DNA from: Chitinophagaceae bacterium | Lineage (GTDB): Bacteria; Bacteroidota; Bacteroidia; Chitinophagales; Chitinophagaceae | Assembly: GCA_947474815.1 (NCBI GenBank) | Contig: CANJJU010000007.1 | Span: 1 to 41,026 of the forward strand | Length of the DNA: 41,026 nt | Reading direction: 5' to 3' | In this document: in pieces, positions 1 to 41,026 of the stretch | How positions within the stretch are numbered: the first letter of the stretch is position 1 | Layout of the letters: each line of letters starts with the position of its first letter | Made by a program: the position numbers and the translations under genes | Notes under the pieces: model-generated | What the model saw: only the letters and a program-made list of their open reading frames with translations | What the model was told of the DNA's origin: nothing | Databases searched by the model: none

Positions 1-2973
1 ACTTCTTATCCTAACAGTACATTAAATTTCACTGTTGCATTGGCAGGAAACGCTACAACAGATACCTATAGTTATGGTGTTGCTATATGGGTAGATTGGA
101 ACAACGATGGCGTATTTACTGATGCTACTGAAAGGGTATACAATTCAAATGCATACGTTTATTCTGCTTCTGGCAGTTTCACTATACCAAATGGCACTTT
201 GCCTGGATCTTATCGTATGCGAGTACTTGCTGATTATTATTTATACCCACCTAGTTCTTGCAGTTTTGATAGTTTTGGTCCATATGGTGAAGCAGAGGAT
301 TACACCATCAAGGTTTTCTCAACAACTCCAAACTGCGCTACATTAATTTCGCCCGCAGATGCTGCTACAGGCGTGTCACAATTAGCTACATTGAATTGGG
401 ATGCAGTATTAGATGCTACTTATAATGTATATTTTGGTACCAACAATCCTCCTACAGATATTGTTAATGGAACGAACCAATCGGGTACTAGCTATACTCC
501 AGCAGCAATCTTAAACCCTACTACCACTTACTATTGGAGAATTGAACCTAAAAACTCATTGAATAATACAGCTAGTTGTTCTACTTGGAGTTTTACTACT
601 CAAGCAGCAGCTCCATCACTTTCTGCTACATCCTTAGCAAGCTTTAGCGCTTGTGTAGGGTCCTTATCTAATGCTAATACTTTTGTAATTAATGGAATCA
701 ATTTAACTGGAACAAACATTACCATTACAGCTCCAACAAATTGTACAATTTCAGAAGATGATATCAACTACTATTCCTCAATTGATGTCAACCATTCATC
801 TGGAACTATTTCTAATAAAACCATTTATGTAAAACTTACTCCTTCTGCAGAAGGAGCGTATAGTGATAATATTGTTATCAGCAATGGAGGGCTTTCTACA
901 AATGTAAACGTGGCTGTTACAGGAACAGGTAATAGGGTGTTTAACGGAACGTACACAGTAGGATCAAGTGGAGCTTATGATTATCCTACATTAACTGCAG
1001 CTGTAACGGCCTACAATAATATTCAGTGTATCACTGGAGATGTTGTATTTCGTTTAATGGATGCCAACTATTCTTCAGCAGAAACTTTCCCCATTGTAAT
1101 AAATAACATCTCTAACGATGCCAATTATACTCTAACAATTCGTCCGGCAACGACGGCTACTATTATTAATTCATCTAATTTGACGGCATCGGCTATTATT
1201 AAAATAAATGATGTTCACCATATTATTATTGATGGTTCCAATAATGGTACCACCTCAAAAGATCTCACGATTACAAATAATAATAGTACTACTACTAGCG
1301 CCGCTATATGGATTGGTAGTTCTGTTTACGGGGCTTATAATATTATTGTTAAGAATTGCAATATTTCAGGAAACAATGCCAATACTACTGTTGCAGGCGT
1401 AATAGCTGGAAGCAACATAACAATGGGTGATGCTGCAGGGGCGCCCAATTCCTATATTACTATTGATAATAATACCATTACAGCTGCTCAGAATGCCTTG
1501 TATTATTCTGGAGAAGCATCTTCGCATGATGATCATTTAACTGTAACTAATAATATTTTTGGATCTAGCGTTGCTGCTAATAGACTTGGTTACAGAGGAA
1601 TGTTCTTAGGTAATGTAGATAACTTTTTAGTTGATGGAAACACCATTAATGGTGTATACTACTCAGGGTCATCTTCTGTAATTGGTATTCAGCTAGGCTT
1701 TTTAGCTGCCAATGGAACAATCACAAAAAACAAAATATACGATATAAAAAATTCTAGCACACTTGGATATGGAAGTTGTGGTATTTATCTAAGCAACACT
1801 TCTACTACTGCTAATCTTAACGTCTCAAATAACTTTATTAGTGATGTAGCTTCTTATGGTTATAACGGCGTAACTAGCGCGGATAATGGCAATGGAATAT
1901 TTATATATTCTGGAGGCGGATATAATATTGATCACAACACTATAAACTTGGCAACCAGTCAAACCGCAGCAAATGGCAATCCAGCTGCTATAAATATTTC
2001 TTCTAATTTTACTACTACGGGAGGAATAAATCTCAGAAATAATATTTTCTCTATTCCTGCAACGGTGGGAAAGCGATATGCAATTTATTGTGGAGCTGCA
2101 AATACTGTTTTTAATACTATTGATTACAATGATTATTATTCTGCAGGAACCAATATCGGCTTTCTGGGCGCAAATCAGGCAACGCTCGGTGCTATTCAAA
2201 CTGCCTTTGGAGGAAACCTTAATTCCAAAAATATTGCTCCTGTTTTTGTGAATGCGGCTAATAATTTACACTTGATACCCGCTAGCAATACAACACTTGA
2301 TAACCTTGGTACGCCATTAGCCGCCATTACGAATGATATTGATTTAGAATCTAGGTCATTGACTACACCAGATATGGGTGCGGATGAGTTTAATTCCAGT
2401 ACATTGGCCGTGAGCTTATTAAGTTTAACAGGAGCTAAAGAAGGTACTCGTAATATATTACGTTGGGTTACTGCAACAGAAACCAATAACAATGGATTTG
2501 AAGTACAGCGTTCTACAGATGGTATTCATTACAATGCTATAGGATACGTTCAATCTTTAGCAACTGGTGGCAATAGTTCTTCAAACCTTAGCTATTTATT
2601 TACAGATAACACCTTTACGGGAACTATTCAATATTATCGTTTGCGTCAGGTAGACAATGACAATACGAGTCACCTAAGCAATGTGGTAGTAATCAGAGAG
2701 GCTAATCCAGTTGTATTATCAATAACTGAATTATATCCAAATCCTGCAAGCTCATTTATTAATGTTGTTATTTCATCACCTATGAGTGACAAGGTAACAG
2801 CCGTTATTACAGATGTGCTTGGGAAGACTATTTTACAAAAACAACTTGCAGTTGAAAAAGGAAACAACGTTGTATCATTTAATATTGCTCAATTGGCTTC
2901 AGGCACTTATTTTGTAAAATTAACATGCAACAACAATTGCCCTAAAGCAGTTAGTAGGTTTGTGAAAAAATAA
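1..2973 (+). CDS. Secreted beta-helix protein with T9SS sorting domain, 5' end off window
   Basis: The reading frame is open from base 1, so the gene begins outside the window; a TTG at 40 is only an internal codon. Domains in order: a GEVED-type domain (nt ~1-315, with WVDWNNDGVF and GEAEDYTI), a fibronectin-III-like domain (~330-600, ending YYWRI...SCSTWSFTT), an Ig-like stretch (~610-930), and a long Asn/Ser/Thr-rich region with many short NN/IT/IS strands typical of right-handed parallel beta-helices (~950-2380). It ends in a type A T9SS sorting domain (~2710-2970, ELYPNPASS ... GTYFVKL). Such proteins are exported through the outer membrane by T9SS and anchored or released. A strong terminator follows. 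The function beyond secreted adhesin or carbohydrate-binding-like architecture cannot be told. Confidence 0.85.
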   Translation, partial: TSYPNSTLNFTVALAGNATTDTYSYGVAIWVDWNNDGVFTDATERVYNSNAYVYSASGSFTIPNGTLPGSYRMRVLADYYLYPPSSCSFDSFGPYGEAEDYTIKVFSTTPNCATLISPADAATGVSQLATLNWDAVLDATYNVYFGTNNPPTDIVNGTNQSGTSYTPAAILNPTTTYYWRIEPKNSLNNTASCSTWSFTTQAAAPSLSATSLASFSACVGSLSNANTFVINGINLTGTNITITAPTNCTISEDDINYYSSIDVNHSSGTISNKTIYVKLTPSAEGAYSDNIVISNGGLSTNVNVAVTGTGNRVFNGTYTVGSSGAYDYPTLTAAVTAYNNIQCITGDVVFRLMDANYSSAETFPIVINNISNDANYTLTIRPATTATIINSSNLTASAIIKINDVHHIIIDGSNNGTTSKDLTITNNNSTTTSAAIWIGSSVYGAYNIIVKNCNISGNNANTTVAGVIAGSNITMGDAAGAPNSYITIDNNTITAAQNALYYSGEASSHDDHLTVTNNIFGSSVAANRLGYRGMFLGNVDNFLVDGNTINGVYYSGSSSVIGIQLGFLAANGTITKNKIYDIKNSSTLGYGSCGIYLSNTSTTANLNVSNNFISDVASYGYNGVTSADNGNGIFIYSGGGYNIDHNTINLATSQTAANGNPAAINISSNFTTTGGINLRNNIFSIPATVGKRYAIYCGAANTVFNTIDYNDYYSAGTNIGFLGANQATLGAIQTAFGGNLNSKNIAPVFVNAANNLHLIPASNTTLDNLGTPLAAITNDIDLESRSLTTPDMGADEFNSSTLAVSLLSLTGAKEGTRNILRWVTATETNNNGFEVQRSTDGIHYNAIGYVQSLATGGNSSSNLSYLFTDNTFTGTIQYYRLRQVDNDNTSHLSNVVVIREANPVVLSITELYPNPASSFINVVISSPMSDKVTAVITDVLGKTILQKQLAVEKGNNVVSFNIAQLASGTYFVKLTCNNNCPKAVSRFVKK

Positions 2974-3002
2974 ACAGTCTCTTTAGTAATATAAATCTTT
3001 AT

Positions 3003-3040
3003 AAAAATCCCCGCTCAAAATGAGTGGGGATTTTTATTTT
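3003..3040 (+). terminator. Intrinsic terminator after the beta-helix gene
   Basis: A near-perfect hairpin (AAAAATCCCCGCTCA paired with TGAGTGGGGATTTTT, one G-U pair, short loop) is followed by a T-rich run. It lies 30 bases after the stop codon at 2973. Confidence 0.85.
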
Positions 3041-3147
3041 AATAGAACGGGATCCTAGATACAACAATTGGCCTATTAATTCGTTATTACCCTTTGAGTT
3101 GAAAACAACATATAAGTAATGTTTTAATACACTAAAACAAAAAGAAA

Positions 3148-3155
3148 TAACTTTG
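3148..3155 (+). promoter_or_regulatory. Bacteroidota -7 element for the PLD-like gene
   Basis: TAACTTTG matches the Bacteroidota -7 consensus TAnnTTTG and lies 18 bases before the start codon at 3174. No clear -33 box is visible. Confidence 0.6.
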
Positions 3156-3173
3156 GTAAAGTTTTAAAATTAA

Positions 3174-4832
3174 ATGAGGGCGCGACATAAAAATATTATT
3201 ACTGTACTTTTGTTGTTATTTACAATTTCTGCAGAAGCTCAAAATCCTACTATTAAATGCTATTTTAATAAATCAGTTGATAATGCATTGTCTACAGGTA
3301 CAAATGCTATCAACTTAAATTCAGCTTTTCCAGATACGATTGCTGCGTATATCAATAGGGCAAAATATACACTAGACATTGCCGTGTATAATTTTTCTTC
3401 CACGGGTACAGATATATTAGCAAAGATTGCAACAGCGGTAAATGATGCTTATACAAGAGGGGTGGTGGTTAGATGGATTTATGATGGCAGCTCTGGTAAT
3501 AGCGGATTAAGTTTATTAAACACAAACATTCCCACAATTGGAAGTCCTACGAGTGGAAGCTATGGAATCATGCATAATAAATTTGTAGTGATAGATGTTA
3601 ATTCCGCTAATAGTGAAGATCCATATGTTATTTCCGGTTCATATAATTTTACGCTTTCTCAAACCAACACTGATTATAATAATATAATCATTATTCAAAA
3701 TAAGGATGTTGCCTTAGCATATTACAATGAGTTTAATAAAATGTGGGGCGGCACAGATAATACACCTAATTTAACTTCAAGCAAATTTGGTACACGTAAA
3801 ACCACTTCTGCTGCGCATTATTTTAATGTGAATGGAACAGATGTGCAGGTGCACTTTAGTCCAAAAGACACTTGTTCTAAATATTTATCACAAGTAATTA
3901 ATTCATCTGATTATGATTTGTTTTTTGGTATCTATGCTTTTACAAACAATACTATTGCAAATTTAATTTTAAATAAATTTAATACCGGCGTTGCGGTAAG
4001 GGGCATTATGGATAATTTTAGTAAAATATATTCTCCTTATACAACCCTTAGTACTCCATTGGCCAACAATATGATTTCCTATACTGGCACTGGATTATAT
4101 CACAATAAAATAATGTTGGTAGATGCGCTTGCTCCATCCTCAGACCCACAAGTCTTAACCGGCTCTTATAATTGGTCTGCTTCAGCAGAATCATCTAATG
4201 ATGAAAACTTTATTATAGTGCACGATCAATACATCGCTAATCAGTATTATCAATCAATGTGTAAAAATATTACAGATATGGGAGGCAACGCTTGTATTAC
4301 TACTTTACCCTTAGAATGGACTTCTTTTAATGCGAGCATAAGCAATAATAACACAGGCACACTAAACTGGGCCACTGGCCACGAGCAAAACAATGATCAT
4401 TTTGAAGTGGAGCATGCTTTTGATGGAATACATTTTTCAAGAATAGGAATTGTATCTGCAATGAATTCTGTTAATGGTAATCGCTATCAATATATAGACA
4501 GCCGTTTACACGAAGGATACAATTATTATAGAATAAAATCAGTTGATAAAGACGGCAATTTTCAATATTCGAAATTGGCTAATATTTACAATAGGCCTAG
4601 TGATAAATTTATTATCTATCCAAATCCAGTAACCTCTTCATTACAAGTTTTACTTCCACCCAACAATACCAAAGTGTTTATATATAATATAACTGGGTTG
4701 TTAATAAAAGAAATTGACACAAAAAATATTTCTACGGTCAATATAAACCTAAGCGGACTTAGCAAGGGTGCTTATTTTGTAAAACTAATTACCGACAAGG
4801 GTGTTTTTCAGCAGCAGTTTATAAAAGAGTAA
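3174..4832 (+). CDS. Secreted phospholipase D-like protein (two HKD motifs) with T9SS tail
   Basis: The 552-residue protein has an N-terminal signal peptide (residues 1-22, ending SAEAQ). It carries two HKD motifs of the phospholipase D superfamily: H134-N-K136 with D141, and H310-N-K312 with D317, each followed by a GSYN(F/W) strand. Two HKD half-sites form one active site in this superfamily, which includes phospholipases, nucleases and cardiolipin synthases, so hydrolysis of a phosphodiester is likely but the substrate is unknown. The C-terminus is a type A T9SS sorting domain (YPNPVTSS ... GAYFVKL), so the enzyme should be exported through the outer membrane. It has its own promoter and ends 2 bases before the convergent glycosyltransferase gene. 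Confidence 0.88.
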   Translation: MRARHKNIITVLLLLFTISAEAQNPTIKCYFNKSVDNALSTGTNAINLNSAFPDTIAAYINRAKYTLDIAVYNFSSTGTDILAKIATAVNDAYTRGVVVRWIYDGSSGNSGLSLLNTNIPTIGSPTSGSYGIMHNKFVVIDVNSANSEDPYVISGSYNFTLSQTNTDYNNIIIIQNKDVALAYYNEFNKMWGGTDNTPNLTSSKFGTRKTTSAAHYFNVNGTDVQVHFSPKDTCSKYLSQVINSSDYDLFFGIYAFTNNTIANLILNKFNTGVAVRGIMDNFSKIYSPYTTLSTPLANNMISYTGTGLYHNKIMLVDALAPSSDPQVLTGSYNWSASAESSNDENFIIVHDQYIANQYYQSMCKNITDMGGNACITTLPLEWTSFNASISNNNTGTLNWATGHEQNNDHFEVEHAFDGIHFSRIGIVSAMNSVNGNRYQYIDSRLHEGYNYYRIKSVDKDGNFQYSKLANIYNRPSDKFIIYPNPVTSSLQVLLPPNNTKVFIYNITGLLIKEIDTKNISTVNINLSGLSKGAYFVKLITDKGVFQQQFIKE

Positions 4833-4834
4833 AA

Positions 4835-6010
4835 CTATTCTACGACAGGCGCCTGCTCTATAAATTTATTATATATATCTGTATATTGTTTTGCTACTGT
4901 TTTATAATTAAATAATGCAGTAGCTTTTTCGGAGATAAGCTGAGGGCTATACGCTTTATAATTATCCATCATTTGCATCATAGCTTTTGCAAGAGCAGGA
5001 ATGTTTTCACTTTCCACCAACAATCCATTTTCTTTATCAATTAATTCTGGTATTCCGCCTACTCTAGTCCCAACAACAGGAAGACCACAACACAGTGCCT
5101 CTAAAACTACACAAGACTGAGTCTCAAAAAGACTAAACATTAACAAAGCGGAAGATTGTTGCATTAACTGGGCAATTTCAGCATAAGAGACAGTGGGCAT
5201 AAAGGAAACTTGCTCAGACAAATCTAGTTGCACTGCAAGCGAAATTAATTTTTCGGGCTGGTTGCCCACCATGAGTAATTCAAAATCATACCCCTTCTCT
5301 TTAACTAATTTACATGCTTCCAAAAGACCTTCAGGATTTTTATAATCATTCATAGAAGAAGGATGGATGAAGCGGAACTTTTTTATGTCAATCGGGGCAA
5401 AGTAAAAGACTTCTGTGTTTACCACATTCGGTACTACGTGATAGTTAATAGCCGTAAAATATTTTGTTACAGTCTTTCCAAGATTGTCGGATACAGGTAA
5501 AAAAAATGTAGCCTTTTCTAATATTTTTTTATTAAGCAATCTTTGAAACCAATTAGCCTTGTAAATACTTTGTTTTAAACCAGGAGAGTATCCCGACCAG
5601 TGTTCGGTTACAACAAAAGGTATTTGAAATCTTTTCTTCAAATAGCGCGCTAGAAGACCTGCTTTCATTGCAACGTGTACATGAACAATGTCAGGAATGC
5701 CATTTTCATTTATAATCTGCCTATAAATTTTCTTTTGTAAACCAACGTATTTTATAAATGAATGAAGTTTTTCAAACATTCCTCCCCATCTTGTTTTTCC
5801 ATAATATACTTTGTAAACCATCAAATTACCAGTGATGTTTTTTTCAATTTCTACTTCATTGCTTTTTAGTTGTTCATCTTTAGTTACAAATAATAATATA
5901 ACTTTTGTTTGCTTACTTACTGCTATTGCATGGCGCTCAATAAAATCACCATCAAAAGCATCTTTTCTATTAGGATACCAACTTGGAAGCCAAAGAGTAT
6001 AATTTTTCAT
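4835..6010 (-). CDS. GT4-family glycosyltransferase
   Basis: The 391-residue protein has the GT-B fold arrangement of family 4 glycosyltransferases. It has an N-terminal acceptor domain (starting WLPSWYPNRKDAFDGDFIERH), a central PVSDNLG and VVPNVVNTEVF linker, and a C-terminal sugar-nucleotide domain. The latter carries the E-x7-E motif (FETQSCVVLEALCCGLPVVGT) followed by GGIPELI and NGLLVE. These enzymes add a sugar from a nucleotide donor to a growing polysaccharide or glycolipid at the cytoplasmic face. It lies 6 bases after the flippase gene and is surely co-transcribed with it, suggesting an exopolysaccharide or O-antigen-like glycan. Donor and acceptor are not evident. Confidence 0.9.
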   Translation of the reverse strand: MKNYTLWLPSWYPNRKDAFDGDFIERHAIAVSKQTKVILLFVTKDEQLKSNEVEIEKNITGNLMVYKVYYGKTRWGGMFEKLHSFIKYVGLQKKIYRQIINENGIPDIVHVHVAMKAGLLARYLKKRFQIPFVVTEHWSGYSPGLKQSIYKANWFQRLLNKKILEKATFFLPVSDNLGKTVTKYFTAINYHVVPNVVNTEVFYFAPIDIKKFRFIHPSSMNDYKNPEGLLEACKLVKEKGYDFELLMVGNQPEKLISLAVQLDLSEQVSFMPTVSYAEIAQLMQQSSALLMFSLFETQSCVVLEALCCGLPVVGTRVGGIPELIDKENGLLVESENIPALAKAMMQMMDNYKAYSPQLISEKATALFNYKTVAKQYTDIYNKFIEQAPVVE

Positions 6011-6016
6011 TGGATG

Positions 6017-7309
6017 TTAGTTGTCTCTAAAAATAATTTTCTTTATTTTGTTTAGGTCCTCGAAGTGTAAATAAAAAAACTGTTTAATTGTTACGTCGTA
6101 TTCCTTCATAAATATTCTCAATACGTATAAGAAATAAAGAAGATAGCCTACGCTGCTCACTCCTGCTGCAGCTTTTATACCAAATCTAGGAATAAGCAAT
6201 GCGTCTCCAACGATAATTGTAGTCATTGCAATTAACCCTCCTTTCATATTTACAATAGCTTTTCCCTTGCCTGAATAATAGGCCGACAGTATATACAGGG
6301 AAGAAAAGCAAATAATGCCAGGGATATAAAAAAGGAATGAAGAGTACATCTCTGTAAAACTATCTCCAAACATAAACGGGAATAACCATTTGCCTGTTAT
6401 TGTTAGCAATAAGCACAAAACCGCATAAGTGATTAAAATCAATCTAGACACCATACCAAGCAGGTCTTTAATTTGTTTTTTATTTCCTCCTGCGGTCAAC
6501 GGGAACACTACTGCCGCTAAAATTGAAGGAAATACAAAGAACATTTGCACAAGTTTAGATACTTGAATATAATTTCCAAGCTCTTTTGGAGTGCAGAAAT
6601 AGTGAACGAACCAATAGTCTATGCGATAACATAAAAAAGTGATGATGTTACACGTAAACACGATCAACAAGTAATTGAATATTTTTTTTAATTCAACCTT
6701 AGTGGGGAATAGATCTTCTCTAAAAATATTCGAACTCTTTATTAGCGCTATGGCTAGTATTGCTCCTTGCAATAGATAGCTGCCAAAATACACATTCAAA
6801 TATATATTGTTATTCAAAACGCCCTTCTCATTTACCAATACTATTAATAAAATTAAAAGTGCATTAATAACTATTCCTATTATGTTGGAGAACTTAAAGT
6901 TCTTGTGCGCGTAAAAAAAGCCACTCATAAAGGCGGTTAATAAGTTTCCACAAATAAAAAGAACCCCATGTGTACCATGCTTTGCATAAACGCTTTCTGG
7001 GTATGTGTATTTAATAAACCCAAAAAACAATAGCAATAGAACCCCTGAAGAAATCAGCCATATTATTGACAAGCCAAATAGTTTTGATTTTTTTATTTCT
7101 TCGTTTGAAGTAAAATAAACTATTGCTGATTCGAAGCTAATACTTAACAATAGTGTAATAAAGGCATAGCTGGTTATCAAATAATAAATTACTCCACTTG
7201 CCCCTGCTTCAAAGTGTCGAGCAATGGCAAGGTTTAATATAAAACTAGTTATATAAAACAATCCCCTCCAAACGACATTTTGAATAAATAGCTGTGGAAT
7301 ATTTTTCAT
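6017..7309 (-). CDS. Polysaccharide flippase (Wzx/MATE-like)
   Basis: The 430-residue, highly hydrophobic protein has about 12 predicted membrane segments. The N-terminus (RGLFYITSFILNLAIARHFEAGASGVIYYL) matches the start of Wzx-type lipid-linked oligosaccharide flippases, where an early helix pair is followed by an ALGxxxxG-like segment. Such proteins move undecaprenyl-linked sugar units across the inner membrane. It is the first gene of a two-gene unit with the GT4 gene downstream. Family-level assignment is good; the substrate is unknown. I see no strong TAnnTTTG box immediately upstream. Confidence 0.85.
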   Translation of the reverse strand: MKNIPQLFIQNVVWRGLFYITSFILNLAIARHFEAGASGVIYYLITSYAFITLLLSISFESAIVYFTSNEEIKKSKLFGLSIIWLISSGVLLLLFFGFIKYTYPESVYAKHGTHGVLFICGNLLTAFMSGFFYAHKNFKFSNIIGIVINALLILLIVLVNEKGVLNNNIYLNVYFGSYLLQGAILAIALIKSSNIFREDLFPTKVELKKIFNYLLIVFTCNIITFLCYRIDYWFVHYFCTPKELGNYIQVSKLVQMFFVFPSILAAVVFPLTAGGNKKQIKDLLGMVSRLILITYAVLCLLLTITGKWLFPFMFGDSFTEMYSSFLFYIPGIICFSSLYILSAYYSGKGKAIVNMKGGLIAMTTIIVGDALLIPRFGIKAAAGVSSVGYLLYFLYVLRIFMKEYDVTIKQFFYLHFEDLNKIKKIIFRDN

Positions 7310-7423
7310 GATAGAAGGGTAAAATACATCAAAATCAAGGAAATAAAAAAAAGCCTATTCTTAATCTAGATACTGTCCCTAATAATCGGTAGTAATCAGA
7401 ATGGCCTTGACCTTTAAATATAA

Positions 7424-7468
7424 AAAAATCCTCAGGGAATGCTGAGGATTTTGAAGTGGGCCCACTAG
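7424..7468 (-). repeat. 45-bp direct repeat, copy 1 (terminator plus tRNA 3' end)
   Basis: Identical by eye to 7563-7607. It contains the tRNA terminator and the last bases of the tRNA acceptor and T stem. It shows that a tRNA-plus-terminator unit was duplicated at an offset of 139 bp. Confidence 0.9.
7425..7452 (-). terminator. tRNA terminator, duplicate copy
   Basis: An 11-bp perfect stem (AAAATCCTCAG with CTGAGGATTTT, 6-base loop) is followed on the minus strand by a T run. It is identical to the terminator of the intact tRNA and lies behind the broken 3' tRNA copy. Confidence 0.8.
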
Positions 7469-7486
7469 TCCCGATAGTTATCGGGA
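7469..7486. repeat. 18-bp palindrome in the T loop of the broken tRNA
   Basis: TCCCGATAGTTATCGGGA, an inverted repeat with one central mismatch, sits where the intact copy has five bases. In minus-strand tRNA numbering it replaces nucleotides 57-61, directly after C56 of the T loop. It is a variant of the palindrome at 7504 and 8085. Confidence 0.9.
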
Positions 7487-7493
7487 GAACCTA

Positions 7494-7528
7494 GGACCCT
7501 CTGTTCCGATAGCTATCGGAAGAGTCAG
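7494..7528 (-). repeat. 35-bp direct repeat, left copy, bounding the tRNA/GIY-YIG cassette
   Basis: Identical by eye to 8075-8109. It is made of ten bases of tRNA anticodon-stem/variable sequence, an 18-bp palindrome and seven bases of the other anticodon-stem side. The two copies bound 546 bp carrying an intact tRNA and a GIY-YIG gene. Confidence 0.9.
7504..7521. repeat. 18-bp palindrome in the anticodon loop, copy 1
   Basis: TTCCGATAGCTATCGGAA is a perfect 18-base palindrome. It replaces tRNA nucleotides 35-39, directly after C34. The same sequence recurs at 8085-8102. Confidence 0.92.
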
Positions 7529-7562
7529 TGCTTACTATTTTTGGTAAAAATTATTTCAAAAT

Positions 7563-7607
7563 AAAAATCCTCAGGGAATGCTGAGGATTTTGAAGTGGGC
7601 CCACTAG
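7563..7607 (-). repeat. 45-bp direct repeat, copy 2 (belongs to the intact tRNA)
   Basis: Identical by eye to 7424-7468; it covers the terminator and 3' end of the intact tRNA. Confidence 0.9.
7564..7591 (-). terminator. Terminator of the intact tRNA(CAU)
   Basis: A perfect 11-bp stem with a 6-base loop starts 5 bases after the tRNA 3' end on the minus strand and is followed by a T run (7563-7567 complement). Confidence 0.85.
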
Positions 7608-7669
7608 GATTTGAACCTAGGACCCTCTGATTATGAGTCAGATGCTCTAACCAACTGAGCTATAGGCCC
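7596..7669 (-). tRNA. tRNA with CAU anticodon (elongator Met or Ile2)
   Basis: The minus strand folds into a complete cloverleaf: acceptor GGGCCTA with TGGGCCC (one G-U pair), D arm GCTC...GAGC with GGTTA loop, anticodon stem TCTGA/TCAGA with loop CTCATAA (anticodon CAT), T arm CTAGG/CCTAG with loop TTCAAAT, discriminator A73. CCA is not encoded. A CAU anticodon can be Met or, after lysidine modification, Ile. The GGGCC acceptor start resembles tRNA-Ile, but I cannot decide. It lies 62 bases downstream of the GIY-YIG stop with no clear promoter of its own, so it may be transcribed from the promoter at 8160. Confidence 0.93.
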
Positions 7670-7731
7670 TTTCCTAAGAAGGAAACGGGATGCTAAATTA
7701 ATTAAATTTAATAAAAAACAGTAGATATTTT

Positions 7732-8022
7732 TTAATGATCATATTTAGCCATTAATTTTTCAATCATTTCGGGATATTTTTTAAGATTTTCAATATAAAA
7801 GGTGCTTTTCATTAGTTTAATATGTTTTTCAATTTTCAAGGCCTGTTTAAAAGATTTACACTCAATACACAAGTAAGCCTTCCAATCATTTGTAAAGGAC
7901 GTATATGCATTATCATAATTTTTATTATTATGATTTTGTATTCTAGTTTCTACATCTTCATGCGAAACGCCCGTATAATATTTATTATAATCCTTAGAAT
8001 AAATTATATAACAAAAGTTCAT
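7732..8022 (-). CDS. Small GIY-YIG (URI-like) nuclease domain protein
   Basis: The 96-residue protein consists of one GIY-YIG domain: the YII ... YTG strands at residues 5-18, the catalytic Arg in VETRIQNHN (R27) and the catalytic Glu in ALKIEKHIK (E65), with a basic C-terminus. Single-domain GIY-YIG proteins are common in Bacteroidota and their role is largely unknown; the family includes homing and repair nucleases. The gene sits between two parts of a split tRNA and upstream of an intact copy, inside a block bounded by 35-bp direct repeats. No TAnnTTTG box is seen just upstream, so the promoter at 8160 may drive it. A role in creating this locus is possible but unproven. Confidence 0.85.
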   Translation of the reverse strand: MNFCYIIYSKDYNKYYTGVSHEDVETRIQNHNNKNYDNAYTSFTNDWKAYLCIECKSFKQALKIEKHIKLMKSTFYIENLKKYPEMIEKLMAKYDH

Positions 8023-8074
8023 TTGAAAAAATCTACATTTGATACCAATAAGTTAATCGAGAATATTTTTGACT

Positions 8075-8109
8075 GGACCCTCTGTTCCGATAGCTATCGG
8101 AAGAGTCAG
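8075..8109 (-). repeat. 35-bp direct repeat, right copy
   Basis: Identical by eye to 7494-7528, including the perfect palindrome. On its outer side the tRNA 5' half continues without a break to 8137. Confidence 0.9.
8085..8102. repeat. 18-bp palindrome in the anticodon loop, copy 2
   Basis: TTCCGATAGCTATCGGAA, identical to 7504-7521 and at the same position of the tRNA (after C34). Confidence 0.92.
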
Positions 8110-8159
8110 ATGCTCTAACCAACTGAGCTATAGGCCCTGTTATATAAAATAACAGACTG

Positions 8160-8167
8160 CAAAAGTA
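8160..8167 (-). promoter_or_regulatory. -7 element in front of the split tRNA
   Basis: The minus strand reads TACTTTTG (TAnnTTTG), ending 22 bases before the tRNA 5' end at 8137. The tRNA-Arg at the right edge has the same arrangement with a 17-base gap. A small hairpin (CTGTTAT/ATAACAG, 8137-8155) overlaps the leader. This promoter could transcribe the broken half, the GIY-YIG gene and the intact tRNA together. Confidence 0.6.
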
Positions 8168-8207
8168 ACTAAATTCGGATATTTGTAACAAGTTTTTAAA
8201 AATAATC

Positions 8208-8825
8208 ATGGCAAAAATTAAAAATTTATTGTTTGATATGGGCGCCGTGCTCATTAATATTGATTACAATAAAACCATTCGGGCTTTTCAAGAAATAGGC
8301 ATCATTGATTTCGGTACACAATTCTCTCAAACTACCGCGTCGCCCATTTTTGAAAGTCTTGAAACAGGTAAAATAACGGAAGCTGCTTTCTATCAACAAA
8401 TTCAATCACAGTGCATCAATACAGCAGATTCAATTGCTATTAAAAACGCCTGGAATGCTATTCTCGAAGATTTTAGGAAAGAAAGCATGGACTTTCTTTT
8501 TACTCTTAAAAAAGAGTATAGATTGTTTTTATTAAGCAACACCAATGCAATTCATCTTGACGAAGTGAACTTAATTTTACAAAAGCAATTGGGAGTAAAT
8601 CAAGTAGATGATTATTTTGAAAAAGCCTATTATTCTCACAAGGTAGGAATGAGAAAGCCTAATGCGGATATTTTTGAATTTGTTTTAGAAGATGCCAACA
8701 TCAATGCGGAAGAAACGCTTTTCATAGATGATACCAAAATAAATATTGATACTGCAACAAGGCTTGGATTTAAAACGCATTTGCTATTGCCCGAAGAAAG
8801 AATTGAACTTCTTACATACTATTAG
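8208..8825 (+). CDS. HAD-superfamily phosphatase (YihX-like, subfamily IA)
   Basis: The 205-residue protein has the four HAD motifs: nucleophile D10 in LLFDMGAVLINID, Ser110-Asn in LLSNTN, K150 in GMRKPNADIF, and D174-D175 in LFIDDTKINID. The residue two after the nucleophile is Gly rather than Asp, as is usual in the FDxG(G/N/A)V group to which YihX (a sugar-phosphate phosphatase) belongs. It should dephosphorylate a small phosphorylated metabolite in the cytoplasm; the substrate is unknown. The start at 8208 has no Shine-Dalgarno. It is divergent from the tRNA locus and converges with DUF2461 9 bases away. Confidence 0.88.
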   Translation: MAKIKNLLFDMGAVLINIDYNKTIRAFQEIGIIDFGTQFSQTTASPIFESLETGKITEAAFYQQIQSQCINTADSIAIKNAWNAILEDFRKESMDFLFTLKKEYRLFLLSNTNAIHLDEVNLILQKQLGVNQVDDYFEKAYYSHKVGMRKPNADIFEFVLEDANINAEETLFIDDTKINIDTATRLGFKTHLLLPEERIELLTYY

Positions 8826-8834
8826 TTTTTGATA

Positions 8835-9497
8835 TCAATCTAAAGAGCGATTAATAAAATCAACCAAGGGTTTTAATGTCTGAAATTTTTTAGATAATAT
8901 TTTTATAAAATCTTTTGAAGATGTTTCCTCTTCTGTAAATGAACAGGTTGCTACAAAGCTTTTTAACTTAATATATTCTATTGCAGGATTCTCTTCTGTA
9001 TATCCTTTAGGAGGACGTACCAGGGATTCTTTCAAATCAATAGTACCATTAAAATATTTTTTAAAGCTTTTATCAGACAGCAATTTTTTCCATTCGTCAA
9101 AATTATAATCTATCTCTTGTCTTATTTTTGAAAGTTCTTCTGAAGGAGGCATCCAAACCCCTGCTGCCATGTAGCTCTTCCCTGGCTCTATATGAATATA
9201 ATATCCGGCACCACCACCCTTTTTGCCGCCTTTGTTAAAATAGGCAGCAAGATTGTTTTTATAAGGGCGCTTGTCTTTACTAAAACGCACATCTCTATTG
9301 ATTCTAAACACACAATCTTTGGGTTCTAGAAAATTAATGGAATTATCGAAAACAGCTATACTATTAATTAGCTGCCCAACAAACAATCGAAATTCTTTTT
9401 TTATTAATTCATATTGATTTCTATGATCATCAAACCATTGTTTGTTATTGTTCTTTTTAAGGGCCGATAGAAACTTTATAATAGATGGCTGTATCAT
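8835..9497 (-). CDS. DUF2461 family protein (TIGR02453)
   Basis: The 220-residue protein matches the DUF2461 family along its whole length. It has an N-terminal NNNKQWFDDHRNQYE segment, the RINRDVRFSKDKRPYKNN block, the GGGAGYYIHIEPGKSYMAAGVWMP block, and a C-terminal helical part with RPPKGY. The family is widespread in Bacteroidota and fungi and has no established biochemical function. It has no signal peptide, so it is probably cytoplasmic. It ends 9 bases from the convergent HAD gene, and a terminator separates it from the HNH gene upstream. Confidence 0.85.
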   Translation of the reverse strand: MIQPSIIKFLSALKKNNNKQWFDDHRNQYELIKKEFRLFVGQLINSIAVFDNSINFLEPKDCVFRINRDVRFSKDKRPYKNNLAAYFNKGGKKGGGAGYYIHIEPGKSYMAAGVWMPPSEELSKIRQEIDYNFDEWKKLLSDKSFKKYFNGTIDLKESLVRPPKGYTEENPAIEYIKLKSFVATCSFTEEETSSKDFIKILSKKFQTLKPLVDFINRSLD

Positions 9498-9521
9498 TTT
9501 TATTATTTAAATAGAGTAAAC

Positions 9522-9558
9522 AAAAAAAGGAACCGGTTGTTGACCGATTCCCCTTTTT
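9522..9558. terminator. Bidirectional-type terminator after the HNH gene
   Basis: A hairpin GGAACCGGT/ACCGATTCC with one mismatch is flanked by A7 on the left and T5 on the right. It lies 15 bases after the HNH stop (minus strand) and upstream of the DUF2461 gene. Confidence 0.7.
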
Positions 9559-9572
9559 ATATAAAATTTATT

Positions 9573-10136
9573 TTATTTTACTCTTCCCCAGTTTTCGCCA
9601 CTTTTGATACGATACAAAGTCATTTCACTTACTTTGTATTTTGTAGCAAGTTGCTTGTAGGTCAGCTTTCTTTTTGGATTCTTAATAATATCCTTAATTG
9701 CTTTCACCTGAGTTGCGTTGAGCTTTAATCCTTCTGTTCGATTTGCTTGACGTTTCTTATACGCAATCTTTAGTGGACTTTTTTGCTGATGACTGCTTAC
9801 TTCTTCTAAGGTTGCCCATTTAAGATTTTTAGCAGTATTATCAGTTTTTTTATGATTTACGTGAATAACAAATTTCTGCTTAGGTGATTTTTTCTTTCCG
9901 AATAATTTAGCCACCTCTCTATGAATATAAATAGTGCCATTCCCTCCCTCCACATGAAGATTAAGGGTGCGGTAGCCAGAGGTGAGGGAGCCGTTTAAAA
10001 GCTTGCCATCTTTTGCAACCGATTCGGTAAAGCTTGCTGCTCGTCCTTGACTAGAGACAGCGTATTTCTTTCTTAAATTTTTATAGCCGGAAAACTGCAT
10101 TTGTTTCCAGATTTCACCAGGAATTTTCTTAATCAT
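9573..10136 (-). CDS. Free-standing NUMOD4/HNH homing-type endonuclease
   Basis: The 187-residue protein has three parts. The NUMOD4 motif (residues 7-35, EIWKQM...YAVSSQGRAAS) is a DNA-binding module of homing nucleases. An HNH nuclease domain (~68-112) carries H72, the HVNHKKTDN core (H92, H95, N100) and NLKWAT. A C-terminal helix-turn-helix (~157-183, YKQLATKYKVSEMTLYRIKSGENW) completes it. This is the layout of group I intron- and phage-borne HNH nucleases, but no intron or split gene is seen around it. It may be a solitary selfish gene or domesticated. It has its own terminator, and no clear promoter in the 90-base gap to ligA. Confidence 0.85.
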   Translation of the reverse strand: MIKKIPGEIWKQMQFSGYKNLRKKYAVSSQGRAASFTESVAKDGKLLNGSLTSGYRTLNLHVEGGNGTIYIHREVAKLFGKKKSPKQKFVIHVNHKKTDNTAKNLKWATLEEVSSHQQKSPLKIAYKKRQANRTEGLKLNATQVKAIKDIIKNPKRKLTYKQLATKYKVSEMTLYRIKSGENWGRVK

Positions 10137-10225
10137 CGAGGTTGATTTAATTGTTAGGTTTAGTTTTTGAAGCTAAACAAATGGTTTAATTGAGTGATGA
10201 ACTATAAATATAATAAAAAATTATA

Positions 10226-12376
<2,151 letters not shown>

Positions 12377-12381
12377 TTAAT

Positions 12382-14013
12382 ATGACTTTTTTAAGAGACA
12401 TCCTTCTATCTATATTTCTCCTGTTTTTGTTATCGTGTAATACAAAAACCAATGTATCTCTAATTGTTCATCATGCCAAAATTTACACGGTAGATAGTGG
12501 GTTTACTATTGCCGAAGCAATGGCCATTAAAGAGGGAAAGATAGTGGCTACAGGCACAAATGCAGACATTTTAGATAGCTATAAGGCTAACGACCTAATT
12601 GATGCTGGCGGTAAAATTATTTTCCCCGGATTTATTGATGCTCATTGTCATTTTACAGGTTTTGCAACCGATAGTTGGAAGTGTAATCTTTTTGGAACAA
12701 CCTCATTTGCTGATGTTATTGACAAAGTCATTGCATATGGTAAAACTGCTCCTATGCTTTGGATTTATGGAACAGGCTGGGACCAGAACGACTGGAGCAA
12801 TCAAGCGTTTCCCAATAAAAGAACATTAGACAGCCTTTTTCCAACCAGACCTGTTTTTTTAAAAAGGATAGATGGCCATGCGGCATTGGTAAATCAAAAA
12901 GCATTAGATCTTGCCGGAATAAACAGCCATACAAAACTTCATGGTGGAAGGGTGGAAATTAAAAATGGTCAGCTTACGGGAATCTTAATAGACAATGCAA
13001 TGGATTTGGTTGACAAGATAATACCTGCATTACCTGATAGCTTGGCTAAAAAATATTATCTCCAACTTGAAAAAAAATGCTTCGCAGTAGGACTAACGGG
13101 CGTTCAGGATTGTGGCGTGAATGAGCATACCATTCAGCTAGTGGACGAAGAACAAAAAGCAGGAAGACTTAAAATGAAAATTTTTGCATTGCTATCTGAT
13201 AGTGTAGCGTATTATGATCGTTGGATTAAAAAGGGTCCATATAAAACATCCCGACTACATGTAGGAGGATTTAAGCTATACGCCGATGGTGCTCTTGGTT
13301 CACGAGGGGCTTGTTTACTGAAGGATTATACAGATCAAAAAAACTGGAAAGGCTTTTTATTAAATGAGAAAGATCATTTTATAAACATTGCTAAAAAGCT
13401 TTCAGCATCAAGGCTTCAAATGTGTACGCATGCTATTGGAGATAGTGGAAACAGAATTATATTGAAAATTTATGCTGATATGCTTGAAGGGAAAAACGAT
13501 AAAAGATGGAGGATTGAACACGCTCAAATTGTTGATCAAAATGATTTGCATTTTTTCAAAGACAATAATATAATTCCTTCTGTGCAACCTACTCATGCTA
13601 CTAGTGATATGTATTGGGCTGAAACTAGAATTGGATCAAACAGAATAAAAGACGCCTATGCTTATCAACAATTATTACAACAAAACTTATGGATGCCCCT
13701 GGGAACAGATTTTCCGGTAGAAGATATTAGTCCTTTTAAAACTTTTTATGCCGCAGTTGTTAGAAAAGATGCAAACGGATTCCCTCAAAACGGATTTCAG
13801 CATGAAAATAGTTTAAGCAGAGAGCAAGCCATTCGCGGCATGACTATTTGGGCGGCCAAAGCAGCTTTCGAAGAAAAAGAAAAAGGAAGTTTGGAAACCG
13901 GCAAAGCAGCAGACTTCATAATGCTTGATAATGATTTAATGAAATGCGCAAACGATAAAATTCTGCAATCAAAAGTATTGTGTACCTATTTAAATGGCGA
14001 ACAAGTGTTTTAA
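12382..14013 (+). CDS. YtcJ-like amidohydrolase, lipoprotein
   Basis: The 543-residue protein starts with a hydrophobic signal and lipobox (LLSC, Cys19), so it should be a membrane-anchored periplasmic or surface lipoprotein. The rest is a metal-dependent amidohydrolase of the YtcJ type (amidohydrolase 3). It has the metal-binding HCH at residues 88-90 in GFIDAHCHFTGF, the ADGALGSRGACL block, THAIGDSGN, RIEHAQIV, and LGTDFPVE with the late Asp. Members hydrolyse amide-like bonds of small molecules; the substrate is not predictable. It is divergent from ligA with a 62-base gap. Confidence 0.88.
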   Translation: MTFLRDILLSIFLLFLLSCNTKTNVSLIVHHAKIYTVDSGFTIAEAMAIKEGKIVATGTNADILDSYKANDLIDAGGKIIFPGFIDAHCHFTGFATDSWKCNLFGTTSFADVIDKVIAYGKTAPMLWIYGTGWDQNDWSNQAFPNKRTLDSLFPTRPVFLKRIDGHAALVNQKALDLAGINSHTKLHGGRVEIKNGQLTGILIDNAMDLVDKIIPALPDSLAKKYYLQLEKKCFAVGLTGVQDCGVNEHTIQLVDEEQKAGRLKMKIFALLSDSVAYYDRWIKKGPYKTSRLHVGGFKLYADGALGSRGACLLKDYTDQKNWKGFLLNEKDHFINIAKKLSASRLQMCTHAIGDSGNRIILKIYADMLEGKNDKRWRIEHAQIVDQNDLHFFKDNNIIPSVQPTHATSDMYWAETRIGSNRIKDAYAYQQLLQQNLWMPLGTDFPVEDISPFKTFYAAVVRKDANGFPQNGFQHENSLSREQAIRGMTIWAAKAAFEEKEKGSLETGKAADFIMLDNDLMKCANDKILQSKVLCTYLNGEQVF

Positions 14014-14067
14014 TGGATTGCATAATAAAGGAAGCGATCTCCCTTCAACCCAACAAATAAAAAATAT

Positions 14068-14075
14068 TACCTTCG
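14068..14075 (+). promoter_or_regulatory. -7 element of the PhnA-like gene
   Basis: TACCTTCG, one base from TAnnTTTG, ends 19 bases before the ATG at 14095. Confidence 0.45.
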
Positions 14076-14094
14076 CCCACTTAAAATATAAAAA

Positions 14095-14676
14095 ATGACA
14101 CTAGAAGAAAAACTAATTGCTCGAAGTGAAAAGAAATGTGAATTGTGTAAATCTTCAAGTGAAATTTCGTTGTATGAGGTTCCTTATTCAATGCACAAAG
14201 ATGAGGATGGCTGCGCGATGGTTTGTGGCACATGTTCAACACAGTTAGAGAAAAAAGCAGCGCTAGATAATAAACATTGGGCTTGTTTAACAGAAAGCAT
14301 GTGGAGTGATGTCCCCGGAATACAAATTATTTCATGGAGGATGCTCAATCGACTTAGAGACGAAAGTTGGGCAATGGACAATTTGGATATGATGTATTTA
14401 GATGAAGAAAAAATCGAATGGGCCAAAAGAACTGGAGACCACGAAAATGATGCTAGTGTTGATTTGCATAAAGATTCAAATGGCCAAGTTTTACAAAATG
14501 GAGATTCGGTGGTTTTAATAAAGTCTTTAGATGTAAAAGGGTCTACGCTAAATGCTAAAATGGGCACCGTTGTAAAAAACATTAAAATTGTTGAGGGCAA
14601 TACCGAACAAATAGAAGGAAAAGTAGAAGGACAACTGATCGTTATTCTGACCAAATATGTTAGAAAGCAAGCTTAG
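14095..14676 (+). CDS. PhnA-like zinc-ribbon protein
   Basis: The 193-residue protein opens with a zinc-ribbon-like region with paired cysteines (CELCKSS at ~15-21 and CAMVCGTC at ~40-47). It ends with the PhnA C-terminal barrel (DLHKDSNGQVLQNGDSVVLIKSLDVKGSTLNAKMGTVVKNI). In the family this second domain is SH3-like. PhnA was named from the phosphonate locus, but the function of these proteins is not settled and no phosphonate genes occur here. It is cytoplasmic and probably monocistronic with its own promoter. Confidence 0.85.
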   Translation: MTLEEKLIARSEKKCELCKSSSEISLYEVPYSMHKDEDGCAMVCGTCSTQLEKKAALDNKHWACLTESMWSDVPGIQIISWRMLNRLRDESWAMDNLDMMYLDEEKIEWAKRTGDHENDASVDLHKDSNGQVLQNGDSVVLIKSLDVKGSTLNAKMGTVVKNIKIVEGNTEQIEGKVEGQLIVILTKYVRKQA

Positions 14677-14842
14677 GCAATCGCCATTAGTGGTTCATGC
14701 AAATGAATAGAATGCTTCATTTCTTACCCTGTTTTTAGCTCGACTAAAATAATATAGCAAATATTTTACTGATAATCAATCAGTTGTGTAAGTACGATAA
14801 AAAATATCTTCCTTTTTCTTTCAAAAAACATATTTATTCTCC

Positions 14843-14850
14843 TACCTTTG
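14843..14850 (+). promoter_or_regulatory. -7 element of the rplM operon
   Basis: TACCTTTG is a full match to TAnnTTTG, 59 bases before the rplM start, giving a leader of roughly 55 bases that contains a hairpin. Confidence 0.65.
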
Positions 14851-14868
14851 CAATCCAAAATTAAACAC

Positions 14869-14890
14869 TGTTGGAGGGATAGCTTCAACA
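14869..14890 (+). promoter_or_regulatory. Leader hairpin upstream of rplM
   Basis: TGTTGGA pairs with TTCAACA (one G-U pair) around the 8-base loop GGGATAGC. It lies 19 bases before the ATG. It is a candidate autoregulatory site for L13, but I do not recognise a defined leader family. Confidence 0.4.
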
Positions 14891-14909
14891 TCATCTAAAA
14901 AACAACACA

Positions 14910-15365
14910 ATGAGTAAATTACATTTCACCACTAAACATGCGAACGAGGCTACTGTGCAGCGTAATTGGTACGTTGTAGATGGTACTAATCAAACCGTTG
15001 GGCGTATGTGCGCAAAAATTGCGTCTGTTCTCCGTGGTAAGAACAAAGCCTATTACACTCCACACGTAGATTGTGGCGATTTTGTTATTGTATTACATGC
15101 CGAAAAGGTAAAGTTTACTGGTAACAAAATGGATGACAAAGAGTATTTAACTTATAGCGGCTACCCAGGTGGTCAAAAAGGTGAAATAGCTAAAGATTTA
15201 TTAAAGCGTCGTCCCGAAGTAGTGATAGAAAGAGCGGTTAAGGGTATGTTGCCTAAAAATCGTTTAGGTCGTAAAATGTACAAAAAACTATTTGTATATG
15301 CTGGTGCAGAGCATCCACACGGAGCTCAAAAGCCTGCTGCATTAACCTTTAAAGTAATTAAATAA
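14910..15365 (+). CDS. rplM: 50S ribosomal protein L13
   Basis: The 151-residue protein matches L13 throughout: WYVVDGTNQTVGRMCAKIASVLRGKNK, the VDCGDFVIVLHAEKVKFTGNK block, YSGYPGGQK, RRPEVVIERAVKGMLPKNRLGRKM, and the C-terminal YAGAEHPH. It is a core large-subunit protein. First gene of rplM-rpsI-rpsB-tsf, with a typical Bacteroidota promoter and a short structured leader. The rplM-rpsI pair is conserved in most bacteria. The start codon has no Shine-Dalgarno. Confidence 0.98.
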   Translation: MSKLHFTTKHANEATVQRNWYVVDGTNQTVGRMCAKIASVLRGKNKAYYTPHVDCGDFVIVLHAEKVKFTGNKMDDKEYLTYSGYPGGQKGEIAKDLLKRRPEVVIERAVKGMLPKNRLGRKMYKKLFVYAGAEHPHGAQKPAALTFKVIK

Positions 15366-15405
15366 TTCAAACAGTACTTAAACCTAGTACTAAAAAGTAT
15401 AATAA

Positions 15406-15795
15406 ATGGAAAAGCAAAAAAACGCAGTCGGCCGTAGAAAAGAAGCTGTTACCCGTGTTTTCCTTTCTAAAGGAGATGGCGCAATAACAGTTAATGGCAA
15501 AGACTATAAAACCTATTTTCCGCTGGTATATCTACAAAATCAAGTAGAAGCGCCACTTAAATTAGCAGAAGTATCAGACAAGTTTAATATTGTTATTAAT
15601 GCTGCTGGCGGCGGAGTTAAAGGACAAGCAGAAGCAGCTAAACTAGCTATTTCAAGAGCTTTGTTGGAAGTAAACCCTGATTATCGTCCGGCGTTGAAAG
15701 CAGCAGGTTTGTTGAAACGCGATCCACGTTCTGTAGAACGTAAAAAACCAGGACGCAAGAAAGCAAGAAGAAGCTTCCAGTTCAGCAAGCGTTAA
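15406..15795 (+). CDS. rpsI: 30S ribosomal protein S9
   Basis: The 129-residue protein has the S9 hallmarks: AVGRRKEAVTRVFL at the N-terminus, GGGVKGQAEAAKLAISRALL in the middle, and the very basic C-terminal tail ending FQFSKR that reaches the P-site tRNA. It follows rplM by 40 bases with no terminator between, so co-transcription is expected. No Shine-Dalgarno. Length is normal. Confidence 0.98.
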   Translation: MEKQKNAVGRRKEAVTRVFLSKGDGAITVNGKDYKTYFPLVYLQNQVEAPLKLAEVSDKFNIVINAAGGGVKGQAEAAKLAISRALLEVNPDYRPALKAAGLLKRDPRSVERKKPGRKKARRSFQFSKR

Positions 15796-15893
15796 TAGCC
15801 TCGCTGTTTCAGGTTTAATGGATCGGGAGTATGAATTTATTAACCCGAGTATTAAACTTAAAACTTTAAACATTCAAACTATAAAATTAATAA

Positions 15894-16760
15894 ATGGAAA
15901 ATACATCCTTACAACAGCAACTTTTAGAAGCAGGCGTTCACTTTGGTCATTTAAGAAAAAAGTGGAATCCAAAAATGCTTCCATACATCTTCGCAGAAAA
16001 GAAAGGTATTCATATCATTGACCTTAACAAAACTGTTGAAGGATTGCAAGATGCAGCTGCCGCAATGAAAGCCATTGCACGCAGTGGTAAAAAAATCATG
16101 TTTGTTGCTACAAAAAAACAAGCAAAAGAAATTGTACAAGAATGTGCTAAGCGCGTAAACATGCCTTTTGTTACAGAACGTTGGTTGGGTGGAATGCTTA
16201 CCAACTTTAATACTGTTCGTAAGAGTGTGAAAAAAATGCAAAGCATCGAAAAGTTATTAGGAGACGGAAGTGCTGAAAATCTTACCAAAAAAGAAAGATT
16301 GACTTTAACCAGGGATAAAGATAAAATGGAAAAAGTGTTGGGTGGTATTGCACAAATTAGTCGTGTTCCTGCAGCATTGTTTTTAATTGATATTGGTCAC
16401 GAACACATTGCATTGGCTGAAGCAAAGCGCTTAAACATAGGCACTTTCGGTATGGTTGATACAAATTGCGATCCCAACAAAGTTGATTTTGCTATTCCTT
16501 CAAACGATGATGCTACTAAATCAATTTCTATCATTGTAAATTATATCACAGCAGCAATTGCAGAAGGATTACAAGAGCGTCAAGCCGATAAAGAAGAAGA
16601 TGACCATTCAGATATTGACGAAACTCCAGAAGCAAAAGCAGCAAGATTCGAACAAAAAGTGGATGGGGGAGATGATAAAGGAAAGCGTGGAAAAGGTGGC
16701 AGCGGAGCTCCTTCAAAACGTCGTGTATCAACAGGTAGCAGAAAGCCAGCAGGAAAGTAA
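15894..16760 (+). CDS. rpsB: 30S ribosomal protein S2 with long charged tail
   Basis: The S2 core is complete: LLEAGVHFGHLRKKWNPKM, the FVATKKQAKEIV helix, ERWLGGMLTNFNTV, and a central FLIDIGHEHIALAEAKRLNI region with DTNCDP. Beyond about residue 235 there is a tail of about 50 residues, first acidic (DKEEDDHSDIDE), then Gly/Lys/Arg/Ser-rich (KGKRGKGG ... GSRKPAGK), making the protein 288 residues against about 240 in E. coli. The tail is of low complexity; its role is unknown. A 98-base gap to rpsI holds no clear terminator. No Shine-Dalgarno. Confidence 0.97.
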   Translation: MENTSLQQQLLEAGVHFGHLRKKWNPKMLPYIFAEKKGIHIIDLNKTVEGLQDAAAAMKAIARSGKKIMFVATKKQAKEIVQECAKRVNMPFVTERWLGGMLTNFNTVRKSVKKMQSIEKLLGDGSAENLTKKERLTLTRDKDKMEKVLGGIAQISRVPAALFLIDIGHEHIALAEAKRLNIGTFGMVDTNCDPNKVDFAIPSNDDATKSISIIVNYITAAIAEGLQERQADKEEDDHSDIDETPEAKAARFEQKVDGGDDKGKRGKGGSGAPSKRRVSTGSRKPAGK

Positions 16761-16836
16761 TTCGATCATCAGATTGTATTGCGTAAACATTATTTTAAAA
16801 CAGTTTAAATAATAATTCTCTTTTAGAGATATTGTC

Positions 16837-16843
16837 AGGAGGT
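16837..16843 (+). promoter_or_regulatory. Strong Shine-Dalgarno of tsf (unusual in Bacteroidota)
   Basis: AGGAGGT, a seven-base match to the 16S anti-Shine-Dalgarno, lies 4 bases before the ATG at 16848. Other starts I checked in the window have no such site. A small hairpin (TCTCT/AGAGA, 16818-16830) lies just upstream. Confidence 0.85.
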
Positions 16844-16847
16844 AAGT

Positions 16848-17669
16848 ATGAGTACAATTACAGCAGCAGATATTAATAAATTACGTCAGGCAACCGGAGC
16901 AGGAATGTTAGATTGTCGTAAAGCACTAACTGAAAGCAATGGTGATTTTGAAGCAGCGATTGACTGGTTGCGCAAGCAAGGACAAAAAGTTGCAGCAAAA
17001 CGAAGCGATCGTGAAGCAAAAGAAGGAGTAATTTTAGCTAAAACAACTGCCGATAACAAAGCTGGAATCGTTTTGTGTATTAGTTGTGAAACAGATTTCG
17101 TTAGTAAAAATGCTGAGTTTGTAGCGTTTGCTAATAGCATTGCTGATGCAGCCGTTGCACATAATGTAAAATCAGCAGAAGAATTAAATAATATTGAAAT
17201 CAATGGCGCTAAAGTGGCTGATTTGATTAATGATAAATTAGCATCTATAGGTGAAAAAATTGAAGTGTCTAAATTCGCAAGAATAGAAGCACCATATGTT
17301 TCTAGCTATATTCACGGAGCCAATAGAATGGGTGTTTTAGTTGGACTAACTAAAACTTCTGAAGAAGCTGGCAAAGATGTTGCGATGCAAATTGCAGCAA
17401 TGAATCCTTTAGCAGTGGATGAAACCTCTATTCCTGCAGATGTAATCGCAAGAGAAAAGGACATTGCTATTGAAATGGTAAAAGCAGAAGGCAAACCTGC
17501 AGAAATGGCTGAGAAAATAGCTATGGGTAAATTAAACAAGTTTTTCAAAGACAATACACTAATGGCTCAGGCCTTTGTAAAGGATAACAATAAATCTGTT
17601 GCAGACTATCTTAAAAGCATCGAAGCAGATTTAAAGGTGACTGACTTTAAAAGAGTAGCATTAGGATAA
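16848..17669 (+). CDS. tsf: Elongation factor Ts
   Basis: The 273-residue protein carries the N-terminal UBA-like domain (ITAADINKLRQATGAGMLDCRKALTES) and the EF-Tu-contacting segment CETDFVSKNAEF, then the dimerisation core with YVSSYIH, MNPLAVDE and the C-terminal KLNKFFKDNTLMAQAFVKD. It exchanges GDP on EF-Tu. The rpsB-tsf order is conserved in bacteria. It is unusual in having a canonical Shine-Dalgarno immediately upstream, and it ends at a strong terminator. Confidence 0.98.
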   Translation: MSTITAADINKLRQATGAGMLDCRKALTESNGDFEAAIDWLRKQGQKVAAKRSDREAKEGVILAKTTADNKAGIVLCISCETDFVSKNAEFVAFANSIADAAVAHNVKSAEELNNIEINGAKVADLINDKLASIGEKIEVSKFARIEAPYVSSYIHGANRMGVLVGLTKTSEEAGKDVAMQIAAMNPLAVDETSIPADVIAREKDIAIEMVKAEGKPAEMAEKIAMGKLNKFFKDNTLMAQAFVKDNNKSVADYLKSIEADLKVTDFKRVALG

Positions 17670-17686
17670 ATTAATTTATTATTTTT

Positions 17687-17711
17687 AACCCGGTATTTAC
17701 CGGGTTTTTTT
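17687..17711 (+). terminator. Intrinsic terminator after tsf
   Basis: AACCCGGT pairs with ACCGGGTT around a 4-base loop, followed by seven or more T. It ends the rplM-tsf unit 18 bases after the stop. Confidence 0.9.
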
Positions 17712-17759
17712 ATGAATATTGCTTATTAAACGTTTTGTAAACTTTTAAAATATCCAACC

Positions 17760-18470
17760 ATGTTACCTAAATACAAAAGAGTTTTATTAAAATTATCTGG
17801 AGAATCATTAATGGGAGACAAAAACTTCGGACTAGATTCTAATGTGATTGCACAATATGCTCGAGATATTAAACAGATAACTGAAATGGGTGTTCAGGTG
17901 GCCCTTGTGATTGGCGGCGGCAATATTTATCGTGGAATGAATGAAGCAGAAACGGGTATTGAAAGAGCCCAAGGGGATTACATGGGAATGCTTGCTACGG
18001 TTATAAACGGAATGGCTGTACAAAGTGGTCTTGAGAAAGCAGGTGTATATACTCGTCTTCAAAGTGCCATTAAAATGGAACAAATTGCAGAACCCTATAT
18101 TCGTAGAAGAGCAATGCGTCATTTAGAAAAAGGACGCGTGGTGATATTTGGGGCCGGAACAGGGAATCCTTATTTTACTACAGATACTGCAGGGTCCTTG
18201 AGGGCAATTGAAATCAAGGCCGATGTAATTTTAAAAGGAACAAGAGTTGATGGCATCTATTCGGCAGATCCTGAAAAAGATCCTACGGCTACAAAATTTA
18301 ATAAAATATCTTTCGCGGAATGCATTTCAAAAAAATTGAGTGTGATGGATATGACCGCTTTCACACTTTGTATGGAAAATAATTTACCCATCATTGTGTT
18401 TGATATGAACAAACCAGGAAATTTATTAAATGTAGTAACAGGTGAGAAAGTAGGTACTTTGGTAAGCTAA
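17760..18470 (+). CDS. pyrH: UMP kinase
   Basis: The 236-residue protein is a full-length bacterial UMP kinase of the amino-acid-kinase fold: [14 protein letters not shown] at the N-terminus, the glycine loop [25 protein letters not shown], and the nucleotide-binding [20 protein letters not shown] and [12 protein letters not shown] segments. It phosphorylates UMP to UDP, the step feeding pyrimidine nucleotides into RNA, DNA and sugar nucleotides. It follows tsf but is cut off by a terminator, so it probably has its own promoter, which I could not place. No Shine-Dalgarno. Confidence 0.97.
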
Positions 18471-18488
18471 TAACAAATTGATTATATT

Positions 18489-18520
18489 AAAAAAGCCGGA
18501 AAATTTTTTCCGGCTTTTTT
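18489..18520. terminator. Bidirectional terminator between pyrH and the convergent lipoprotein
   Basis: AAAAAAGCCGGAAAA is paired with TTTTTTCCGGCTTTTTT; the stem is flanked by A and T runs and so works in both directions. It lies between convergent genes. Confidence 0.85.
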
Positions 18521-18540
18521 AATTGTTCAGTTAAAATGAA

Positions 18541-19056
18541 TTAATCATTTAAATGATAAAATTCTTTTACTGAATTATAATCTGAATAATTCAAATTCGG
18601 ATTTCTTCCTGCCGTTCCTTTTATAACAACAGCTCTATAATTTACTGAAAATGGAGTTGTTACTGGATTAATAGTAGCATCCGTTGCATCTTCAATAGAC
18701 ACTATCAGATAGATTCCTCCGGTTGTACTTGTTGAATTTCCTGTATAAAAGAAATTATAAGCAATGCCATCAGTGGTGTAAGGATAGGCATAATAGAATT
18801 TTTTCCCAGAGCTAGCGGTATATACTTCATACAAAAGAACAATATCCTTAGTAGTATCTACCCCTGAAATACTAGAATAAACATCATAATTTCCAGGTAG
18901 CGTACTTGCATCTCCAGGGCTGTTATCAAAGCTCAGCGAAAAGTTGTAATACTTAGCACTTGGACCAGCAGCACCAGTTCTTGAGCAACTTGCGAAGAAT
19001 AAACTATCGGCAATTGCAAGCGTACCAAAAACTATAAACATGCTTGTTTGTTTCAT
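18541..19056 (-). CDS. Small lipoprotein of unknown function
   Basis: I chose the ATG at 19056 (MKQTSMFIVFG...), because it gives a normal lipoprotein signal with a likely lipobox (FFASC, Cys24); the frame extends 11 codons further upstream. The mature protein of about 150 residues is Thr/Ser/Tyr-rich with alternating hydrophobic strands (YYNFSLSFDN, KDIVLLYEVYT, KKFYYAYPY, GIYLIVSIED, YRAVVIKGT), suggesting a beta-sandwich, possibly a secreted accessory lipoprotein. I do not recognise the family. It converges on pyrH and shares its terminator. Confidence 0.7.
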   Translation of the reverse strand: MKQTSMFIVFGTLAIADSLFFASCSRTGAAGPSAKYYNFSLSFDNSPGDASTLPGNYDVYSSISGVDTTKDIVLLYEVYTASSGKKFYYAYPYTTDGIAYNFFYTGNSTSTTGGIYLIVSIEDATDATINPVTTPFSVNYRAVVIKGTAGRNPNLNYSDYNSVKEFYHLND

Positions 19057-19122
19057 AATATTTTTAATTAAAATTTCATACAAATTCAACCAAAGTAAAC
19101 AGATTACTACCTATATTAGTAT

Positions 19123-19632
19123 ATGCAATCCGGTGAATTGATTCTTCAATTAAAACAAGAAAACGATCAGCTACAATTTGAGCTAAAGGACTTGAATTAC
19201 CTAGTTCAAATGAAAGAAGAAGAACTTGAACAGTTGCATAATACAGTATCCAAAGTGTCACAACTTCAAAGCAGTCTGGATCAAAATTTATATGAATTTG
19301 AACAGCTGCATAGTAAAATAGGCGAATTGCACGAGCAGGTGGTTGGTGCCACAAAGCGTGAATCGTCATTAGAAGAAGAAATGATACAAAGTATTCAGGT
19401 TGAAACAGCCTACTATGAAATGAAAGGACAATTGAATAGCACCAAAGCTGCATTAGCAGATTTAAATTTTCAATTAGCAGAAGCAACCAGCCTTTATCAT
19501 CAAGTCGCTACTTTAAAAAACAAGGTGGCAGCCCTTGAAAGTAATGTAGAAATTATTTTATTAGACAACGGATTTTTAAAAGAAGAACTTGCTCAATATA
19601 GAAATGAATCCAATAAATATACAAATGAATAG
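19123..19632 (+). CDS. Coiled-coil protein of unknown function
   Basis: The 169-residue protein is almost entirely charged heptad repeats (LILQLKQENDQLQFELKDL, LKNKVAALESNVE), predicting one long coiled coil over about residues 5-165. No signal peptide, membrane segment or enzyme motif is seen, so it is probably a cytoplasmic structural or adaptor protein. It is divergent from the lipoprotein and lies 52 bases upstream of pdxH in the same direction, so it may be co-transcribed with it. The gene is supported by length and composition, not homology. Confidence 0.65.
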   Translation: MQSGELILQLKQENDQLQFELKDLNYLVQMKEEELEQLHNTVSKVSQLQSSLDQNLYEFEQLHSKIGELHEQVVGATKRESSLEEEMIQSIQVETAYYEMKGQLNSTKAALADLNFQLAEATSLYHQVATLKNKVAALESNVEIILLDNGFLKEELAQYRNESNKYTNE

Positions 19633-19684
19633 GAGCTTGTTTTGTAGATAAGACTCAAGATTATTTTAATGAAATTTTTTATTC

Positions 19685-20326
19685 ATGTCAAGTATCGCCA
19701 ACATAAGAAAAGAATATCTTTCAGCATCACTTTCTGAAGCGGACGTACACACAAATCCTTTCTTACAATTTGATCAATGGTGGCAACAAGCATTGGACAG
19801 TAAGATTGATGAAGTGAATGCAATGACATTGTCTACTGTAAGTGCTGTAGGCAAGCCTTCTGCAAGAATTGTATTGTTAAAGGGGTACGATAAAAACGGC
19901 TTTGTATTTTTCACCAACTATAAAAGCAACAAAGGAATTGATATTGAATCTAATCCACATGTAAGCTTGATGTTTTTTTGGAAAGAATTAGAAAGACAAG
20001 TAAGAATAGAAGGAGTGGCAGAAAAAATTTCAGCAGGCGACAGTGATGAATATTTTAATTCGCGACCGCTTAGTAGTAGAACGGGCGCATGGGCCTCACC
20101 ACAGAGCACCAAAATTGACTCGCGCGAATTTTTAGAAAAAAATGTTTTAAAAGTAGAAAGTCAGTTTGCCCACAATGAAATATACCGACCACCTTTTTGG
20201 GGTGGATATATTGTGAAGCCCTCAATGATTGAATTTTGGCAAGGAAGACCAAGCAGGTTGCATGATAGAATTGTATACAACTTGACAGAAGGAAATGAAT
20301 GGGAGCTGGCTAGATTAGCTCCATAA
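19685..20326 (+). CDS. pdxH: Pyridoxamine 5'-phosphate oxidase
   Basis: The 213-residue protein is a standard PdxH. It has ARIVLLKGYDKNGFVFFTNY, which binds FMN, SLMFFWKELERQVRIEG, SRPLSSRTGAWASPQS, and the C-terminal FWGGYIVKPSMIEFWQGRPSRLHDRI, containing the catalytic and PLP-binding Arg/His. It oxidises pyridoxamine or pyridoxine phosphate to PLP with FMN. Length matches E. coli. It converges with bTHX on a strong hairpin. Confidence 0.97.
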   Translation: MSSIANIRKEYLSASLSEADVHTNPFLQFDQWWQQALDSKIDEVNAMTLSTVSAVGKPSARIVLLKGYDKNGFVFFTNYKSNKGIDIESNPHVSLMFFWKELERQVRIEGVAEKISAGDSDEYFNSRPLSSRTGAWASPQSTKIDSREFLEKNVLKVESQFAHNEIYRPPFWGGYIVKPSMIEFWQGRPSRLHDRIVYNLTEGNEWELARLAP

Positions 20327-20338
20327 TACATAAAGAAA

Positions 20339-20374
20339 TTGATAAGTTGAATGACAAATCAATCAACTTATCAA
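20339..20374. terminator. 12-bp perfect hairpin between pdxH and bTHX
   Basis: TTGATAAGTTGA pairs with TCAACTTATCAA over a 12-base loop. There is no T run on the plus side, so as a terminator it is only likely. Confidence 0.5.
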
Positions 20375-20383
20375 CTCAAATAG

Positions 20384-20542
20384 TTATTTGCTTTTTTTAG
20401 CGGCCGCTTTCTTAGGTGCAGCAGCCTTCTTAGGTGTCGCTGTCTTAGTAGTGGCAGTAGCCTTTACTTTAGCAGGTCTGCTTTTTCCAAAACTTCCTGC
20501 AAATATTTTACCTTTTTTTGTTTTGATATCACCACGTCCCAT
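20384..20542 (-). CDS. 30S ribosomal protein bTHX with Lys/Ala-rich tail
   Basis: The start at 20542 gives MGRGDIKTKKGKIFAGSFGK, the signature of ribosomal protein bTHX (Thx), found in Bacteroidota and Thermus. The frame opens 16 codons further upstream, but those residues do not fit the family. Unlike short bTHX proteins, this 52-residue form continues in a basic Ala/Lys/Pro/Thr-rich tail (KTATPKKAAAPKKAAAKKSK), reminiscent of histone H1-like tails. It should bind 16S rRNA in the small subunit. It lies just downstream of HU on the same strand, separated by a terminator. Confidence 0.85.
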   Translation of the reverse strand: MGRGDIKTKKGKIFAGSFGKSRPAKVKATATTKTATPKKAAAPKKAAAKKSK

Positions 20543-20575
20543 ATTAGTATTTTTTAGTTCAATAAATTTGATAAT

Positions 20576-20610
20576 AAAAAAGCAAGACACATAAAGCGCC
20601 TTGCTTTTTT
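20576..20610. terminator. Terminator after HU
   Basis: AAAAAAGCAAG pairs with CTTGCTTTTTT, with A and T runs on both sides; it lies 16 bases after the HU stop on the minus strand. Confidence 0.8.
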
Positions 20611-20626
20611 ACTTTTTTAAAGCAAA

Positions 20627-20896
20627 TTAGATCTTAGAAGATAATTCTTTACCTGCTTTAAATTTAGCAACTTTTTTTGCTTTGATTTTGATAACCGCAC
20701 CAGTTTGTGGATTACGTCCGTTACGAGCAGCTCTTTTTGAAACAGAGAATGTTCCAAATCCAACTAAAGTAACTTTGTTACCACTTTTTAAAGTTTTTGT
20801 TACTGCTTCGATAAAAGAATCTACAGTAGCATTTGCTTGAGTTTTAGTGATGCCAGCATCATCAGCTAGTTTTGCAATTAATTCAGCTTTGTTCAT
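20627..20896 (-). CDS. hup: HU-family DNA-binding protein
   Basis: The 89-residue protein is a complete HU: the helical N-terminal dimerisation part (MNKAELIAKLADDAGITKTQ), the VTLVGFGTFSVSKRAARNGRNPQTG arm that bends DNA, and the basic C-terminus KKVAKFKAGKEL. It is an abundant nucleoid protein. A clear TATATTTG promoter and a strong terminator define a single-gene unit. Confidence 0.96.
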   Translation of the reverse strand: MNKAELIAKLADDAGITKTQANATVDSFIEAVTKTLKSGNKVTLVGFGTFSVSKRAARNGRNPQTGAVIKIKAKKVAKFKAGKELSSKI

Positions 20897-20926
20897 AATA
20901 AAGTTTTTGATAAGTTTTAACTATAA

Positions 20927-20934
20927 CAAATATA
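20927..20934 (-). promoter_or_regulatory. -7 element of hup
   Basis: TATATTTG on the minus strand matches TAnnTTTG, 30 bases before the ATG. A TTTG lies 18 bases further upstream, near the expected -33 spacing. Confidence 0.65.
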
Positions 20935-20974
20935 GAAGGTTTTTAATTCCAACAAAATTTTTTTATTTTAAAAT

Positions 20975-21007
20975 AAAAAGGCCCAATTGGCTACAAAGCC
21001 CAATTGG
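20975..21007 (-). terminator. Terminator of the xth-DUF4286 unit
   Basis: On the minus strand CCAATTGGGC pairs with GCCAATTGG (one bulged base) around TTTGTA, followed by GGCCTTTTTATTTT. It lies 185 bases after the DUF4286 stop. Confidence 0.6.
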
Positions 21008-21063
21008 AGTGCATTTTGAGAAACAGGGTAATTATTTCGCCTCAAATAGATTAGAATAAGTTA

Positions 21064-21096
21064 TCCTGAAAGCCTTGCTCATATTGACTTTCAGGA
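21064..21096. other. 9-bp perfect inverted repeat in the hup-DUF4286 gap
   Basis: TCCTGAAAG and CTTTCAGGA are separated by 15 bases. There is no T run. It may be a second hairpin in the 3' end of the xth-DUF4286 transcript; function unknown. Confidence 0.5.
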
Positions 21097-21190
21097 CAAT
21101 TTCTTTGTAAAACCTTTATTTATAGGCTGTCAGGAGAATAATACAGAAAAAATATCTTTTAAAAAACTGAATTTTTTTTGTTTTGCACAA

Positions 21191-21496
21191 TTAGTTAATA
21201 ACCTGCATAACCGACCTAAATGCTATAAATGCATCGCCCCATTTTTCAAATGATTTTTGCCTTAGTACGTTGGCATGTCTTTCTATATATAAGTTATAGG
21301 CTGCTTTGCTTTCAGCCTTATATTGAACCGCATAAGTTGGACCTTCGCTGTCATCTATTTCTAATAATTTCAACACGGCTGCTTCTATGAAACATCCTGT
21401 ATTGATAATCTCTGGAATGTGTTCATTGTTTAGCCAGTTTAACCATTCGATGGCTATATCGGCCCTCACTTTTATAGTTACGTTGTAGATAAACAT
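21191..21496 (-). CDS. DUF4286 family protein
   Basis: The 101-residue protein matches DUF4286: IYNVTIKV at the start, WLNWLNNEHIPEI, and a ferredoxin-like alpha/beta layout ending WGDAFIAFRSVMQVI. The family is found in Bacteroidota and has no known function; it resembles dimeric alpha-beta barrel proteins. It begins 1 base after the xth stop, so it is translated from the same mRNA. Confidence 0.8.
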   Translation of the reverse strand: MFIYNVTIKVRADIAIEWLNWLNNEHIPEIINTGCFIEAAVLKLLEIDDSEGPTYAVQYKAESKAAYNLYIERHANVLRQKSFEKWGDAFIAFRSVMQVIN

Positions 21497-21497
21497 T

Positions 21498-22274
21498 TTA
21501 TGTAGCTTTAATTTTTAGATAAACCGGACAATGGTCGCTGTGTTTTACATCTGGAAAAATATCTGCTTCTACTAATTGTGCTTTTAATTCTTTTGTAACG
21601 CATATGTAGTCGATTCTCCATCCTTTATTGTTCAGCCGAACGCTCGGAAAGCGTTGACTCCACCAGCTATAGCGGTGAGGTTCTTTATGAAAATTTCTGA
21701 AGGTGTCAATCCATCCTGCTCCCAAAAATTTAGTCATCCAGGCCCTTTCTTCTGGCAAGAATCCAGAAGATTTTTTATTCCCCTTTGGATCGTGAATATC
21801 AATTTCTTCGTGTGCAATATTATAATCGCCACATAAAATAATTTTAGGATTTTTCTTTCTTAGTTTTTCTACATGTGTAAAAATCTCATCCAGCCATTGA
21901 TATTTATATGTTTGTCTTTCGTCTCCTGAGGTGCCCGATGGGAAATAGGCATTGATTAATTTTATGTCTCCCAATTGCATTTCTATTACCCTTCCTTCAA
22001 AATCACTTGTTTCAAAGCCATTCCCTACTTTGACGGCTGTTGGTTTTATTTTAGTGAAAATAGCTACCCCGCTATATCCTTTTTTGCTAGCGCTAAACCA
22101 ATGATGCTCAAATCCTAATTTTTCAAGTTCGCTGACATCCACATCGTCATTGGTGGCTTTTGTTTCTTGCAAACAAATCACATCCGCCGGATTCGTTTTA
22201 AGCCATTCGTAAAAACCTTTTTTAATGGCCGCCCTAATACCATTTACGTTGTATGAAATAATGCGCATTTGCAA
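21498..22274 (-). CDS. xth: Exodeoxyribonuclease III
   Basis: The 258-residue protein is an AP endonuclease/exonuclease of the Xth/ExoA type: ISYNVNGIRAAIKKGF, the catalytic Glu in VICLQETKA, the CGDYNIAHEEIDIHDP core, and the C-terminal SDHCPV catalytic Asp-His. It cleaves DNA at abasic sites and degrades 3' ends during repair. The start is at 22274 (MQMRII) or two codons later (MRII). It forms an operon with DUF4286. Confidence 0.95.
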   Translation of the reverse strand: MQMRIISYNVNGIRAAIKKGFYEWLKTNPADVICLQETKATNDDVDVSELEKLGFEHHWFSASKKGYSGVAIFTKIKPTAVKVGNGFETSDFEGRVIEMQLGDIKLINAYFPSGTSGDERQTYKYQWLDEIFTHVEKLRKKNPKIILCGDYNIAHEEIDIHDPKGNKKSSGFLPEERAWMTKFLGAGWIDTFRNFHKEPHRYSWWSQRFPSVRLNNKGWRIDYICVTKELKAQLVEADIFPDVKHSDHCPVYLKIKAT

Positions 22275-22299
22275 ACTAATTATGGTTAATAAAAAATCA

Positions 22300-25008
22300 C
22301 TATTCTATGATTGGCCTTAGCCATTTTGTTGCTTCTACAATTGTCATTCCCTTTCTTTTGGCATAATCTTCCACTTGGTCCTTGTTTATCTTACCTACGC
22401 CAAAATATTTACTTTCAGGATGTGCAAAATACCATCCACAAACAGAGGAGGCAGGATACATAGCCAAAGACTCTGTAAGGGTTATTCCTGTTGCGTTTTC
22501 ACCCCCCAATAATTCAAATAGTTTATATTTTTCTGTATGGTCAGGACAAGCGGGATAACCAGGTGCTGGACGTATGCCTTGATATTTTTCTTCTATTAAA
22601 GCATCGGTATTCAATGTTTCGTCTTTTGAATATCCCCAATACTCCGTCCTTGTTTTTTTATGAAGCAACTCTGCAAATGCTTCTGCTAATCGATCTGCCA
22701 GTGCTTGTAAAATGATTTTATTATAGTCATCTAAATTTTCTTCAAATCTTTTTATATGTTTTTCTATTCCCTGAATGGTTACTGAAAAGGCGCCAATGTA
22801 ATCAGTGTGGGTAGGGTTAATAAAATCGGCTAATGATAAATTTGGTTGTCCGGCAGCTTTTTTTATTTGTTGTCTAAGGAATTCGAGCTGTATATTTTTT
22901 TCGCTTTTAACGACAAGTGAATCAGGTGCTATTTTTTTTGTTTCCCAATATCCTACAACTCCTTTTGCAGTTAACCATTTTTCATTGATTAGTTGTTGTA
23001 AAAGAATTTTTGCATCTTCATATAATTTGGTGGCTTCTACCCCAATTATATCGTCGGATAATATTTGTGGAAATTTACCGTGCATTTCCCAAGCAATAAA
23101 AAAGGGTTGCCAATCAATGTATTCGGCAATTTCGGCCAGATTATAATCATCAATAATTTTTGTTCCCATAAAGCTTGGTGGCACGGGTATGTAATTGTCC
23201 CAATCTATGGAAGCGATATTTTGTTGTGCTTCATGAATAGCGATCAATTGTTTTGCAGATTTTTTATTTCCGAAGTCTAATTTTAATTGGTCGTATTCTT
23301 TTTTAATTTCTTTTACGAATTCGGGCTGTTGCTCTTTGTTGAGCAAGGTGCCCGCAACAGTAACACTGCGAGAAGCATCTAACACATGCACCACTCCGTG
23401 TTCGTATTCAGGAGCAATTTTTACAGCCGTATGCATTCTGCTTGTAGTGGCACCGCCAATGAGCAATGGAATGTTCATGTTTAACCGGGTCATTTCTTTT
23501 GCAATATGAACCATTTCATCAAGCGAAGGAGTAATGAGGCCGCTAAGACCAATAATGGAAACTTGGTGTTTTTGAGCTTCTGTAAGTATTTTATCAGCAC
23601 TAACCATCACGCCTAAGTCAATAATTTCATATCCATTGCATCCGAGTACTACTCCTACAATGTTTTTTCCAATATCGTGTACATCTCCTTTTACTGTAGC
23701 TAATAATATTTTTGCAGGTCCAAGCGCATCTTGTTGATTGTTGCTATTTGCAGTTTTATCATTTCGTCTATCTGCTTTTTCTTGTTCAATAAAAGGGGTA
23801 AGAACCGCAACGGCTTTTTTCATTACCCTTGCGCTCTTTACCACTTGTGGTAAAAACATTTTTCCTTCTCCAAACAAATCTCCCACAATGTTCATTCCAT
23901 CCATCAGCGGTCCTTCAATTACATCTAATGGTTTTGGGTATTGTAGCCTTGCTTCTTCTGTATCTGCATCAATATATTCCGTTATTCCATGTATAAGGGC
24001 ATGGGCAATTCTTTTTTGTACTGCTTCTTTTCTCCACGATTCGTCTTTAATAATTTCCTTTCCTTTTGCTTTTACTGTTTCAGCGAATTGGATTAATTTT
24101 TCTGTAGCACCATTGTCATCGTTGTTGATATTAAGAATAACATTTTCACAAAGCTGCTTCAGTGTTGGTTCTATGTCATCTAAGATTACTAGCTGGCCTG
24201 CATTTACAATGCCCATGTCCATTCCCGCTTTGATGGCATGATATAAAAAAACGCTGTGAATGGCCTCTCTCACATGATCGTTTCCACGGAAAGAAAAAGA
24301 CACATTGCTAACACCACCACTTACTTTTGCCAGCGGCATCAATTGTTTAATTTCACGGGTAGCTTCAATGAAATCTACTGCATAGTTATTGTGTTCTTCG
24401 ATGCCTGTTGCAATAGCAAAAATATTTGGATCAAAGATGATGTCTTGTGGAGCAAACCCTACTGTTTCAGTAAGTATTTTATACGCCCGTTTGCAAATTT
24501 CAACTTTTCTAATTTTAGTGTCTGCTTGGCCAATCTCATCAAATGCCATTACAATCACGGCAGCCCCATAGCTTTTACAGATGTATGCTTGTTTGATAAA
24601 TGCGGCTTCTCCTTCTTTCATAGAGATCGAATTCACAATACACTTTCCTTGTACACATTTTAATCCTGCTTCGATGATTTCAAACTTACTGCTATCAATC
24701 ATTATAGGAATCTTTGCAATATCTGGTTCTGCTTGCAAAAGATTTATAAAGGTCGTCATAGCCGTAACACCTTCTAATAGTGCATCATCCATATTTATAT
24801 CAAGAACCTGAGCGCCATTTTCCACTTGTTGTCTGGCAACGCTCAATGCTTCTTCATAAAGACTCTCCCTTATAAGTCGAGCAAATTTCTTGCTACCGGT
24901 TACGTTTGTTCGCTCGCCCACATTTACAAAGTTGGTTTCTGGTCGAACTATCAAAGGCTCTAACCCGCTTAAACGTAAATATGGTTTTATGTGTGTTGTT
25001 TCTTTCAT
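22300..25008 (-). CDS. metH: Methionine synthase, pterin/B12/activation part
   Basis: The 902-residue protein holds the C-terminal three modules of MetH. The methyltetrahydrofolate-binding domain ([19 protein letters not shown]) is first. The cap and cobalamin domain carries the His ligand in [19 protein letters not shown]. The SAM-binding activation domain has [15 protein letters not shown] and [19 protein letters not shown]. Homocysteine binding is on the separate gene 6 bases upstream. Together they have 1238 residues, about the E. coli MetH length. The enzyme makes methionine from homocysteine with B12. Confidence 0.96.
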
Positions 25009-25014
25009 TTTAAT

Positions 25015-26025
25015 TTAAATCACGTCAACGATTGGCAATGCTCTTGGTTTAAATTTTTTTACTTCTTCGGCAATATGTTTAATATGATCGGGTGTGGTGC
25101 CGCAGCAGCCCCCTACAATATTTACAAATCCTTCTTTTGCCCATTCCTCAATAATATGAGCTGTTTCATGAGGTTGTTCATCGTATTCTCCAAATGCATT
25201 TGGCAAGCCGGCATTGGGATAGGCAGAGGTAAAGCAACTTGCCAATGATGACAATTCTTCTATATGTGGTCTCATTTCTTTGGCGCCCAAAGCACAATTG
25301 AGTCCTATGCTCAATGGATTGGCGTGCATCACAGAAATATAAAACGCTTCTAGAGTTTGTCCGCTCAATGTTCGTCCACTTGCATCCGTGATGGTTCCGC
25401 TAATCATGACAGGCAATTCGGGAATTCCTTTTTCTTTAAAATAATTCTTCACTGCATAGATAGCCGCTTTAGCATTGAGGGTATCAAAAATAGTTTCTAT
25501 TAATAATAAATCTACTCCTCCATCTACCAGTCCATTGATTTGTTCTGTATAGGCTTGTGCAACTTCATCAAAAGTGACTGCTCTAAATCCAGGATTGTTT
25601 ACATCGGGGGAAAGAGAAAGTGTTTTATTTAAAGGCCCTATGGCTCCTGCAACAAATCTTGGTTTGGTTGGGTTGGCTGCAGTGCTTTCATTAGCTGCTT
25701 TTCTGGCGCATGTTGCAGCGGCCACATTTAATTCATACGCAAGTGATTGCATGTCATAGTCTGCTTGTGCAATAGAAGTGCTGCTAAATGTGTTTGTTTC
25801 AATAATATCAGCGCCTGCGTCAAGGTATTGTTTATGAATCGCTGTAATCAATTGGGGCTGGGTGAGGCTTAACAGGTCATTGTTTCCTTTCACATCTTTA
25901 TGCCAATCTTTAAATCGGTCGCCTCTATAATCTTCTTCTTCCAATTTGTGTTGTTGAATCATGGTGCCCATCGCCCCATCAATAATTAAAATGCGCTCTT
26001 TTAAAATATCTTTAATTGTACTCAT
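25015..26025 (-). CDS. metH: Methionine synthase, homocysteine-binding part
   Basis: The 336-residue protein is the homocysteine S-methyltransferase domain. It has [33 protein letters not shown], and the zinc-ligand cysteines in [11 protein letters not shown] and [12 protein letters not shown]. It is followed after 6 bases by the remaining MetH modules. The stop (TAA) is intact in good context, so the split looks real and not a sequencing error; Bacteroidota often have it. It has a long leader upstream. Confidence 0.95.
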
Positions 26026-26211
26026 GACGTCATTTATTTATAATCCCTAATTAAAAATTAGCGAATGAAAACACAATAAAATTTACATGAATAAACGATG
26101 CTCAAATCCGAGGAGTAGTGTGGAAATGCATGTCGTTTATTAGTTCAATTTTATATTAAATGTCGTGGTTGAACAATAAACAAAGCCGCCGCGACACTAT
26201 GCACAAAGCTA
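26026..26211 (-). promoter_or_regulatory. Long structured leader and possible promoter of metH
   Basis: TAGCTTTG at 26204-26211 (minus) is a TAnnTTTG match 178 bases before the metH start. Downstream of it are an 8-bp stem (26161-26168 with 26189-26196, one A-C mismatch on this strand) and a GTTCAA/TTGAAC pair. I do not recognise a cobalamin, SAM or SAH riboswitch consensus. Confidence 0.4.
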
Positions 26212-26286
26212 TAATAAGAAAGGCATAACACAAAATGTTATATAAAATATGGGTAAGCGAATTTTCTAATGATTATTTAAAGTAGG

Positions 26287-26910
26287 CTATCCTATTGAAG
26301 AGATATAATGTTCAACAGGAATTCGATTGCTGATGCTTTTAGCCAATGTCATTTCATCGGCATATTCAAGCTCGCCTCCAAAGGCGATGCCTCTAGCGAT
26401 GGTAGTAATTTTAACGGGCAATTCTTTTAATTTTCTTCCAATATAATAGATGGTAGTATCTCCTTGGATGGTAGGATTAAGGGCAAATATAATTTCTTGT
26501 GTTTTTTCTTCCACCACTCGTTTTGTAAGCCCTTCAATATTGAGTTGCTCGGGACCAATACCATCTAAGGGAGAAATAATGCCACCTAATACATGGTATA
26601 CCCCATTAAATTGCTGAGTGCTTTCAATGGCGATTACATCTCTAATATTTTCCACCACACAAATCAATTCTTTTTTACGCATGGGGTTGCTGCAAATATT
26701 ACAAAGTTCTTTATCGGAAATATTATAGCAATTTTTACAAAACTTTATTTCGCGTCTCATTGCGTCTATTGTTTCACTAAAATGTGCTACTTCATTTTTG
26801 TCTTGTTTTATCAAATGAAGGACAAGTCGCAACGCTGTTTTTTTTCCAATACCCGGAAGTTTAGCAAATTCATTTACCGCATTTTCTAAAAGAGAAGAAG
26901 AGAAAACCAT
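26287..26910 (-). CDS. recR: Recombination protein RecR
   Basis: The 207-residue protein is a full RecR: the N-terminal helix-hairpin-helix (FAKLPGIGKKTALRLVLHLI), a four-Cys zinc finger (CKNCYNISDKELCNIC), and the Toprim domain (ICVVENIRDVIAIE, FALNPTIQGDTT) with the C-terminal GGELEYADEMTLAKSISNRI. It works with RecF/RecO to load RecA at gaps. Length is normal. It precedes metH on the same strand, with a 261-base gap. Confidence 0.96.
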   Translation of the reverse strand: MVFSSSLLENAVNEFAKLPGIGKKTALRLVLHLIKQDKNEVAHFSETIDAMRREIKFCKNCYNISDKELCNICSNPMRKKELICVVENIRDVIAIESTQQFNGVYHVLGGIISPLDGIGPEQLNIEGLTKRVVEEKTQEIIFALNPTIQGDTTIYYIGRKLKELPVKITTIARGIAFGGELEYADEMTLAKSISNRIPVEHYISSIG

Positions 26911-26947
26911 ACTTTAAAGTTAATTGATATTATTGTTTGTGCGATTT

Positions 26948-28345
26948 TTAATCTATGGGAAGATCTATTATTCTTTCATTATCCCAATTAGCTTTTACTG
27001 AAATTTTTTGTGACAATACTATTATTTTTTCTGGTTGTAACTTTTCCTTGTATTTCCCTGCAGTCCATACTCCATCATTGTTTGAGTCATATAATATTCT
27101 GACTTCATATTCACCCGGCGGAAATATTTTATTACTCCATTCGTTCCCAATAATGGGGTATGCGTATTTAACCTGATTGTCTGTTACAAACTGCACAACT
27201 ATTTTTTGGGACGTATCAAGATTGTTAAAACGCAGCACCAGATTTCCATAGTCGCTGATGCTTTTAGTGATAAAGTAAAGCGTATCTGATTTTGAAAGCG
27301 TTTTCCCCTCTTCGGCTTCTACCGCTTCTTTTGGAACGATGATACTAAGTCTCGTTTCCGGAATCCATTTGTAATCTATGGTGATAATTCCTTGGCTGCT
27401 ATCAAATGTTATGTTTGTATTTGGTAACACCTTAAAGCTTGTATCTGTTAATACAATAGATTTCACATCTAATTTTTTTATTGATGTATTGAAAGTTAAT
27501 TTGAGGGGCTCCAATAAATCTTTTTTAGGACCAGTTAAATTGTTGCTGAAACTCAATTTCTTTTCTTTCGATTGTTTTTTTTCAACTTTGCTTTCTTTCA
27601 TTGACTTTTCTTCTGCATAGGCATACAATATAACAGGAGCGATTGCATTTGTCGTATTTAAATCAGTATCGTAAAATGCAAACAATTCACTTTTTGAATT
27701 ATAGGTTTTTCCTCCATCCCCATCTTTTAAAACATACACTCTGGCACTAGCTCGGGGCAAATGTGTAAAAACAAAATCTCCTTTGCCATCGACTTTGGCG
27801 ATATAATCTGGCTTTCTAGATGTAACAGAACTATCAACTGGATTTAGATAGAGAAGCGCTATGAGTGTACTGTCTACTTTTCCTGTTTCGGCCAACGTAA
27901 CTTTTCCGGAAAGCTGAAGAGAGTCTATCGAGTTCCCTGTAGAAAAAGTATACTGCAGATTTTTATAAATATTTCCTTCATTAATATCTTTTACAGCATT
28001 TCCTAAATTGATGGTATAAGTGGTGTTAGATAATAGGGTGTCTTTTAAAGTGATGTAAATACTTCTAAGATTGCTTTTGATGCTTGGCATGGTTTTTTGA
28101 AGCGGTGAGATGAGCAGGTTAGATGGTAAGTCTTGCAGTTCTATGTATTCATTAAAAGTAAGGGTAATCTTATTTCCGTTAAAATTAAGGGTGTTGAGTT
28201 CAGGAATGGCTTTTACAAGCATTGGTGCAGAAGTATCTCTTGCTCCGCCTGTGGGGGCGCCGATTTGTGCACAGCCGCTTCCCAAAGTAACAACGATTTG
28301 AGCAAGCAACATAAATATTAATAGTGCCAGTAAGTTATTTTTCAT
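26948..28345 (-). CDS. Lipoprotein with SbsA-type Ig-like domain
   Basis: The 465-residue protein has a signal peptide and lipobox (LGSGC, Cys25), then CAQIGAPTGGARD and an Ig-like domain of the Big_5/SbsA kind (KITLTFNEYIEL ... NLLISP) at about 45-135. A carboxypeptidase-regulatory-like or FlgD-like set of beta domains follows. Such lipoproteins are very common in Bacteroidota and probably face the outer membrane. Function unknown. It lies 37 bases upstream of recR on the same strand, so the two may be co-transcribed. Confidence 0.85.
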   Translation of the reverse strand: MKNNLLALLIFMLLAQIVVTLGSGCAQIGAPTGGARDTSAPMLVKAIPELNTLNFNGNKITLTFNEYIELQDLPSNLLISPLQKTMPSIKSNLRSIYITLKDTLLSNTTYTINLGNAVKDINEGNIYKNLQYTFSTGNSIDSLQLSGKVTLAETGKVDSTLIALLYLNPVDSSVTSRKPDYIAKVDGKGDFVFTHLPRASARVYVLKDGDGGKTYNSKSELFAFYDTDLNTTNAIAPVILYAYAEEKSMKESKVEKKQSKEKKLSFSNNLTGPKKDLLEPLKLTFNTSIKKLDVKSIVLTDTSFKVLPNTNITFDSSQGIITIDYKWIPETRLSIIVPKEAVEAEEGKTLSKSDTLYFITKSISDYGNLVLRFNNLDTSQKIVVQFVTDNQVKYAYPIIGNEWSNKIFPPGEYEVRILYDSNNDGVWTAGKYKEKLQPEKIIVLSQKISVKANWDNERIIDLPID

Positions 28346-28413
28346 TGTCTGATTATAGTTATGACTGTTGCAAGCGCAAGATATCTTAAATAATAAACAT
28401 GCTAATTGTAAAT

Positions 28414-31400
28414 TTATGCCTCCTCCTCGGCATCTTCTTCATGTAAAGCTACAGCCAGCTTGTTCTCTTTAACAAAATTACACCAATGACATTCTTCTTT
28501 ACCGCATCCAATATAAAACTCTCTGTTTTGAATTTTTTCCCAAGTGTCATTGATTTGTTCTGTAACAATCGCAATGTCATCGGGTGTTACCACTACTTTT
28601 TTCTTGATGTATTTCTTTTTGGCATCAGGTTCAATAAAATCAAACTCTGTACTTACCGCCTTCCAGTCTTTCCCTGTTTTATTATCTACTAAAATTTTAT
28701 AAAATACAGCTTGTCTCCAATAGTCGCCTCCATTGGGCTCTTTTGTTGACGGACCTTCTGTTTTTTTGAGCCCTTTGTCGGGGTCGCCAGATTTATAATC
28801 TACTACATTCACTGCCTTTCCATCAAACTCTAATTTATCTAGCTTGCCTTTTAATGGAACATCGTTGAGTACTACATTTTTAATATTGTGCTCAATCACT
28901 ACAATTTTATTAAAAGATTGAACGTGTGTATCATAATATTTTTCGAGCACTTCTTTTCCGTACTCCATTCTTCTATTGAATTGTTCAGTAGAAAAGCTTT
29001 CTCTGTGACGATTCATGTACCAATCAAAATAGGTTACAAATGATTGTTTTGAAGGAAATTCTTTTTGATCATCTTCTAGCATTACTTTAAATAACTGTTC
29101 TAATGCATGGTGAACCGCAGATCCAAATTCTGTTGCTTCGTTTTTTGCAGAAGGAATGCGAATAAAATTATTATAATAAAAACCAAGCGGACATTTAAGA
29201 TACCCATTCAAAGCAGTCACGTTCATTACAAACTTTTCCAAAATTGGCTTTACAATATCATCTTCTATTTTTTCTATTTCTGGCGAAGCGCCTATTCCAA
29301 AAGATAGCGCAGCAAATTGAGACAAGATTTCGTTATCGATGATTATTTTTTCTACCGGAAGTTCGAACGCTTCTTGAATCTCAGCAATAAATTTTGATGC
29401 TTCAATTTCTTTTCCGTCGTTTTTAAACTTGCTATATGAAATAACCAAATGTTGTTCTGCTCTAGTAATGGCAACATAAAAAAGTCTTCTCAATTCCTGA
29501 TCATCTTTCGTTGAAGACATTGAGCTGAAAACCGTATCAGGCAATTTAAATCCTTTGTTACCTGATTTTTTCTTTTCCCATAAATCTGCATTGGTTCCTA
29601 CAATAAATACATATTCAAACTCTAGTCCTTTTGAGCCATGTGCCGTCATGATATTGATTCCCTTTTCGCTTCCGTTTGTTTGAATGAGTGGCAAGCTGAT
29701 CGATTCTTTCTCCATTAACTCTAGCAGCGTTACTAATTGCGTAAGATTGATATATGGATTTCGATGCGTCTCTTCTTTTACAAAATCAAACAACGCTGTA
29801 AGTATTTGCAATTGCCAATGCTTATCGTTGCTTTGCATTATTTTGTTAATGACGCCCGCTTCTCTGATGATTTGTTCAAATAAAAACTGGAGTGTAACAT
29901 TTGAAGCGCTTGATATCAAGTGTTCAATTATCAATGAAGCACTTTGTAATCCTTCGTGTATATTTTTAGTAAAAAGCTCTTGAGGAGGAGTATTTATTTT
30001 TTCTTGAAGCAGCGCGCGGATAGAGGTTTTGTTTCCTTTTAATCTTCTTTCAGAAACCTCTAATGTTATTTTTGCAATTTCAATGGGTGGAATATTGAAC
30101 CAGTCAAAATGAAGTATTTCAAATAAAAGTTGATCTCCGCTATATGGAATAAAATGCTCTGAGGAAAGGTATTTCAACATCAGCATTATTTTTTTTGCCA
30201 ATGGGAGCTCTAGCGCGTTTAAATAGCGTTTACTGTATACCGGTATATTTAGTAAATTAAAATGCTGTGTAAGTGCTTCACCATATTTATGTTCTTTGTA
30301 AATAATGCCAATGTTTCCTGGCGATACTCCTTCGGCCAGCAATGCTTGTATTTTTATTACCACCCCAATCATTTCGTGTCTTCTCGATTCGTATTCTGCA
30401 ATAAGGGGTAAATGAGTTAGGTGTTGAATTTTCGTATTGGATGCAGAAAGTTCTTTCGTTAATCCTTCAATTTGATTTACCAATCTATCTGGATTCCGAT
30501 TGATCAATGCTTTTGAAGAATCTAATATTGGTTGAGTAGATCGATAGTTTTTAGTTAACACTATTTTTAGTAAGTCATCTTTGTAGGTGGTAGCAAACTG
30601 TAACATATTCTCCACGTTGGCTCCTTGAAATCTAAATATACTTTGATCGTCATCGCCTACAACAAATACATTGGGGTTGTCCCAAAAACTGATTAGCAGT
30701 TCTACTAATTTGTTTTGTGTTCCGCTTGTGTCTTGGTATTCATCTACTAGAATGTATTGATATTTTTCTTGATAATTTGCTAGCAGGTTTGAATTTTCTT
30801 CAAATGCTTTGATTACCCAATTGATCATATCATTAAAGTCGTACCTGTTTTTTGCTTTCATCATACCGGTGAAGCGTTCAAACTCGTTTACGCCTGCACG
30901 AAGCTTTTCCATTCTTTCAACTTCATCATGATAGCTTGGTTTTAAATCACCTTTGTTCCATTTTCCTGCTCGGTTTACCTGGTAAATATATTCTTTGTCA
31001 TTAGGCAGTTCCTTAAGATACTCGTCAATTCGCTCGTTTAGAAACGGTGGAGTCCAACCTTCTTTTTTCATTGCATTAAAAAGCCCTTCTAGGTTTTTTA
31101 TTTCAAAGTACACATCACCGCGGTATCTTTTTAACAGGTGGTTTTTTGGCAATGTATCAATCAGTTCTTTATACAACTCTATTTTTTCAAGTTCCGATAT
31201 AGCATCTAATGATGTTTTTTCAAATTGCGATAAATTATCTTGAATGACATCGTTACAAAATGCGTGAAATGTATAAATATTTACTTTGTAAGCATCCGGA
31301 CCAATAAAATCCAACAGTCTTTTGCGCATGGCTACTGCTCCGGCGTCTGTATACGTTAAACAAAGAATATTGTCTGGCGAAGTATCTGTTTCAATTAATA

Positions 31401-31563
31401 TTTTTCCAATTCTGCTGGCTAATATTTGCGTTTTACCGGTGCCTGGTCCTGCAATAACCATTACGGGTCCTTCAATTGTGTCTACTGCTTTGCGCTGCTG
31501 CTCGTTTAATTGTTGGTATTCTTTCTCGAATGTTTCCCGGAGTTTATTGCTGTAAGTAGACAT
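28414..31563 (-). CDS. UvrD/Rep-type helicase fused to PD-(D/E)XK nuclease
   Basis: The 1049-residue protein has an SF1A helicase part: Walker A at residues 39-45 (GPGTGKT), ILVDEYQDTS (Walker B), VVGDDDQSIFRFQGA, NYRSTQPIL, and MTAHGSKGLEFEYVF. A C-terminal nuclease follows with a FGSAVHHALEQLF helix, GKLDKLEF and VVDYKSG (catalytic D and D-x-K). Cysteines at LKCPLGF and in CGKEECHWC flank the nuclease like the iron-sulfur cluster of AddB/Cas4 enzymes. This is a RecB/AddA-like single-chain helicase-nuclease for DNA end processing; no partner subunit gene lies next to it. Confidence 0.9.
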   Translation of the reverse strand: MSTYSNKLRETFEKEYQQLNEQQRKAVDTIEGPVMVIAGPGTGKTQILASRIGKILIETDTSPDNILCLTYTDAGAVAMRKRLLDFIGPDAYKVNIYTFHAFCNDVIQDNLSQFEKTSLDAISELEKIELYKELIDTLPKNHLLKRYRGDVYFEIKNLEGLFNAMKKEGWTPPFLNERIDEYLKELPNDKEYIYQVNRAGKWNKGDLKPSYHDEVERMEKLRAGVNEFERFTGMMKAKNRYDFNDMINWVIKAFEENSNLLANYQEKYQYILVDEYQDTSGTQNKLVELLISFWDNPNVFVVGDDDQSIFRFQGANVENMLQFATTYKDDLLKIVLTKNYRSTQPILDSSKALINRNPDRLVNQIEGLTKELSASNTKIQHLTHLPLIAEYESRRHEMIGVVIKIQALLAEGVSPGNIGIIYKEHKYGEALTQHFNLLNIPVYSKRYLNALELPLAKKIMLMLKYLSSEHFIPYSGDQLLFEILHFDWFNIPPIEIAKITLEVSERRLKGNKTSIRALLQEKINTPPQELFTKNIHEGLQSASLIIEHLISSASNVTLQFLFEQIIREAGVINKIMQSNDKHWQLQILTALFDFVKEETHRNPYINLTQLVTLLELMEKESISLPLIQTNGSEKGINIMTAHGSKGLEFEYVFIVGTNADLWEKKKSGNKGFKLPDTVFSSMSSTKDDQELRRLFYVAITRAEQHLVISYSKFKNDGKEIEASKFIAEIQEAFELPVEKIIIDNEILSQFAALSFGIGASPEIEKIEDDIVKPILEKFVMNVTALNGYLKCPLGFYYNNFIRIPSAKNEATEFGSAVHHALEQLFKVMLEDDQKEFPSKQSFVTYFDWYMNRHRESFSTEQFNRRMEYGKEVLEKYYDTHVQSFNKIVVIEHNIKNVVLNDVPLKGKLDKLEFDGKAVNVVDYKSGDPDKGLKKTEGPSTKEPNGGDYWRQAVFYKILVDNKTGKDWKAVSTEFDFIEPDAKKKYIKKKVVVTPDDIAIVTEQINDTWEKIQNREFYIGCGKEECHWCNFVKENKLAVALHEEDAEEEA

Positions 31564-31674
31564 GGAGTAAAGTTAATTTTTTTACCCGAATGGGTAATTA
31601 AAATATAGCGGATTAGAAGTAAAATATTTTATCTGTTAACACAACAAAACCTTGCTTCTTTTGTTTAGGTATTT

Positions 31675-32136
31675 ATGAGTAAAGTATATAGTATAAAAAC
31701 AGTTCAACTGCTGCCCATCAGTCTTCAAGAGGCTTGGGATTTTTTCAGTAGTCCGGCCAATCTTTCAACCATCACTCCTGATCACTTAGGATTTCAAATT
31801 GTTTCTAAGCATCATGGAGAAAAAATGTATGCAGGACAAATTATTGAATATACTGTAAAGCCTGTGTTGGGTATTCCATTGTATTGGATGACTGAAATAT
31901 CACACGTGGAGGATAAAAAATATTTTGTAGACGAACAGCGATTTGGTCCTTATTGCATGTGGCATCACCAACATCATTTTAAAGAAACCATTGCTGGAGT
32001 AGAAATGACGGATATTGTTCACTATAAATTACCGTTGGGTATTTTGGGGCGAATAGCCCATTGTCTTTTTGTAAAAAAACAATTGAAGCAAATTTTTGAC
32101 TACCGATATAAAGTAGTTGCAGATAAATGGAAATAA
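31675..32136 (+). CDS. SRPBCC-fold protein
   Basis: The 153-residue protein has the START/Bet v1 (SRPBCC) layout: SLQEAWDFFSSPANLSTITPDHLGF, then beta strands (IIEYTVKPVLGIPLYWMTEI), FVDEQRFGPYCMWHHQHHF, and a long C-terminal helix (LFVKKQLKQIFDYRYKVV). This subgroup (cell-division inhibitor/YfcH-associated type) has a hydrophobic ligand cavity; the ligand is unknown. It has no signal peptide and is divergent from the helicase gene. Confidence 0.8.
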   Translation: MSKVYSIKTVQLLPISLQEAWDFFSSPANLSTITPDHLGFQIVSKHHGEKMYAGQIIEYTVKPVLGIPLYWMTEISHVEDKKYFVDEQRFGPYCMWHHQHHFKETIAGVEMTDIVHYKLPLGILGRIAHCLFVKKQLKQIFDYRYKVVADKWK

Positions 32137-32171
32137 TCGGATGGTTAAACCTTAAACGTTGAACGAAGCCT

Positions 32172-32828
32172 CTATCCCGGCATTCTAGTGATGTACTTCT
32201 CTATTTGTTTTATTTGATCAACTATTTGAGGAGTAGTAGGTTTAAATCCTTTTGCTTTTCTAAAATATTCTTTGGCTGCTCTGAATTCTCTTTTATTCAT
32301 CATGATGGAACACAATTGTAAATAAGCAGCTGCATTGTTTTCTTTGTCGGGCAATCCGGCACGAATCGCTTGTCTGATATATGATTCCGCTTGTTTGTTG
32401 TCTCCTTTTTGCATGCTCAACATTCCTAATTGTAACTTATTAGGTCCTTCTGCTTGTTTGGAAAGTGAGCCACCCCCAAGGGAAAGCCCTTTTTTCATCA
32501 TTTTTTCTGCCACATCAAAATCCTCATTAACCATCGCTAAGTTTCCTTGTATAGTATAATATACCGAGCGAATGGGTTTAATTAGTAACGCAGGGAATTT
32601 GATCGAGTCTACTATTTTTTTTGCAGCAACCATATCTCCTTCTTCCATAGCTGTTTGTATGAGTCGCATGGGGCCAAATAGAAAATGGCCAATTACTAAT
32701 ATGACAGAGATTAAATAAAGAATAAAAGACGGCCAAAATCCCGTTTGCATATGCACAAAAATAGCCAGTGCCAATAGGACAACCCCCAACAAAAGGCGGT
32801 ATTTGATAAGCGTGTTCATCCACTTCAT
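32172..32828 (-). CDS. Membrane protein with TPR-like repeats
   Basis: The 218-residue protein has two N-terminal membrane helices (residues ~9-27 and ~31-51). A soluble part follows with TPR-like helical pairs (GNLAMVNEDFDVAEKMMKKGLS, LGMLSMQKGDNKQAESYIRQAI, LQLCSIMMNKREFRAAKEYFRKAKGFKP). It probably scaffolds proteins at the inner membrane. A clear TATCTTTG promoter precedes it. No specific family is recognised. Confidence 0.8.
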   Translation of the reverse strand: MKWMNTLIKYRLLLGVVLLALAIFVHMQTGFWPSFILYLISVILVIGHFLFGPMRLIQTAMEEGDMVAAKKIVDSIKFPALLIKPIRSVYYTIQGNLAMVNEDFDVAEKMMKKGLSLGGGSLSKQAEGPNKLQLGMLSMQKGDNKQAESYIRQAIRAGLPDKENNAAAYLQLCSIMMNKREFRAAKEYFRKAKGFKPTTPQIVDQIKQIEKYITRMPG

Positions 32829-32846
32829 ACATCAAAAATTAGGCTG

Positions 32847-32854
32847 CAAAGATA
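32847..32854 (-). promoter_or_regulatory. -7 element of the TPR membrane protein gene
   Basis: TATCTTTG on the minus strand, 18 bases before the ATG at 32828, matches TAnnTTTG. Confidence 0.6.
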
Positions 32855-33115
32855 AAGGGGTTTTCTTGTTATTTATTATCATATTCCAAATCCTAGGCCT
32901 TCCTTATAAGTTGTTATTATATATATAACTATAAATAACGATTCTTTTTAATTAAATAGAGATGCCATGAAAAGAAAATACCTGCCTAGCTATATATAAA
33001 TTGTTCTTTTTAATAAAAAAGGGTAAATTCATATTGGCTACACAATAACACCTACCTTAATTCGTATTAGTTAAAATACTCGGTTCAATTTTATTAAACA
33101 GTTAAAATCAAGCGT

Positions 33116-35083
33116 ATGAAAAAAATATACATATTAACTGCTTTATTCTTTGCCTTCTTTGTGAAACTTTCCACTGCTCAAAATACGCCTACCAATTGTA
33201 CGGCTCAATTTAATGCAACCCCAACAGGGAATACTGTACTATGCACGCCGGCGATGATAGATACCTTAACAGCTCATTATTGGAGTTTTGGTGATGGTGG
33301 GACTAGCTCAATAAAGAATCCAACACATACTTATAATGTTTGCGGCACTTATACCATTGGTCATTATACACGCCAGCGCAATCCCAATGGAGTCATTATC
33401 TGTTCGGATAGTGCTTTTGTGTCAGTTGTTATTGCATGCAATACTTCTTGTAATGTTCATGCTTCGTTTACCAGTGCTACGGTAAACAATCAATTGAATG
33501 TCTATGAATTTACAAATACCTCTACGGCGCCTCCTGCTCCCACTGCTGTGTATAGTAGCTGGAACTTTGGTGATGGTACTACTGTGAATACTCCTGGACT
33601 TACGAACCAAACACATACCTATAATGTATCCGGTTTATACAATGTTTGTTTGAAAATCATTACTAGCCAAGTTAGTGGCGGTGTAAATTGCGTTGACAGT
33701 ATTTGCAAACAAATACAAGTACAGGTACCTAACACCAACCCCTGTAATATTTCTCCAACATTTAGTATTCAATCTTCTCCTAGTCAACCCAACGTTTTTG
33801 TCTTTACCAACACAACGGTCCAAACCGTTGCCAATCCCGCTATTTCATGGAGTTTTGGTGATAGCACAACGGGTTCTGGAAGTAGCATCACTCATACATA
33901 TAATCATGCGGGTACGTTTAGCGTATGCATGCACATTGCTGTTAGCAGCACTTGTATAAAAGATACTTGTGTTACTATAACTGTAACAATGCCAACGCCT
34001 CCGCCACCGACACCTTGCACAATTGCTCCTGGATTTTCTTGGTCTGTAAATCAAACGCAATCAAACATTATAACGTTTACCAATACCAGCACGCCTATTA
34101 ATACTGCAGCATCTGTAAGTTGGAATTTTGGTGATAGTACCACCGGAACAGGTTATAATGCCACACATACCTATACGCATGCTGGAGTATATACTGTTTG
34201 TATGTATGTTTCCAATAGCAATACTTGCTCAGCTTACCTTTGTCAAACGATAACGGTTACCCTTCCAACAAATAATCCATGTAGTTTAGTTACAGAATTT
34301 AATTTTCAAAACAATCCAACTGGAGCGAGTTCAAGTACTATTTATTTCAACAATCAATCTACTCCATTGGCTGCAACAGATTCGATTACATGGAATTTTG
34401 GGGATGGCACGGTGTCTCACGATGTAAACCCTATTCATACTTATGCCAATGCGGGTACATACAATGTTTGTTTGGTAGTGAGAAAAAATCCAACCCCTGC
34501 GGGGGTAGCTTCCTGCGTGAGTTATATTTGTCATGTTGTAACAATAACAGGATCTCAAACTTGTACATTAGCTCCCTCTTATAATTGGTATAGAGATAGC
34601 ATAAATTATCAAACCATTCATTTTTATAATACTACTTATATTCAGGACACCACCGCGGCTATCATGTGGAGTTTTGGAGATGGTACTTCATCAACTGTAT
34701 TTAGTCCTGTTCATCAATATTCATTTCCGGGGCATTATTATGTTTGTTTGCGTGTGCAAACTTCTCCTAATTGTGTAGCGTATTATTGTGATTCTATAAT
34801 TGTTGGAACACCCAACACTTCGTCTGTTCCACAATGTCAGTTAATGCCCATTCCCAATCCTGCTCATACTCAAGTAAGTGTGAATGCATATTTATCTACA
34901 GCATTGCCAATCAATGTATTTGTATATAATTCACAAAATATTTGTGTAAAAAGACTTACAAAAGCAGGTATAACAGGAAACAATACCATTTCGCTCAACG
35001 TGAACAATTTTGTACCTGGATATTATACCATAAGAATCTATTATGGGAATCAGTTCTGTTTTGCCAGATTTCAAAAAATATAG
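33116..35083 (+). CDS. Secreted protein with six PKD domains
   Basis: The 655-residue protein has a signal peptide (residues 1-22, ending STAQ) and six PKD domains, each with the W(S/N)FGD core followed by a HTY-type strand. Cores start at about residues 55, 147, 242, 337, 427 and 520. Nearly every repeat has a Cys near its start and another pair near its end, suggesting disulfides. The C-terminus (PIPNPAHTQVSVNA ... GYYTIRIYYG) is a T9SS type A-like sorting domain. PKD arrays act as surface spacers or binding modules; no enzyme domain is present. The leader is AT-rich without a clear promoter. Confidence 0.85.
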   Translation: MKKIYILTALFFAFFVKLSTAQNTPTNCTAQFNATPTGNTVLCTPAMIDTLTAHYWSFGDGGTSSIKNPTHTYNVCGTYTIGHYTRQRNPNGVIICSDSAFVSVVIACNTSCNVHASFTSATVNNQLNVYEFTNTSTAPPAPTAVYSSWNFGDGTTVNTPGLTNQTHTYNVSGLYNVCLKIITSQVSGGVNCVDSICKQIQVQVPNTNPCNISPTFSIQSSPSQPNVFVFTNTTVQTVANPAISWSFGDSTTGSGSSITHTYNHAGTFSVCMHIAVSSTCIKDTCVTITVTMPTPPPPTPCTIAPGFSWSVNQTQSNIITFTNTSTPINTAASVSWNFGDSTTGTGYNATHTYTHAGVYTVCMYVSNSNTCSAYLCQTITVTLPTNNPCSLVTEFNFQNNPTGASSSTIYFNNQSTPLAATDSITWNFGDGTVSHDVNPIHTYANAGTYNVCLVVRKNPTPAGVASCVSYICHVVTITGSQTCTLAPSYNWYRDSINYQTIHFYNTTYIQDTTAAIMWSFGDGTSSTVFSPVHQYSFPGHYYVCLRVQTSPNCVAYYCDSIIVGTPNTSSVPQCQLMPIPNPAHTQVSVNAYLSTALPINVFVYNSQNICVKRLTKAGITGNNTISLNVNNFVPGYYTIRIYYGNQFCFARFQKI

Positions 35084-35107
35084 TGCTCAACAGCTAATAT
35101 GATTTTC

Positions 35108-35137
35108 AGGGTCGTTCCATAAGAGCGACCTTGTTTT
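35108..35137 (+). terminator. Terminator after the PKD gene
   Basis: GGTCGTTC pairs with GAGCGACC (one G-U) around CATAA and is followed by a T-rich run. Confidence 0.75.
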
Positions 35138-35166
35138 ATTGCACTAGTTTCTAATAAAGAATCCAT

Positions 35167-35174
35167 TATTTTTC
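35167..35174 (+). promoter_or_regulatory. Decayed -7 element before the tRNA-Arg remnant
   Basis: TATTTTTC, one base from TAnnTTTG, ends 19 bases before the remnant start at 35194. The intact tRNA-Arg has TATTTTTG with a 17-base gap. It suggests the remnant was once a complete tRNA gene with its promoter. Confidence 0.4.
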
Positions 35175-35193
35175 CTGACTTGTTAAAAAAACG

Positions 35194-35238
35194 GGTCCCG
35201 TAGTTCAATGTCTGCCAAAATTTGGCAGGGATAGAATA
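35194..35238 (+). pseudogene. tRNA-Arg(CCU) remnant with palindrome in the D loop
   Basis: GGTCCCGTAGTTCAATG (35194-35210) is identical to the first 17 bases of tRNA-Arg(CCU) at 40980. An 18-19-base insert follows, whose core is a palindrome. Then GGATAGAATA (35229-35238) continues the tRNA sequence. After that the homology ends, so the anticodon, T and acceptor 3' parts are missing. Confidence 0.8.
35212..35228. repeat. 17-base palindrome in the D loop of the tRNA-Arg remnant
   Basis: CTGCCAAAATTTGGCAG is an 8-bp inverted repeat with one central base, inserted in the D loop between the two halves of tRNA homology. Its sequence differs from the palindromes of the CAU locus. Confidence 0.85.
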
Positions 35239-35280
35239 CAAATTATTTCTATAAGATTTTCCTGAGGGCTCTAAATAAAT

Positions 35281-35305
35281 ATGCCACGCTTCAACAGCGC
35301 GGCAT
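35281..35305 (-). terminator. Terminator of the 429-residue T9SS protein gene
   Basis: On the minus strand ATGCCGCGC pairs with GCGTGGCAT (one G-U) around a 7-base loop, followed by ATTTATTT. It lies 20 bases after the stop. Confidence 0.6.
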
Positions 35306-35324
35306 ACAAAGTATTTAGGAGGGA

Positions 35325-36614
35325 TTATTTTCCGTAAAGGAACTTCTTAGTAATCCTAATTGGAATTTTTTGTGAACTATTTGATGTCTCTACTTTTATT
35401 GTATAGTAGCCTGAAGAAATCTTAGGTAAGTTCAGATCAAGTCTGTTATCGCCTGTTATTAATCTTCTGTCAGGAAATGTTGCAATCTTTTTACCTTGCA
35501 GATCATAAACAGAAATGGTGGCGGTTACAGCATATCCAGCCCAGATATAGGCTTGCATTTTGCCATTTCTTCCATTTGTAGAAACGATGATAATATTTTC
35601 ATTAGCTGTTGCACTTCCTACACGCGCAACGTTAGAATAAGTAGACCTGCCATCATTATTTACCATTTTCAGGCGATAATAAACAGGCTTTGAGAATAGC
35701 TCAGCATCATTATAAATATAATTTATCTGACCAGCCTGATTGTTTCCTGTTGCAACAACTGCGCCAATCTTAGAGAAGCTGGCATAGCCAACCGAGCGTT
35801 CTACTTCATAACGGCTTAACTGGTTTTCCAATATTGTTGTCCAGTTTAATTTTACTTTATTTGTTTCTTTTGCTGCTTGGAAACGAACTAATGTTACTGG
35901 CAAAACAACAACAGATGAAAGGCTAATGTCATCAATTGCTACGGAGGGGTCGGTTCCTGAGCCATTTCCATTATTCTTCCAATGAAAAGCGATTCTTACA
36001 TTAGGGTTGTTATCAAAGGCAGCAGGAAGAGAAAGGGTATAAGTGGTCCACTGACCCTGGCTATACCCGTTGCAAGCTCCGCAGCAAACAGAAGTCAGGC
36101 AATATTGATAACCAACAGGCCATGTGGCGCCATTGTCGGTACTTAGCCTTAACTGCGCACGGTCATCAGAACAGCCTGCACTACCGTAAGCGATATAATC
36201 AAACTTTAAAGTAATGGTGCTTTTCCCAACCGTGCTGACAGTTGGGGAAACAATCAGCCTGTAAGTTGCGTTTGTAGCACCAGTTTCATTATAAGTTGCA
36301 CCAATATCACCACCCGAGCCCGGATCGGCTCCTATATGTAATGATTGATCTCCTATGCACGAGCTGCCGCAATTGGGCGGAACTAATCCTTCCTCAGCAC
36401 AACTGATGTACCAATTGTTTGGGGAACCACCTGTTGTACCACCAACATTATCAACCAAGGTCCAGCCGTTCCAAGCAGTTGCAAGACAATTAGCCGAGCA
36501 CCCATTGTTAAAATTGTCGCTCCAAATAGTTTGCGCTTTTGAAGAAACAGAGATGCAAATAAGAAAGGCAAGTGCGAGGAATGGCGTTGTAATATGCGAG
36601 TAAATACTTTTCAT
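35325..36614 (-). CDS. Secreted Cys-rich protein with T9SS-like C-terminus
   Basis: The 429-residue protein has a signal peptide (ending SSKAQ). A Cys-rich jelly-roll-like domain follows (residues ~28-240), with TIWSDNFNNGCSANC, TYRLIVSPTVST, STDNGATWPVGYQYC and VRIAFHWKNNG ... VAIDDISL, similar to MAM/choice-of-anchor modules. A fibronectin-like linker (LNWTTILENQLSRYEVERS) leads to a C-terminal T9SS-like strand domain (VYDLQGKKIATFPDR ... SSGYYTIKVE). It is exported; the function is unknown. It lies between the tRNA-Arg remnant and the prenyltransferase operon, in the possible island. Confidence 0.8.
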   Translation of the reverse strand: MKSIYSHITTPFLALAFLICISVSSKAQTIWSDNFNNGCSANCLATAWNGWTLVDNVGGTTGGSPNNWYISCAEEGLVPPNCGSSCIGDQSLHIGADPGSGGDIGATYNETGATNATYRLIVSPTVSTVGKSTITLKFDYIAYGSAGCSDDRAQLRLSTDNGATWPVGYQYCLTSVCCGACNGYSQGQWTTYTLSLPAAFDNNPNVRIAFHWKNNGNGSGTDPSVAIDDISLSSVVVLPVTLVRFQAAKETNKVKLNWTTILENQLSRYEVERSVGYASFSKIGAVVATGNNQAGQINYIYNDAELFSKPVYYRLKMVNNDGRSTYSNVARVGSATANENIIIVSTNGRNGKMQAYIWAGYAVTATISVYDLQGKKIATFPDRRLITGDNRLDLNLPKISSGYYTIKVETSNSSQKIPIRITKKFLYGK

Positions 36615-36722
36615 GAGTTAAATTTTAATAGAATTACTAAAAGTAACATACGATGCATGAAGATATGCTACAAAATAATGTACAACAAATAAATAGATAC
36701 AGATTTCTTCAAATGAAGTCCT

Positions 36723-37931
36723 CTATTTATAAAGCTTTCTTCTGCTAATTTCTATAAATAGGCTTGCTAGAATAGTAGTAACCAACAAAACAAGCATCCA
36801 CTGCGGGGGGAAACCAACCATAGGTGCATTAAAAGTTGTGAAGCCGACTAATGCAGTAGACAGGTAGATCGTTCCTGTAAGCACATTACGAAGAATGGGT
36901 ATGCTATTAAGTTGAAGAGGAGGTTCGTTTAAAATATACAGAAGCCCCCATACAAGAGCAGATGTAAAAAATGTTTTAGCCGAGATCATACAACCGATAA
37001 TGAGTATTATAAGAACAAGCGCATTTTTAATAGAATCATATTTGCCGGATTGCATTCTCTGAAGTCCTGTATATCCTGCAAAGCATATAGCCAGGAAGAC
37101 AAGTAAAGGAAACCAAAATAATGTTGTCGGAGTTAATATCCAATTACCGGCATAATTCCTTAAAGAAAGATAAACACCCATATAGAAGCACATTAGTCCT
37201 GATAATATTGCTAACCATGGGGTAGCTTTTAATATTTCAAATATCCTTTTAGGCGAATGTCGAAAGAGGGCAATAAACATAAGAAAGATATCGAGTGTGA
37301 GCAATAGCAGTAAAGTACTTTGGTCATCATGCTGGTATTGCAGGCGAAAAGTATTGACCATGTAACCAAGGATTAAAGGAACGGCACCCGACAAAAACAA
37401 TACTGTATAAATGCATATAGCCGCAATGAGTCCTGTTATAATGCTGTTCTTTTTTGTGCGCACATAATTAAATGAGGCAAGTACAAGCAATACGATCTCG
37501 ATGCGAATTCCGGGAGTTGCCCCTCTTGAGAATGTTGATCCCCCAATAGTTACGTAAGACCACAAAACATCTTTCCATGAATTAAGAGAGAGGTAATTCA
37601 TCTTGGCTCCAACGCCTTTTGTTATTAGCAGGTCAATAATAGGAGCAGTCAAAGCAATAGTGAAAAATACAATTACGAGCCTGGCTACCCGAATGATCTT
37701 TTCTCCGGAAAAGAGATGCAGCATGATAAGAAAAGAAACAACGATAAAAATGAACCAAAGTCCTATGTGCAGAATATCGTCAAGAGTAAAAAGGCGGTGA
37801 CTTGAAAAGAATTCAAGGGCAAGACGCAAAGTGAGTAAAGCGCCAAATAAAAACAAATATCTCTTGAAAGGAGTAGGATTGTTCTCTACATTGTTTACTA
37901 TTATCTCAAATATGCGCTGTATCCTTTTCAT
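36723..37931 (-). CDS. Polytopic membrane protein of unknown function, prenyltransferase operon
   Basis: The 402-residue protein has about ten predicted membrane segments (for example WFIFIVVSFLIMLHLF, IEIVLLVLASFNYV, GLIAAICIYTVLFLSG, ALVLIILIIGCMIS, WMLVLLVTTILASLF). A short soluble N-terminal helix and a basic C-terminus (EISRRKLYK) flank them. No family is recognised and no conserved acidic motif of UbiA enzymes is seen. It begins 5 bases after the CrtC-like gene and is the last gene of the operon, so it probably serves the same lipid or terpenoid pathway, perhaps as a transporter or a membrane enzyme. Confidence 0.75.
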   Translation of the reverse strand: MKRIQRIFEIIVNNVENNPTPFKRYLFLFGALLTLRLALEFFSSHRLFTLDDILHIGLWFIFIVVSFLIMLHLFSGEKIIRVARLVIVFFTIALTAPIIDLLITKGVGAKMNYLSLNSWKDVLWSYVTIGGSTFSRGATPGIRIEIVLLVLASFNYVRTKKNSIITGLIAAICIYTVLFLSGAVPLILGYMVNTFRLQYQHDDQSTLLLLLTLDIFLMFIALFRHSPKRIFEILKATPWLAILSGLMCFYMGVYLSLRNYAGNWILTPTTLFWFPLLVFLAICFAGYTGLQRMQSGKYDSIKNALVLIILIIGCMISAKTFFTSALVWGLLYILNEPPLQLNSIPILRNVLTGTIYLSTALVGFTTFNAPMVGFPPQWMLVLLVTTILASLFIEISRRKLYK

Positions 37932-37936
37932 CTCTT

Positions 37937-38935
37937 TTATTGTTTGAAAATATACATATTTCCTTTGCCTTGCTGCACGCCGGTATTCGGGTCAACCACT
38001 TCTACAGCACCCATCCAGAAAGAGCTTTTATTGTTCACCACTTCCTGATTCTGCATCCTCGGGCGTTCTAAAATATTTATATTACTCCCCGGTAAATTAA
38101 TAGAATAATATAGAGGATATGGCTTTGAACCGCCCGCCTCAATCCGAACACTTTTTGTCTGAACTTCTATTTCGCTTTTGAGCATGAAATTTCCATTCTT
38201 ATCCGAGAGTATGGCAGCATCTACTATTACAGCGCCTTTAGTGTCTGTTCTGAATAACAAGTTAAGATGATCACCGGTATTAAGTGAGATATCAAGCCAT
38301 GTCACAAAGTCTTTTTTTGCTCTCCCGAACAAAACAGTTTTGCCTGTAAAAGTACTGATAAACAATTTACCTACTGATGTTGACGTTGAACCGGTCTCTA
38401 GTGAAAGGGTTGCATTCAGAGGCTTTGCTATCCATGCATTAGGAGCCACAAGTATAGGAGAAAGTATAAAGGGCTTTTGAGTTTCATAATCTAGGGAGGC
38501 TTTAAAAGAAGAGGGGGAGATTGTTAAGCTATTTCTTTTATTAAGTACTCCTTCAAGGTTTGTGTTGTTCCTTTTCATGGTCCAACTCCAGCCGCCTGAA
38601 ACAGAATCATTGGCAGTGATTGAAACAGGGAAATGCTCTTTAAGTTGTAGTTCGGGATTGCCAGAGTTTTGGAATCCTGAATAAAAGGAAGAATCAGCTT
38701 CAGACCATGTTGTGAAGAAAAATCCCCCATACTTTTTTCCTGCAAAGAAGTCCATGCTTACCAGTGCACACAAATGAATGTCTTTGTCATTCTTCGCTTT
38801 GGAAACAGAATTGATGATCCACCATTTTGCCTCCTCCTGATGAGGAAGAAGAGGTTTTTCGGCAGGTAATGTATGACTCACTGAACAGGAGCAAAAAAAA
38901 GCAAAAAAGGGAAATATTATTATGCAGCTCTTCAT
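37937..38935 (-). CDS. CrtC/AttH-type lipocalin-like lipoprotein or secreted protein
   Basis: The 332-residue protein has a signal peptide with a possible lipobox (FCSC). It appears to be a two-lobed lipocalin of the CrtC/AttH group: EEAKWWIINSVSKAKN ... ALVSMDFFAGKKYGGFFFTTW at the start, SVSGGWSWTMKRNNTNLEGVL, and the C-terminal SFWMGAVEVVD ... GKGNMYIF, which resembles the family's YWEGAV ... G-GY end. Relatives act on isoprenoids (carotenoid 1,2-hydratase) or other secondary metabolites. It is directly adjacent to the upstream toroid gene (TAAATG). Confidence 0.65.
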   Translation of the reverse strand: MKSCIIIFPFFAFFCSCSVSHTLPAEKPLLPHQEEAKWWIINSVSKAKNDKDIHLCALVSMDFFAGKKYGGFFFTTWSEADSSFYSGFQNSGNPELQLKEHFPVSITANDSVSGGWSWTMKRNNTNLEGVLNKRNSLTISPSSFKASLDYETQKPFILSPILVAPNAWIAKPLNATLSLETGSTSTSVGKLFISTFTGKTVLFGRAKKDFVTWLDISLNTGDHLNLLFRTDTKGAVIVDAAILSDKNGNFMLKSEIEVQTKSVRIEAGGSKPYPLYYSINLPGSNINILERPRMQNQEVVNNKSSFWMGAVEVVDPNTGVQQGKGNMYIFKQ

Positions 38936-39946
38936 TTAATTCAGGTGGCTGTGAAGGTAACTAATTAAAACACTCATTGATAGTGCTGTAGCAAAAACAT
39001 ATTCTTTCTTAATATATCGATCAACAGGGATAGGAAAATAACCTCCGTCCCAACAGCCTTTCTCACTTTGCTTTGAAAGAAGAAAATCAATCCCTTTATC
39101 AATCACCTTTTTATTGTTAAAGCCTGCATTATACAATGCAGATAGCATTAGAGCTGTATGTAATTCTGGTGAGATAGTTCTTTTGATGAAAGAGTCGTTC
39201 AATGACCAGCCGCCATCTTTTTGCTGTCGAGACAAGATGTAGTTAAGGGCCTTTTCCTTCTCGGCACTTTTATTATTCAACGTCTTCATCATTGGCCATA
39301 AAGCATAGGCGGGTGAATTATAGTATTCCCATGCATGGCCCCAATCTCCATCTAGCGTTTGTTTGTCAGATAGCCATGTATAATTCTCTTTTTTATAAGG
39401 AGGTGCTACTCCTGCTTTGTTAAGCATATTCAAAACAAATGCAGTTACTGAAGGAAACTCTTTTTGTTCACTAATATCGGGATTGCCTATAGCCCATTGG
39501 CCCGTTGGCTTTTGCATTGCTGCAATGCCTTCAGCGCCTTTTCTGACATTCTCCCTTTCGCCAATTTCGAAGAGAAGCGTATAATACACTGATGTTGTTT
39601 CAAGACAAAACTCATTCCTGCACTTCTTGTTATGGCATATAAGTCCGGAAGGATTTTCGTTCTCACGCAGGAATGAAAGTGCTTTTTTTAAGGCTGGCTG
39701 GTTGGTGTCTTGCTTTATCTGATACAACGCAGTTGCAGCAAGAACTGTTTCCCATATATCGAAAAGAGCATTGCTAGTATCGCAGATGGCTCCATCGGCT
39801 CTTTGAATATTGCTGAGGAAGCTTATGCCTTTTCCCAGCGCATCTATGACCAATGCTTTTCTTTCTTTTTCCTGGGCAGAGGCAAATGTGATACAAGTCA
39901 ATAATAGTAAAGTCGGCGCAATAGTTTTTATGAATTGTCCTTTCAT
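38936..39946 (-). CDS. Secreted alpha/alpha-toroid prenyltransferase/squalene-cyclase-like protein
   Basis: The 336-residue protein has a signal peptide (ending FASAQ) and helical repeats of the terpenoid-cyclase alpha/alpha toroid: FLSNIQRADGAI, TLDGDWGHAW, NYILSRQQKDGGW and FLLSKQSEKGCWDGGYF are QW-like motifs. I see no DxDD protonation motif, so it is probably not a class II terpene cyclase in the strict sense; it may bind a prenyl lipid in the periplasm. It starts with a 1-base overlap to the UbiA gene and ends against the CrtC-like gene. Confidence 0.75.
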   Translation of the reverse strand: MKGQFIKTIAPTLLLLTCITFASAQEKERKALVIDALGKGISFLSNIQRADGAICDTSNALFDIWETVLAATALYQIKQDTNQPALKKALSFLRENENPSGLICHNKKCRNEFCLETTSVYYTLLFEIGERENVRKGAEGIAAMQKPTGQWAIGNPDISEQKEFPSVTAFVLNMLNKAGVAPPYKKENYTWLSDKQTLDGDWGHAWEYYNSPAYALWPMMKTLNNKSAEKEKALNYILSRQQKDGGWSLNDSFIKRTISPELHTALMLSALYNAGFNNKKVIDKGIDFLLSKQSEKGCWDGGYFPIPVDRYIKKEYVFATALSMSVLISYLHSHLN

Positions 39947-40872
39947 TATCCAGGCAGGTATTTGTGAAAGAATAAAATGATTTCCAGCCCGAGCAAGCCG
40001 GATATATAAACAATGAAAATGGGCTTTTCATTATAGGGTTTCCTATAAAGCAGGTAACAATGCAGAACAGCCATTAGAATAACCAATGGGTAGAACCATA
40101 TAATATTAATGAGTATGGATGCCATCAGGTAAGTACATAATGTGCAGACTGCGATAAAAGCTTTTGCTTTTCTTTCTCCAAAGAGCACGGGCAATGTGTT
40201 AACTCCTGTTTTTTTGTCTCCTTCAATATCTTTAATGTCTACGAAGTTGGCAGAAAGAGAAAGGGGCAACAAAATAAATAGAGCCCAATTCAAAGGGAAA
40301 TCTTTAAGGATTCCCCCTGTAAGGAGAAATCCACACACTGCCAGCATAAAAGAGTTCAGGCCAATGAATAGCTTAGATACAATAGGGATCTTCTTAATAC
40401 GAAAGGGTCTGCAGGAATAAATATAATAGCCTGCAGAAATTGCAATTATACCAAAGAACATTTCTTTTCGAACAAGAAATGAAAGAAATAATGAATATGC
40501 AAGACATAGTATTCCCGCCAGAAGGTAGGAGTCTTTGTTCACGGTTTCAAGCACCAATGGGCGCGAAGGATTGGTAAACTTATCTGCTTCAAGATCTTCC
40601 AAGTTGTTGGTTACAATAGCAAACACAGCAGCATAAGTAATAGCAATAATAAACAGAGGAAAGACAAACATGGTTTCTCTGCCTGCAAAGAATTCGGCTA
40701 ATCTTTCATCGTTATCTACAACAGCAATTCCGAGTAAAGCAAGAACTACATAATGGAGTATCCTGAGTGGCCGTAGGTCCCTTACTATTTCCTTTGTAAG
40801 AGAAGGGGATATAAACCTCATCAGCACAGGGAGAAAAATACTTACAGCAAGAAGCAACAGATGTGATTGCAA
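39946..40872 (-). CDS. UbiA-family prenyltransferase
   Basis: The 308-residue membrane protein has the two Asp-rich motifs of the UbiA superfamily: NNLEDLEADKFTNPSRPLV at ~89-107 and DIKDIEGDKKTGVNTLP at ~211-227, plus about nine membrane helices. The first motif is a variant (NxxEDxxAD) of NDxxDxxxD. UbiA enzymes attach a prenyl chain to an aromatic or other acceptor, and some have evolved into cyclases. The start is TTG at 40872, directly preceded by an in-frame stop; an ATG lies 17 codons later. It is the first gene of a four-gene operon with a TATTTTTG promoter. Confidence 0.88.
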   Translation of the reverse strand: MQSHLLLLAVSIFLPVLMRFISPSLTKEIVRDLRPLRILHYVVLALLGIAVVDNDERLAEFFAGRETMFVFPLFIIAITYAAVFAIVTNNLEDLEADKFTNPSRPLVLETVNKDSYLLAGILCLAYSLFLSFLVRKEMFFGIIAISAGYYIYSCRPFRIKKIPIVSKLFIGLNSFMLAVCGFLLTGGILKDFPLNWALFILLPLSLSANFVDIKDIEGDKKTGVNTLPVLFGERKAKAFIAVCTLCTYLMASILINIIWFYPLVILMAVLHCYLLYRKPYNEKPIFIVYISGLLGLEIILFFHKYLPG

Positions 40873-40906
40873 TTAATATGGGGTATTGGGAGGTTTTAAA
40901 AGTAGA

Positions 40907-40914
40907 CAAAAATA
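40907..40914 (-). promoter_or_regulatory. -7 element of the prenyltransferase operon
   Basis: TATTTTTG on the minus strand ends 34 bases before the TTG start at 40872. It is divergent from the tRNA-Arg promoter. Confidence 0.6.
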
Positions 40915-40954
40915 AGCAATCATAATTACAGTCAGTCTTTACAGACGAATCTTG

Positions 40955-40962
40955 TATTTTTG
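40955..40962 (+). promoter_or_regulatory. -7 element of tRNA-Arg
   Basis: TATTTTTG, a full match to TAnnTTTG, ends 17 bases before the tRNA start. Confidence 0.65.
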
Positions 40963-40979
40963 CACTCCTTTTTAATTTT

Positions 40980-41026
40980 GGTCCCGTAGTTCAATGGATA
41001 GAATAGAAGTTTCCTAAACTTTAGAT
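40980..41026 (+). tRNA. tRNA-Arg(CCU), 3' part cut by window end
   Basis: The first 47 bases fit: acceptor GGTCCCG, D arm GTTC/GAAT, anticodon stem GAAGT/ACTTT and loop TTCCTAA (anticodon CCT). The T arm and 3' end lie beyond the window. Its first 17 bases recur in the remnant at 35194. Confidence 0.88.

Follow-up and report, generated by a model that had tools for sequence, protein, structure and literature searches.

A palindrome-interrupted tRNA-Arg copy as the probable footprint of a candidate GIY-YIG nuclease element of tRNA genes in Bacteroidota

How does a copy of a tRNA gene come to be interrupted by a palindrome in its D loop and to break off a few bases further on? This question is raised by a tRNA-Arg(CCU) copy in a stretch of 41,026 nucleotides (the window, contig C7) from a Chitinophagaceae genome of 1.90 Mb, assembled in 123 contigs and 98% complete (G000). 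The original prediction, namely a tRNA-Arg fragment with a palindrome in the D loop, is borne out and can be made exact: nt 1-17, which span the acceptor 5′ strand, the 5′ D stem and the first half of the D loop, are followed by a 19-nt insert and then by nt 18-26 (Table 1). The palindrome proper, CTGCCAAAATTTGGCAG, occupies 35212-35228 within this insert, and 35239 is the first base unlike tRNA-Arg. As had been proposed for checking, we compared both fragments with the complete tRNA-Arg(CCT) of the same genome, located at C87:101-173, and both match it; the chance expectation of a 17-mer match in the window is about 5e-6. No 3′ remainder of the broken copy was found in the window, nor a nuclease gene near 35194. 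The insert resembles the CCTGCC class of palindromes (see below) with one C-to-T change and occurs as an insert nowhere else in the genome. A match on contig C18 with one mismatch appears to be coding sequence and is dismissed as a coincidence.

Table 1. Positions of the features at the broken tRNA-Arg copy and at the tRNA-CAU locus of the same window
Feature	Position	Strand	Remarks
Upstream region of broken tRNA-Arg	35094-35193	+	Matches C87:1-100, there leading into intact tRNA-Arg
tRNA-Arg(CCU) nt 1-17	35194-35210	+	GGTCCCGTAGTTCAATG; 17/17 identity with C87:101-117
19-nt near-palindrome insert TCTGCCAAAATTTGGCAGG	35211-35229	+	Clean, between tRNA-Arg nt 17/18, D loop
tRNA-Arg nt 18-26, GATAGAATA	35230-35238	+	End of copy
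tRNA-Arg(CCU) nt 1-47, unbroken, cut by contig end	40980-41026	+	Continues as C87:101-173
tRNA-CAU element as a whole	8137-7456	-	Order: nt 1-35, palindrome, nt 41-50, nuclease gene, tRNA, palindrome, nt 41-57, palindrome, nt 63-75, terminator copy
tRNA-CAU nt 1-35, 5′ remnant	8103-8137	-	35/35 identity with 7669-7595
Palindrome TTCCGATAGCTATCGGAA in place of tRNA-CAU nt 36-40, anticodon loop	8085-8102	-	
tRNA-CAU nt 41-50 after first TTCCGATAGCTATCGGAA	8084-8075	-	
GIY-YIG nuclease gene, 96 aa	7732-8022	-	Pfam PF01541, E=8.1e-12
Intact tRNA (CAU anticodon) inside element, with terminator	7595-7669	-	ARAGORN; Rfam RF00005, 76.4 bits
Second copy of TTCCGATAGCTATCGGAA	7504-7521	-	Then tRNA-CAU nt 41-57 at 7503-7487
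Palindrome TCCCGATAACTATCGGGA in place of tRNA-CAU nt 58-62, T loop	7469-7486	-	
tRNA-CAU nt 63-75 after TCCCGATAACTATCGGGA	7468-7456	-	Then copy of tRNA terminator

Window positions 35094-35210 and C87:1-117 share 80 identical bases, a mismatch at base 81 and resumed identity up to tRNA nt 17, after which C87 continues as the intact tRNA-Arg and C7 as the palindrome. The simplest reading of this alignment would be that the two contigs part at a branch of the assembly graph and represent the intact and the broken version of one locus, i.e., a population polymorphism; two paralogous loci are a possible alternative. The sequence upstream of the unbroken tRNA-Arg at 40980 differs from that upstream of 35194, the stretch 40980-41026 being common only to C87. 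The stretch 35240-40979, which separates the broken tRNA-Arg from the unbroken one, has five main ORFs, for which Pfam gives a Por secretion tail protein (T9SS-secreted), a lipocalin, a terpene cyclase, UbiA and one protein without a family; compared with the C87 allele, these five ORFs might have been inserted. An integrase-driven tRNA island can be ruled out for these 5.7 kb, as the five main ORFs are ordinary genes without an integrase in Pfam, and a group I intron can likewise be ruled out, given that the insert measures just 19 nt and that Rfam reports only one intact tRNA in the window.

The genome holds further palindrome-broken tRNAs. The tRNA-CAU locus of the window, whose palindromes had been noted before, is confirmed and additionally carries a GIY-YIG nuclease gene and more parts than had been described; here the nuclease gene and the tRNA lie in a segment bracketed by direct repeats, each made up of TTCCGATAGCTATCGGAA and the adjoining tRNA bases. 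The genome also has a tRNA-Val locus on C103, in which an intact tRNA-Val(TAC) is followed by a GIY-YIG gene and by a tRNA-Val copy with its anticodon arm replaced by TCCCGACAAAGTCGGGA, and a tRNA-Ala-like tandem array at the contig end C115:1-300 (L233), with a period of 76 bp and at least four units, each combining a tRNA-Ala-like 5′ half with TCCCGATGAAATCGGGA. No nuclease gene was seen at the latter array up to the contig end, and we read it as a further relic. The two best-preserved loci of the genome each combine an intact tRNA with a stand-alone GIY-YIG gene, and both of its non-UvrC GIY-YIG genes adjoin a tRNA with palindrome-broken copies. In other genomes, the Arg 17/18 breakpoint recurs beside GIY-YIG genes in tRNA-Arg(CCU) (L099) and tRNA-Arg(CCG) (L059 and L083), and in a genome of the same genus (G035) the intact tRNA-Arg(CCU) gene is preceded by two broken units with no nuclease. 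On the basis of these three nuclease-bearing loci and the sister tRNA-CAU locus, and with the nuclease-bearing part absent here, we lean towards reading the 35194 site as the degenerate footprint of a GIY-YIG element that parasitizes tRNA genes, in a copy whose nuclease gene was lost or never kept.

The 96-aa protein of the tRNA-CAU locus retains the conserved residues Y5, Y16-x-G18, R27, H31 and E65, and the corresponding GIY-YIG active-site residues (Y, Y-x-G, R, H, E) are invariant in two protein alignments. Its AlphaFold model (pLDDT 91.7) consists of a bare GIY-YIG domain and three C-terminal helices, with no separate DNA-binding domain. By sequence, the closest solved relatives are UPF0213 (1zg2, 1.4e-15) and SLX1 (5.8e-7); by structure, Foldseek ranks UPF0213 BH0048, HIGLE and SLX1 first, all nucleases that process branched DNA or are related to such enzymes, and the catalytic domain of I-TevI next, with E-values (0.01 to 0.7) that are weak, in keeping with a length of 96 residues. 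The stand-alone nucleases of complete elements are of similar size throughout (77-110 aa).

We assembled 152 stand-alone GIY-YIG loci, 72 from sixty genomes of the family and 80 from a scan of GTDB contigs; the GTDB relatives recovered with the nuclease belong to Bacteroidota except for a few records that are apparently mis-binned. A tRNA lies within 200 bp of the GIY-YIG gene at 46 of 72 family loci and 67 of 80 GTDB loci (113/152 in total), against a chance expectation of about 1%. The family set covers 18 anticodons, with one clade residing mostly at tRNA-Val(TAC); among the tRNA-containing loci of this clade, 60 of 69 have an incomplete tRNA copy with a palindrome exactly where it is broken. 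Among 30 control tRNA-Val loci picked irrespective of GIY-YIG genes, a palindrome-broken copy was found at just two, one with a GIY-YIG gene and one located where a contig ends. The nuclease, the intact tRNA and the dead copy occur in the orders tRNA-nuclease-dead copy and dead copy-nuclease-tRNA, some elements having dead copies at either end, and the whole element measures only about 350-600 bp. Arrays are common; some repeat the nuclease together with a dead copy (L117), and others (L113, L121, L135) consist only of dead copies.

These regularities bear on a rival explanation, an ordinary tandem duplication of a tRNA followed by decay, in which the palindrome would be due to chance or assembly error. 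The fragmented, MAG-like assembly and the 80 identical bases shared by C7 and C87 at a likely graph branch are what such an artefact might look like. However, genomes of isolates, and also a closed chromosome (Marivirga L158, Pedobacter, Mucilaginibacter), show the same breakpoint and anatomy, and hairpins whose stem is 6 or longer make up 63% of 193 breakpoint inserts from 90 loci versus 0.8% of shuffles, an excess of about 80-fold that refutes this explanation in general and leaves it very improbable for the window. Phage, plasmid and viral-contig copies of the element were looked for and none was found, and carriage by phages or plasmids was accordingly rejected.

The palindromes fall into classes, TCCCGA..TCGGGA, TCCGCC..GGCGGA, CCTGCC..GGCAGG and CCCGCC..GGCGGG, and it is the nuclease clade, rather than the tRNA, that the class goes with. 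When each family-set locus is compared with its closest protein neighbor located at another tRNA, the palindrome class agrees in 28 of 32 cases (permutation mean 7.7, p=0.0005), and tRNA-Met(CAU), tRNA-Arg(UCU) and tRNA-Arg(ACG) are each found with different palindromes under different nuclease clades. The clades also differ in their C-terminal motifs (KSRKxIE, LKSGxGKEF, LKTGxGR and KSWKGG/KSAAGRRFLK). By itself, the coupling could reflect co-inheritance of palindrome and nuclease without direct recognition. The TCCCGA class has fixed arms and a variable loop, and pair 7 of its hairpins alternates between C-G and T-A, being Watson-Crick in 68 of 71 cases (mean 34, maximum 49 over 5000 shuffles); hence, the symmetry of the palindrome is itself maintained.

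The original prediction had argued from unrelated tRNAs and unrelated palindromes to one recurrent mechanism and not one ancestral accident. This inference is supported, with the GIY-YIG element as the linking agent, and the palindromes of different loci are unrelated because their class follows the nuclease clade. Its further claim that the mechanism is directed at loops stands only in part: it holds for one palindrome class only, the CCTGCC-like one, whose clean insertions fall within a loop or on its margin in 8 of 9 cases (versus 36% of possible junctions), but in the commonest class, TCCCGA..TCGGGA, the anticodon arm is replaced in full (nt 28-45).

Abundance of the palindromes outside tRNAs with no preference for loops had been named as an outcome that would speak against loop-directed insertion. 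The CCTGCC-class sequence CCTGCCTGCCGGCAGGCAGG is indeed scattered away from tRNAs in 15 of the 61 genomes of the family, with two copies in the genome of the window. About 37 of the 40 CCTGCCTGCCGGCAGGCAGG regions fetched lack a tRNA fragment. In the genome of the window, exact units are located at C30:12828 and C120:1163, in GTTTAA-rich repeats away from tRNAs, and the empty version of the C30 site occurs at two other places in this genome, indicating a clean insertion. The idea that palindromes enter hairpin loops everywhere was rejected, as inverted repeats flank the dispersed copies no more often than controls (3/44 versus 4% of re-paired controls). A separate region of another genome (G056:C1:5404000-5417500; L245-L247) holds TCCCGATGCAATCGGGA repeatedly, as part of a dispersed repeat that includes no tRNA.

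Such dispersal, with mostly tRNA-free surroundings, clean insertion and empty sites in the window's own genome, is what would be expected if REP-like mobile palindromes landed in dispensable intergenic DNA, with dead tRNAs as one target among others and the nuclease either incidental or responsible only for duplicating the tRNA. We consider this unlikely, though it is the most serious competitor of the element proposed here: the palindrome class follows the GIY-YIG clade, the palindrome of the broken tRNA-Arg occurs as an insert nowhere else in the genome, and genomes with a CCTGCC-type nuclease hold more dispersed copies than the others, with modest statistical support (mean 5.0 versus 0.74; Mann-Whitney p=0.014, Fisher p=0.055). 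Moreover, the usual REP transposase, Y1_Tnp, is missing from the genome of the window, on which ground a RAYT/REP origin was rejected. No match to PF01797 (Y1, TnpA-REP) was obtained in four palindrome-bearing genomes (G000, G013, G043, G054), and only weak partial matches were obtained in G015 and G020, which have 19 and 21 copies; in 2 of the 3 genomes with most copies, Y1_Tnp is weak or absent.

A different explanation places the function in RNA, with the broken copies acting as tRNA-like hairpin RNAs that bind, guide or neutralize the GIY-YIG protein, as in type III toxin-antitoxin systems. The invariant orientation of the loci, with tRNA and nuclease on the same strand in 113 of 113, the tandem units of 71-96 bp that precede the nuclease gene or stand alone (L113, L121, L135, C115), and the replacement of arms of the tRNA fold by hairpins would all suit such RNAs. 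Against them, most 5′ tRNA copies lack the 3′ half, arrays persist where the nuclease is absent (L239, L248, C115), and G-U is no commoner than A-C among the mismatched stem pairs of real hairpins (about 3 versus about 7), which, small as these numbers are, favors DNA over RNA. We regard the RNA explanation as quite improbable, the lack of a G-U excess in the stems speaking against selection for an RNA fold on the dead copies.

The analysis establishes the association with tRNA genes, the anatomy of the element, the recurrence of its insertion site, the coupling of palindrome and clade, and the upkeep of palindrome symmetry. A complete element comprises a stand-alone nuclease of 77-110 aa, an intact host tRNA gene and at least one dead copy on one or both sides, with the short breakpoint palindrome of each dead copy belonging to the element. 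From this we infer a process at the level of DNA. The nuclease is predicted to cut its own type of tRNA gene, and repair from an element-bearing copy would bring in the nuclease, the palindrome and a duplicated tRNA stretch; since this stretch would restore one working tRNA, the essential gene would survive. The palindrome would mark the junction of element and target and might serve as the recognition or cutting site of the nuclease, in linear or cruciform form, or as protection from a second cut. Tandem arrays could arise where breakage and recombination recur, and relics like the 35194 site could remain once the nuclease is lost. Immunity through disruption or recoding of the target, as in classical homing, was not seen, because the anticodon arm of the intact tRNA is unchanged in most elements. 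The dead copies are disrupted, but at most tRNA-Val loci the anticodon arm of the intact tRNA does not differ from that of tRNAs without an element, and a recoded tRNA was rejected as a general rule of immunity. A mode of action resembling that of a homing endonuclease, except that the target is restored, is, in our estimate, somewhat favored. The fuller proposal is more tentative, and we put it forward at rather less than even confidence: a new mobile element in which a minimal SLX1-like GIY-YIG nuclease and a cognate palindrome, paired clade by clade, invade essential tRNA genes, regenerate a working tRNA and stamp a dead copy, and which in some genomes may spread its palindrome to non-tRNA sites.

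The nearest solved relatives of the nuclease, by sequence and by fold, are UPF0213/YhbQ-like proteins and SLX1. SLX1 is a structure-specific endonuclease that processes branched DNA, and to our knowledge both are housekeeping or repair proteins that have not been tied to tRNA genes or palindromes. Tyrosine-integrase islands at tRNAs also duplicate part of the tRNA gene and restore a working copy; in contrast to these, the element has no integrase, its dead copy is palindrome-interrupted and it is far shorter. The traits of free-standing GIY-YIG homing genes are found here in the catalytic domain and in a fixed-target location with a patchy distribution, as seen in the counts of tRNA-adjacent loci and of tRNA-Val controls given above. 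By analogy, the element would be most like the intronless homing of T4 SegB, a small GIY-YIG nuclease in a tRNA region that favors the inheritance of the T4 tRNA genes (PMC2988022), without being assigned to that class. Unlike SegB, it resides in bacterial chromosomes, its clades favor particular tRNA types, and it carries an intact tRNA along with clade-specific palindromes in dead copies. As in REP/REPIN-RAYT systems, a single nuclease-like gene family goes together with short, scattered palindromes (PMC8266576, PMC3733652), but the palindromes of the element start with TCCCGA, CCTGCC or TCCGCC and not with GTAG/CGTC tags, and they are few in copy number and focused on tRNA copies. Ultra-short palindromes of fungal and algal mitochondria, among them double-hairpin elements and palindromes at tRNA genes, are judged mobile in the consulted part of a discussion of them (PMC7218506); these are organellar, and that part describes no linked nuclease clade.

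We found no published description of the arrangement of nuclease, tRNA and palindrome in a literature search with most subscription journals outside its range, and the family, which occurs across Bacteroidota, is apparently undescribed. If the proposal holds, many small Bacteroidota proteins annotated only as GIY-YIG domains would be mobile elements living on essential tRNA genes, and the palindrome-broken tRNA pseudogenes beside such genes would have a cause. The coupling of clade and palindrome would amount to a recognition code that can be tested directly in proteins some 80 residues long, and it is relevant to the spread of short bacterial palindromes where no RAYT transposase is at hand.

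Two side observations concern dead tRNA-Val copies. A Bacteroidales MAG (L135) has 96-bp units in which TCCCGA-type hairpins replace part of the tRNA-Val D arm and the whole anticodon arm. In several dead tRNA-Val copies from other loci (L124, L139, L147, L149, L158), the T loop holds an insert that is not a palindrome (e.g., CTTTTCTCATGAACGAAACGAAGTGGAGTGAAT) and that possibly represents another insert family.
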